Shown here: piece by piece, positions 1 through 45,000 of the stretch
How the letters are laid out: each line of letters opens with the position of its first letter
Position numbering within the stretch: the stretch's first letter is position 1
Assembly (NCBI RefSeq): GCF_000170755.1
Contig: NZ_ABCK01000036.1
Span: forward strand, 1-45,000
From: Lentisphaera araneosa HTCC2155
GTDB taxonomy: Bacteria > Verrucomicrobiota > Lentisphaeria > Lentisphaerales > Lentisphaeraceae
DNA length: 45,000 nucleotides
Direction of reading: 5' to 3'
Made by a program: the position numbers and the translations under genes
The notes under the pieces: model-generated
What the model saw: the letters and a program-made list of their open reading frames with translations, nothing else
The model's database searches: none
What the model was told of the DNA's origin: nothing

Positions 1-1
1 A

Positions 2-982
2 GCCTACCACAAGAATCCTGATGCAATTAAGAAGCAACTAACTGACATCAAAGCTCTCATGGCAAAAGCGACTGAGCACAGAAACCAACTCTCTACAGAA
101 ATCCTTCGTTTAGGTAACGCAGTAAAAGCTCCTTTCGATATTGAGGAAGACGCTATTGTTCGTACTTTAAATCAATATGGCCAGACTGAAGAACAAGTTA
201 AAATCATCGAAAGCCACATCGAAGCTCTCGACAAAAGAGAAAAAGAAATCGTAGCTCAAATCGTTGCTCTTTCTAACACAATTAATAAAGCTATCGAAGC
301 ATCTGACATCAACGATCCAAGCACACTCGAAGATCAGTCTTACACAACTCCTTTAGAAAAGCTTAACCGCAACGTAAAAAACCTTTACGATCGTGCCAAC
401 ACACTTTCTGAAACATTTAAACAAGCCATTGCAGCTGCTCCACTCGTAGACTGGACTGCTGATGGCGACCAACTCGCTTCTGAAGACGAGTACGCTTCAC
501 AAACAGCTAAATTCATAGCTGACATGGAAACATACAACAAGAAAGTTAAAGAGTTCCAAGCTGCTGCTGAAAAAATCGAAGAGCTTATGGTTAAAACTGA
601 AGAACTCGAACTTAACCTCGAAGAAGCTAACGGCGAGATCAACGAACTTAAAAATACAGTCGGTAAAAAAGACACCGAGATCGCTCGTCTTGAAAGACAA
701 GTAGAACTCTTAACTCCAGACGAAGATGCAGTTGGTGCAATGCCACCAAACCTTACTGCAACTGTTCTTGAAGTTAATACAACTTTCGACTTCATCGTTA
801 TTGACAAAGGTTCTGAAGATGAAGTATTCAACAGAGGCGAAATGCTCATCCACCACGATGGTGAGTATGTTTGCAAAGTGAAAATCACAAGAGTTTTAGA
901 CAACAAAGCAATTGCTGAAGTACTGAACGTAGCTCGCAAAGGCATGCCAGAAGTTGGCTTCGAAGCCATCGTCGCAAAATAA
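2..982 (+). CDS. Coiled-coil protein with C-terminal beta-rich domain, 5' partial
   Basis: The reading frame is open to the left edge of the window, so the true start lies outside; an internal ATG at 59 has no clear ribosome binding site. Most of the visible protein is charged and heptad-like, rich in Glu, Lys, Ala and Leu, and probably forms long coiled coils, broken by a short Asp/Trp-containing stretch. The last 75 or so residues change character: beta-rich, with motifs such as FIVIDKGSEDEVFNRGEML followed by a Val/Ile-Thr-Arg-Val segment, like the compact C-terminal domain seen on many unannotated coiled-coil proteins in PVC bacteria. No enzyme motif is visible. Two tiny membrane/lipoprotein genes follow within 20 bases, so an envelope structural role is a reasonable but unproven guess. 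Confidence 0.75.
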   Translation, partial: AYHKNPDAIKKQLTDIKALMAKATEHRNQLSTEILRLGNAVKAPFDIEEDAIVRTLNQYGQTEEQVKIIESHIEALDKREKEIVAQIVALSNTINKAIEASDINDPSTLEDQSYTTPLEKLNRNVKNLYDRANTLSETFKQAIAAAPLVDWTADGDQLASEDEYASQTAKFIADMETYNKKVKEFQAAAEKIEELMVKTEELELNLEEANGEINELKNTVGKKDTEIARLERQVELLTPDEDAVGAMPPNLTATVLEVNTTFDFIVIDKGSEDEVFNRGEMLIHHDGEYVCKVKITRVLDNKAIAEVLNVARKGMPEVGFEAIVAK

Positions 983-999
983 TTTAGGAGACATTCACT

Positions 1000-1149
1000 A
1001 TGATGAATTCAGTCTTAACGTTTATCGTTAACTTAATTACGCTTGCCCTAATCTGCACCGCCCTGTACTTCACCTTTGAAGAAGCACAACACTATACAGG
1101 TAGCGAAAAATTATGGGAAAAATCAAGCTGGGTAAAACCAGGTCAGTAA
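1000..1149 (+). CDS. Small single-pass membrane protein (49 aa)
   Basis: This short gene starts at an ATG (1000) preceded by an AGGAG at 986-990, which is good spacing, and comes 17 bases after the coiled-coil gene. The protein has one strongly hydrophobic segment from about residue 5 to 24, followed by a polar, Trp-containing tail ending in VKPGQ. It is most simply a one-helix inner-membrane protein or an uncleaved signal anchor. A second ATG directly after the first is an alternative start. Its last 37 bases overlap the next gene in another frame, so the two are probably translationally coupled. I do not recognise a family; support is the ribosome binding site, the operon-like spacing and the clear membrane segment. 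Confidence 0.6.
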   Translation: MMNSVLTFIVNLITLALICTALYFTFEEAQHYTGSEKLWEKSSWVKPGQ

Positions 1150-1292
1150 TTAAAATCGCTCTATTTCTTTCAATCACAGCCCTGCTTTGCAGTGGCTGTG
1201 CTTTTTTGAATAAAGAGCAGGGATACGTGGATGACAAGCCACAGAACACGCCCACCAACTGGGAACGGAACTCCTTTGGTATAGGTTTCTAG
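1113..1292 (+). CDS. Small lipoprotein (59 aa)
   Basis: This gene begins at an ATG inside the preceding small gene and runs in a different frame. The N-terminus is typical of an exported protein: several Lys/Arg residues, a hydrophobic core (IKIALFLSITALL) and a lipobox-like CSGC with the likely lipidated Cys at residue 29. The mature part is only about 30 residues, polar, and ends in FGIGF; a C-terminal aromatic residue like this is sometimes seen on outer-membrane-associated proteins. The function is unknown. The stop (TAG, 1290-1292) is 3 bases before the trmL start, so all three genes are probably one transcript with the coiled-coil gene. The residue at -3 of the lipobox is Cys rather than Leu, so lipidation is probable rather than certain. 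Confidence 0.6.
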   Translation: MGKIKLGKTRSVIKIALFLSITALLCSGCAFLNKEQGYVDDKPQNTPTNWERNSFGIGF

Positions 1293-1295
1293 TTA

Positions 1296-1751
1296 ATGAA
1301 TATAGTTCTATTTCAGCCTCTCATACCCCAGAACACTGGGACTATTGGGAGGCTTACTGTTTGTACAGACAATGACCTCCACCTCATCAAGCCTTTAGGC
1401 TTTGAGCTCGACGAAAAGAAAATCAAAAAAGCGGGTATGGATTATTGGCCTCACGTCAAACTCCATATTCATGAGTCCTGGGAAGACTTCCTAAACAACA
1501 CCCCAGAAGATAAAACTATGGTTTTTTGCACAACAAAATGCAAAAAAACTATTTATGAGCATACGTTTACTGAAGATGATTATTTAATTTTTGGCAATGA
1601 ATCCCATGGACTCCCTCCTGAGTTCTACGAAAACTTCCAAGACTCACTCTGCACTATCCCCATGCGAGGCGATCATCTTCGGAGCCACAACTTAGCTAAC
1701 TCAGTCTCCATAGTTACTTACGAAGCTATTCGACAAATATCCTACACCTAA
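1296..1751 (+). CDS. trmL: tRNA (cytidine(34)-2'-O)-methyltransferase
   Basis: This 151-residue protein is a SPOUT-class methyltransferase of the TrmL (YibK) type, which methylates the ribose of the wobble nucleotide in tRNA-Leu using S-adenosylmethionine. The three SPOUT motifs are visible: an N-terminal PLIPQNTGTIGRL, a central FGNESHGLP, and a C-terminal IPMRGDHLRSHNLANSVS that forms the knot and SAM pocket. The length matches stand-alone family members, which lack extra RNA-binding domains. There is no obvious ribosome binding site before the ATG, and the gene lies 3 bases after the small lipoprotein stop, so translation may be coupled. rnr follows after 12 bases, giving a likely RNA-metabolism transcript. 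Confidence 0.93.
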   Translation: MNIVLFQPLIPQNTGTIGRLTVCTDNDLHLIKPLGFELDEKKIKKAGMDYWPHVKLHIHESWEDFLNNTPEDKTMVFCTTKCKKTIYEHTFTEDDYLIFGNESHGLPPEFYENFQDSLCTIPMRGDHLRSHNLANSVSIVTYEAIRQISYT

Positions 1752-1763
1752 AAAGGTCACCTT

Positions 1764-4028
1764 ATGAAAGCAGACATTCTACAAATACTCTCGCAGGAAT
1801 CATTAAAGAAATCTCAGTTACGTAGAAGACTCTGCAAAGCCAAAGGTGATCAAGAGCACTTCAATCGCGCCCTCGCGGATTTAAAACGAGAAGGCTCGAT
1901 TAAAAAAGAAATGGGTGGCAAGTTTTCTTTACAAGAACTAGAGGTCAAAACTGGCATCCTCTCACTTAGCGTGGGTGGCTACGGCTTCGTCAACCCAATT
2001 GATAAATCAACGACAATTTTTATCCCACCAAACAAAACTGGTGCCGCTGTCAATGGCGAGACAGTCGAAGTCTCAATTACTGAACAAAGTAAAAAAGGTC
2101 CTGTTGGTCAAATTATTAACATTCTCGAAAGCAAGCTTGAGTCACTCAGCGGTCAACTTCAAATTCGCAAAGGCCAACCTTGGTTGATACCACTTCGCAC
2201 GGGTATTCCCGCTGTAGAACTCAGTGTCGAAAGTGTACCGACCGAAACAAAAGAAGGCGATTGGATCCGCGCCAAACTCGTTTCGCGAGATACGCAAACT
2301 GGCAAGATCACCGCATCCCTCAGCCAATCACTTGGCAACGCCGATGATTTAACGGCAGAAATCGATGCTATCATCGATGAATTTGATCTCCAATCCGAAT
2401 ACTCCGATGAAGCTGAAGAAGCCGCATCTCGTATTCGTCAAAGAAAAATTGCTCGTCGCGACTTAACTAAAGAGCTGATCACAACCATCGACCCACGCGA
2501 TGCAAAAGACTTTGACGACGCACTCTCAGTTCATCCAGCAAAAAACAAAAAGCATATCACGATCGGCATCCACATTGCGGATGTCGCAGCCTACATCGGT
2601 CCCCGTTCAACACTCATGACCTCCATCAAAAAACGTGCTTTCACTGCCTACCTTCCTGGCCGCATGCTCCCCATGCTTCCCAAAGTTCTCGTGAGCAAGC
2701 GCTGTAGTTTAATTGAAAACGAAGTTAAACCCGCCCACACGGTTATGATTACTTTTGATCGCGAAAGTGGCGAAGTGATTAACTTTGAGCGCTTTCACTC
2801 GACGATTAAAGTCCGTAAACGCTTAAATTATCAAGAAGTTCAAGACTACGCTGACGCTAATTTTTCTGGAGATCCTTGGGGCAAAGACGTCTGTAAAGAC
2901 GTGAAAACACTCTACGAATTCTCGCATACCCTCCGTAAACGCCGCGAAGAAATCGAGCAGTTCATCCCCCTCGACGCACCCGAAGTTCGCGTCATGTGCG
3001 ACCCCGTTACAATGACGATCAATAGCCTGAAAAAAGATTCTCCTAGTGAATCAAAGCAGATGGTTGAAGAGTTTATGCTCGCAGCAAACACCGTCGTTGC
3101 CCAAGAACTCACTTCGAAGGCAGCTCCTGGACTCTTTCGTATTCACCCCGAACCAGACGAAGAACAAGCGGCCTCTTTCTCAGTAGATGCTAATACTTTC
3201 TATGGCGTTAGCCCTGGCGATATCACTTTAAGGCCAAATGCGATTCGCTTCCTCAACTCAATTAAAGGTCACCCAAGTGCCCCTGCTATCTCGATGGACT
3301 TTTTACGCACTATGCAAAGAGCTTCCTATTCATCTATGAAGGGTCTTCATTTTGGACTGGGCAAAAACCTTTACTCTCACTTCACCTCTCCTATTCGTCG
3401 TCTAGCTGACCTCTTGGTTCATCAACAACTATGGAATATGGAAGACAAGGGTGGTCCCGTCTATACCAAAGATCGCTTAGATGACCTCGCCGAAATCATC
3501 AATACACGTGAAGCCGTGACTGACGAAGCATATCGAACAACCGTTAATCGCTTTAAACTGCATTATGTGGAAGCTCTTGAAGCCGGCGATAGCGAACTTG
3601 AATGCGACGCCCTGATCACTCGAGTTTCCGTTAAAAAAATGCGACTCTACATCCCTCATTATGGCATGTATGCCAATGTCAATTTCCGTGATCTCGACTC
3701 CGACTTCTTTGATGCTGATGTGGAAAAAGGTCTCGTTGTCGGTAGACGCACGGGAACCACATGGTCATGTGGCGATACTTTAGAAGTTAAAATCCTCGGA
3801 GCTGACTTCAAAATGAGAGAGTTTATGGTGATGCCTATTGTCGAAGGCAATAAAGCTCCTAGTCAAAAAGCTCGCCCAGAGAGAAAGAAGAAAGAAGCTC
3901 CTACTGAAAGGTTTTTCGACGAACTTCTCCGCAAGAAAAAAGCACAAGCCAAAGCAAATAAGAACGAAGACACTGATAAACCTCCAAGAAAAAAGAAAAG
4001 AACGAGACGACCCAAAAAGAAGCGCTAA
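1764..4028 (+). CDS. rnr: Ribonuclease R
   Basis: This 754-residue protein is a 3'-5' exoribonuclease of the RNase II/R family, which degrades structured RNA processively. Visible in order are an N-terminal winged-helix region (about residues 1-60), cold-shock/OB domains (about 60-220), the RNB catalytic domain opening with TIDPRDAKDFDDALSV, a C-terminal S1 domain, and a very basic Lys/Arg tail of about 55 residues. In the catalytic signature Asp243, 249, 251 and 252 have the same spacing as the four metal-binding aspartates of E. coli RNase II. The N-terminal helix-turn-helix and basic tail favour RNase R over RNase II. AAGG lies just before the ATG. The neighbour trmL also acts on RNA. Confidence 0.95.
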   Translation: MKADILQILSQESLKKSQLRRRLCKAKGDQEHFNRALADLKREGSIKKEMGGKFSLQELEVKTGILSLSVGGYGFVNPIDKSTTIFIPPNKTGAAVNGETVEVSITEQSKKGPVGQIINILESKLESLSGQLQIRKGQPWLIPLRTGIPAVELSVESVPTETKEGDWIRAKLVSRDTQTGKITASLSQSLGNADDLTAEIDAIIDEFDLQSEYSDEAEEAASRIRQRKIARRDLTKELITTIDPRDAKDFDDALSVHPAKNKKHITIGIHIADVAAYIGPRSTLMTSIKKRAFTAYLPGRMLPMLPKVLVSKRCSLIENEVKPAHTVMITFDRESGEVINFERFHSTIKVRKRLNYQEVQDYADANFSGDPWGKDVCKDVKTLYEFSHTLRKRREEIEQFIPLDAPEVRVMCDPVTMTINSLKKDSPSESKQMVEEFMLAANTVVAQELTSKAAPGLFRIHPEPDEEQAASFSVDANTFYGVSPGDITLRPNAIRFLNSIKGHPSAPAISMDFLRTMQRASYSSMKGLHFGLGKNLYSHFTSPIRRLADLLVHQQLWNMEDKGGPVYTKDRLDDLAEIINTREAVTDEAYRTTVNRFKLHYVEALEAGDSELECDALITRVSVKKMRLYIPHYGMYANVNFRDLDSDFFDADVEKGLVVGRRTGTTWSCGDTLEVKILGADFKMREFMVMPIVEGNKAPSQKARPERKKKEAPTERFFDELLRKKKAQAKANKNEDTDKPPRKKKRTRRPKKKR

Positions 4029-4029
4029 C

Positions 4030-4881
4030 TCAGTTTTTATAAAGGTTTAAATGTGTCCCTTTAACCCCGGGCTTACATTTAAATACTTTGCCTGAATCAG
4101 GGTAATTCTTCCAGTCATCTTCAGTCATTTCATAACTCGCCGTTGTGATGTAAAGCTCGTCCTTACTTTCTCCACCGAAGCAACAAGAAGTCACCTTTTT
4201 ACAGGGAAGAACTATTTCATCCATAACTTCACCTGTTTGAGAATGAATCCGAAGAACTTTATAGCCATTCCAAAGCGCTAACCAAAGATGTCCTTCCTCA
4301 TCAATACACATCCCATCTGGATAAACATCTTGCTCCTTAACTTCAAACAAAACATCTCCGCCAACTAAAGTCATCGCATCAGCATCATAATAATATTTTT
4401 TAATCTGCTTGGTCGGAGAGTCCACGTAGTAAAAAGTGTTCTCATCCCAACACAAGCCATTTGAGGTCGTAACTCCATCCAAGACTTTAAAAATCACGCC
4501 TTGATCCATGGCATATAAACTCCCATCTGGATTCACCTCTTTCATATCCATCGTTCCCGCCCAATAACGACCCAAATCATCTACCTTGCCATCATTAAAG
4601 CGTAAACCTTCTTGAGAGTCTTCTAGTTTTTTTATGTTTTTCAGCACACCGTTCTCAAAGCGATAAAAACCATCGTTGAGTGTAAAAACTAAATTACCAC
4701 TCTCATCATAAGCCAATGAACTGGGCATCATTTCCATTTCATAGGATTTCAGTTCACCGTCCACTTCTTGCCAAATCTTTTTCCCCAAGATATCGACCCA
4801 AGCAAAACCAATCTTTGACCAGCAAGGCCCCTCGCCCAATATACTCACCTCATCGAAGGCAAGTTCTACACTCTTTGACAT
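4030..4881 (-). CDS. SMP-30/gluconolactonase/LRE family protein
   Basis: This 283-residue protein is a six-bladed beta-propeller of the SMP-30/LRE family, metal-dependent lactonases that hydrolyse sugar lactones such as gluconolactone. Family landmarks are GEGPCW near the N-terminus, RFNDGKVD, TSNGLCW and YPDGMCID. Glu17, Asn141 and Asp189 correspond to the three metal ligands of human SMP-30 (Glu, Asn, Asp), so it is probably active. There is no signal peptide, so it should be cytoplasmic. It ends one base from the convergent rnr gene and no terminator separates them. The exact lactone cannot be read from sequence. It has its own upstream spacer shared with the divergent moeA. Confidence 0.88.
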   Translation of the reverse strand: MSKSVELAFDEVSILGEGPCWSKIGFAWVDILGKKIWQEVDGELKSYEMEMMPSSLAYDESGNLVFTLNDGFYRFENGVLKNIKKLEDSQEGLRFNDGKVDDLGRYWAGTMDMKEVNPDGSLYAMDQGVIFKVLDGVTTSNGLCWDENTFYYVDSPTKQIKKYYYDADAMTLVGGDVLFEVKEQDVYPDGMCIDEEGHLWLALWNGYKVLRIHSQTGEVMDEIVLPCKKVTSCCFGGESKDELYITTASYEMTEDDWKNYPDSGKVFKCKPGVKGTHLNLYKN

Positions 4882-4988
4882 ATTTCACCCTTTTACACTT
4901 TCTATTTAAACTAGCATCAACAATACATTGATTTCCATTCGCTTTCATCTAAATTCTAGTAAAGTTTAGCCATAATTTAGGATATATA

Positions 4989-6179
4989 ATGATCAGCGTT
5001 CAAGAGGCCGAAAAACTCATTCGCCAAAACAGCCCCAACTACTACAGCGAGTCGATCCCCACTATTGAAGCTCACGGTCGCATTCTTGCCGAAGACATCC
5101 TAGCCGAAAGAGAGAATCCGCCCTTTAATCGCGTCGCTATGGATGGCATTGCGATCAATTATGCTCAATGGCAAAACTCACGTACATCTTTTGAAATCAA
5201 AGGCACGCAAGCTGCGGGCCACCCACCTCTAAGTCTCGAAGACCCCAGCACCTGCTTAGAAGCCATGACAGGTGCCGTACTCCCTTCCGGATGTGACTGC
5301 GTAATCCCCGTTGAAAGAATTTCTGTCACAAATAACGTAGCGACTCTTGAAGACGGACTCGAACTTCAACAATGGCAAAACGTCCATATCCAAGGCAGCG
5401 ACCACTCCCAAGGTTTTAAGCTAGCTAGAACTGGCCAAGTACTGAATGCTCCAGAGATCGCCGTTGCCGCCGCCGCTGGTTATGGTCAAGTCAAAGTTGC
5501 GAAACTCGCAAAAGTTGCAGTCATCGCAACTGGAGACGAATTGGTCTCAGCTGGTGTCGACATCAAACCCTGGCAAATCAGACGATCCAACACCACTTCT
5601 ATTGTTGCTTCCTTAAAATCAGCTGGTTATGACGCCAAGGAATATCACTTAAAAGACGATCTAGATGCTCTAAGGGACAAACTCCGAGATTTACTCGAAA
5701 GTAACGACATGCTCATCCTAACAGGTGGTGTCAGCATGGGAAAATTTGATTTTGTTCCTCAAGTCCTTAAAGAACTAAGTGTTGAACAGATATTCCACAA
5801 GGTCACACAAAGACCTGGCAAACCCCTTTGGTTTGGCACGAGTTCAAATAAAAGTGTCTTTGGTTTACCCGGCAACCCCGTATCAGCACTTATCAATTTT
5901 CAGCGCTACATACTGCCTCAATTAAACAGAAGCCAAAACGCGCTTTGCCCTCCACAACTCAAAGCTGAACTCGCAGAAGATTTTACTTTCAAAAAGAACA
6001 TGACGCGCTTCCTCCCCGTCTGCGTTGAATCAAATGGCCCGAAACTTCTTGCAAGACCACAAAGAACTAATGGTTCCGGTGACTTTGGCTCTTTATCTGG
6101 CTCCCACGGTTTCATAGAACTCGAAGCCGAGATAAGCGACTTTAAAAAAGGCCATGTCGCCATTTTTTATCCTTGGTGA
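4989..6179 (+). CDS. moeA: Molybdopterin molybdenumtransferase MoeA
   Basis: This 396-residue protein inserts molybdate into adenylylated molybdopterin, the last common step of molybdenum cofactor synthesis. Family motifs are in order: FNRVAMDGIAI with the conserved Asp52, TGAVLPSGCDCVIPVE, TGDELV, the MoCF-fold TGGVSMGKFDFV, and GLPGNPVSAL, followed by the C-terminal domain IV. The length is close to E. coli MoeA (411). moaA follows after 3 bases, so the two form an operon. No moaC, moaE, moaD or mogA is in the window, so the rest of the pathway must be encoded elsewhere. The start is the first ATG after the divergent SMP-30 gene. Confidence 0.95.
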   Translation: MISVQEAEKLIRQNSPNYYSESIPTIEAHGRILAEDILAERENPPFNRVAMDGIAINYAQWQNSRTSFEIKGTQAAGHPPLSLEDPSTCLEAMTGAVLPSGCDCVIPVERISVTNNVATLEDGLELQQWQNVHIQGSDHSQGFKLARTGQVLNAPEIAVAAAAGYGQVKVAKLAKVAVIATGDELVSAGVDIKPWQIRRSNTTSIVASLKSAGYDAKEYHLKDDLDALRDKLRDLLESNDMLILTGGVSMGKFDFVPQVLKELSVEQIFHKVTQRPGKPLWFGTSSNKSVFGLPGNPVSALINFQRYILPQLNRSQNALCPPQLKAELAEDFTFKKNMTRFLPVCVESNGPKLLARPQRTNGSGDFGSLSGSHGFIELEAEISDFKKGHVAIFYPW

Positions 6180-6182
6180 TTT

Positions 6183-7190
6183 ATGGAAATTTTCGATAAA
6201 TTCACTCGCCCCATGCGCGACCTCCGACTCTCAGTCATTGATGCTTGCAACTTCCGCTGCCTTTACTGCATGCCACCGGATCGTGATTATGATTTTTTCA
6301 AAAAGAATGAAATGCTCTCTGTGAACGAAGCCATTCGCTTAAGTGAAATATTCGTCCAGCTCGGTGTAAGACGCATACGACTCACTGGCGGCGAGCCTCT
6401 CCTTAGAAAAGACCTTGATCAAATCATTGCGGGCATCGCAAAAATCCCAGAGCTCGAAGACCTAGCAATAACCACCAACGCTAGTTTGCTCGCCGACAAA
6501 GCCCAAATGCTTAAGGACAATGGCGTTAAACGACTCACAATTAGCCTTGACGCTATCGATCCAGACCTATTTAAACAAATGTCAGGTGGGCGCAGCTCTG
6601 TAGATCAAGTGATTAAAGGCATTGATGCCGCATTGAATTGCGGTTTCAGCAACACGAAGCTCAATTGCGTGATCGAAAAAGGTTTAAATGAAAGCCAAAT
6701 CATCCCCTTAACTGAATTTGCGCGGGAACGTCAACTCAAGCTACGTTTTATTGAGTTCATGGATGTTGGTAATTGCAATCAATGGAATCTTGAAAAAGTT
6801 GTTCCCTCAGCTGAAGTCAAAAAAATCATCTCTGCAAAATGGCATCTCACTGAACTGGAACCTAAATTTTATGGAGAAGTGGCTAAAGCCTACCAATTCG
6901 AAGATGGCCAGGGGGAAATTGGCTTCATCTCCTCTGTGACTCAAGCTTTCTGCAAAGATTGTACTAGGGCTCGAATTTCGTCTGATGGTAAACTCTACAC
7001 CTGCCTCTTTTGCGCCCGAGGCACTGACCTCCTAAGTCCCATGAGACAGGATCAGGACGACTCGGAAATAGCTAAGCTCATCAAAAATGTATGGGAAAAG
7101 CGTACGAATCGTTATTCTGAAGAACGCATGGATGCCTTGAAACACCCTCGCCAACACGATATCGTCGAAATGTTTAAGATGGGTGGCTAA
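6183..7190 (+). CDS. moaA: GTP 3',8-cyclase MoaA
   Basis: This 335-residue radical-SAM enzyme converts GTP to the cyclised precursor that MoaC turns into cyclic pyranopterin monophosphate. The N-terminal SAM-type [4Fe-4S] motif is Cys22, Cys26 and Cys29 (CNFRCLYC). The C-terminal cluster, which binds GTP, is Cys257, Cys260 and Cys274, with the same spacing as characterised MoaA proteins. The protein ends in Gly-Gly, the conserved double-glycine tail required for activity in this family. It is tightly linked to moeA. The last four bases overlap the convergent DCC-family gene. Confidence 0.96.
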   Translation: MEIFDKFTRPMRDLRLSVIDACNFRCLYCMPPDRDYDFFKKNEMLSVNEAIRLSEIFVQLGVRRIRLTGGEPLLRKDLDQIIAGIAKIPELEDLAITTNASLLADKAQMLKDNGVKRLTISLDAIDPDLFKQMSGGRSSVDQVIKGIDAALNCGFSNTKLNCVIEKGLNESQIIPLTEFARERQLKLRFIEFMDVGNCNQWNLEKVVPSAEVKKIISAKWHLTELEPKFYGEVAKAYQFEDGQGEIGFISSVTQAFCKDCTRARISSDGKLYTCLFCARGTDLLSPMRQDQDDSEIAKLIKNVWEKRTNRYSEERMDALKHPRQHDIVEMFKMGG

Positions 7191-7612
7191 ATATCCGGGT
7201 AAAACTCTCTCATCTCTTCGAGTGTGCCCAAACTAAAGCGACCAAAATCTGGATCAAAAGCACAGGCGTCTTTCTTTATTAATTTATGACGATTTTGTGC
7301 AACTTTATCATAAAAATAATCTCGGCCTGGAAATACACTTACAACACCACCTACAAGTGGCCACAAATAGCGGCAATCACTTAGTGCTTTTACCACTGCT
7401 TTCGAACGCAAAAGAACTTGCTCACCATCATACATGACTAAGCTATCTAAATTCTGAGGGTCAAAATTAAATTTTGTGAGTAAATAAACTCCAGCTTCAG
7501 AAGTCGAAGAAATAAAGCGAATCTGTGCACGCTCTTTGTTTAAGCGTTTAATCAAGAAGCCAACGGCCCAATGGCACAGCCCGCAATCACCATCGTATAT
7601 AAGCAGCTTCAC
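7187..7612 (-). CDS. Thiol-disulfide oxidoreductase-like DCC (DUF393) protein
   Basis: This 141-residue protein opens with LLIYDGDCGLCHWAVGFL, the signature of the DCC/DUF393 family, named for its DxxCxxC-type motif resembling a thioredoxin-fold redox centre. Family members are usually called predicted thiol-disulfide oxidoreductases, but their substrates are unknown. The gene starts at a GTG (codon at 7610-7612), because the family motif begins only five residues later and the upstream gene stops just 2 bases before. It is therefore probably co-transcribed with the phosphoesterase upstream. There is no signal peptide. The length is normal for the family. Confidence 0.85.
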   Translation of the reverse strand: MKLLIYDGDCGLCHWAVGFLIKRLNKERAQIRFISSTSEAGVYLLTKFNFDPQNLDSLVMYDGEQVLLRSKAVVKALSDCRYLWPLVGGVVSVFPGRDYFYDKVAQNRHKLIKKDACAFDPDFGRFSLGTLEEMREFYPDI

Positions 7613-7614
7613 TG

Positions 7615-9150
7615 CTAAAGAACTTCCTCGCCCGACATGAGTTTCCAGTTAAACTCAACTGGCACACTCAACTCATAATGTTTTTTCATAAAGGCTAATA
7701 AATAGTCGCGCATGGTTTTCTTTGATTGCCAAACCAACTTAGCATCTTGCAACATCTCATACCCTAAAGCACCATTGGTACGGAAGTGATAAAAGGCAAC
7801 TTTCAAATTCTGCTCATCACTCACAGGCTCACCTAAGTAAGTCAGTTCTTTAATACGCCTTCCGGGCTTACAGGACAAATCGGCTTGGTAGTAGACTCCC
7901 GACCATATATCATAAGTGTAAATTCTTGACCCGGGCTCAACATCACCTGATTCATCACACTCAAAAAAGCTCAAACTCTGCTCTAAAGCTTTTCTCAAAG
8001 TCTTGCCATTCATAGACAAAACGTGTAAGTAGTTATCTGGAACTAGATTTAAAATCGTGCGTCGAGTAATAGTCCCCGACTTCCAGCCATCTAATTTCCA
8101 AAAGGCCGCTGCAGAAATATCGCAATCAGTAGCATCTTGAATCACCATGTGGACTAAACTCATCAAACGACTTGGATACATCAAGGCTTCTCGACTTGAA
8201 GAGAAGGAAAAATCATCCAAAGATTCACCAATCGGTTCATCTAACCACTCAACAGTGCTTTCTAATACTCGACGTGAAGATTCCAATAAATTCTTTTCCA
8301 AACGTTGGCCTTTAACAGGGATATTCTCCGATTGAATTTCCACCTCACCTTCAGCCCATTCAATATCTATTCGACCTAGATAATGACCATAACAAGCCGC
8401 TTGAATTGTATGAACACCATTAATTTCGCGATCACTTAATAAGCTATGTGTATGGCCGGTAATAAAAAGATCGATTTCAGGGTATTTTTCACAAATTTGC
8501 GAGCGTAAATCTAGCTTTTCAGGAACTTCTTGACTCCAAAATGGAGTCTTAGAATCATAACCACCATGAGATGAAACGACAATTAAGTCCACACCAAAAT
8601 CTTTAACTTCTTTAAGGATTGGACCCAAAACTTCCAGAGGATCTAAAAAAGTTAAACCCTTGATCGCATCTTCATGAGCTAATTCAGCTGTTTCAGGAGT
8701 TGTCAAGCCAATGAATGCCACCTTTTTGGCGCTCTCAGTAGTTTGTATATGCCAGGCAGGACCAAATGCTGGATTGCCACCACGGTTTTTTACTAAATTG
8801 GCTCCCAACCAAGGAAAATTTGACTGCTCAACGGCTTTATCTAAATACTTGCGACCAAAATCAAATTCATGATTACCCACAACAGAAAAAGCGCAATCCA
8901 GTTCATTGAGGGCATTAACCATTGGATTAGAATAACGCTTGTCCTCACCACAGCGCAAAGAAATCAAAGAGCCCGATAGAGTATCGCCATTATCAAAAAA
9001 GATAACTTCCTTCTCTTCCCGCCTAATACGCTTAATGAGGCTAGCCGTCTGAATAAGTCCATGGCTCGACTTTTGATCAGTGAGGTAACTATCCGCCACT
9101 AAAAAACCATGTAAGTCCGTCGTGTAGACTAAGGTAAGTTTATCTTTCAT
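7615..9150 (-). CDS. Metallophosphoesterase / 5'-nucleotidase family protein
   Basis: This 511-residue protein has the two-domain plan of UshA-type 5'-nucleotidases. The N-terminal metallophosphoesterase has the motifs TDLHG, DNGDTLSG, VGNHEFDFG, SHGG and FITGHTHS, which supply the dimetal ligands and catalytic His. The C-terminal 5'-nucleotidase substrate domain begins near residue 310. These enzymes hydrolyse nucleotides, cyclic nucleotides or UDP-sugars. Unlike UshA it has no signal peptide and the protein begins MKDKLTLVYTTDLHG, so it is likely cytoplasmic, as are several Bacillus-type YunD/CpdB-like relatives. The exact substrate is not predictable. It is followed 2 bases later by the DCC-family gene. 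Confidence 0.88.
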   Translation of the reverse strand: MKDKLTLVYTTDLHGFLVADSYLTDQKSSHGLIQTASLIKRIRREEKEVIFFDNGDTLSGSLISLRCGEDKRYSNPMVNALNELDCAFSVVGNHEFDFGRKYLDKAVEQSNFPWLGANLVKNRGGNPAFGPAWHIQTTESAKKVAFIGLTTPETAELAHEDAIKGLTFLDPLEVLGPILKEVKDFGVDLIVVSSHGGYDSKTPFWSQEVPEKLDLRSQICEKYPEIDLFITGHTHSLLSDREINGVHTIQAACYGHYLGRIDIEWAEGEVEIQSENIPVKGQRLEKNLLESSRRVLESTVEWLDEPIGESLDDFSFSSSREALMYPSRLMSLVHMVIQDATDCDISAAAFWKLDGWKSGTITRRTILNLVPDNYLHVLSMNGKTLRKALEQSLSFFECDESGDVEPGSRIYTYDIWSGVYYQADLSCKPGRRIKELTYLGEPVSDEQNLKVAFYHFRTNGALGYEMLQDAKLVWQSKKTMRDYLLAFMKKHYELSVPVEFNWKLMSGEEVL

Positions 9151-9341
9151 TTAACATCTCTAAAACTATTGAGCTTTGAATATACAAAAAAATCCTTATA
9201 GATGCAAGCTCTTATCAATTAAACACGTGTCTTAATTAATGATTAGAACATGAAAGATTGCCCTTAAATTACACTCAGCCTTTTATTAAAAAGCAACTGC
9301 GATATATTTGCCAAATTTCTAATCTTCTTGGAGTTACAACT

Positions 9342-11765
9342 GTGTCAAAAACAGGTATTTTACTTATTCAGCTCGGCTCACCAGCCAGCCCAGCCGTCCC
9401 TGATGTCAAATCTTATTTAAGCGAGTTTTTATCTGATCCACGAGTTGTTGATCAACAAAACTTTGCGTGGAAAATCATTCTTAACTGCTTTATCCTACCT
9501 TCTCGTTCACCAAAATCGGCGGAAGCTTATGCTAAAATTTGGGAAGGAGATACTTTTCCATTGTTTCGCAATACGGAATCCTTCACAGCTAAGCTCCAAG
9601 AACAAATTGATGACGAAAACATTCTCATCGAATACTCATATATTTTGAGTAAACCTAATGTACCTCATCAATATGGTAAACTTATGGCGGCGGGTTGTGA
9701 AACAATCCGTGTCATACCTCTCTTCCCTCAATACTGTGAAGCCACCACTCTTTCTTGCAAGGATATGCTTGAAAAAGGTATTGCTGAACATGGTAAATGT
9801 AAGAACATTGAATTTGTCGAAGATTTTCATAACTCTCCATCTTATATAAATAATGTAGCAAGGCTTATTAGTGAAGACCTTGCTACCAATCCCCCCGAAA
9901 AGCTCCTATTTTCTTTTCATGGCTACCCCATTCGCCGAGTTCGAGGAGGAGATCCTTATTTTGCTCAATGTACTGAAACTGGACATCTCATTGCTGATCA
10001 AGTTACTGGCATTGACAAGGAAAACATCCTCCTTACATTCCAATCAAAATTCGGTCGTGAACCTTGGCTCACCCCCGGCACAGAAGAAACCCTGATTGAA
10101 CTCGCTCACAAAGGAATCAAAAACGTTGCCGTTACTTGCCCTGCTTTTGTGGTTGACAATTTAGAAACTTTGGAAGAAGTTGGTATTGGCCTCGAAGAAA
10201 TTTTCCTTGAGCATGGCGGTGAAAGTTTCCGCCTCATCCCCTGCCTTAACGACGATGATCAATGGGTTAAAAACTTCGGTGAAGAAATTGCTTTCCAAGA
10301 ACCTGAAAAAATCCCACGCCTAGAGCATTCACCCTGTGAATTCCCAAAAGCTGAAGAGCAAGGCTGCTGCCATGCTTCTACACAATGTGAGACTTGTCCC
10401 TACAAAGGCCTCGATAAATATCCTGATGGCGAACTCTCTCCGAAAGATCGCTCCGTCCTCAAAACCATGTTCCTCACACTCTTTGTGGACCTCATTGGTT
10501 TCTCAATCATTTTCCCCCTTTTCCCGGGAATCTTAGCTTACTATAACGAAGTTGAAGGAGAAGGTACATTCTTCCGTACTCTAATGGACATGATCCACCA
10601 AATCGAAGCGACTTTTGGTGGAACGGGTAATGAACATGCTACAATGGCACTATTTGGCGGCTCTCTAATCTTCATTTATTCCTTCCTACAATTCCTTATG
10701 GCTCCAGTTTTTGGAACCATATCAGACCGTATTGGTCGACGTCCAATTTTATTATTTTCTATATTTGGCATAGCCCTTTCTTACTTAATATGGTTCTTTT
10801 CTGGAAGCTTCTTCCTACTCCTTATCTCTCGACTCATTTCTGGTTTAATGGGTAGTAATATCACCACTGCGACCGCCGCAGTTGCTGATACAACTTCAGA
10901 AAAAACTCGCTCTAGAGGAATGGCCATTATCGGCATTGCTTTTGGCTTAGGCTTCATTTTAGGCCCTGCAATTGGTGGTCTTTCAGCTTGGGCTATCGAC
11001 CTCTCTACAGTATCTAACTGGAAAGACTATGGTGTCAACCCCTTCTCTGCTCCAGCCGCCATTGCTTTTGTACTCTCCATGATTAACTTTTTCTTTGTTT
11101 ATAAGAAATTCCCCGAGACTCTCCCAGAAGAAAAACGCGGCAAAGGCGAAATCCACCGTACCATCAACCCCATTAAACTATTCAAGGTTGAAAGCTACCC
11201 TGGAGTTAGCGCAGTCATCTTTACTAACTTTATTTTCCTCGTTGCCTTTGGTGCTGCTGAAAACATGCTGACTTTTCTGACTGATGAACGCCTAGGCTAT
11301 GGCCCAGGAAAAAACGGACTACTCTTTGTCTTCATTGGCTTCGTTTTATCAATGGTTCAAGGCGGCTATGTTCGTAGAAAAGCGGCTAGCGTTGGCGAAG
11401 GTGTCGTTACCAAAAAGGGACTTATCATACTCATCCCTGGCCTCACCTTAGTAGCTCTTGCAGGACTTTGGCAAAGTGCTTTCGTCCTCTACCTCGGTCT
11501 CTTCTTTATGGCTGTAGGCTCAGCGATGGTCATACCGTGCTTAACAGCTCTCGTTTCGCTGTATGCACCTGCTAGTGACCAAGGCCGAGTTTTGGGAGTC
11601 TATCGTTCTGCTGGTGCTTTTGCTCGTACTGTAGGGCCCATCTTAGGTGGTATCCTTTATTGGAAGTTCACTTACCTTGCTCCCTTCTTTGCAGCTGCCG
11701 CTATCATTATCATACCACTATTCATGATGAAGTCTATTCCCGATAAGAAGAAGGCGGAAAGCTAG
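9342..11765 (+). CDS. Ferrochelatase fused to an MFS transporter
   Basis: One uninterrupted frame encodes two complete-looking proteins. Residues 1 to about 330 are a ferrochelatase (HemH), which inserts iron into a porphyrin as the last step of haem synthesis: ILLIQLGSPASPAVPDVK, SFHGYPIRRVRGGDPY with the catalytic His193, and PAFVVDNLETLEE with the conserved Glu275. A linker with Cys342, 343, 349 and 352 could bind an iron-sulfur cluster, as some ferrochelatases do. From about residue 373 it is a major facilitator transporter with many hydrophobic segments and the signature GTISDRIGRRP, closest to the TCR/Tet drug-transport group. I chose the GTG at 9342 (GGAG at 9330-9333, 8-base gap); an in-frame TTG at 9258 would add 28 poorly family-like residues. 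A terminator follows. The fusion suggests synthesis coupled to transport of haem or a precursor, which is unproven. Confidence 0.9.
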   Translation: MSKTGILLIQLGSPASPAVPDVKSYLSEFLSDPRVVDQQNFAWKIILNCFILPSRSPKSAEAYAKIWEGDTFPLFRNTESFTAKLQEQIDDENILIEYSYILSKPNVPHQYGKLMAAGCETIRVIPLFPQYCEATTLSCKDMLEKGIAEHGKCKNIEFVEDFHNSPSYINNVARLISEDLATNPPEKLLFSFHGYPIRRVRGGDPYFAQCTETGHLIADQVTGIDKENILLTFQSKFGREPWLTPGTEETLIELAHKGIKNVAVTCPAFVVDNLETLEEVGIGLEEIFLEHGGESFRLIPCLNDDDQWVKNFGEEIAFQEPEKIPRLEHSPCEFPKAEEQGCCHASTQCETCPYKGLDKYPDGELSPKDRSVLKTMFLTLFVDLIGFSIIFPLFPGILAYYNEVEGEGTFFRTLMDMIHQIEATFGGTGNEHATMALFGGSLIFIYSFLQFLMAPVFGTISDRIGRRPILLFSIFGIALSYLIWFFSGSFFLLLISRLISGLMGSNITTATAAVADTTSEKTRSRGMAIIGIAFGLGFILGPAIGGLSAWAIDLSTVSNWKDYGVNPFSAPAAIAFVLSMINFFFVYKKFPETLPEEKRGKGEIHRTINPIKLFKVESYPGVSAVIFTNFIFLVAFGAAENMLTFLTDERLGYGPGKNGLLFVFIGFVLSMVQGGYVRRKAASVGEGVVTKKGLIILIPGLTLVALAGLWQSAFVLYLGLFFMAVGSAMVIPCLTALVSLYAPASDQGRVLGVYRSAGAFARTVGPILGGILYWKFTYLAPFFAAAAIIIIPLFMMKSIPDKKKAES

Positions 11766-11782
11766 TTTCAAATCTCATCACA

Positions 11783-11824
11783 AAAAAAAGGCCTTAACTC
11801 ATCGAGTTAGGGCCTCTTTTTTTT
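11783..11824. terminator. Bidirectional rho-independent terminator
   Basis: A 12-base-pair stem (11789-11800 with 11804-11815, one G-T wobble) and a 3-base loop is flanked by a run of A on the left and a run of T on the right. It can therefore terminate transcription from both sides, serving the ferrochelatase-MFS gene and the convergent sigma factor gene. Confidence 0.9.
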
Positions 11825-11838
11825 AAGTGATCTAAAGC

Positions 11839-12678
11839 TTAACTTTGTAATGAAGCCAAAATATCTGAATCTAAATGCGCATAAAGTTTTCTGAGTGCTT
11901 GATACTGGATTTGGCGAACACGTTCACGCGTTCTTCCGACCATATCACTGAGTTCTTCTAAAGTCTTTTGCTGATGGCCATCTAAACCGTAACGCATCTT
12001 AATAATCATTTGCTCGCGCTCAGTTAACTTCGAGTCAATAACCTCTAATAAAACTTGTTTCACGTCAGTCTCATTCATATTATCGCCTGGCAGCTTAAGA
12101 AGTGTATCGGGAATCACATCCTCTAAAACACCTTCTTCTCCAGTCTTCAAAGTTGTATTCAGTGATACCGCAGGAGCAGTTGATGCTACAGACATGCCTC
12201 GCACAGAACGTACTGAAAAACCTGTTGCTTCAGCAACTTCTTCCATTGAAGGAACTCGACCCAATTTTTCAGCTAGCAACATGGCTTCATGATGAATTTT
12301 ACGAATCTTAACGGCTGACTGTACGGGTATGCGAATGACGCGACCCTGCTCAGCAACGGCACGACGAATCGCTTGCTTAATCCACCAAGCACCATAGGAA
12401 GAAAACTTAGCACCATGACCAGGTCTAAATTTTTCCACAGCTTTCATTAAACCAATGTTACCTTCTGAAATTAAATCGGCCAAGGGAACACCAAGTGATT
12501 TATAATCGTGCGCAATCTTCACAACTAATTTTAGATTGGCAATAATCAGTTTTTCACGGGCATCCTCAGAACCAGCTTCAATTAATTTGGCTAATTCAAT
12601 CTCATCTTCAACTGAGACCAAAGGCAAAGTCGCAATGCTTTGCATGTAACTTTTAATACTTTCTTGATAGAGCCCCAT
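11839..12678 (-). CDS. RNA polymerase sigma-70 family factor (group 1/2)
   Basis: This protein (279 residues from the chosen start) directs RNA polymerase to promoters. It has a short region 1.2 (SIKSYMQSIATLPLVS), region 2 with the DLISEGNIGLMKAVEKF and SSYGAWWIKQAIRRAV segments for core binding and -10 recognition, region 3, and region 4 with a helix-turn-helix near TLEELSDMVGRTRERVRQIQ for the -35 element. It lacks the long N-terminal region 1.1 and spacer of a full RpoD, so it may be a RpoS/RpoH-like alternative or a compact SigA-like factor; I cannot tell which. The start is the ATG at 12678 with AGGAGG 4 bases upstream. An in-frame TTG at 12741 would add 21 residues with a CxxxCxxC pattern and has poorer initiation signals. 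Confidence 0.92.
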   Translation of the reverse strand: MGLYQESIKSYMQSIATLPLVSVEDEIELAKLIEAGSEDAREKLIIANLKLVVKIAHDYKSLGVPLADLISEGNIGLMKAVEKFRPGHGAKFSSYGAWWIKQAIRRAVAEQGRVIRIPVQSAVKIRKIHHEAMLLAEKLGRVPSMEEVAEATGFSVRSVRGMSVASTAPAVSLNTTLKTGEEGVLEDVIPDTLLKLPGDNMNETDVKQVLLEVIDSKLTEREQMIIKMRYGLDGHQQKTLEELSDMVGRTRERVRQIQYQALRKLYAHLDSDILASLQS

Positions 12679-12887
12679 AGAACCTCCTAATAAATCGACA
12701 CAACGTTTACAACTCTCACTGCACTTTTTCCTCTTTGACAAAATCAGTGCCTACCTTAAGGATAAATCATTTATGGGGAGGAAAAAGGTCTCAAACAAAG
12801 AAAGCAAAACTTTTTTTCAATTTCTTAACTGTAAATTAATTTTAAAAGCCCTGTTTGAATCATAAAGGAGTCTTTAGTAGCCTTATT

Positions 12888-13481
12888 TCAGCTTTCGGCT
12901 CTTTGGCGAACAATTTCGTATAAACATACACCTGTAGCAACAGATACATTTAAGCAGGGCACTGTACCTCCCATAGGGATAGTCAGTAAAAAATCGCATT
13001 TCTCTTCCGTGAGCCTTCTCATACCCTTCCCTTCTGATCCCATCACCAAGGCAACTGGGCCTTTCAAGTCAGAATTGTATAAATCTTGATCTGCTTTATC
13101 TGATGTCCCGGCAATCCACACACCAATCTTTTTCAGCTTTTCCATTGTCCGAGCAATGTTCACAACGCGAAAGATAGCTGTATTGGAGGCTCCCCCACAA
13201 CTAACAGACATAACTGTATCAGTAATGGGTGCCGCATTATCTTTGGGGATAATCACGGCATCGACGCCCGCCCCATTAGCGGTACGTATACACGCGCCAA
13301 GATTGTGCGGATCTTGGACTCCATCTAAAATTAAGACAAAAGGAGTCTTTTTACTTTCTAAGAAACTCTCTAATTCATCTTCTTGTTTTAAAAGTGGGCG
13401 TCCACCCTGTGCATGGCGGTTCGCACGACTCTCATTGTCATCCGTACCAAAGCGCGATCCACGTTTTTGAAAACGACTCAT
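12888..13481 (-). CDS. rlmB: RlmB-like 23S rRNA 2'-O-methyltransferase, lacking the N-terminal domain
   Basis: This 197-residue SPOUT (SpoU/TrmH) methyltransferase closely resembles the catalytic part of RlmB, which methylates G2251 of 23S rRNA. The three family motifs are present: DPHNLGACIRTAN, LVMGSEGKGMRRLT and IPMGGTVPCLNVSVATG. The usual L30e-like N-terminal substrate-binding domain of RlmB (about 70 residues) is missing. Instead there is a short basic, Arg- and Gly-rich head (MSRFQKRGSRFG and following), so the exact target may differ from G2251. The start is the ATG at 13481 with GGAG 8 bases upstream; a longer frame to 13565 has no supporting signal. The gene stands alone on the minus strand. 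Confidence 0.85.
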   Translation of the reverse strand: MSRFQKRGSRFGTDDNESRANRHAQGGRPLLKQEDELESFLESKKTPFVLILDGVQDPHNLGACIRTANGAGVDAVIIPKDNAAPITDTVMSVSCGGASNTAIFRVVNIARTMEKLKKIGVWIAGTSDKADQDLYNSDLKGPVALVMGSEGKGMRRLTEEKCDFLLTIPMGGTVPCLNVSVATGVCLYEIVRQRAES

Positions 13482-13601
13482 GATTATGACTCCATAAATT
13501 ATATTATGCTCACATATTCCACTTATAAAAGAAATATCCAAACAGATTGAATATTCTCTCACCAAAAACTAGCTTATAAAATAATTATCTAGGTGAATAA
13601 T

Positions 13602-14375
13602 ATGTGCCAATTACTTGCAATGAATTGCAACACTCCAACAGACATCTGCTTTTCCTTCGACGGCTTTGCCCAACGCGGCGGACTTACTGACGAGCATAGT
13701 GATGGCTGGGGCATCTCGTTTTTTGAAGAAAGTGCCTGTAGAAGCTTTCACGATACCTTACCAGCTATTGAATCACCAATTGCACAGCTCGTCAAAAACT
13801 ACCCCATCAAATCCCTCAATGTTATCGCCCATATTCGCCAAGCCAACATAGGCGCTGTCGAATTAAAAAACACCCAACCTTACCTGCGAGAACTTTGGGG
13901 GCAACAATGGGTTTATGCTCATAATGGCGACTTGTGGGGTTATAAATTTTCTGGAGGAGTCCCCACTCAACCCATTGGTGATTCAGACTCCGAAATGGCT
14001 TTCTGTGATCTGCTTAATCGCTTCCGAGAACTCAGCCCGACTCACGAGCCAGAACTCAAGAGTATTTACGATTGCCTAAAATCATTTTGTGAAGAAGCTG
14101 CTAAGTTCGGCACCTTCAATCTCGTGCTTTCCAACGGCAAATACATTTTTGCTCATTGCACCACTCATTTGTGCTATATTATTCGACAAGCACCCTTTAG
14201 CGAGGCGCACCTGAGCGATAAAGATTTGAGCATTAATTTCTCTGCTGTGACGACAAAAAAAGATCGAGTTGCGATTATCGCAACCGAACCACTTACCGAT
14301 AACGAAGAATGGACCCAGTTCGAAAAGGGCCAACTTCTAGTTTTCAAAGACGGGAAGGTATTAGACCTTGAGTAA
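13602..14375 (+). CDS. Class II glutamine amidotransferase (YafJ-like)
   Basis: This 257-residue protein is an N-terminal-nucleophile glutamine amidotransferase domain, releasing ammonia from glutamine or acting on related gamma-glutamyl compounds. The start is set at the ATG at 13602 (AGGTGA 5 bases upstream) because this places Cys2 (MCQLLAMN) where the catalytic N-terminal Cys must be after Met removal. GTG at 13593 would bury it. Other family features are FAQRGGLTDEHSDGWGISF, AHIRQAN and YAHNGDL, the last two binding glutamine. There is no synthase domain, so an acceptor partner would be separate, or the protein acts as an amidohydrolase. It overlaps the following pseudouridine synthase by 8 bases. 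Confidence 0.9.
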   Translation: MCQLLAMNCNTPTDICFSFDGFAQRGGLTDEHSDGWGISFFEESACRSFHDTLPAIESPIAQLVKNYPIKSLNVIAHIRQANIGAVELKNTQPYLRELWGQQWVYAHNGDLWGYKFSGGVPTQPIGDSDSEMAFCDLLNRFRELSPTHEPELKSIYDCLKSFCEEAAKFGTFNLVLSNGKYIFAHCTTHLCYIIRQAPFSEAHLSDKDLSINFSAVTTKKDRVAIIATEPLTDNEEWTQFEKGQLLVFKDGKVLDLE

Positions 14376-15240
14376 ATTAATCCCCTCAAAAGTCTGGCTC
14401 CCCAAAGAGAGTCATCACCAAAACTACCTCGACTTCTTCTGTGAAACCTTTCCTCAAATCTCTCGTGATACGTGGGCGAAACGCTTTACGGAAGGCAAGA
14501 TCACCACAACTCAAGAAGAAACTCTAAATGCTAAGGCGCCTTATTGTGGTGATCAGCACCTTATCTATTATCGAGAAGTCGAAAATGAAAAAGTCATCCC
14601 CTTTCAGGAACAAATTCTTTACGAAGACGAAAACCTACTACTCGTCGACAAGCCACACTTCCTCCCCATCCATCCCGCTGGTCCCTATGTAAAAGAAACC
14701 TTGGTCTACCGCTTGCGAGAATCGCAAAATAATCCCGACATCTCCCCTCTTCATCGCATTGACCGACTGACGGCAGGCCTCGTATTCTTTAGTAAAAAAG
14801 TAAGCATCCGTAAAGATTACCAACTGCTTTTTGAAAATCGCCTAGTCGAAAAAACTTACCATGCCATCTCTGCGGGACCTGCTCCAGACCAAGGCTACTG
14901 GCACCTTAAAAACCGTATCGAAGCTGGTGAGCCTTGGTTCCTAAGTGCAATCAAAGAAGGCAAAGCCAACAGCGAATCATACATCAATGTGATCGAAGCT
15001 AAGGACAACTTAGTTAAATTCGAACTCAAGCCTATTTCGGGAAAAAAACATCAACTCCGCGTACATCTCGCCTCAATCGGCTACCCGATCTTGCATGACC
15101 CCCTCTACCCCAGCTTCGTCGAGAAACCACCTGATAACTATGAAAAGCCCATGCAACTACTCGCTCAATCTATCGCCTTCACTGACCCCTTTAGCAAAAA
15201 ACGTCACTCATTCCAATCCCAACTTAAACTGCTCTTTTAA
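14368..15240 (+). CDS. RluA-family pseudouridine synthase
   Basis: This 290-residue protein isomerises uridine to pseudouridine in RNA. The catalytic motif is LHRIDRLTAGL with Asp132, and the C-terminal SGKKHQLRVHLASIGYPI matches the RluA family. Residues 20-75 are an S4-like N-terminal segment (DTWAKRFTEGKI, IYYREVENE) common in this subfamily, which supports the TTG start at 14368, inside the end of the amidotransferase gene (TTGAGTAA). Whether the target is rRNA or tRNA cannot be decided from sequence. The overlap means translational coupling with the amidotransferase gene. Confidence 0.9.
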   Translation: MSKLIPSKVWLPKESHHQNYLDFFCETFPQISRDTWAKRFTEGKITTTQEETLNAKAPYCGDQHLIYYREVENEKVIPFQEQILYEDENLLLVDKPHFLPIHPAGPYVKETLVYRLRESQNNPDISPLHRIDRLTAGLVFFSKKVSIRKDYQLLFENRLVEKTYHAISAGPAPDQGYWHLKNRIEAGEPWFLSAIKEGKANSESYINVIEAKDNLVKFELKPISGKKHQLRVHLASIGYPILHDPLYPSFVEKPPDNYEKPMQLLAQSIAFTDPFSKKRHSFQSQLKLLF

Positions 15241-15303
15241 GCAAGGAAAATCTTGACTCTGAAAGGCTAAGGTTTAATGGTAAAAGATACGAGGAAGTAA
15301 GTT

Positions 15304-15678
15304 ATGAAATTAATTATCGCAGGCGGTCGTCATTACCATCTCACTCCAAGTGACTACGAACAACTGCTGCAAATCACAGGAATTAAAACTGTCATTTGTG
15401 GTGGAGCCACCGGCGTTGACGCAGACGCGAAGCAATGGGCTGAGCAGCAAGGAATCCCCGTGAAAGTTTTTGAAGCTGATTGGCAAAGTTATGGTAAAAT
15501 GGCTGGCCCACTGCGCAATCGTCAAATGGCTGATTATGCCGATGCTCTTGCTGTTTTCCCCGGTGGCAAGGGAACTGACTCTATGTTTGAGGAAGCTCGA
15601 AAAAGAGACCTCAAAATCTTTGATTTTCGACCCAATGCACAACTCCATTTTGATTTTAACACCGAGGATGATTCATGA
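15304..15678 (+). CDS. SLOG-fold DUF2493 protein
   Basis: This 124-residue protein belongs to the DUF2493/YspA group of the SLOG superfamily, Rossmann-like domains that bind nucleotides or nucleotide-derived ligands. The diagnostic parts are the N-terminal IIAGGRHY, CGGATGVDADAKQWAEQQG and GPLRNRQMADYADALAVFPGG. SLOG proteins occur both in nucleotide metabolism (LOG, DprA) and as sensors in defence systems, so function is open. The ribosome binding site is GAGGAAG before the ATG. Its stop overlaps the start of the next gene (ATGA), so the unknown helical protein downstream is very likely its functional partner. Confidence 0.85.
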   Translation: MKLIIAGGRHYHLTPSDYEQLLQITGIKTVICGGATGVDADAKQWAEQQGIPVKVFEADWQSYGKMAGPLRNRQMADYADALAVFPGGKGTDSMFEEARKRDLKIFDFRPNAQLHFDFNTEDDS

Positions 15679-16145
15679 GTTTTAATATCCCAACTGCCCT
15701 CAAATCTCTCGCCTCTGCGGGTTCCGCCATTAGCGAAATCAGCAAGTGGCTTAAACGCAGCAAAGGTGATTCGCGAGCACTTTTGAGCGAACTCAAAAAT
15801 AATCTAACTTACTTAGACCTCATTGTGAATGACAAAATTCCCATTGGTGAGGTCATCGATAAAATCACTTGTAAAGAATTTTTACGTCTCTCAAAAGAAG
15901 GCTACAACTTTAATAGTTTAAAAGACTCAAAAATCCCCAACTACCCTTCACTAAAAAACACTGCTCTAGCCTCTTGGACTGGGAAAGACACAGAAGACTT
16001 GGTCGAAAGTATCTACGATCGCATCAACGACCTAAAAATTCGCTACCCACTTGTGTGCGACAAAGAAAACTACCGTTGGCAAATACGCGTCAATAATATA
16101 CGAAAACGCATTTGGTTGCTCTTGCGCCATGTCCGACAGAAATGA
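15675..16145 (+). CDS. Unknown helical protein paired with SLOG protein
   Basis: I do not recognise this 156-residue protein. It appears mainly alpha-helical and basic at its end (RVNNIRKRIWLLLRHVRQK), with no signal peptide, no convincing membrane segment and no visible catalytic motif. Residues 1-30 are Ala/Ser-rich, followed by charged helices (ELKNNLTYLDLIVNDK) and a Trp/Tyr-containing central part. The ATG overlaps the stop of the SLOG gene by 4 bases, a strong sign of co-translation. A two-gene SLOG-plus-effector layout is possible, but nothing in the sequence proves it. Codon usage looks like that of its neighbours. Confidence 0.7.
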   Translation: MSFNIPTALKSLASAGSAISEISKWLKRSKGDSRALLSELKNNLTYLDLIVNDKIPIGEVIDKITCKEFLRLSKEGYNFNSLKDSKIPNYPSLKNTALASWTGKDTEDLVESIYDRINDLKIRYPLVCDKENYRWQIRVNNIRKRIWLLLRHVRQK

Positions 16146-16196
16146 AAATTTATTCCATAATCAATTTAGCTCTATTATGTAAAAAACACTAGTAAG

Positions 16197-16282
16197 TGTG
16201 CCGAAGGCACAAGGCATAATCCCGCCTATGGTTTTCAACCATAGGACTATAATTCTGGCATCCTCCCGTTCTGAAGGAACGG
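16197..16282. repeat. Cluster of three short hairpins (REP-like)
   Basis: Three separate inverted repeats lie within 86 bases. The first is 16197-16211 (6 base pairs, GAA loop), the second 16225-16245 (9 perfect base pairs, TTC loop) and the third 16266-16282 (6 base pairs, 5-base loop). They sit between the ends of two convergent genes, a usual place for REP-type elements or terminators, but none is followed by a T-run. A REP-associated transposase exists at 23316-24284 in this window. Confidence 0.6.
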
Positions 16283-16317
16283 CGCATAACATTCTTAAGT
16301 AATCGTAAAAATTTAAA

Positions 16318-17376
16318 TTAAAGTGCTAAAACAATAACAAGAATGACGATAATAAGGACGAGCGGAATCACTACAGCCTTGATCACCTTGCTTTGCTTAT
16401 TGTCATCACTTACTTGCTTGCGCTTTTCTGCGACTCGTAGACATTTTTCGAGCTTAGCTTCTAAATCATCGTAAGACTTTGGGCGTTTATCCTTATTGGA
16501 TGCAATCATTTCCAAAATTAATTTATCGGTACTCTTGCTGATATAGGGACGCAGCTCTTTTGGGGGAACTACTTTATCGGCGAACTTATGTTCCATAATT
16601 TCCATAATGGTACCACCTTTAAAAGGAACATCCCCCACAATCATATTATACAGCGTACAACCTACGGAATATAAATCCGTCCGAAAATCAAGGTCTTGAT
16701 GGGCTTGAGCCTGCTCTGTACTCATAAAATAAGGTGTGCCAACCAAATGACTTGTTTGAGTTATATTAGCATCCTGATGAGTGTTTTTAGCAATACCCAT
16801 ATCCATAATCTTGATATCGTGATTTTGATTAATCATGATATTCGCCGGTTTAATATCGCGGTGCAAAATCCCAAACTCATCCCAAGCGTAGCGCAAACCT
16901 TGAACCAATTTCAAGGTCAACTTAAGTGCGTCAACTTCTTTAAGTGATTGAGTTTCTTTAATGACTTCTTCTAGAGTCTGACCATTCACATAACCCATCG
17001 CCATATAATGACAATCTTCTGCACTTCCCGCATCATAAACAGGGACAATATTAGGGTGATTAAGCTGCGCCAAAATTTGCGCTTCTTGCAAAAAGCGCTT
17101 CTTATCTTCTTCAATCAAATCTTCCGAAGCTTTCATCACTTTTAGCGCCACATGACGATTCATCGCGATCTGCTTTGCTAAATAAACTTCGCCGCAGTTA
17201 CCCGCACCAAGCCATTGCTCAATGGCATAGCCTTTAATCTGTTTACCAAAACCAAATTGTGGCGAGGGCAAAGGAATAACCGAATTACATGCAGGGCAAA
17301 GTACTTTTTTCCCTAGTAAATCATCTTCGGCAGAGACCTTCCTCATGCACTTGCTGCAACGTAATTTGATTAGCAT
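16318..17376 (-). CDS. Ser/Thr protein kinase with zinc-ribbon head and C-terminal membrane anchor
   Basis: This 352-residue protein combines an N-terminal zinc ribbon (Cys7, Cys10, Cys27, Cys30) with a eukaryotic-type Ser/Thr kinase domain (about residues 50-310) and a C-terminal membrane helix (about 331-352) with almost nothing beyond it. Kinase landmarks are LGAGNCGEVYLA (P-loop), Lys79, LHRDIKPANI with catalytic Asp174, and DMG at 192-194 in place of DFG. All catalytic residues are kept, so it should be active. The tail anchor places the kinase on the cytoplasmic side, and no extracellular sensor domain follows, unlike PknB types. Such zinc-ribbon kinases are common in PVC bacteria. Substrates are unknown; it is transcribed alone. 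Confidence 0.93.
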   Translation of the reverse strand: MLIKLRCSKCMRKVSAEDDLLGKKVLCPACNSVIPLPSPQFGFGKQIKGYAIEQWLGAGNCGEVYLAKQIAMNRHVALKVMKASEDLIEEDKKRFLQEAQILAQLNHPNIVPVYDAGSAEDCHYMAMGYVNGQTLEEVIKETQSLKEVDALKLTLKLVQGLRYAWDEFGILHRDIKPANIMINQNHDIKIMDMGIAKNTHQDANITQTSHLVGTPYFMSTEQAQAHQDLDFRTDLYSVGCTLYNMIVGDVPFKGGTIMEIMEHKFADKVVPPKELRPYISKSTDKLILEMIASNKDKRPKSYDDLEAKLEKCLRVAEKRKQVSDDNKQSKVIKAVVIPLVLIIVILVIVLAL

Positions 17377-17521
17377 TAATTATTATCCTTAATTCATTGC
17401 CCTTATCTTAGTGCTCAATTAAAATAATTGTAGCGTATTTTTTTACTCACAAGCTTTTGTATTTGTTCTTTTTCAACATTTATTAGAAACTTTTATCTTT
17501 GAGATTACTAGGATAGTTTTT

Positions 17522-19066
17522 ATGGATTGGCTTAAGCTTTTGAACAAGCTTTCAGAATCAGCTGCTTTAGACAGCTCAAACAAGGGACTCGAGAGGGAGG
17601 CACTTCGTTTCGTCAAGGGCGGGCGTATGGCTCTAGGTTCTCACCCAGAAGCCTATGGCTCTGCCCTCTGCCACAGTTCAATTACAACCGATTTTTCTGA
17701 AGCCTTGCTCGAATTAGTCACACCTATTTTTGATAAGAGCGACGATCTCATCCATTTCCTTAGTAATCTACATTATTTTATTCACAAAAACTTACCTGAA
17801 GGCGAAAACCTTTGGTCTTCATCCATGCCATGCGACTTAGTAGATGACATTCCGATTGCTGAATATGGACCTTCGGGTGCTGGCGAATTCCGTAAAGTTT
17901 ATCGCCGTGGCCTTTCCTACCGCTATGGAAAAAAAATGCAGACAATTGCTGGTCTTCATTTCAATTTCTCTCCTAGTGAAGATTTTTGGACAAACCTCGC
18001 CAAGATTAAAGAAAGCGAAAATGATCAAGATTTCCGATCACAGCACTACTTTTCTTTATTGAGAAACTTCCGATCCTATAACTGGTTCGTCAACTACCTC
18101 TTTGGTGCTTCTCCAGCCTTTCACGAGAGCTTCAGTGAACTTGTGGACTCAGAATTAAAAGAAAAAATCGGGCCCGAGACCTACTGCATGCCAGAAGCTG
18201 TTTCCGTTCGCATGAGTGATGCAGGATACACGACCTCACGCCAAGGCAACCTCAACATCTCAGTCAACACCCTGGACGAATACACCGAGGGCTTACAGAA
18301 AGCCGTTACCGAAACTGATGAACAATGGGCTAAGTTACCCAAAGTTGATGATGAAGGTCCAACTCAATTGACCGACAATTTCCTCCAAGCTGAATTTGAG
18401 TATTACTCGACGATTCGACCCAAGCCAAACCCAAAAAATCCCCGTCGACCCCTAGTCGCTTTAAAACAAGATGGAGTCGAGTATATCGAAGTTCGCACCC
18501 TGGACATCAACCCTTTTGAACCGCTGGGCATTTGCAAAGCACAAATTGATTTCATGGAAGTTTTCCTCTATTACCTCATCTGCAAAGAAAGCTCTCCCGA
18601 AACTGATAAATCCCGTGAATGCTCACGCGACAATCTCATGCGAGTCACTGTCCAAGGACGAAAAAAAGACCTGCGTTTGCGCTGCCCGCAAAATGACGAA
18701 TTCGATCTCCATAAAGCCTGCACAAGGATTTTCTATGACCTCAAGAAAGTCGCCGATATCCTTGATAAAAGCCGCAAGACTAAAGATTTCAGCCAAGCCA
18801 TCGCAGAAATAGAAAAACGTCTCACAAAGCCAGAGTTACTTCCTTCAAATCGCGTTATTCAAGCCTTAGAAAATGAGAGCTTCTTAGGTTTAACCGAAGC
18901 ACTCTCTGAGCAACATCAACAATCGTTCAAAAACTTTGATGCCGATGCTAACTTGCAAGCCGCTTTCCAAGAGGCTTCTACCCTGTCCCTTGAAAAACAA
19001 AAAGAAATTGAGCGTGAAGGCCCAGACTACCCAACTTACCTCAAACAATTTCTAAACATGGATTAA
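17522..19066 (+). CDS. gshA: Glutamate-cysteine ligase (E. coli type)
   Basis: This 514-residue enzyme joins glutamate and cysteine through the gamma-carboxyl group, the first and rate-limiting step of glutathione synthesis. It matches the proteobacterial GshA group in length (E. coli 518) and in sequence: NKGLEREALRFVK, HSSITTDFSEALLELVTP, GLHFNFSPS and SYNWFVNYLFGASPAF. The start has AGGA upstream. No gshB is in the window, so glutathione itself requires a second gene elsewhere. It is noteworthy that a phytochelatin-synthase-like gene and a gamma-glutamyltransferase lie at 34987-37380 in the same window. The small zinc-binding protein gene follows after 1 base. Confidence 0.95.
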   Translation: MDWLKLLNKLSESAALDSSNKGLEREALRFVKGGRMALGSHPEAYGSALCHSSITTDFSEALLELVTPIFDKSDDLIHFLSNLHYFIHKNLPEGENLWSSSMPCDLVDDIPIAEYGPSGAGEFRKVYRRGLSYRYGKKMQTIAGLHFNFSPSEDFWTNLAKIKESENDQDFRSQHYFSLLRNFRSYNWFVNYLFGASPAFHESFSELVDSELKEKIGPETYCMPEAVSVRMSDAGYTTSRQGNLNISVNTLDEYTEGLQKAVTETDEQWAKLPKVDDEGPTQLTDNFLQAEFEYYSTIRPKPNPKNPRRPLVALKQDGVEYIEVRTLDINPFEPLGICKAQIDFMEVFLYYLICKESSPETDKSRECSRDNLMRVTVQGRKKDLRLRCPQNDEFDLHKACTRIFYDLKKVADILDKSRKTKDFSQAIAEIEKRLTKPELLPSNRVIQALENESFLGLTEALSEQHQQSFKNFDADANLQAAFQEASTLSLEKQKEIEREGPDYPTYLKQFLNMD

Positions 19067-19067
19067 A

Positions 19068-19325
19068 ATGAATTGCCCTAAACACCCCGAGTCGACTCAA
19101 ACTCAGTCCTGCTTATCTTGTGGCACTGATATTTGCGGACTCTGCAAAAATCCTCAAGGCAAAGTTGCTAAAATTTGTGCTGCCTGTTTAAAAAGCGAAG
19201 GAATTTCTTCGGAGAGTTTGAGCCCAAAAGTTAAAGCCAAACTCTGTCTGAGTTTGGCTCTAGTTCTAAGCATTTTAATTATGGCTTATTATTACGTCGA
19301 CATGTCGATAAAAGCTCAGCCCTGA
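19068..19325 (+). CDS. B-box-like zinc-binding membrane protein (85 aa)
   Basis: This short protein begins with a Cys/His array of the B-box zinc-finger type: Cys3, His6, Cys15, Cys18, Cys23, Cys26, Cys37 and Cys40, enough for two zinc ions. After a linker, one hydrophobic segment (about residues 56-75) should span the membrane, leaving a short tail. Bacterial B-box-like heads are often found on small or larger membrane proteins of unknown role. It follows gshA by one base and is probably expressed with it. Its last 10 bases overlap the convergent xthA. Confidence 0.75.
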   Translation: MNCPKHPESTQTQSCLSCGTDICGLCKNPQGKVAKICAACLKSEGISSESLSPKVKAKLCLSLALVLSILIMAYYYVDMSIKAQP

Positions 19326-20092
19326 GAGCTCTCTAGCTCGATGCTCACTGGACAGTGATCCGAACCTAAGACTTCCTGCATGATGCCTGCATCAAGAACT
19401 CGATCACGAGCACTTTCACTCACACAGAAGTAATCAATGCGCCAACCCACATTTCGGCTTCTTGCTCCACCGCGGTAGGACCACCAAGAATACTCATCCG
19501 GATTTTGATTGAACATTCGAAAAGTATCCACATGACCTGCAGCCAAAAACTTGTCCATCCAATTGCGCTCTTGGATGGAGTAACCAGGGTTCTTTTCATT
19601 AGCCTTCGGGTTCTTCAAGTCAATAGCTTTGTGAGCGACATTGAAATCCCCGCATAAAACACAGGCTTTATCGCTATACTTTTCTTTGAGTTGCTCAATC
19701 AATGCATCGCCAAACTCTAAGCGATAATCAATCCGTTTCAATTCAGCCTGAGCATTGGGGAAGTAGACGCCAAATAGATAGAAATCGCTATATTCCGCAA
19801 TAATCACGCGCCCTTCACGATCAAATTCTTCGATTCCTAAACCTTCGATGACGCGAATCGGCTCAATTCGACTATAAATTGCCACACTTGAATAGCCTTT
19901 TTTCTCACCCGAATGCCAATAGGAAGTATAATTGCCAATATTGATGAGCTCATCACTTAACTGCTCTTTGTGAGCTTTAGTTTCCTGGAGGCAAATCACA
20001 TCCGCATCCCAGCTTTGCATCAAATCTACGAAGCCCTTTTTTTCAACGGCTCGAATGCCATTGACATTCCATGAAATTAGTTTCACACTCAT
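19316..20092 (-). CDS. xthA: Exodeoxyribonuclease III
   Basis: This 258-residue protein is an ExoIII-type apurinic/apyrimidinic endonuclease and 3'-exonuclease that starts base-excision repair. The family motifs are SWNVNGIRAVEKKGF, ICLQETKA with the metal-binding Glu, GDFNVAH with Asp and Asn, and a terminal GSDHCPVSIEL with the catalytic Asp-His. The WWSYRGGARSRNVGWRIDY block is typical of the ExoIII/ExoA type. I set the start at the ATG (20092), where AAGG stands 7 bases upstream; a TTG two codons earlier is less likely. It is separated by about 200 bases from the divergent gene of unknown function. Confidence 0.95.
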   Translation of the reverse strand: MSVKLISWNVNGIRAVEKKGFVDLMQSWDADVICLQETKAHKEQLSDELINIGNYTSYWHSGEKKGYSSVAIYSRIEPIRVIEGLGIEEFDREGRVIIAEYSDFYLFGVYFPNAQAELKRIDYRLEFGDALIEQLKEKYSDKACVLCGDFNVAHKAIDLKNPKANEKNPGYSIQERNWMDKFLAAGHVDTFRMFNQNPDEYSWWSYRGGARSRNVGWRIDYFCVSESARDRVLDAGIMQEVLGSDHCPVSIELESSQG

Positions 20093-20302
20093 TTTCAAAC
20101 CTTACTGTTTCTTATGTTTATTGCATAGAAAATAAGAGCTTTGACCAATTCTGCTTCTCCTAGGCTAGAAAAAAAGACTTTTTTTACGGCTTTTCTCATT
20201 TCCACCCCATGAAATACTTTACACTTTTCACTATCTAAGTCTATTAAATGAATCCGGATATAACAACTAAGCATTATCGAGTATGAGAATAGGAGCTCAA
20301 CA

Positions 20303-22012
20303 ATGACGAATGGAACTCAAGAATATCCCGCCGATGCCTTTTTAACTGAAATCAAAACAGTTATCAACGCCATTCCCGTAGACAAACTCAAAAGCAATAT
20401 CATTGACTTCGCTAGCGAACTCCCCGTTGATAAACGTTTGGAATTTTTCCAGGCAATTGCCTTTGAAGATATCGATGAAGTTAACGAGAGCGAAGTCGAC
20501 TTTGATGACGACCTCCAACTCATTGACGATGTTGAATCCTTCTACAAAAAAATCTCAATGGGCTTCTACGATCATTCCCTCGATATTGAAAACCCCAAAG
20601 AACTTCCCGCTTGGGTCGATGACATGGACGTCCTTTTCGCCCGTACAAACGACGCCTTCCTCAACGTAGAATATGCCAAAGCAGCCCGCTCCTATTCCTT
20701 CCTATTCTCTGCTTTACACGTGGCTGAAGACATTGCTGTTGAACACCAACTCTATTCTGCACAAGACATCGTCATTACAGACATTACTGCTGCTAAATCT
20801 CGCTACTTACGCAGTGCTTTTGAAATCACTGAAGTCGAAGGTCGCCCTGCTGAAATCTATGACATTTTACAGGAGAACTTAGCCTTAGGTGAAGGTCGCT
20901 GTGGTCTCACACTTATTAATGACGCCTTTCCCTTCTCCGATGAAGAACTCGAAGCCTTCCTCCCCGAATGGTTGAAGTACCTCAAAAACCACGCCGTCAA
21001 CGAACCTGATTTCGAATCGCTACGTCTCTGGCTCATTCGCGAAGCCCTCTTCCTTCTACAAGGGGTTGAAGGCATGGAAGAAGAAGCTGAAAGAACAGGG
21101 CAGCAGCACCCTGAACTCTTCTTCGACATCGTCACTCACTACCTAGAAGATAATGATCTTTTAAAAGCAGAAGAAACCTGTATGAAGGGCATCAAAGTTG
21201 TCAAAGCTCCTCACAAACGCGCCGTCCTAGCCGACTGGCTTGCGGAAATTGCAGAACGCGATGGTGACACACTGCTTGCACTTAAATATCGCCACGAAGC
21301 TTGGCGTATGGAACCTGACCAACGTCGTCTTGTCACTTGGTGCAACACTGTCCACCAAGCTCCTGACGATAGCGCTCTTCAAGATGAAATTGAGTTCCTC
21401 GAGAAACTGGGTGGACACGGTCGACTCATGGCCATGTTGCAAGCACTAACTGGTGATTATGAAGCCATCAACAAACGTCTTCTTAACTGCGATCCACTTG
21501 GTTGGAAGTCTGCTCGTCACCCTGGCAACTTTTTACTCCCCTTCACACTTATTCTCATTGCTGAATTAAAAAAAATCCCAGATCATTCCCAAATTAAAGT
21601 TATTTCTGAAGACATGAAAGGGATTTTTGTCCGTTGGTCACAAGAAATGGAAATCGAAAACAACCAAGATCTCCACACCTACATGGACTACCTCTTCCCA
21701 GCCCTCCAGCGTCACCCTATTAGTGAAGAAATGCGTATCACCCTCACGCGCTCAGTCCACAGTGTTCTTCTCAAGCGAATTCGTTCCGTTAGCAAAGACC
21801 AATTGCGTTATGCTTACAACCGCGTTGCAATCCAGGCCACTGCATTTGTGGAAGCCGCCGTCATGTGCTCTCGTGAAGCAATGGCTGAGAAATTTCTCAG
21901 CACTGTTCGCAGCCGTATCCTACGTAACAAAACCCTGCGCGCTGAACTCAAAATCGCCATGAATTACTCAAAAGTCATCCCCGAAAACTTCATCAAAGGC
22001 GTAAGTATTTAA
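20303..22012 (+). CDS. Large helical protein of unknown function (569 aa)
   Basis: I do not recognise a named family. The protein is acidic and almost entirely alpha-helical, with no signal peptide or membrane segment. Residues 270-350 look like helical repeats (EETCMKGIKVVKAPHKRAVL, then DGDTLLALKYRHEAWRMEPD), similar in style to the TPR-like repeat regions of SWIM-zinc-finger and DUF6880 proteins. Those match only part of the length here, and no SWIM Cys/His motif is seen. The start has AGGAG nearby. It stands alone: 204 bases after xthA's start and 112 before the DUF1080 gene. A scaffold or protein-interaction role is the most one can suggest. Confidence 0.75.
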   Translation: MTNGTQEYPADAFLTEIKTVINAIPVDKLKSNIIDFASELPVDKRLEFFQAIAFEDIDEVNESEVDFDDDLQLIDDVESFYKKISMGFYDHSLDIENPKELPAWVDDMDVLFARTNDAFLNVEYAKAARSYSFLFSALHVAEDIAVEHQLYSAQDIVITDITAAKSRYLRSAFEITEVEGRPAEIYDILQENLALGEGRCGLTLINDAFPFSDEELEAFLPEWLKYLKNHAVNEPDFESLRLWLIREALFLLQGVEGMEEEAERTGQQHPELFFDIVTHYLEDNDLLKAEETCMKGIKVVKAPHKRAVLADWLAEIAERDGDTLLALKYRHEAWRMEPDQRRLVTWCNTVHQAPDDSALQDEIEFLEKLGGHGRLMAMLQALTGDYEAINKRLLNCDPLGWKSARHPGNFLLPFTLILIAELKKIPDHSQIKVISEDMKGIFVRWSQEMEIENNQDLHTYMDYLFPALQRHPISEEMRITLTRSVHSVLLKRIRSVSKDQLRYAYNRVAIQATAFVEAAVMCSREAMAEKFLSTVRSRILRNKTLRAELKIAMNYSKVIPENFIKGVSI

Positions 22013-22124
22013 TCTTGCTTTAATGAGCATTTAGCTTAAGGCTTATACGCTAGTTCTTTCAAAGATTATCCATCTTGATAGGACACAATTCAGTAGGTCA
22101 TACTAACTTTATGAAAGAGAGATT

Positions 22125-22814
22125 ATGAAACTAATACTGACTAAATTATTTTGCTTTTCATTATTTGCCGGCGGTCTCATAGCGGCTGACAAAAACGTCA
22201 ATGAAGCTAGTGAACCCAAAGTACAGAGTAAAGAGTCTATTAACCTCATAGCAGATAATTCTCTGAAGGCATGGAAAGTGACTTCGTCACTTTGGTCAAT
22301 CTCTGATAATGTTATCATCGGTGACACAGGAAAAGAAAAACCTCAAAAGCCCGAGTGGCTGTACACTAAACAAAAATTTGGTGATTTTCTTTTTACTAGC
22401 GAATTCAAACTCACAGGAAGTATCGCTCCCAATAGCGGCATTTATTATCGAGTAAAACCCTTCATTTTTGATCGCATCAAGAAAAAAGGAGCTTTTGAAG
22501 TGGCCTCTGGCTACGAGTATGACCTCTCTTATAACAAGTTCTTAGGATCCCTAGGTGATTGGTATGCCCGCCCTTCCTTACGTATTTTTCCAGATAATAA
22601 GATAACAGCTCAATTGATCAAAAAGAACGACTGGAATCGCGCAACTATTCGTGCGAAATCTAATCGCTTAGAATACTGGTTAAATGGAGTCAAAATAATG
22701 GATTTTATTGATCATGACCCCAAGGCTTCACAGTCGGGAGTAATCGGCTTACAAATTCACGATGGCGCATTAATGAAAATTGAATTTCGAAAGATGCATA
22801 TTCTCCCTCTTTAA
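22125..22814 (+). CDS. Exported DUF1080 (3-keto-disaccharide hydrolase-like) protein
   Basis: This 229-residue protein has a signal peptide (about residues 1-21, ending near GGLIAA) and a DUF1080 jelly-roll domain related to concanavalin-like lectins. Recognisable parts are NSLKAWKV, the SGIYYRVKPF strand, YEYDLSYNKF, and the C-terminal SGVIGLQIHDGALMKIEFRK. Some members hydrolyse 3-keto-disaccharides; many in PVC bacteria act with sulfatases and glycoside hydrolases on polysaccharides. Neither is present next to this gene, so the substrate is unknown. The ribosome binding site is GAGAG-like just upstream. The repeat array begins 70 bases after its stop. Confidence 0.85.
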   Translation: MKLILTKLFCFSLFAGGLIAADKNVNEASEPKVQSKESINLIADNSLKAWKVTSSLWSISDNVIIGDTGKEKPQKPEWLYTKQKFGDFLFTSEFKLTGSIAPNSGIYYRVKPFIFDRIKKKGAFEVASGYEYDLSYNKFLGSLGDWYARPSLRIFPDNKITAQLIKKNDWNRATIRAKSNRLEYWLNGVKIMDFIDHDPKASQSGVIGLQIHDGALMKIEFRKMHILPL

Positions 22815-22884
22815 AAAAGCCTTAACTCAAAATAAAGAATATGTCATACACCATTCATTTCTGACTAATAACTACAACCCTTTA

Positions 22885-23087
22885 GAAAATCAAGGACAGG
22901 CCTTAATAGAAAATCAAGGACAGGCCTTAAAAAAAGCTGAAGAAAGAAAATCAAGGACAGGCCTTAAAAAAAGCTGATAGAAAATCAAGGACAGAAAATC
23001 AAGGACAGGCCTTAAAAAAAGCTGATAGAAAATCAAGGACAGGCCTTAAAAAATAGAAAATCAAGGACAGGCCTTAAAAAAAGCTGA
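22885..23087 (+). repeat. Direct-repeat array with a 22-base core
   Basis: The core GAAAATCAAGGACAGGCCTT, followed by AA, occurs in full at 22885, 22909, 22946, 22994, 23028 and 23056, with a truncated copy (first 14 bases) at 22980. Start-to-start distances are 24, 37, 34, 14, 34 and 28. Between cores is a variable A-rich tail, in its longest form AAAAAGCTGATA. The core contains AAGG and CCTT separated by 5 bases, so each unit may form a small hairpin. No unique spacers occur, so it is not a CRISPR array. It lies between the DUF1080 gene and the transposase gene. Confidence 0.92.
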
Positions 23088-23093
23088 TTGAAT

Positions 23094-23118
23094 AGAGTCT
23101 CAAATCGGGACTCTTTTT
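23094..23118 (+). terminator. Possible weak terminator after the repeat array
   Basis: AGAGTC (23094-23099) pairs with GACTCT (23109-23114) across a 9-base loop and is followed by a short T-run. The stem is only 6 base pairs, so it is a candidate at best. It could end transcription through the repeats from the DUF1080 gene. Confidence 0.4.
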
Positions 23119-23315
23119 CTGAATTTAGGGACTTTGAAATTACCTGTAAAAAGTCATTTTCTGTTTTAGTTGCATATGGAGTGAGGAATCTGAGCAAATT
23201 CTTAGCCGATTGAGTACAAATTTAGCTAAAATAACAACGACTTAATCAAAACGGTTTAAAATTCGTCCTAATTAAGTCTGATGTTATTGATCAATAACTG
23301 TGCATCCCCACCTAT

Positions 23316-24284
23316 TCAGCCCGCGGGGTTTCCCCGCCTTCGAGGTTTAAGTGAATAAATATCGTTCCAGTCATCTTCAGTGTAAGGCTTATGAATCCTC
23401 TTCCATTTCATCTTGTCGGAGAATTTGGCCAACTTCTCTCGAACGAAAGCTTCTGAGCCAATTACTAGGCATTTAGTAAAGAATCTACATTTGTGAATAA
23501 AGAGATCATCCCACTGGAGTGCCTCCGCGGACAGATTAGATTCTGTCCGCAGATATTCCCTGACAGTTTTTGAATCCGCATTCTTATAACGACGCAAACC
23601 AAGCATATAAGCCCTAAAAACCTCCCTAAAATGCTTTTGTTTATCTTTGATACCTACTGCCACAATGTTACGACAAAAGAGATCAAAGAAGTCATTATCA
23701 CAATTTCCAACACCTCCACCTGCCAAACGATCAGCATATCCACAGAAAAAGAAATCCTTTGGGTCAGTGACAATCCCTGCTCGAACTGGATTTAAAGAGA
23801 TATAAGCCATCACTCGAAGTAATGAATCCGATTGATGAGAAACCTCCACCATTTCAGAATCAAATCTTTGACCGAACAAACGTCCCCACGAGTTGTGGAC
23901 TCGATTAAACCATTGGACAAAACGTTGCTCAAAGTTCCCAATAACAAATGAGATGTCATGGATTTTCTCTTTAAAATCATCTTTCTGTTTTGAATTAATA
24001 AAGTTAACTTCATCATTATTTTTATATAGCCTGTAACGGGCAAGCAACTCCACATCATCCATGTGAGACATTGGAGGGATCTTGATGAATAAATGAAAAT
24101 GGTTACCCATAAAGACATAATCAATCACCTCATAACTCAACTTTGCGCGCCCCGCAAACAATAGTTCTTTAAGTTTATACTTTTCTCGATCCTTAAATAA
24201 CATTCTGCCGCCGGCAATTCGATTAGTCACTAAATAGTAGACTGCTTGATCTGCACATTTTTCCTTTATACGATTATGAATCAT
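23316..24284 (-). mobile_element. REP-associated Y1-type transposase (RAYT, IS200-like)
   Basis: This 322-residue protein carries the Y1 transposase fold of the IS200/REP-associated family: NRIAGGRMLFKD, then VFMGNHFHLFIKIP with the His-x-His (HUH) pair that binds the metal, and a C-terminal VQWFNRVHNSWGRLFGQRFD and YISLNPVRAGIV typical of RAYT proteins. These enzymes cut single-stranded DNA and mobilise or maintain hairpin repeats. I set the start at the ATG at 24284 with AAGGAG six bases upstream; the frame is open further to 24407 but that part is not family-like. A long C-terminal part (from about residue 200) is more divergent. The last codons encode a GC-rich hairpin. It looks intact. 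Confidence 0.88.
23323..23337. repeat. GC-rich hairpin in the 3' end of the transposase gene
   Basis: GCGGGG (23323-23328) pairs with CCCCGC (23332-23337) across a TTT loop. It lies within the last codons of the transposase and is strikingly GC-rich against its surroundings. Y1 transposases recognise hairpins near element ends, so this may be an end signal. Confidence 0.6.
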
Positions 24285-24592
24285 AAACATCTCCTTACCA
24301 ATGTAGTAAGAATATATGAGTCCACTTGTACGAAAGCAAAGCCCAACTTTTGTACTTAAGCAAAATGTTGTAAGGTAGCCAAGCACCAAAGTGCTGAGAC
24401 ACCCCAAGTAACTTGCTTGAATGTTTAGGACTTGAACTGGAAAAAAAACAATACTTCTTTAGAATAGGTAGATTAATTTTTAGGACCATAATTAGCTGGT
24501 GAATTTCACAATAATTGATGCTGGTTAATAATGACTTACAATTTACAAACTTATCTCCCCTTTGGAGTGTAAGTACAAAGAAGGATTTTTAG
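24285..24592. other. 308-base intergenic region with hairpins and the thrC promoter
   Basis: The left part, just upstream of the transposase start, contains two hairpins: 24328-24336 with 24347-24355 (9 pairs, one wobble) and 24382-24386 with 24391-24395 (5 pairs, CAAA loop). The right part contains a likely promoter for thrC. No gene is visible. Confidence 0.55.
24515..24542 (+). promoter_or_regulatory. Candidate sigma-70 promoter for thrC-hom
   Basis: TTGATG (24515-24520) and TACAAT (24537-24542), spaced by 16 bases, resemble -35 and -10 elements. The predicted transcript starts about 45 bases before the thrC ATG. Judged by eye only. Confidence 0.45.
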
Positions 24593-25963
24593 ATGAAGTA
24601 CAGAAGTACACGTGGTCAAACTGATGAGCTCCCATTCATGGACGCCATCCTCACTGGCCAAGCTCCAGATGGCGGTTTATTCCTACCCTCTGAGCTTCCC
24701 GACTTTTCCGATAAACTCGATAGCTGGAGAGACCTCAGCTATACTGAACTGGCTTTCGAAATCATGTCTGTTTTCGCCAATGATATCCCCCAGGATGATC
24801 TTAAGGAAATTATTGAAAAAGCTTACAGTACTTTTCGTGATGATGAAATCACCCCATTAGCTCCTGCAGGCAAAAACCTCATCCTCGAACTTTTCCATGG
24901 CCCCACACTTGCTTTTAAAGATGTAGCACTACAATTTCTCGGCCGACTTTTTGACTATATTCTCGAACAACGCGACCTCAAACTTAATATTCTCGCTGCC
25001 ACTTCTGGCGACACCGGTAGTGCTGCTATTTATGGCCTAAAAGATTCTGAGCGCGTTCATGTTTTTGTCATGCACCCCCATAATCGCACAAGTAAAATCC
25101 AAGCTATGCAAATGTGTACTGTGAATCAAAAAAACATTCACAACATTGCCGTTGAAGGTAGCTTTGATGATTGCCAAGGGATGATGAAGGACATCTTCAA
25201 CCAACTCGATTTCAAGAAGCAATACGACTTAGGTGCTGTAAACTCAGTGAACTGGGGACGTTTGCTCGCACAAACTGTTTACTATTTCTACGCTTATTTC
25301 CGTGCCACTGAAAACAATCAGCAAAAACTTAGTTTCTCAGTCCCCACGGGTAACTTTGGCGATATTTTTGCCGGCTACCTCGCTGCAAAAATGGGCCTAC
25401 CCATTAAGAAACTTTATCTTGCAACAAACGAGAACGATGTTCTCTGTCGTGCTTTCGATACTGGCATCTACAAAAAAGGCACCGTTCACCACAGTGTGAG
25501 TCCATCGATGGATATTCAGTTGGCCAGTAATTTTGAACGCTACCTTTTTTATAGCTGTGGCCAAGACGCTACAAAACTCAGATCTCTCATGGAAGAATTT
25601 AAAGCTAAAGGTGAACTTCATTACGATATCAGTTGCGAGCTCATCGAGGCTAAACGCTGTGATACCGAAACAACCTTAGCCACTATCAAAAATTATAGCG
25701 AAGAGAATGATTACGTCTTAGATCCTCATACAGCAACAGGTGTTCACGTCGCTGATCTCTTAGCCCCAGATGAGCAAATTGTCTGCTTAGCTACGGCTCA
25801 TTCAGGCAAATTCCCCGAGTCAATCAAACTCGCCTGTGGCGAAGTCATTGGCAACCACCCCATTTTAGATGCTCTTAGCGAAGACGACATGAAATATCAA
25901 GTCGCAGATGCGCACACAGAGACAATTAAATCAATCATCGTTAAAACCCTCGAGGAAGCATAG
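24593..25963 (+). CDS. thrC: Threonine synthase
   Basis: This 456-residue enzyme converts O-phosphohomoserine to threonine using pyridoxal phosphate. The N-terminal YRSTRGQTDELPFMDAIL and the cofactor-lysine motif HGPTLAFKDVALQFLG (Lys109) identify the bacterial/fungal class of ThrC. The phosphate-binding loop follows as ATSGDTGSAAI. AAGGA lies 8 bases before the ATG. The homoserine dehydrogenase gene begins immediately after the TAG, so both enzymes of the aspartate-to-threonine branch are made from one transcript. Homoserine kinase (thrB) is not in the window. Confidence 0.96.
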   Translation: MKYRSTRGQTDELPFMDAILTGQAPDGGLFLPSELPDFSDKLDSWRDLSYTELAFEIMSVFANDIPQDDLKEIIEKAYSTFRDDEITPLAPAGKNLILELFHGPTLAFKDVALQFLGRLFDYILEQRDLKLNILAATSGDTGSAAIYGLKDSERVHVFVMHPHNRTSKIQAMQMCTVNQKNIHNIAVEGSFDDCQGMMKDIFNQLDFKKQYDLGAVNSVNWGRLLAQTVYYFYAYFRATENNQQKLSFSVPTGNFGDIFAGYLAAKMGLPIKKLYLATNENDVLCRAFDTGIYKKGTVHHSVSPSMDIQLASNFERYLFYSCGQDATKLRSLMEEFKAKGELHYDISCELIEAKRCDTETTLATIKNYSEENDYVLDPHTATGVHVADLLAPDEQIVCLATAHSGKFPESIKLACGEVIGNHPILDALSEDDMKYQVADAHTETIKSIIVKTLEEA

Positions 25964-27259
25964 ATGAAAGAAATTAAAATCGGCCTCTTAGGTCTAGGTA
26001 CAGTTGCAAGCGGACTTGTTAACGCAATTGCCGACACAAAAGAACTTCTTGCAAAAAGAAACAATTACTCACTCAGTATTGCGGGTATCGCAGTGCGTGA
26101 CCTCAATGCCAAACGCGCTTGCGAAGTTGATAGCTCAATCCTTACGACTGACACCTTTTCTATCGTCAATAACCCAGAAGTTGATATTGTTCTCGAGTTA
26201 ATCGGCGGCACAACTTTAGCTTATGACCTCGTTAAAAAAGCGCTCGAAAATGGTAAATCAGTTGTCTCGGCCAACAAAGCCCTCATTGCGGCTCATGGCG
26301 AAGAGCTCTTTAAATTAGCTGAAGACAACAAAACAGCTATCTTCTTTGAAGCCGCAGTTGCGGGTGGCATCCCGATTATCAAGGCGCTCAAAGAAAGTCT
26401 TGCGGGCAATCACGTCACTTCAATCTCTGGTATCCTCAACGGAACATGTAACTATATCCTCACTCAGATGCAAGAAAATGATCAGTCCTTTGAAGATGCA
26501 CTCCAAGGTGCTACTGACCTCGGCTATGCCGAAGCTGACCCCTCTCTTGACATCGATGGCGATGACACAGCGCAAAAAACTGCGATCCTCGCAAGTCTAG
26601 CATACGGTACATGGTTCGGAACAGATGCTATCGAGATCAAAGGTATTCGTGGCATCAGCCTCAGCGATATCCAATATGCTAAAGAATCGGGCTACAGCAT
26701 TAAGCTGCTCGGTTCCTACACACTCAACGCAAAAGGTGCTGTTGCTCTCTCTACTGAATGTACACTCGTTCGTGAAGACAGCATGCTTGGCAATGTAAAA
26801 GGTGCTTTCAATGCCGTGGAACTCGAAGGTGACTTACTCGGTCCAGGTATGCTTTACGGTCAAGGTGCAGGTCAAAAACCCACTGCGAGCTCTGTATTTG
26901 CTGACCTCATTGAAGCGGGAAGCCAATTCTGCAATGGCACACTCGGCCAGCAACAAAAAATGATCTTCTGCGACAAAGCTGAATTCATCCCTCAAGAAGA
27001 GCAAAGTTCACCTTTCTACCTGAGACTCATGCTTGAGGACTGCCCTGCCGTATTCGGCAAAGTGGCACTCATCTTAGGTGAACATGGCATTTCTATGGAT
27101 TCTGTCCTTCAAAAAGCTGAAGCTAGTGCCGATGGCGTTAAACCAGTTGTGATTCAAACTCACGAAGTTTCCGTCAAAGCAATGAAAGAAGCTGTTGCAG
27201 AAATCCAAGCTTCTGAATACGTTCACGAACAAGTTATCCTCTATCCCATCAAAGGATAA
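25964..27259 (+). CDS. hom: Homoserine dehydrogenase
   Basis: This 431-residue enzyme reduces aspartate semialdehyde to homoserine, a branch-point toward threonine and methionine. It has an N-terminal NAD(P)-binding fold (GLLGLGTVASG), the SANKALIAAHG segment, the substrate/catalytic block GYAEADPSLDIDGDDTAQK, and a C-terminal ACT domain starting near FYLRLMLEDCPAVFGKVALI (about residue 350 on) that normally gives feedback control by threonine. There is no aspartate kinase fusion. The ATG directly abuts the thrC stop. An inverted repeat lies 11 bases after its stop. Confidence 0.96.
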   Translation: MKEIKIGLLGLGTVASGLVNAIADTKELLAKRNNYSLSIAGIAVRDLNAKRACEVDSSILTTDTFSIVNNPEVDIVLELIGGTTLAYDLVKKALENGKSVVSANKALIAAHGEELFKLAEDNKTAIFFEAAVAGGIPIIKALKESLAGNHVTSISGILNGTCNYILTQMQENDQSFEDALQGATDLGYAEADPSLDIDGDDTAQKTAILASLAYGTWFGTDAIEIKGIRGISLSDIQYAKESGYSIKLLGSYTLNAKGAVALSTECTLVREDSMLGNVKGAFNAVELEGDLLGPGMLYGQGAGQKPTASSVFADLIEAGSQFCNGTLGQQQKMIFCDKAEFIPQEEQSSPFYLRLMLEDCPAVFGKVALILGEHGISMDSVLQKAEASADGVKPVVIQTHEVSVKAMKEAVAEIQASEYVHEQVILYPIKG

Positions 27260-27270
27260 TTTCTCGATGC

Positions 27271-27300
27271 AATCAACTTTTACATGGGTAAAAGTTGATT
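27271..27300. promoter_or_regulatory. Perfect 13-base inverted repeat (operator or terminator)
   Basis: AATCAACTTTTAC (27271-27283) and its exact reverse complement (27288-27300) are separated by ATGG. No T-run follows, which argues against a normal terminator for hom. The right arm contains the TTGATT that I read as the -35 of the next operon, so a repressor or activator site is the more attractive reading. Confidence 0.65.
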
Positions 27301-27323
27301 CTCTAGAAAAATTGAACTATATA
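27295..27323 (+). promoter_or_regulatory. Promoter of the metal-efflux operon
   Basis: TTGATT (27295-27300) and TATATA (27318-27323) are spaced by 17 bases, a good sigma-70 pattern. The predicted start of transcription lies about 20 bases before the ATG at 27350. The -35 is part of the perfect inverted repeat. Confidence 0.6.
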
Positions 27324-27349
27324 TAAGCTAAATCAAGATTGAGATAACT

Positions 27350-27787
27350 ATGAATTTTAAACACAAAGCCATCCTACTCCTCTGTAGCTTGCTCATTTCA
27401 TTTGTCGGTGCGATGCCCGCAAATGCGATTATTTGTGTTTCCGATTCAGGTACAATCAAACTCGAACTTGGCTTTAATGGCTCATGTGACTGTGAAGAAG
27501 AACGCAGTGAACATGAGCAGCACAATGCCTGTGAAGACAGTGCTTGCGATTTTGTAGAACTCAAAAGCAACGATGATTGTTCTGACATGGAGATCGAGTC
27601 CTTCGAATCCGATCAGCGAAAAAGTTCCGTCGATTTCATTTCCTACAAATCAATCAGCTTATTCAATTTCAGCCCAAGCTTGTCAGAATTAGAGCCACAA
27701 GATTTCCATAGCTTCTGGCCACTGACAAAACCCTGTATACCCCCTCCTCATCTCGAAGTTCTCTCCACTACAGAAGTCCTTATTTAA
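27350..27787 (+). CDS. Exported Cys-rich protein, first gene of the metal-efflux operon
   Basis: This 145-residue protein has a clear signal peptide (hydrophobic residues 7-20, likely cleavage after ANA at 26). The mature protein carries Cys29, 46, 48, 61, 66, 77 and 129 with many acidic residues and three His, suiting a periplasmic metal-binding or metal-sensing role. The ICVSDSGTIKLEL opening and the C-x-C and CEDSACDF patterns recall short Cys-rich exported proteins found at the head of RND metal-efflux operons in other PVC bacteria. That comparison is from memory and the family has no function I can name. The spacer to the outer-membrane channel gene is a structured 104-base segment. Confidence 0.8.
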   Translation: MNFKHKAILLLCSLLISFVGAMPANAIICVSDSGTIKLELGFNGSCDCEEERSEHEQHNACEDSACDFVELKSNDDCSDMEIESFESDQRKSSVDFISYKSISLFNFSPSLSELEPQDFHSFWPLTKPCIPPPHLEVLSTTEVLI

Positions 27788-27885
27788 TACCATAAATCTT
27801 TAAGCATTTTGCTTAACAGCATTTCGTATTTGCCGCTGAATCGGCAAATAACACTAGCGATGTCTAAGATTAATTGGTATTAAAT
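27782..27885 (+). promoter_or_regulatory. Branched RNA structure before the efflux channel gene
   Basis: The whole spacer can fold. An outer stem pairs 27782-27792 with 27875-27885 (11 perfect pairs, starting at the stop codon of the upstream gene) and continues as 27795-27800 with 27866-27871 (6 pairs). Inside are hairpin A, 27801-27805 with 27811-27815, and hairpin B, 27827-27835 with 27842-27850 (9 pairs). The outer stem ends 1 base before the channel gene's ATG (27887) and contains the only G-rich bases upstream of it, so it could hide the ribosome binding site. No T-run follows, so it is not a simple terminator. Confidence 0.6.
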
Positions 27886-27886
27886 T

Positions 27887-29248
27887 ATGAAGAAAAACCT
27901 TTTAGTTGGCGCAGCTTTTGCAAGTTTTATTTCCTGTCAAACTTACGAGCCCGTCGAACTCAAACCTGAAGAAATATTAAATGAAATCGAAACTCAACGT
28001 TCACAAGAACTCGACTTAGATGAATTTACTTTTGCGCAAGCCGCAAAAACCATGGACGAAAATAATTTGCGGCTTCAGCAAATTCGTCAAAAATATCAGG
28101 GCTTACAGAAAGTCGCTGACATTAAAACTCCTTGGCCAAACCCGAGTCTTACTGCGGGTCCTGCAAAAGGCTCACGCTTAGAGGACACAAGCGCGAGCTC
28201 CACACAAGGTTTTGTGGGCATCGCCTTCAACATCCCCCTCGGCCCGCGGCTCCGCCGTAACGACGAGCTCAATGAATTAGCTGCCTTAGCGGCTTATAAT
28301 GAGCAAGTCTTAAGTCATAGGGAGCTTTATTTCAACTTACGTGAAGCTTACATTTCATTCAGTTTATCTCAGAAAGCGATCCGCTTGCAAAAGAAAATTG
28401 AATCGACACTCAAAACAACTGCGCAAGCCACAAAGAAATTATTTGACCTAGGTTCCACTAGTAAACTTAGCTTGACTGAAGTTCAGCTCCAACAAGGAGA
28501 GCTCACACTCGCTCAATTTGATCAATTTAGTCAATCCAAACAATCATTGGCAGAGCTTTCTTCATTGCTCGTCATCGATGAAGATCAACTTAACAAAGTC
28601 AAACTCAAAAAAATTGACCTGCCCCACGAACAAGTCGAACTCAATCTACTCAAAACTAGCTTCATCCTCAATAATCCCGAGCTAGCGCGAGCCGAGATGG
28701 GTTTTCATATCGCCGATGCAAAGTTGCGCCTTGAACTAGCCAAGCAATATCCTGACTTAAGCGTTGGCTTTGATGCCGAACAGGAAGTGGGCGAAAGAAA
28801 GCGCACTTATTCTGTTCCTCTATCCATTGATCTTCCTATCTTTGATAGTAATCAACAAAGCATTGCCATTAGCGAGAGTGAGCGTAAAGAAGCTCTACTT
28901 GTCTACAAAGACTTACTCAATGATAAATTGGCTGAACTCAAAAAGCTCTATCAGCAACAAGCTTTCGCCAAAAGAAAACTCAAAGTGATCAATGAAGCGC
29001 TCATGCCACTTTCCAAAGCGAATTTAAACGACGCGAAAAAAGCACTCGAACTGGGAACCATCGATGCTCTACGTTATATGGATATGATTAAAGATCATCA
29101 AGAACTGCAATTCCAACAAGTGCAATTAGAGATCGAAGCTTGGCAAAGCACCATCAAAGTCGAAAAGCTCTGCGGCGTCCCTTTGGATCAAGAATTAGCA
29201 CCCAATATTAAGAATCTCAAATTACAGAAAATGGAGCTCAAAAAATGA
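27887..29248 (+). CDS. Outer-membrane efflux channel, TolC/CzcC-like lipoprotein
   Basis: This 453-residue protein is the outer-membrane part of a tripartite pump. The N-terminus has a short hydrophobic stretch and a lipobox-like ISC with the likely lipidated Cys17. The rest has the long alternating helices of the OEP family, seen as two similar halves (residues about 50-240 and 250-430), each rich in Gln, Leu, Ala and Glu. Members span the outer membrane as a trimer and extend into the periplasm. Translation may be controlled by the RNA structure just upstream. The following adaptor gene overlaps by 4 bases (ATGA). Confidence 0.88.
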   Translation: MKKNLLVGAAFASFISCQTYEPVELKPEEILNEIETQRSQELDLDEFTFAQAAKTMDENNLRLQQIRQKYQGLQKVADIKTPWPNPSLTAGPAKGSRLEDTSASSTQGFVGIAFNIPLGPRLRRNDELNELAALAAYNEQVLSHRELYFNLREAYISFSLSQKAIRLQKKIESTLKTTAQATKKLFDLGSTSKLSLTEVQLQQGELTLAQFDQFSQSKQSLAELSSLLVIDEDQLNKVKLKKIDLPHEQVELNLLKTSFILNNPELARAEMGFHIADAKLRLELAKQYPDLSVGFDAEQEVGERKRTYSVPLSIDLPIFDSNQQSIAISESERKEALLVYKDLLNDKLAELKKLYQQQAFAKRKLKVINEALMPLSKANLNDAKKALELGTIDALRYMDMIKDHQELQFQQVQLEIEAWQSTIKVEKLCGVPLDQELAPNIKNLKLQKMELKK

Positions 29249-30954
29249 AATCTCTATTAATACTTTTAAGCATCACGGGCTTATTCTTTTCCTGTGATCA
29301 AATTCCCGCTCACTCTCATGAAAATGAAGCCGTCGCTCACGAAGGGCACGATCATGCAAAAGGTGATGCGTGCGAAGACGACCATAGTTCATATGACGAT
29401 CACGCCGGTCATGACCACGGTGTAGAAGCTGATTGTGATGCTCACAGTGACCATGGCGCCAGTAAAGAATCGGCCAAAATCTCTGAACAAGCCCTCACAA
29501 ATATGGGTGTTAAATTTGCAGAAATTGACTCAAGTAATTACACAATCTTCAGCCCTGTCCCCGCTTACATAGACAATCACCCACTCAATGAGCGCCCACT
29601 CTATGCCCCACTTTCAGGGAGGCTCAAGAGCTTTCAATTAGAACCTGGGCAAATGATTGCTTCTGGAACGATCTTAGCCGAAATTATTCGAGACCCGATC
29701 CCTCGCCCACAATTAAAATTAGTGGAAGACATCCTTCGTCCTGCATCTGAAGAATACCATAGCTCTATTGCAGCCCTGCGCTCTTCTGTACGCAACCTCA
29801 AAGTCCTAAATAGCGAACTGACGAGACTTGAGAAATTTAAGGAAGATAGCGACGGCTTATCCATTGTTCCTCAAAAGGATCTCATCAGCTTACGTTACGA
29901 GATTTCTAAGGCCACTCAAGATCTAGAAAACAACCGCTCCAAGCTCAGGCTTCACGGTTTAAGTCCCTCAGAAATCAAAAATGTCGAAGCAGGAAAAGAA
30001 TTAGTCAAAAGCCCAAAACTCTGGTTAAACGCTCTCAAGCAAAACTATATCTGGACAAAAAACTCAACTTCACTATTTACCTTAATGACAAAAGAACAGC
30101 AAAAAAACCGTTGGGTGATTGCTACGATTGGTGAATTATCCGCCGAGGAACTCATCGACAAAAACTTAGTCGAATTTTTCACACAAAATAAGACCGCTAT
30201 CAAATCTTTCTTGGAAATCTCGAGTCTCCTTCAGCAGGGTCATAGCTTAACTGATATTGATCAACTCTATCAATTAGGTGCTCTTGAAAGCATCATTAAA
30301 ATCAAAGCGCCTATCAATAAAAACTCTTGGGATTTAAAGAAGATCAATATCAAACCTGGGCAAGTTGTCGCTCGAGGCGACACCCTTTTCACCTTAACTG
30401 ATCCGAGCAAAATGATGATGACCGCAAAACCAAGTGGTTCTGAATTCAAACTTATTAATAAAGCCGTTCAAAATCAGTATTCGATTGAGGCCACTCCCCT
30501 CATCAAAGGTAGCTCTGTCGACTTAAATGACTTAAAAATCTCAAAAATCATCGGCCAAGAACAGGGCTCCGCTTTAGTCTTACTCCCAAGCCCCAACACT
30601 GTCCTGAGTCAGCATTCAGTCGATGGAACCAAGTACCGCAACTGGAATCTACGCAAAGGCATGAAGTATAAATTAAAAGTTCCCGTTAAAGTTCTAGAAG
30701 ACGTCATTGTGCTCCCCGCCAAAGCCGTCATTGACCACGGTTCCGATAAAGTTGTTTTCGTAAGAGAAAACGATGAATTCATTCGCCGTAAAGTCATTAT
30801 TCTTTACCAAAATAATGATGTTGCCGTGATTGGCGAGGGTTCTGAACTGCTCCCAGAAGAGTCTATGGTTATCGCAGGCGCTTTTGCCTTGGAGCTCGCC
30901 TTAATTGCAGGGACTCCCCAAGCCGTCGATCCACATGCTGGGCACAACCATTAA
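29245..30954 (+). CDS. RND efflux periplasmic adaptor (CzcB/CusB-like), His-rich lipoprotein
   Basis: This 569-residue protein is the membrane-fusion partner of the pump. It starts with a lipoprotein signal (LFFSC, Cys17) followed by a very His- and Asp-rich stretch (about residues 22-75, with repeats of the type HEGHDH and DDHAGHDHG), and ends in DPHAGHNH; both ends look made to bind metal ions. The centre holds adaptor features: a barrel-sandwich strand (APLSGRLKSFQLEPGQMI, and later KPGQVVARGDTLFTL), a coiled-coil hairpin, and a C-terminal barrel. It is longer than a typical CusB. It overlaps the channel gene and is followed 9 bases later by the pump gene. Confidence 0.88.
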   Translation: MKSLLILLSITGLFFSCDQIPAHSHENEAVAHEGHDHAKGDACEDDHSSYDDHAGHDHGVEADCDAHSDHGASKESAKISEQALTNMGVKFAEIDSSNYTIFSPVPAYIDNHPLNERPLYAPLSGRLKSFQLEPGQMIASGTILAEIIRDPIPRPQLKLVEDILRPASEEYHSSIAALRSSVRNLKVLNSELTRLEKFKEDSDGLSIVPQKDLISLRYEISKATQDLENNRSKLRLHGLSPSEIKNVEAGKELVKSPKLWLNALKQNYIWTKNSTSLFTLMTKEQQKNRWVIATIGELSAEELIDKNLVEFFTQNKTAIKSFLEISSLLQQGHSLTDIDQLYQLGALESIIKIKAPINKNSWDLKKINIKPGQVVARGDTLFTLTDPSKMMMTAKPSGSEFKLINKAVQNQYSIEATPLIKGSSVDLNDLKISKIIGQEQGSALVLLPSPNTVLSQHSVDGTKYRNWNLRKGMKYKLKVPVKVLEDVIVLPAKAVIDHGSDKVVFVRENDEFIRRKVIILYQNNDVAVIGEGSELLPEESMVIAGAFALELALIAGTPQAVDPHAGHNH

Positions 30955-30963
30955 GGGCGCATC

Positions 30964-33900
30964 ATGTTGAATCATATTATTTCATTCGCCTTAAAAAATA
31001 GGCTCTTTGTCATTGGCTCCGCCTTGCTCATGACCGTGGCGGCTTATTTCATTGCCGATGACATGCCCATTGATGTTCTTCCCGACCTCAACCGTCCCAC
31101 GGTTGTGATCATGACGGAAGCCCATGCCATGGTTCCCGAAGATGTGGAACAGCTTGTCACTTTGCCTCTGGAGCAAATCTTAAACGGAGCCACTGGGGTT
31201 GAGAACGTCATGTCGAGTTCGGGCTTGGGGCTCTCTGTCATTAAAGTCCAATTTGCTTGGGGCACCGATATTTATCGCAATCGACAAATTGTCATGGAAA
31301 AGCTCCCTCTCGCTAAATCGCGCCTACCGGAGGGAATCGAACCCGTCATGGCTCCTATCTCATCGATCATGGGGCAGATTCAAATCATTGGCATCAATAG
31401 TAAGACGGGGAAACATTCGCCTTCCGATATTCGAGCTTTAGCAGAGTACCAAATCAAATATGAGTTGCTTTCAATCCCTGGAGTTTCAAAAGTTATCATC
31501 GGCGGTGGCTCAGCTAAACAATTGCAAGCCATTATTGATGCGGAAAAACTCCGTAGCTTTGGTGTCGGCATTCAAGAAATTGAAGAAGCGATCAACAAAA
31601 ATAATGCCAATAGCAGTGGCGCCTTTATCAACTTAGGCACTAAAGCTCCCGCCATCACAGTGCGCGGCTTCATTAAGAATAAGCAAGACCTCGAGAACGT
31701 TGTTGTTAAAGCAGATGACTTACGCCCCATCCTTTTGAAAGATGTGGCTTCTATTCAGTTCGGCCCATCTCCCATTAAAATCGGCGAAGCGGGAATCAAT
31801 GGCTCTCCAGGTATCTTAATGGTCATCATGAAACAGCCTGGCTACGACACCGTCCAGTTGACTGAGGAAGTTGAAAAGCGACTAGAAAGTCTCTCGGCTA
31901 GTTTGGATAGTGACCTAGAGATCAATAGTGATTTATTTAAGCAATCTATTTTTATTGAACGCGCCATCGACAATGTCATGGAAGCCGTTCGCGACGGCGG
32001 CATCATGGTCATAATTATCCTCTTCATCTTTTTAATGAACTGGAGAATCACCTTCATCACTTTGACCGCCATACCTTTATCGATGGCACTCACCATCCTC
32101 GTCTTTTCTCTTTTTGACGTCTCGATCAACACCATGACTCTGGGTGGAATTGCCGTGGCTATTGGTGCCCTAGTTGACGATGCCATTGTGGACGTGGAAA
32201 ATGTCTTTAGGCGTTTAAAAGAAAATTTTCTCAAAAAAGAAGAAGATCGGCTCAACTCCCTCGTGGTTATTTTCAATGCCTCATCGGAAGTCCGCAAGCC
32301 CATCGTCATTGGCACACTCTTGGTGATGGTTGTGTATTTTCCGCTCTTTTTCTTAACGGGCATGGAGGGCAAATTATTCACGCCCATTGGAGCATCGTAT
32401 ATCATATCTGTCCTGGCCTCGCTCTTGGTTTCATTGACTGTCACTCCAGTGCTCTGTTACTTCATGCTTCCAAAATCATTGAGTAAAGGAGACAAAAAAG
32501 ATACTTACGTGGTTCGCACCCTTAAGACTTTTGTGGCAAAAGTGATTGCTATAAGTATTAAACACGCCAAAGCAGTGCTCATATTACTTGTCATTGCCTT
32601 AGGAATCAGCATTAGTTTCTTGCTGACGCGAGGAATGCAATTCCTGCCTCCCTTTAATGAAGGCGTAGCTCAAATCAACTTGGTTCTCCCGCCTGACACG
32701 GGCCTCGAGACTTCTAATGCCTATGGCTTGCGCCTAGAAAATTTACTCACTAAAGTTGATGGCATCAAAAATGTCACGCGCCGAACGGGACGTTCCGAGG
32801 GTGACGAACATGCTGAAGGGGTAAATACTTCTGAGGTCATTATAAGTTTTGATCCCGAAATCGACCGTTCCCCAGAAGAAGTGATCGCAGAGATTCGTCA
32901 AGAAGTCGATGCTGAGTTCCCTGGTGTGGCTTATTCAATTGACCAACCGCTAGCTCACCTGCTTTCCGCCATGCTCTCGGGAGTCAAAGCTCAAGTGGCC
33001 GTTAAAATTTTTGGCCCTGATCTCAACATTTTGCGCTCCCTTGCCAAAGACACCGAGCTCGCACTTCAACCTATTGATGGTGTCAAAGACTTAATGATCG
33101 AACCGCAAGTCTTGATCCCTAATGTCTCCATCATTCCAAAACGCGATCAACTTGCTCAACATAGCTTATCTGTTGAAGATGTGGGCAAAACAGTCGAGCT
33201 CGCTCTCGGCGGTGAAAGTATATCGCGCTTTGTCCAAGGTCAGTTCACCTACCCGATCACTTTGAGCTTAAAAAAAGAAAATCGAGAATCTTTAGACGAC
33301 ATCCGCAAACTCTACATTCCAAAAGCGAATGGTGAGCTCATTCGCTTATCGGATGTCGCAGAGGTCTCTCAAACCATGAGTTACAATAATATCAAACATG
33401 AAAATGTGGGTCGTCGGATCATTGTGCAACACAATGTCGCGGGACGATCTTTAGGTGAAGTGGTTGCCGAAGTTGATTCCGCTTTGGATTCTGTTCGTGC
33501 AAGAATGGAAAATCTAAAGGGTTACTCACTCAAGATAAGTGGGCAATTCGAGGCTCAACGCAAAGCCACTCAACGCATTTTATGGCTCAGTATTGTCTCA
33601 ATCTTATGCATGATTTTGATTCTTTATATGCATTTCAAATCTATCAACCTAAGCTTACAAGTCATGATCAGTATTCCCATGGCTTTCATTGGTGCCGTTT
33701 CCTATCTAGCCATTAGTCAACAAACTCTCTCGGTAGCGACATTAGTTGGTCTCATTTCACTCGGTGGTATTGCTGCTCGAAACGCGATTCTTCTTTTGGA
33801 TCACTACATCCATCTCCATCGTGACGAAGGCGTAAAGTTCACTCCCGAGCTCATTATTAAGGCTGGACAGGAACGCATGGTTCCAGTGATAATGACTGCT

Positions 33901-34113
33901 CTCACGAGTGGAATTGCCCTCATTCCGCTCGCTTTAGCCCCTGGTCAACCCGGCAAAGAAATCCTCTACCCCGTTGCCACCGTCATTATCGGTGGGCTCA
34001 TCTCAAGTACCCTACTCGAATTCATTGTAAGTCCCGCGGCTTTTTGGCTCTTTGGTAAAAAAGCGGCGGAAAAATCCAAGACCTCTGAACAAGTCCAATT
34101 TAATTTTAAATAA
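30964..34113 (+). CDS. RND heavy-metal efflux pump (CzcA/CusA-like)
   Basis: This 1049-residue inner-membrane protein is the proton-driven pump of the set. It has the usual RND layout: a first membrane helix, a large periplasmic loop, a block of six helices, a second loop and a last block. Landmarks are MPIDVLPDLNRPTVVI near the start, and the membrane motif GALVDDAIVDVENVFRRLKE in the fourth-helix region, where two neighbouring acidic residues carry protons. Heavy-metal types usually have DG or DA at this site, so the substrate (Cu, Ag, Zn, Cd, Co or Ni) cannot be set from sequence. The linked His-rich and Cys-rich exported proteins support a metal rather than a drug. Confidence 0.9.
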   Translation: MLNHIISFALKNRLFVIGSALLMTVAAYFIADDMPIDVLPDLNRPTVVIMTEAHAMVPEDVEQLVTLPLEQILNGATGVENVMSSSGLGLSVIKVQFAWGTDIYRNRQIVMEKLPLAKSRLPEGIEPVMAPISSIMGQIQIIGINSKTGKHSPSDIRALAEYQIKYELLSIPGVSKVIIGGGSAKQLQAIIDAEKLRSFGVGIQEIEEAINKNNANSSGAFINLGTKAPAITVRGFIKNKQDLENVVVKADDLRPILLKDVASIQFGPSPIKIGEAGINGSPGILMVIMKQPGYDTVQLTEEVEKRLESLSASLDSDLEINSDLFKQSIFIERAIDNVMEAVRDGGIMVIIILFIFLMNWRITFITLTAIPLSMALTILVFSLFDVSINTMTLGGIAVAIGALVDDAIVDVENVFRRLKENFLKKEEDRLNSLVVIFNASSEVRKPIVIGTLLVMVVYFPLFFLTGMEGKLFTPIGASYIISVLASLLVSLTVTPVLCYFMLPKSLSKGDKKDTYVVRTLKTFVAKVIAISIKHAKAVLILLVIALGISISFLLTRGMQFLPPFNEGVAQINLVLPPDTGLETSNAYGLRLENLLTKVDGIKNVTRRTGRSEGDEHAEGVNTSEVIISFDPEIDRSPEEVIAEIRQEVDAEFPGVAYSIDQPLAHLLSAMLSGVKAQVAVKIFGPDLNILRSLAKDTELALQPIDGVKDLMIEPQVLIPNVSIIPKRDQLAQHSLSVEDVGKTVELALGGESISRFVQGQFTYPITLSLKKENRESLDDIRKLYIPKANGELIRLSDVAEVSQTMSYNNIKHENVGRRIIVQHNVAGRSLGEVVAEVDSALDSVRARMENLKGYSLKISGQFEAQRKATQRILWLSIVSILCMILILYMHFKSINLSLQVMISIPMAFIGAVSYLAISQQTLSVATLVGLISLGGIAARNAILLLDHYIHLHRDEGVKFTPELIIKAGQERMVPVIMTALTSGIALIPLALAPGQPGKEILYPVATVIIGGLISSTLLEFIVSPAAFWLFGKKAAEKSKTSEQVQFNFK

Positions 34114-34132
34114 AAACATAAGGAACCAAGAA

Positions 34133-34585
34133 ATGAAAAAAATATTAATCTCAATAATTGCTTTTGCGAGCTTCGCAAACTTAAGCTTTGCCGAAGATTC
34201 ACCTAAAGGCCAGGACCAGGGTCAACACGGCGATCACGGGCATGCAGACCATGAACCCCATCCAGGTCATGGCGGAGAAGTCCTGAAAGTTGGTAACAAG
34301 GCTCTACTTTGGTACGCCCACATGGAAAAGAAAGGGAAATTTAAAATCGTGCTCTTTAAGCCTGACGGTAAGACGCTCAAGAGCATTGAAAAAGCTCCCC
34401 GCTTAAACCTCGCCCTTAAATCTGGTCGCAAGCAGCTTAAGTTCACGGCCTCAAAAGCGGATAGTGAAGGTAAATCGGCGACTTTTGAACTTCAAAATGA
34501 CTTGATCAAAGCTCATATTCACGGTCAAATTTCAATCAAAGTAGACGGAAAGTCCTACATGCTCAATTTAATTGATCATCACTAA
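34133..34585 (+). CDS. His-rich exported protein of the efflux operon
   Basis: This 150-residue protein has a signal peptide (MKKILISIIAFASFANLSFA) and then a His/Gly/Asp-rich stretch of about 25 residues (GDHGHADHEPHPGHGGEV) ideal for binding metal ions. The rest is a small beta-rich domain (LLWYAHMEKKGKFKIVLF, DGKTLKSI) ending in DHH. Its body resembles the partial protein at the right edge of this window. The start is the ATG at 34133 with AGGAA upstream; an in-frame ATG at 34052 lies inside the pump gene and would destroy the signal peptide. It is the last gene of the operon, 19 bases after the pump gene, and a terminator follows. Confidence 0.85.
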   Translation: MKKILISIIAFASFANLSFAEDSPKGQDQGQHGDHGHADHEPHPGHGGEVLKVGNKALLWYAHMEKKGKFKIVLFKPDGKTLKSIEKAPRLNLALKSGRKQLKFTASKADSEGKSATFELQNDLIKAHIHGQISIKVDGKSYMLNLIDHH

Positions 34586-34604
34586 GAAAGACTGACTCCT
34601 CGCT

Positions 34605-34641
34605 AAAGCCCATGAGTGATCACTTATGGGCTTTCTTTTTT
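34605..34641 (+). terminator. Terminator of the metal-efflux operon
   Basis: AAAGCCCATGAGTG (34605-34618) pairs with 34621-34634 (one G-T pair) and is followed by CTTTTTT. It is strong on the plus strand. Its right part overlaps the end of the convergent DUF1653 gene. Confidence 0.9.
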
Positions 34642-34845
34642 GTCTGAATAAAACTCAAAGCGTTTGATTGTTTTTCCGTCAAGCTCAATCAGTTCATCAA
34701 ACATATTCAATGGGCGGATCCATAAGCCCATCTCTCCATACATTGGACGATAAACCACGTGCTCTTCTTCTGTTTCACTATGCTTGGCTACGTCGATGAG
34801 TTCATAGAAGTTGCCTTTGTAGTGACGGTAGATGCCTTTTTTCAT
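34624..34845 (-). CDS. DUF1653 family protein
   Basis: This 73-residue protein matches the small DUF1653 family almost end to end: GIYRHYKGNFYELIDVAKHS, then VVYRPMYGEMGLWIRPLNMF. The family has a compact beta-rich fold and no known biochemical role. The ATG has no strong ribosome binding site, but the family match fixes the start. It faces the efflux operon and its stop codon lies within that operon's terminator stem, so the two transcripts overlap at their ends. Confidence 0.88.
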   Translation of the reverse strand: MKKGIYRHYKGNFYELIDVAKHSETEEEHVVYRPMYGEMGLWIRPLNMFDELIELDGKTIKRFEFYSDKKESP

Positions 34846-34919
34846 ATCGAACTCTCAATTTTTCTAATAATTTTCCCGCAAGATAGGCGCATCATACGAG
34901 CTCGACAAGGCTCCAATTA

Positions 34920-34949
34920 TTGTAAGTCATCTAAGTCGCTTCATATTTA
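34920..34949 (+). promoter_or_regulatory. Candidate promoter for the phytochelatin-synthase-like operon
   Basis: TTGTAA (34920-34925) and TATTTA (34944-34949), 18 bases apart, are the best sigma-70-like pair before the gene at 34987. AATCATTATC (34954-34963) lies just after, matching half of the classic Fur site, but the other half is poor. Confidence 0.35.
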
Positions 34950-34986
34950 TTAAAATCATTATCAATTCATTAAGAGAAACAAGCTT

Positions 34987-35670
34987 ATGTCCAAGTTAAT
35001 CCCACTCCTGTCATTACTTCTCCTATGGAGTTGTACGGCTGATTCTCGCTTCGACATTCACACTGTCCCTAAAGATGTTCACAGCCTTTCTTCGAGCGAA
35101 GGCCAAAAAAGATTGGCACGCGTTGACCAAGTGCTCTACACAAAAACAAAAAAGTTCTGGCAGCCACAAAGAAAGAATTTCTGTGGGGTTTGTTCTCTTA
35201 CGATTGCAGGAAATACTCTTGCACAAAACAATAAAATTGATCAAGATAATTTTTTTGACCATAAAGTGGCGGAGGAAGTCATTGCTCCTGCCACCGTTTC
35301 AAAAATGGGTATGACCTTGAGGGAATTGCACGAAGCTGCAAAACGTCGTACGCCTCAATTCACATCTCAAAAGTTCTATGCCCACACAGCTGGCCTGGAC
35401 CTCTTCCGCCAAGAACTTAAAAACCTTAATGATAACTCTCAGTATATCGTTAACTTTTCACGTCAATCACTCGCAGGTGAAGGCATGCGTTCTGGCCACT
35501 TTTCTCTAGTCACTGCCTACGACGTCGAAAGTCGCTCTGTCTTAATCCTTGAGGTTCAAGGGAGTCGCGAATCATTTTGGGTAAATGACAAAGATCTTTA
35601 TTACGCTATGCTCGCCGAAGACCCAGTCAGTAAAATTTCACGCGGATGGTTGCGTTTAACTAAGGAGTAA
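34987..35670 (+). CDS. Phytochelatin-synthase-like lipoprotein
   Basis: This 227-residue protein belongs to the phytochelatin synthase family, papain-like enzymes that cut or join gamma-glutamyl-cysteine units of glutathione. The N-terminus is a lipoprotein signal (LLLLWSC, Cys16), so it acts in the periplasm. The catalytic pattern is visible: Cys66 in KNFCGVCSLTIAGN, His171 in SGHFSLVTAYD, and, 18 residues later as in plant enzymes, Glu189 where Asp is normal (ILEVQGSRESFWV). Bacterial members are short like this one and mostly remove the glycine from glutathione. The Asp-to-Glu change may alter or weaken activity. The gamma-glutamyltransferase gene follows after 3 bases. Confidence 0.85.
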   Translation: MSKLIPLLSLLLLWSCTADSRFDIHTVPKDVHSLSSSEGQKRLARVDQVLYTKTKKFWQPQRKNFCGVCSLTIAGNTLAQNNKIDQDNFFDHKVAEEVIAPATVSKMGMTLRELHEAAKRRTPQFTSQKFYAHTAGLDLFRQELKNLNDNSQYIVNFSRQSLAGEGMRSGHFSLVTAYDVESRSVLILEVQGSRESFWVNDKDLYYAMLAEDPVSKISRGWLRLTKE

Positions 35671-35673
35671 ACT

Positions 35674-37380
35674 ATGTCAAAATATTTCTTTCATTTTACA
35701 CTTATATTTTCTTCATTTCTCTTTGCGGATCCGATTATAAGAATCCCACAAATTGACTTAAAAAACACTTCCGTAAGCCGTTCAAAAAACGTAATGATTG
35801 TCTGCCAAGATGACAAGGCTGCAGATATTGGTTTAGAAATTATTGAAGCTGGGGGCAATGCCGCAGATGCTGGCGTCGCAATTGCCTACGCATTAGCCGT
35901 TACTCAACCGAAAGCAGGAAATATTACTGGTGGTGGTTTTGCGCTTTATTACGATGCCGAGACCAAAAAAACTGTGGCTATCGACTTTCGAGAGCGTGCG
36001 CCCTCTTCAGTTAAAAAATCCGATTTCTTGAAAGCTGATGGAAGTGTCGACCAAAATGCTTTACGCTTCTCTCCAAAGGCCTGTGCTGTCCCAGGAACTT
36101 TAGCTGGACTTGATTACATCAACAAGAAATTTGGCCTACTCAAACATAAAACTGTCATTGAACCTGCCATTTATCTTGCCGAAGATGGCTTTGAAGTCTC
36201 CGCTGGCCTTGCTTATGATTTTAAAAGCAAAAAAGATTTTTTAATGCAAAACCCTGAAGCTAAAAGAATATTTTTTCCTGAGGGAGAAGCTCTTAAACAA
36301 GGTGAGATCCTTGTTCAAGAAGATATAGCAGGAACTTTAAAACGCCTCAAGAAATACGGGCCCAATTATTTCTACACGAGTCACCTAGGAAAAGAATTTG
36401 TTAAATGGCATAAAGAAAATGGTGGCCTCATCACTCAACTTGATCTTAAAAGCTATAAAGTCGTCGAGCGTGAGCCCCTCATTGGTAAATATCGAGGTTT
36501 AACAATTGCGTCCATGCCCGCTCCGAGCTCAGGTGGTATGCACCTCATTCAGATGCTGAATATTTTGGAAAATTACGACCTCAAAGAAATGCCAAAAGAT
36601 CAATATTATCATTTACTTACTGAAACGATGAAGTTGGCTTATGCCGATCGCAGCCACTATCCCGGCGATCCTGATTTTAATTATATTCCTCAGCAAGAAA
36701 TCATTTCAAAAAAGTATGCCAAGAAATTAAAAAGATCTATTAAAATGAATCGCGCCCGTCCCGCCAAAGAAATTTCTCACGGCAAGGTACATTTTCGCGA
36801 AAGTAACGACACCACTCATTTCTCTGTCTCTGATCGTCAAGGCAACGTTTTAAGTTTTACTTACACAATCAATTACAGTTTTGGTAGTGGGATTATGATT
36901 CCTGGCCTCGGCTTTTTCTTAAATAATGAAATGGATGATTTTGCCATTCTCGAAGGCGTCCCTAATTCTTATGGTTTACTCGGAGGCGAAGCCAACTTTG
37001 TTAAGAGTAATAAACGCCCATTGAGCTCGATGACTCCCACAATCGTATTCAAAAAAGATCAACCCTACTTATGCACTGGAAGTCCTGGAGGAAGTCGAAT
37101 CATTAGTACAGTTCTACAAATCCTGCTCAATGTCATTGACTTTAACATGGATTTACGAGAAGCAACTTTACGCCCCCGAATCCACCATCAATGGTTGCCC
37201 GACAAGCTCGAATTTGAGTCTGGGCTCAATGAAGAAATCGTTGAAAGCCTGAAGAAAAAAGGGCACAATACTGAAGAAGTTTTTCCCTTTGGTTGCGCAG
37301 AAACTATTATGATGCGTTATGACGGCAAGCACGGCTTTGCGGATCCAAGACGAATTGATGGCAAAGCTCTAGGTAAATAA
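35674..37380 (+). CDS. ggt: Gamma-glutamyltransferase, exported
   Basis: This 568-residue proenzyme cuts the gamma-glutamyl bond of glutathione and related peptides and transfers the group to water or an amino acid. It has a signal peptide (about residues 1-18), the large-subunit motif GGNAADAGVAIAYALAVTQP, DFRERAP for glutamate binding, and the self-cleavage site ESNDTTHFSVSD, where Thr380 should become the nucleophile of the small subunit. SPGGSRIIST is the conserved oxyanion block. It is 3 bases after the phytochelatin-synthase-like gene, so the two probably work on the same thiol peptides in the periplasm. Confidence 0.94.
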   Translation: MSKYFFHFTLIFSSFLFADPIIRIPQIDLKNTSVSRSKNVMIVCQDDKAADIGLEIIEAGGNAADAGVAIAYALAVTQPKAGNITGGGFALYYDAETKKTVAIDFRERAPSSVKKSDFLKADGSVDQNALRFSPKACAVPGTLAGLDYINKKFGLLKHKTVIEPAIYLAEDGFEVSAGLAYDFKSKKDFLMQNPEAKRIFFPEGEALKQGEILVQEDIAGTLKRLKKYGPNYFYTSHLGKEFVKWHKENGGLITQLDLKSYKVVEREPLIGKYRGLTIASMPAPSSGGMHLIQMLNILENYDLKEMPKDQYYHLLTETMKLAYADRSHYPGDPDFNYIPQQEIISKKYAKKLKRSIKMNRARPAKEISHGKVHFRESNDTTHFSVSDRQGNVLSFTYTINYSFGSGIMIPGLGFFLNNEMDDFAILEGVPNSYGLLGGEANFVKSNKRPLSSMTPTIVFKKDQPYLCTGSPGGSRIISTVLQILLNVIDFNMDLREATLRPRIHHQWLPDKLEFESGLNEEIVESLKKKGHNTEEVFPFGCAETIMMRYDGKHGFADPRRIDGKALGK

Positions 37381-37769
37381 TGGCCAAAAACAAACAACAA
37401 TTAATTGATGAAATGTCTCAGGCTCAATTACAAGGAAAAATTAGTGCCTTTCGCCTATCAGTTCTCAAACAGCTTCTAGAAATCCCTCGTGGTCGGGTCA
37501 GTACTTATGCGAATCTCGCAAAATCCATTAACTGCCGCTCTTCCCAGGCCATTGGCCAAGCTCTAAAAGCCAACCCTTGGGCTCCAGATGTCCCTTGCCA
37601 TAGAATAATCAAGAGTGATTTTAGTATCGGTGGTTTTTTTGGACAAGGCAGCGGTGAACAGATCACTAAAAAACTCAACTTACTCAAAAACGAGGGTGTT
37701 TTTTTTGATATACAGGGCAAGATTAATGAAGAAAAATTAATTTTCAATTTCGATAAGGATAAATCATGA
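37380..37769 (+). CDS. MGMT-family methylated-DNA--cysteine methyltransferase-like protein
   Basis: This 129-residue protein is the DNA-binding and active-site domain of the O6-alkylguanine alkyltransferase family, with the acceptor Cys73 in VPCHRII and a helix-turn-helix just before it (RVSTYANLAKSINCRSSQAI). The Arg finger expected in the recognition helix (usually RAVG) is Gln here (QAIG). The Cys is kept, so it is not a plain alkyltransferase-like (ATL) protein. There is no Ada N-terminal part. Its ATG overlaps the ggt stop by one base (TAATG), and the DoxX gene overlaps its end. Why a DNA repair gene sits in this operon is unclear. Confidence 0.85.
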   Translation: MAKNKQQLIDEMSQAQLQGKISAFRLSVLKQLLEIPRGRVSTYANLAKSINCRSSQAIGQALKANPWAPDVPCHRIIKSDFSIGGFFGQGSGEQITKKLNLLKNEGVFFDIQGKINEEKLIFNFDKDKS

Positions 37770-38227
37770 GCCAAGAAAACACTCCAAAGTTAAGTACGGA
37801 CATGGCATTGCTTTTAGCTAGAATCGCTTTTGGTGGATCTATGCTTATTGCACATGGATGGCCTAAATTACAAAACTTCTCCACTGTAAGTGAAAAATTC
37901 CCTGCTTTATTCGGGCTCAGTTCGAGCATTTGTTTAGGTCTTGCGGTATTCGCGGAATTTTTTTGTGCCATTTTATTAATTTTAGGTTTAGTAAGTCGCT
38001 TTGCCTTGTCCCAATTAATAATCACCATGTCTGTAGGCGTCTATGTCAATCTATTTATTTTTCAGCGACAACTTTTTGATTCCCCTGGAAAACCCAGCGC
38101 CGAACTCGCTTTCATTTATCTAATGACTTATGTCGTTTTAATTATTCTCGGCCCTGGAAGGGTATCCCTTGATGCTGTTATAAGTAAGAAACGAGCTCAT
38201 AAAAAAGATAACCCTAAGAAAAAATAA
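37766..38227 (+). CDS. DoxX family membrane protein
   Basis: This 153-residue protein has four hydrophobic segments and the DoxX signature LLLARIAFGGSMLIAHGWPKL near the N-terminus, followed by a Gly/Leu-rich second half and a basic Lys-rich tail on the cytoplasmic side. Family members are small inner-membrane proteins linked with redox and thiol stress in some bacteria, but their reaction is unknown. It overlaps the MGMT-family gene (ATGA). Being last in an operon with ggt and a phytochelatin-synthase-like enzyme fits a thiol-related role, which is only a suggestion. Confidence 0.85.
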   Translation: MSQENTPKLSTDMALLLARIAFGGSMLIAHGWPKLQNFSTVSEKFPALFGLSSSICLGLAVFAEFFCAILLILGLVSRFALSQLIITMSVGVYVNLFIFQRQLFDSPGKPSAELAFIYLMTYVVLIILGPGRVSLDAVISKKRAHKKDNPKKK

Positions 38228-38341
38228 ACTAAAAAGCTCTAAAAAATCTTTTATAAAAAACTAACCAAAAAATAGCTTTTGAAGAAATTTGCTTTTAGTT
38301 TTTTTCTGTAATAGTCTAGATAGAATGACTTTGGAGAAGAA

Positions 38342-39529
38342 ATGCGGCTTATTGGAATTATTTTATTGTTTTTTTGGAGCTTTTCACTAGATGCTGAAAA
38401 ACTCACAATTTACGTTGATGCAGACTTTTCCAATTACTATGAGTCTAGTCGCTCTATCGAAGTTGGGATCTTGTCCTCACTTCATATCAACAAAGAAAAA
38501 TTACATAAGACCAAAATAGAAGTTAAACGACTCGATCATAGGGGCAATAACCGCCGCAGCCTTAAAAATTTAAAAATTGCTGCCGACGACCCAAACACTC
38601 TTGCGGTATTTTGTGGCATGCATTCTCCCCCTGTACTTGCTAACAAAGACTTTATTAATGAACACAAACTTTTACTGCTGAATCCTTGGGCAGCCGCCGC
38701 TCCCATAACTCGAACACAAAGTAAAGATAATTATATCTTTCGACTCTCACTCGATGATTCTACTGTGGGACAGTTCCTAATTGAAAGTGCCATTGACATT
38801 CATAAAACTAAAAAACCTTACCTCTTATTAGAAGACACGGCCTGGGGAAAAAACAACTGGAACACTTTAACTCAAGCTATCACTAAATCACAAATAAGTA
38901 GTGCGGGAAGCGATTGGTTTAAATGGAATTTATCAGACTACGCAACTGAGAAAATCATTTTAAACTTAAAAGAATCAAATGCAGACAGCATTATTCTCGT
39001 TGGTAATTCAAATGAAAGTGCCTCCATTGTAAATGCTATAAGCAAATCAAATTTAAACATTCCAATCATCTCACACTGGGGAGTTACAGGTGGAAAATTC
39101 TATGAAAAACTTACTCCAAAAGCAAGGCAACACCCCTTCCTATTTATACAAAGTTCATTAGATTTATCAAAAACTTCGGACAATGAAATTATTAGTAAAG
39201 CATCCAAATTATTCCCTAATGATTTTGATAATCATTATATAAAAGCCCCGAGTGGATTCATTCACGCTTACGATTTAACCTCCCTCTTACTAGAAGCTTC
39301 TCAAAACAAATTAGACAAACGTCATATTGAGCTTAGAGAATCAGTGAAAAATGAGTTAGAAAATTTAAAAATACCCGTTATTGGCCTGCTAAAAACTTAT
39401 TCTAAACCGTTTTCTCCCTATCGAATAAACCAAGCGTTTAGTCATGAAGCTTTGGGAGTTCAGGATTATCGCATGGCCTACTTTAATCAGAAAGGACAAA
39501 TCAATCATCGGAGAAAAACTGATGATTAA
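38342..39529 (+). CDS. Periplasmic ligand-binding protein (branched-chain amino acid type), likely kinase partner
   Basis: This 395-residue protein has a short signal peptide (hydrophobic to about residue 17) and a two-lobe periplasmic binding fold of the Leu/Ile/Val-binding type: VFCGMHSPPVLANK, NPWAAAAPITRT, DNYIFRLSLDD, LLLEDTAWGKNNW, and SHWGVTGGKFY. Proteins of this type normally feed ABC importers, but no permease or ATPase gene is next to it. Instead the hybrid histidine kinase gene starts 8 bases before its stop codon, so it is probably the ligand-sensing subunit of a signalling pair. GGAG is near the ATG. The ligand cannot be read from sequence. Confidence 0.8.
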   Translation: MRLIGIILLFFWSFSLDAEKLTIYVDADFSNYYESSRSIEVGILSSLHINKEKLHKTKIEVKRLDHRGNNRRSLKNLKIAADDPNTLAVFCGMHSPPVLANKDFINEHKLLLLNPWAAAAPITRTQSKDNYIFRLSLDDSTVGQFLIESAIDIHKTKKPYLLLEDTAWGKNNWNTLTQAITKSQISSAGSDWFKWNLSDYATEKIILNLKESNADSIILVGNSNESASIVNAISKSNLNIPIISHWGVTGGKFYEKLTPKARQHPFLFIQSSLDLSKTSDNEIISKASKLFPNDFDNHYIKAPSGFIHAYDLTSLLLEASQNKLDKRHIELRESVKNELENLKIPVIGLLKTYSKPFSPYRINQAFSHEALGVQDYRMAYFNQKGQINHRRKTDD

Positions 39530-41672
39530 GCATTTATCGGCTTATAAAACAAGTATTAGTTTTATGGTGTTCATTGGTATAACCCTTATGGTAGGAGCAG
39601 GATATATAATTAGTATTAACTTAAGCAATTTAGGTCATAAAAGCTTTCAAAACAAAGCAGATATCCGCAGCCAACAGCTCCAAAAAGAAATATCATCTCA
39701 CCTCACTCAACACACAAAAATTTTACAGGATTTTGCCCAATTACGAATTTTTTCTCAAGCCGTACTTCAACCCGAACAAAACGCCGAAGAAGCACAAAGC
39801 CTAATGAATTCATGGAAGTTACTCGGTGAACACTATCCACTCTATCTTGTAGATTTTGAAGGAAACCTAATTCGAAGTAGTACGAACGCCAATAAAACTT
39901 TCATCATGAGTCCTGCTATCAAAAGCATTCTCAACGAAACTCTTGATCAAAACCTTGACCTTATTAAGCAGGAACCCCACCCTAGAATTCGCTTAAGTGT
40001 GGCTATAAAACACAATGAATTCACAGAAGGGGCTCTCATTGCGGAACTTCCCTTGGCAGAAGTTTATCAAAACATGGAAGAATTACTAGCTCATAGTGAG
40101 GGGCTTCAAATATTCCATAAAAATCATGAATTGAGATATTTAGGTCCCAATATCCCTCGCGCCTTTGAACAAAGAATTGATCTAGGAAAGGGCTTCTGGG
40201 CTAATATTTATTTTGACTATTCTCCTTTTATCAAAACGCGAAATAGTGCCTTAGCCCACTACTTACTCATTGCTTTTGTGGTGAGTATCATTATATCTAC
40301 CATAGGTTTTCTCATTATAAATCACCTCTTTGTCAAACCTTTAAATGCCTTAGAGACACATTTCAGCCAATGCCAACTAAGTGGCTCAGAACCCAAAGAT
40401 GAAGGGGTTATCGTTCAAGAATTTGATAATTTAAAAATACTCTTTGACCAACTCATTTCAGCTTTACAGAATCGATCAGAAAACTTAGAAACAATTAACT
40501 CTGAAATGGAGCAACTCGTTCATCAAAGAACTAAAGAACTCACAAGTAAAATTGGTGAACTTCAAAAAATGAGTGAATTCAAATCCCAGTTCTTTGCCAA
40601 TATGAGTCATGAAATCAGAACACCTATGAATGCGATACACGGATATGCCGAACTTTTGCGAGAGCTTGACTTAGATGAAGATGCTAAAAACTACTGTGAT
40701 TCTATCTATCAATCGACAAAAAGTTTATTAATGATCATTAACGAAATCTTGGACTTTTCCAAAATACTTGAGGATAAAAGTGAACTCAATCTTCGTGTCT
40801 TTAACTTTAATGAGTTATTAAGGAGTTTACGAAAACTTTTTGAGAGCTCCTGTACCGCGAAAGGGCTAAAATTAAATTTTACTTTACTCGACGAATCTAC
40901 TGCTTGGCTTAAAGGTGATAAAGATCGAATTCGACAAGTTCTCGTTAACTTGATTAGTAATTCTATTAAATTTACCGAAAAAGGATCGGTGGATATCAAC
41001 TGCTACTACCTAGACAATCATAACACAGCTCAAGTGCATGTTCAAGTTAAAGATTCAGGAATGGGAATCGGCAGTGAAACCTTAAATGCAATAACTAAAG
41101 GCCACCACCTCTCCTCTAAGAACTATGGTTTGGGACTTAAGATATGCCAAGACCTATTAAAACAAATGAAAACGACACTCAACGTTCAATCTCAAGAAAA
41201 CATTGGGAGTAGCTTTGAGTTTGAGCTAGTTCTTGAAAAAATGCATCACCCTGTAACTTCAGCTAAAAAAGCCATCGACTTTTCAGCTTTAGGCTACAAG
41301 CCCAATATTTTGGTAGTCGATGACAATCGCATCAACCTCGAACTCGTCAAGGATTGCCTTAAGGGCTTACCTTTAAACTGTCATTTAAAGAGCAGTGGCC
41401 AAGCTGCTTTAGATTTCATGGAATCTAACCCAACGGATTTGATTCTTATGGATTGTCAAATGCCTCAAATGAACGGCTTCGAAGCGACTGATAAGCTAAG
41501 GTCTAAAGGAGTTGAAATACCCATCATTGCCTTTAGTGCTAATGCCTTTAAAGATAACATCGAAGAATGCTATAAAGTCGGCATGAATGACTACATAGTT
41601 AAACCATTTGAAAAGCAGGATTTTCTTGCAAAAATCCTGCAATGGCTGAAAGAGAAGAAACTAACTTCCTAA
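39522..41672 (+). CDS. Hybrid sensor histidine kinase with receiver domain
   Basis: This 716-residue protein has two membrane helices (about residues 8-34 and 243-268) around a periplasmic sensor region of about 210 residues, a short linker, and then a kinase core: dimerisation domain with FFANMSHEIRTPMNAIHG (His363), ATPase domain with NLISNSIKF (N box) and DSGMGIG (G1 box), and a C-terminal receiver domain with ILVVDDN, MDCQMPQMNGFEATDKL (phospho-acceptor Asp644) and YIVKPF (Lys694). The start at 39522 is set by GGAG 8 bases upstream; a longer frame from 39444 is unlikely. No output regulator is adjacent, so the target is elsewhere. It ends convergent with DJ-1, with a 4-base overlap. Confidence 0.93.
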   Translation: MIKHLSAYKTSISFMVFIGITLMVGAGYIISINLSNLGHKSFQNKADIRSQQLQKEISSHLTQHTKILQDFAQLRIFSQAVLQPEQNAEEAQSLMNSWKLLGEHYPLYLVDFEGNLIRSSTNANKTFIMSPAIKSILNETLDQNLDLIKQEPHPRIRLSVAIKHNEFTEGALIAELPLAEVYQNMEELLAHSEGLQIFHKNHELRYLGPNIPRAFEQRIDLGKGFWANIYFDYSPFIKTRNSALAHYLLIAFVVSIIISTIGFLIINHLFVKPLNALETHFSQCQLSGSEPKDEGVIVQEFDNLKILFDQLISALQNRSENLETINSEMEQLVHQRTKELTSKIGELQKMSEFKSQFFANMSHEIRTPMNAIHGYAELLRELDLDEDAKNYCDSIYQSTKSLLMIINEILDFSKILEDKSELNLRVFNFNELLRSLRKLFESSCTAKGLKLNFTLLDESTAWLKGDKDRIRQVLVNLISNSIKFTEKGSVDINCYYLDNHNTAQVHVQVKDSGMGIGSETLNAITKGHHLSSKNYGLGLKICQDLLKQMKTTLNVQSQENIGSSFEFELVLEKMHHPVTSAKKAIDFSALGYKPNILVVDDNRINLELVKDCLKGLPLNCHLKSSGQAALDFMESNPTDLILMDCQMPQMNGFEATDKLRSKGVEIPIIAFSANAFKDNIEECYKVGMNDYIVKPFEKQDFLAKILQWLKEKKLTS

Positions 41673-42223
41673 GAATCGAAATTTGGATATAACATTGCTG
41701 CCCTGAGATCTTCGGTTTTTTCTTCTAATTCTAATACAGTTAGAATCGCAGCAACGAACTCGAAACTTGTTCCTGCCCCACGTGAAGTCACGACTTTACC
41801 ATCGATCACGGCGGGACTTTCCAAATAAAGCTGTTTTGAAAATTCGTCTTTCATTGATGGATGGCTGGTCACATGTCTACCTTCAAGAGCTCCGGCTTTT
41901 TGTAGCGCGATAGGAGCCGCACATACCGCCGCCTGTAGTTTGCCATTAAAAGCCCTAATGAAATTTTGCACATCTTCATTGTCACGAAGTTTGAAAGAAC
42001 CAGGGAGCCCACCAGGTAAGACGACACCATCATATAAATTGGGATCCACTTCTTTTAAAAGTTTCTCTACTTTAACTTCAATATCATGTGAGCCTTTTAC
42101 TGACAGACTTCTTAGCCCTACCATATCCACATCAATTTGCGCTCTTCGCAAAACATCGACTATCGTAATGGCTTCAATCTCTTCAAAACCTTCTGCAAAA
42201 ACAACTGCTAGTCTTGGCATCAT
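41669..42223 (-). CDS. DJ-1/PfpI family protein
   Basis: This protein of about 184 residues closely follows human DJ-1 in layout: the FAEGFEEIE stretch with the conserved Glu near the N-terminus, VVLPGGLPGSFKL, the nucleophile elbow AAVCAAPIAL with the reactive Cys, VTSHPSMKD with the nearby His, and TSRGAGTSFEFVAAI. DJ-1-like proteins protect against oxidative and carbonyl stress; their exact enzymology is debated. GAGGAG precedes two adjacent ATGs (42223 and 42220), and either may be used. The frame from 42235 would place the start inside the binding site. A thioredoxin gene lies directly upstream, separated by a terminator. Confidence 0.9.
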   Translation of the reverse strand: MMPRLAVVFAEGFEEIEAITIVDVLRRAQIDVDMVGLRSLSVKGSHDIEVKVEKLLKEVDPNLYDGVVLPGGLPGSFKLRDNEDVQNFIRAFNGKLQAAVCAAPIALQKAGALEGRHVTSHPSMKDEFSKQLYLESPAVIDGKVVTSRGAGTSFEFVAAILTVLELEEKTEDLRAAMLYPNFDS

Positions 42224-42243
42224 TATTCTCCTCATCTATTTAC

Positions 42244-42281
42244 AATAAAAAAGGCAGTGAAATTATTCACTGCCTTAAAAA
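42244..42281 (-). terminator. Terminator of trxA
   Basis: AAGGCAGTGAA (42251-42261) and its exact complement (42266-42276) form an 11-base-pair stem with a 4-base loop. Read on the minus strand it is followed by TTTTTTATTG, ending transcription of trxA before the DJ-1 gene. Confidence 0.88.
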
Positions 42282-42298
42282 ATCTAAATGCTTTTCTC

Positions 42299-42625
42299 TT
42301 AGATGTAAGACTCAACTTTAGATACGAGGTCATCTTCACGCTGAGCAGCACCCATGAGAGTGTCTTGGAGCTCACCATCTTTGAAGATCATGATAGTTGG
42401 AATTGAGTTAACGCCAAATTTAACTGCACTTGCATTAGCTTCGTCAGTATTAACTTTAGCTACTTTAGCTTTACCATCAAGACGACCTGCAACTTTATCA
42501 ATTACTGGAGCAAGCATACGGCAAGGACCGCACCAAGGAGCCCAGAAATCTACGAGAGTCACGCCCTCAGATACAGTTGATTCGAAAGAACTATCATCTA
42601 GATTAAGTACTTGATCTGATGCCAT
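42299..42625 (-). CDS. trxA: Thioredoxin
   Basis: This 108-residue protein is a classical thioredoxin that keeps cytoplasmic protein thiols reduced. The active site is FWAPWCGPCRMLAPV with Cys32 and Cys35, and the cis-proline region is SIPTIMIFKDG; length and order match E. coli TrxA. AAGGAG stands just upstream of the ATG. It has its own terminator. The haemoglobin gene upstream ends 90 bases away, so independent transcription is likely. Confidence 0.97.
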   Translation of the reverse strand: MASDQVLNLDDSSFESTVSEGVTLVDFWAPWCGPCRMLAPVIDKVAGRLDGKAKVAKVNTDEANASAVKFGVNSIPTIMIFKDGELQDTLMGAAQREDDLVSKVESYI

Positions 42626-42715
42626 AATTAATCTCCTTTTTTATATTTTATTTAAGAAAATCAAATCTATTCCTCTAACTTGGGAAATCCATCTTAAAAA
42701 AAACTTTTCGCTAAG

Positions 42716-43141
42716 CTAATTTTTTTGTCGATTTAATGAAGCCATTCGAATTCGTTCAGCTGGCACTTTCAACTGAGTCATTAGGTACTCACAAAAGTCA
42801 TCTGGATACGCTAATTCATTAAGAGCTTTTCCCATACACAAAAGCCATGCTTCAGCCTCTGGGTAGTCTATGTCCAAGTGCGTATGAGCACGAGGTATAG
42901 CAATCGAACCATATTTCTCATTGTAGAGTCGAGGTCCGCCCATCCAACCACTTAAAAAACAGTAGAGTTTATCTTCGCTTTCGCTCAAGTCATCTGGGTG
43001 CATCTTACGAATATGCTCTGCTTCTTTTAGAGAAGACATTTGGCGATAAAACTCCGCAACCAATTTTTTCAGCCCTTCATCTCCGCCTACCCCGCGATAA
43101 GTTGCATCACCCTGCCCGTATTTAGGATTTTGAATCTCCAT
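42716..43141 (-). CDS. Group II truncated haemoglobin
   Basis: This 141-residue protein is a small haem protein of the group II (trHbO-like) truncated globins, which bind oxygen and nitric oxide or detoxify reactive nitrogen species. Family features are YRGVGGDEGLKKLVAEFY, GWMGGPRLYNEKYG, the proximal haem ligand His86 in IPRAHTHLDI, and EAWLLCM with the distal-site Trp99. The start codon directly follows the stop of the nitrobindin-like gene, with no spacer, so the two haem-type proteins are made together. Confidence 0.9.
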   Translation of the reverse strand: MEIQNPKYGQGDATYRGVGGDEGLKKLVAEFYRQMSSLKEAEHIRKMHPDDLSESEDKLYCFLSGWMGGPRLYNEKYGSIAIPRAHTHLDIDYPEAEAWLLCMGKALNELAYPDDFCEYLMTQLKVPAERIRMASLNRQKN

Positions 43142-43696
43142 TTAAGCTTTCTTTTTTAATGAACTCGTATCGGTGTGCTCAAATTTACGTCCATAAATAT
43201 CTAGGAAGGTCGTCTGTGAGTATGAAAGTGTATCCGCACTCAAGTTTAGGTCAATTTCAAACGCCTCAGTTTTGGCTCTCTCTTGCATGAATTTCGACTG
43301 TAAAATGGAATAGGCTGGATCATCAATCTGAGCTTTAACTTTAAAGTTTACATCCCCACCTTGTTCACACGAACCATTAGCTAAAACACAGACGCCACGA
43401 GGAATGGCAATTGAGAACATGACTTCGTCACTTCCCTTATCCCACATCCAGTAACCCGTCTGATTGTGATAGACTTTTCCATCACTCTTACGCGTCACGA
43501 CTTGATGGTAATGAACCACCACTAAATCTTGCTCTTCTGCGTTATCCACATCTCCCACTGGACTAAAAGTGATCTTCTCATAAAACTCAGTTGTTTTGTC
43601 TCCCTGTGGCTTTGGTGCTCTATCCACACCTGATTCACCTTCCCATACACCAAGAAAATTTGCTAAAGGGCCGTAGTTAACTTCTTTTTGACTCAT
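43142..43696 (-). CDS. Nitrobindin-like haem-binding beta-barrel protein
   Basis: This 184-residue protein resembles the FABP-like/THAP4-type beta-barrel haem proteins (nitrobindins), which hold a ferric haem and react with nitric oxide and peroxynitrite. Visible parts are PLANFLGVWEGESGVDRAPK at the start, YHQVVTRKSDGKVYHNQTGY, WMWDKGSDEVMFSIAIPRG, and the C-terminal GRKFEHTDTSSL containing His174, the likely haem ligand. It has no signal peptide and a Lys-rich end. Its stop abuts the truncated haemoglobin start. Haem binding is predicted from the family, not shown. Confidence 0.82.
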   Translation of the reverse strand: MSQKEVNYGPLANFLGVWEGESGVDRAPKPQGDKTTEFYEKITFSPVGDVDNAEEQDLVVVHYHQVVTRKSDGKVYHNQTGYWMWDKGSDEVMFSIAIPRGVCVLANGSCEQGGDVNFKVKAQIDDPAYSILQSKFMQERAKTEAFEIDLNLSADTLSYSQTTFLDIYGRKFEHTDTSSLKKKA

Positions 43697-43806
43697 GAAT
43701 CATTCCTGTTTTTCTTTCAAAATATAAGTCTAGCTCTTTTTCTCAACACAAGATCTGTCAAAGTCCGATTAAATGTCTAAAGTAAAAGAAAATTTAGAGA
43801 GATTTT

Positions 43807-44589
43807 ATGATCGATATATGCGTCAACTGGTTTAAACCAGCTTTTAACAAAGACCGTGAGCAAGTCATTCAACGAGCACGTGAAGCGGGACTTAAGCGGA
43901 TTTTCAGCACGGGTTCTACTTTAGAAAATAGTCAGCAAGCTGCTGAGCTCGCAAAAAGTTCTCCTGACTTCTTTTCCGCAAGTGCTGGCATACACCCTCA
44001 TTACTCCTCTTCGTGGGATGAAACTACGGCACGGGAATTGGAAGAACTCATCAAACTCGATCAGGTCCTCGCCGTCGGTGAATGCGGCCTCGATTTCAAT
44101 CGCAATTTCTCCACAGCCGAAGAGCAAATTCTTGCTTTTGAAAAACAAATTGATCTGGCTATCAAATATCAAAAACCTCTCTTCATGCATCAGCGCGATG
44201 CCCATGAGGCTTTTATGAGCTGCCTAAAAAAGAAGCGACATCAATTTAGCAAAGGAGTTGTCCACTGCTTTACAGGCACTAAAAAAGAGCTCGAAGATTA
44301 TTTAGAGCTCGACCTACACATTGGCCTCACTGGCTGGATTTGCGATGAGCGCAGAGGCTACCACATGCATAAGTTCATTCCGAAGATTCCACTCAATCGC
44401 CTCATGATAGAAACTGACGCTCCCTACCTCATCCCCCGCAATATGAAACCGCGCCCTTCGCGAAATGAACCAGCTTTTCTTGTTCATATCCTCGAGCAAT
44501 TAGCTGAAATCTACCGTAAGCCACTTACTAAAATCGTCGGAGAAATCGAAAATAGTACTCAGCTTTTTTACGACTTAAAAATCGACTAG
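43807..44589 (+). CDS. tatD: TatD-family metal-dependent DNase
   Basis: This 260-residue protein follows E. coli TatD along its whole length: IDICVNWFKPAFNKDREQVI, AGIHPHYSSSW, AVGECGLDFNRNFST, FMHQRDAHEAFM, VVHCFTGTKKEL, LTGWICDERRGY, and IETDAPYLIPRNMKPRPSRN. TatD is a magnesium-dependent 3'-5' DNA exonuclease of the amidohydrolase fold with a role in DNA quality control. As in E. coli TatD the N-terminal metal motif is degenerate (VNW rather than HxH). GAGAG lies before the ATG. It is transcribed on its own. Confidence 0.93.
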   Translation: MIDICVNWFKPAFNKDREQVIQRAREAGLKRIFSTGSTLENSQQAAELAKSSPDFFSASAGIHPHYSSSWDETTARELEELIKLDQVLAVGECGLDFNRNFSTAEEQILAFEKQIDLAIKYQKPLFMHQRDAHEAFMSCLKKKRHQFSKGVVHCFTGTKKELEDYLELDLHIGLTGWICDERRGYHMHKFIPKIPLNRLMIETDAPYLIPRNMKPRPSRNEPAFLVHILEQLAEIYRKPLTKIVGEIENSTQLFYDLKID

Positions 44590-44602
44590 CCCACTTTATT
44601 TA

Positions 44603-44634
44603 AACAAAAAAATCGCCCGAAACACAACGGGCGA
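44603..44634 (-). terminator. Terminator of the right-edge minus-strand gene
   Basis: TCGCCCG (44613-44619) pairs with 44628-44634 across an 8-base loop. On the minus strand it is followed by a T-run (the A-run at 44605-44612 on the plus strand), so it ends the gene at 44675 rather than tatD. Confidence 0.82.
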
Positions 44635-44674
44635 CATCAAAAAATCTATTGGCTAAATCTTGGCTCCTAAAGGA

Positions 44675-45000
44675 TTAATTTCCTTCTGGGTAGGAGATGG
44701 TAACTCCATCAAAAGGCAAACCTTCAATCTCGAGAGCAGCTACTTCTGCATCAAATTTTTGTAAGCCTTTAAGCTTTTCATTCGCTACTCTAAAAACACC
44801 TTCTTCATCAGCTGTTAAAGCAATAGTTAAATCTTTAATAACTAGATTAAGTTTTTTCTGTTCAATTTTTAGCTGGTTTTTAGCCTCTCCGTCAAAGAAA
44901 TAGATTTTCATTTCTCCAGTCTGATGATCTAAAAGAACTTCAAGTACAGCTGCATCTCCGCCAAGTTTCGTTAATGCCCCACCATTAGGTGCTTTGAGTT
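44675..45000 (-). CDS. Partial protein, paralogue of the His-rich operon protein
   Basis: The frame is open to the right edge, so the N-terminus is missing; the ATG at 44911 is internal, because family-like sequence continues upstream of it (APNGGALTKLGGDAAVLEVL). The visible 108 residues form a beta-rich domain (GEMKIYFFDG, KLNLVIKDLTIALTA, and FDAEVAALEIEGLPFDGVTI) and end in SYPEGN. The body lines up with the protein at 34133-34585: an N-terminal Gly-Gly, then a strand rich in Leu/Val/Glu, then KIxxF, DG, LNL and LTA or FTA. A periplasmic metal-related role is possible, but the start and any His-rich region are outside the window. Confidence 0.7.
   Translation of the reverse strand, partial: LKAPNGGALTKLGGDAAVLEVLLDHQTGEMKIYFFDGEAKNQLKIEQKKLNLVIKDLTIALTADEEGVFRVANEKLKGLQKFDAEVAALEIEGLPFDGVTISYPEGN

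Follow-up and report, generated by a model that had tools for sequence, protein, structure and literature searches.

A stop-codon-anchored RNA stem as a probable CutF-like gate between an exported Cys-rich uORF and a metal-efflux channel in Lentisphaera araneosa

What governs the start of a metal-efflux channel gene when the spacer in front of it pairs with the end of the preceding reading frame? The window analysed here, a 45,000-nt stretch of the Lentisphaera araneosa genome, carries a Cys-rich uORF followed in operon-like order, all on the forward strand, by an outer-membrane efflux channel (OEP), an adaptor and an RND pump (Table 1), the last of which scores slightly under the TIGR00914 cutoff (676.5 bits versus 701.45). 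A sequence-only reading of this DNA had placed the 99-nt spacer between uORF and channel (27788-27886) inside a heavy-metal efflux operon, which the three downstream genes confirm, and had taken the spacer for a candidate metal-responsive RNA that could separate expression of the Cys-rich protein from that of the pump. We consider the best explanation, and a probable one, to be a CutF-like translation-coupled gate run by the exported Cys-rich uORF. The geometry of this gate is well supported, with its fold, conservation, covariation and masking of the channel start all computed.

Table 1. Features of the efflux operon and of the spacer RNA (window coordinates).
Feature	Position	Strand	Remarks
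Promoter-like TTGATT-17-TATATA	27295..27323	+	By eye, 5' of the Cys-rich uORF; weak evidence
Cys-rich uORF	27350..27787	+	145 aa; ORF list; proposed nascent metal sensor
Pro-Pro-Pro codons	27740..27748	+	First codon 15 residues before uORF stop; possible ribosome-slowing motif
P1 5' arm	27782..27792	+	11 perfect pairs with 27875-27885; includes uORF stop TAA 27785-27787
P1b 5' arm	27795..27800	+	6 pairs with 27866-27871
P2 inner hairpin	27801..27815	+	27801-27806 with 27810-27815
P3 inner hairpin	27827..27850	+	27827-27835 with 27842-27850
P1b 3' arm	27866..27871	+	RNAfold
P1 3' arm	27875..27885	+	Covers sole G-rich bases 5' of channel ATG
Outer-membrane efflux channel (OEP, CusC/CzcC-like)	27887..29248	+	PF02321 E 7.6e-28; gated gene, ATG 27887
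His-rich periplasmic adaptor (CusB/CzcB-like)	29245..30954	+	Domain searches
RND pump (CusA/CzcA family)	30964..34113	+	PF00873 E 3e-230; TIGR00914 E 5.9e-203

RNAfold gave the spacer a minimum free energy of -29.9 kcal/mol, and none of 200 dinucleotide shuffles was equally stable (z -3.9; z -4.2 and 0 of 300 in a second run). Both helices and the two inner hairpins appear exactly where the sequence-only reading had drawn them. P1 pairs the stop-codon region of the uORF with the start region of the channel, and the sole GG 5' of the ATG (27876-27877) lies inside its 3' arm, hidden as had been proposed. The fold does end 1 nt before the ATG at 27887, but it does not begin at the stop codon, as its 5' arm starts 3 nt earlier, in the last sense codon. 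Fold and conservation thus bear out a translation-control RNA in which P1 masks the channel start. The channel gene lacks an SD-like word, whereas a strong one precedes 14 of the 25 genes in the window; this fits a start that depends on coupling. The masked Lentisphaera site being a poor SD, the start may work differently there. A sequence scan found no terminator or internal promoter within the spacer. The spacer matches no Rfam family at gathering score, in agreement with the earlier statement that it does not resemble the NiCo (czcD) riboswitch, and searches relaxed to E<=10 gave meaningless matches only.

P1 is present in all four Lentisphaera spacers examined, those of the window, its L. 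marina orthologue, a third species (G002) and a diverged L. marina paralogue. The three other than the window's have a closing stem, made of the stop region and the bases 5' of the ATG, around two or three hairpins. Lentisphaera spacers have z-scores of -3.8 to -8.5, with no shuffle equally stable. The L. marina spacer has a helix similar to P1b (TTAATCT/AGATTAA), P2 is common to the three orthologues with two pairs altered on both sides, and P3 keeps its position with little sequence in common; altogether, 6 of 25 consensus pairs are preserved through two-sided changes in the three orthologues. The inner hairpins hold their position and mostly not their sequence among relatives, and there is thus no riboswitch-like ligand-binding core.

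Searches of the class, run with the channel and with profiles of the Cys-rich proteins, brought up further pairs of Cys-rich ORF and channel. P1 recurs with compensatory changes in three more distant Lentisphaeria, G076 (TTGATCCACT/AGTGGATTAA), G060 (TAAAAAGCCTCA/TGAGGCTTTTTA, 12 perfect pairs beginning in the uORF stop codon) and G036, and in distant members it covers a clear GAGG(A) Shine-Dalgarno sequence, GAGG in G060 and GAGGA in G036. Covariation and conservation of the stem, by which the sequence-only reading had let its proposal stand or fall, were therefore both found. Four loci of a neighbouring class (G400, G653, G652 and G667) share the layout with a different sequence. Among the loci tested, a P1 of this kind was not seen in G236a/b, G378, G654, G655, G441, G004, G005 and G008; in the last three, and in roughly half of the loci from outside Lentisphaeria, it is absent or weak. 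The spacers of G004 (L044) and G005 (L043) hold weak or displaced stems and their uORFs no Pro-Pro; G005 has an alternative stem (TGATACTACG/CGTAGTTTCA) with its 3' arm some 20-30 nt upstream of the ATG and its end about 20 nt from it, so that a GAG stays free. G400, G653, G652, G667 and G236a/b carry a pyrimidine-rich, anti-SD-like stretch (TCCTCC, TTCCTCC, TATCCTCC or TACCCC) directly 3' of the uORF stop, and it is there even in G236a/b, for which no strong RBS stem was seen.

We compared the pairing energy of the stop window (-9..+22) and the RBS window (-25..+3) of each locus with that of randomly re-matched arms, and found that none of 20000 re-matchings was as good as the cognate arms over 22 loci, a result to which shared base composition of cognate arms may contribute, which is why the arm-shuffle test matters. 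Over the 10 Lentisphaeria loci, 3 of 20000 re-matchings were as good, and the non-Lentisphaeria loci alone were not significant (3262 of 20000). Arm shuffling gave p<=0.03 at 10 of 22 loci versus 1 of 30 unrelated adjacent gene pairs (Fisher p 3e-4). When a 31-nt window was slid along the 700 nt upstream, it nowhere equalled the stop region in pairing with the RBS at the window locus, G076, G060, G036, G400, G652 and G667. Aligned in one register, five loci have 5 of 10 P1 pairs altered on both sides and 84% of cells paired, versus 25-42% in slid registers; this register was picked by pairing, with the 5' arm of the third species lying about 6 nt out of line, and more weight therefore falls on the swap and shuffle tests. 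All these P1 statistics rest on few independent lineages.

Judged from sequence and profile searches, which found orthologues and diverged relatives in Verrucomicrobiota, the uORF is a member of a very diverged, unnamed family of that phylum. Its protein has no Pfam or NCBIfam match, and its relatives gave one-member chance matches only, none to DUF2946. The N terminus is hydrophobic (MNFKHKAILLLCSLLISFVGAMPANA) and looks like an export signal, consistent with a signal peptide. On the N-terminal side the family has an invariant C and G, and it has further cysteines, among them a C-x-D-like one. From that cysteine to the stop the script-measured distance is 70.6 +/- 2.5 residues (range 66-76, n=24; the last conserved Cys of the window uORF lies 69 residues before the stop), across a stretch in which the family is barely alignable, and at the stop comes a conserved end, T-x-V/I-V/L-L-(R)-I/L. 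The window protein ends in ...KPCIPPPHLEVLSTTEVLI*, with PP among its last 15 residues (PPPHLEVLSTTEVLI). Synonymous positions of the C-terminal codons vary, so that conservation there is at least partly at the protein level. About half of the family has PP (PPP, RAPP or RGPP) 11-19 residues before the stop; many members lack it, and in most that have it the motif lies 14-19 codons before the stop. In G002 (L040/L064) eight consecutive C make up the Pro-Pro-Pro codons, about 40 nt 5' of the conserved stop, and the uORF as deposited shifts frame at this run and stops early, with the conserved end TQVLI in another frame, possibly through sequencing error or else slippage or phase variation.

We modelled the ribosome as a footprint on the uORF, and found that, once the ribosome stands at the stop codon, the channel start becomes cheaper to open, the cost falling from 11.7 to 5.6 kcal/mol at the window locus, from 17.0 to 6.9 in G060, from 14.1 to 7.4 in G036 and from 15.3 to 5.6 in G653. 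A pause at Pro-Pro did not lower this cost; direct opening of the gate by a ribosome paused there was rejected, as the modelled start region is then no more open than in free RNA.

The proposed gate would work as follows. On free mRNA, P1 would tie the uORF stop region to the channel start, leaving the channel poorly translated and probably holding down the pump genes behind it too. A ribosome reaching the uORF end would cover the 5' arm, P1 would open and initiation at 27887 could follow; the pump is thus probably made only once ribosomes finish the Cys-rich protein. As the 5' arm contains the uORF stop, coupling to completion of that protein is the more natural reading, and not the separation from pump expression that had been suggested. 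We infer metal binding, export coupling, arrest and the sign of the response: the uORF protein would be exported during synthesis, its cysteine about 70 residues back leaving the translocon as the ribosome nears the stop, and metal on the nascent Cys-rich chain would alter the frequency or the length of ribosome dwelling at the uORF end, and hence the time for which the gate is open. Two versions of the sign arise from the placement of Pro-Pro upstream of the gate and of the conserved end at it. Either metal would lengthen the dwell at the T-x-V-L-(R)-I-stop segment, so that P1 stays open (the CutF-like sign), or it would lift a Pro-Pro pause that holds ribosomes short of P1; the pump would be on with metal in both.

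The closest studied case is CutF of Rhodobacter capsulatus, in which a nascent exported protein binds copper and, by being completed slowly, unmasks the next SD, otherwise hidden in a stem (PMC9973294). Here as in cutF-cutO, a small exported Cys protein with a C-terminal Pro-Pro is encoded just 5' of a metal-homeostasis gene (PMC9973294, PMC8456105), and an intergenic stem, here by computation, masks the start or SD of the next gene. CutF has its PPP 5 residues from the end (PMC8456105), whereas the window uORF has PPP 15 residues before the end, followed by the conserved T-x-V-L-(R)-I; the CxxxC pattern of CutF differs from the window's Cys clusters; and, unlike in CutF, the 5' arm overlaps the stop codon, the stem encloses two hairpins and the next gene encodes an RND outer-membrane channel. 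Searches against Pfam and NCBIfam found no kinship of the window uORF to CutF or DUF2946. The gate resembles CutF in how it works, without its uORF belonging to DUF2946. The uORF does fall within the published CutF-like filter (PMC9973294), having 145 aa (<150 aa), PP in its last 15 residues and a metal-related OEP neighbour on the same strand 99 nt 3' (<1000 nt). As far as the main text of that study describes its CutF-like network, OEP is the commonest neighbour and the proteins come mostly from Pseudomonadota and Bacteroidota; the window uORF resembles them in length, Pro-Pro position, signal-peptide-like start and adjoining OEP, and that main text mentions neither Lentisphaerota nor Verrucomicrobiota (PMC9973294). 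Our literature search found no description of a CutF-like system in the Lentisphaera lineage.

CruR of Bordetella pertussis (DUF2946) likewise is a Cys uORF with fixed spacing from Cys to C terminus, and the G076 relative has its RAPP. CruR acts through a metal-relieved RAPP arrest (PMC9426467), which has been toeprinted (PMC12992588), and through Rho termination, copper turning the operon off (PMC9426467). Unlike the window uORF, it has RAPP 3 residues from the end, and no SD-masking stem is reported; the window protein for its part has neither CXXC nor RAPP and so lacks the CruR/DUF2946 signature of CXXC plus C-terminal RAPP at fixed spacing. In SecM, MifM and VemP, too, a ribosome that has come to the end of an exported uORF frees the next SD from a masking stem (PMC9973294), but these proteins sense export, not metal, and share no sequence with the window uORF.

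Among other explanations, plain translational coupling survives best, although we hold it unlikely beside the CutF-like gate. P1 would then merely keep channel and uORF product in proportion and the Cys-rich protein would be an ordinary periplasmic metal binder that senses nothing. Neither the P1 geometry nor the ribosome-opening model requires a metal step, and it is we who infer the gate's metal dependence. Cys-rich and His-rich periplasmic proteins are, moreover, common in metal-efflux operons. A distance of about 70 residues from Cys to stop and a conserved C-terminal end are however unexpected for a periplasmic binder and expected for a nascent-chain sensor, and CutF is metal-dependent (PMC9973294). 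Rho-dependent control as in CruR, with the position of the uORF ribosome setting termination in the spacer and P1 secondary, is improbable: spacers of 78-183 nt among the loci compared give it room, and CutF-like uORFs include CruR, which acts via Rho (PMC9426467), but it leaves P1 covariation and the specific masking of the SD unexplained, and the spacer has no intrinsic terminator.

A riboswitch in which a metal ion bound directly to the spacer RNA would switch P1, as the sequence-only reading supposed, is very improbable. The NiCo (czcD) and other metal riboswitches do control metal-efflux genes through mRNA structure, and a stable start-masking fold inside such an operon would suit one; unlike these, the spacer lacks an Rfam match and a conserved RNA core, conservation being confined to the outer stem and the arrangement of the hairpins, with inner sequence diverging freely, and the 5' arm in all cases runs over the end of the coding sequence and its stop, an overlap for which a riboswitch has no need. 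The metal sensor is likely the nascent Cys-rich peptide, as in CutF, and not the RNA. A mobile-element remnant (MITE/REP-like) or chance hairpin can practically be dismissed: a REP-associated tyrosine transposase-like ORF with a weak NCBIfam match lies near the operon (23316-24407, reverse strand) and the arms resemble terminal inverted repeats, but the spacer is single-copy in a whole-genome search, no REP-like copies of it were found, and its position and covarying arms are shared with orthologues and distant relatives. The 15-mer at 27792-27806 (ATAAATCTTTAAGCA) has eight exact copies in the genome including the spacer's, and was discarded as a repeat clue because the other seven lie inside an insertion sequence present in at least seven copies (L008-L012, L014, L015) that holds it by chance and shares nothing else.

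In the literature we found, the nascent exported proteins whose reporting on copper has been studied by experiment are CutF and CruR. The CutF-like gate proposed here adds covariation to single-sequence folding, pointing to selection on stop-anchored gates before metal pumps in a different phylum and uORF family. Tentatively, these loci may form an undescribed Verrucomicrobiota class of nascent-chain metal sensors: exported uORFs marked by a Cys placed about 70 residues from the stop, by a conserved T-x-V-L-R-I end at the stop codon and by a coupled, stop-anchored SD-masking stem, in which sensing would take place around termination and not at Pro-Pro. The system is compact and open to test, in that its Cys-to-stop distance is fixed, its gate is defined and it comes with a reporter gene, and a small Cys-rich ORF ending in TxVLRI or VLI with an anti-SD directly past its stop offers an annotation rule for translationally controlled metal-efflux operons.

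Around the operon, the promoter-like sequence before the uORF suggests that the uORF heads its own transcript; the L. marina orthologue has TTGATT-17-TATTAT at equal spacing upstream, and a stricter consensus scan reported no promoter at the window site. An imperfect inverted repeat of 26 nt (27258-27313) without a clear U tract lies 3' of a homoserine dehydrogenase gene and is perhaps the end of a thr operon. At the other end, 3' of the RND gene, a small His-rich, exported-looking protein (34052-34585) may add another metal-binding component to the operon.
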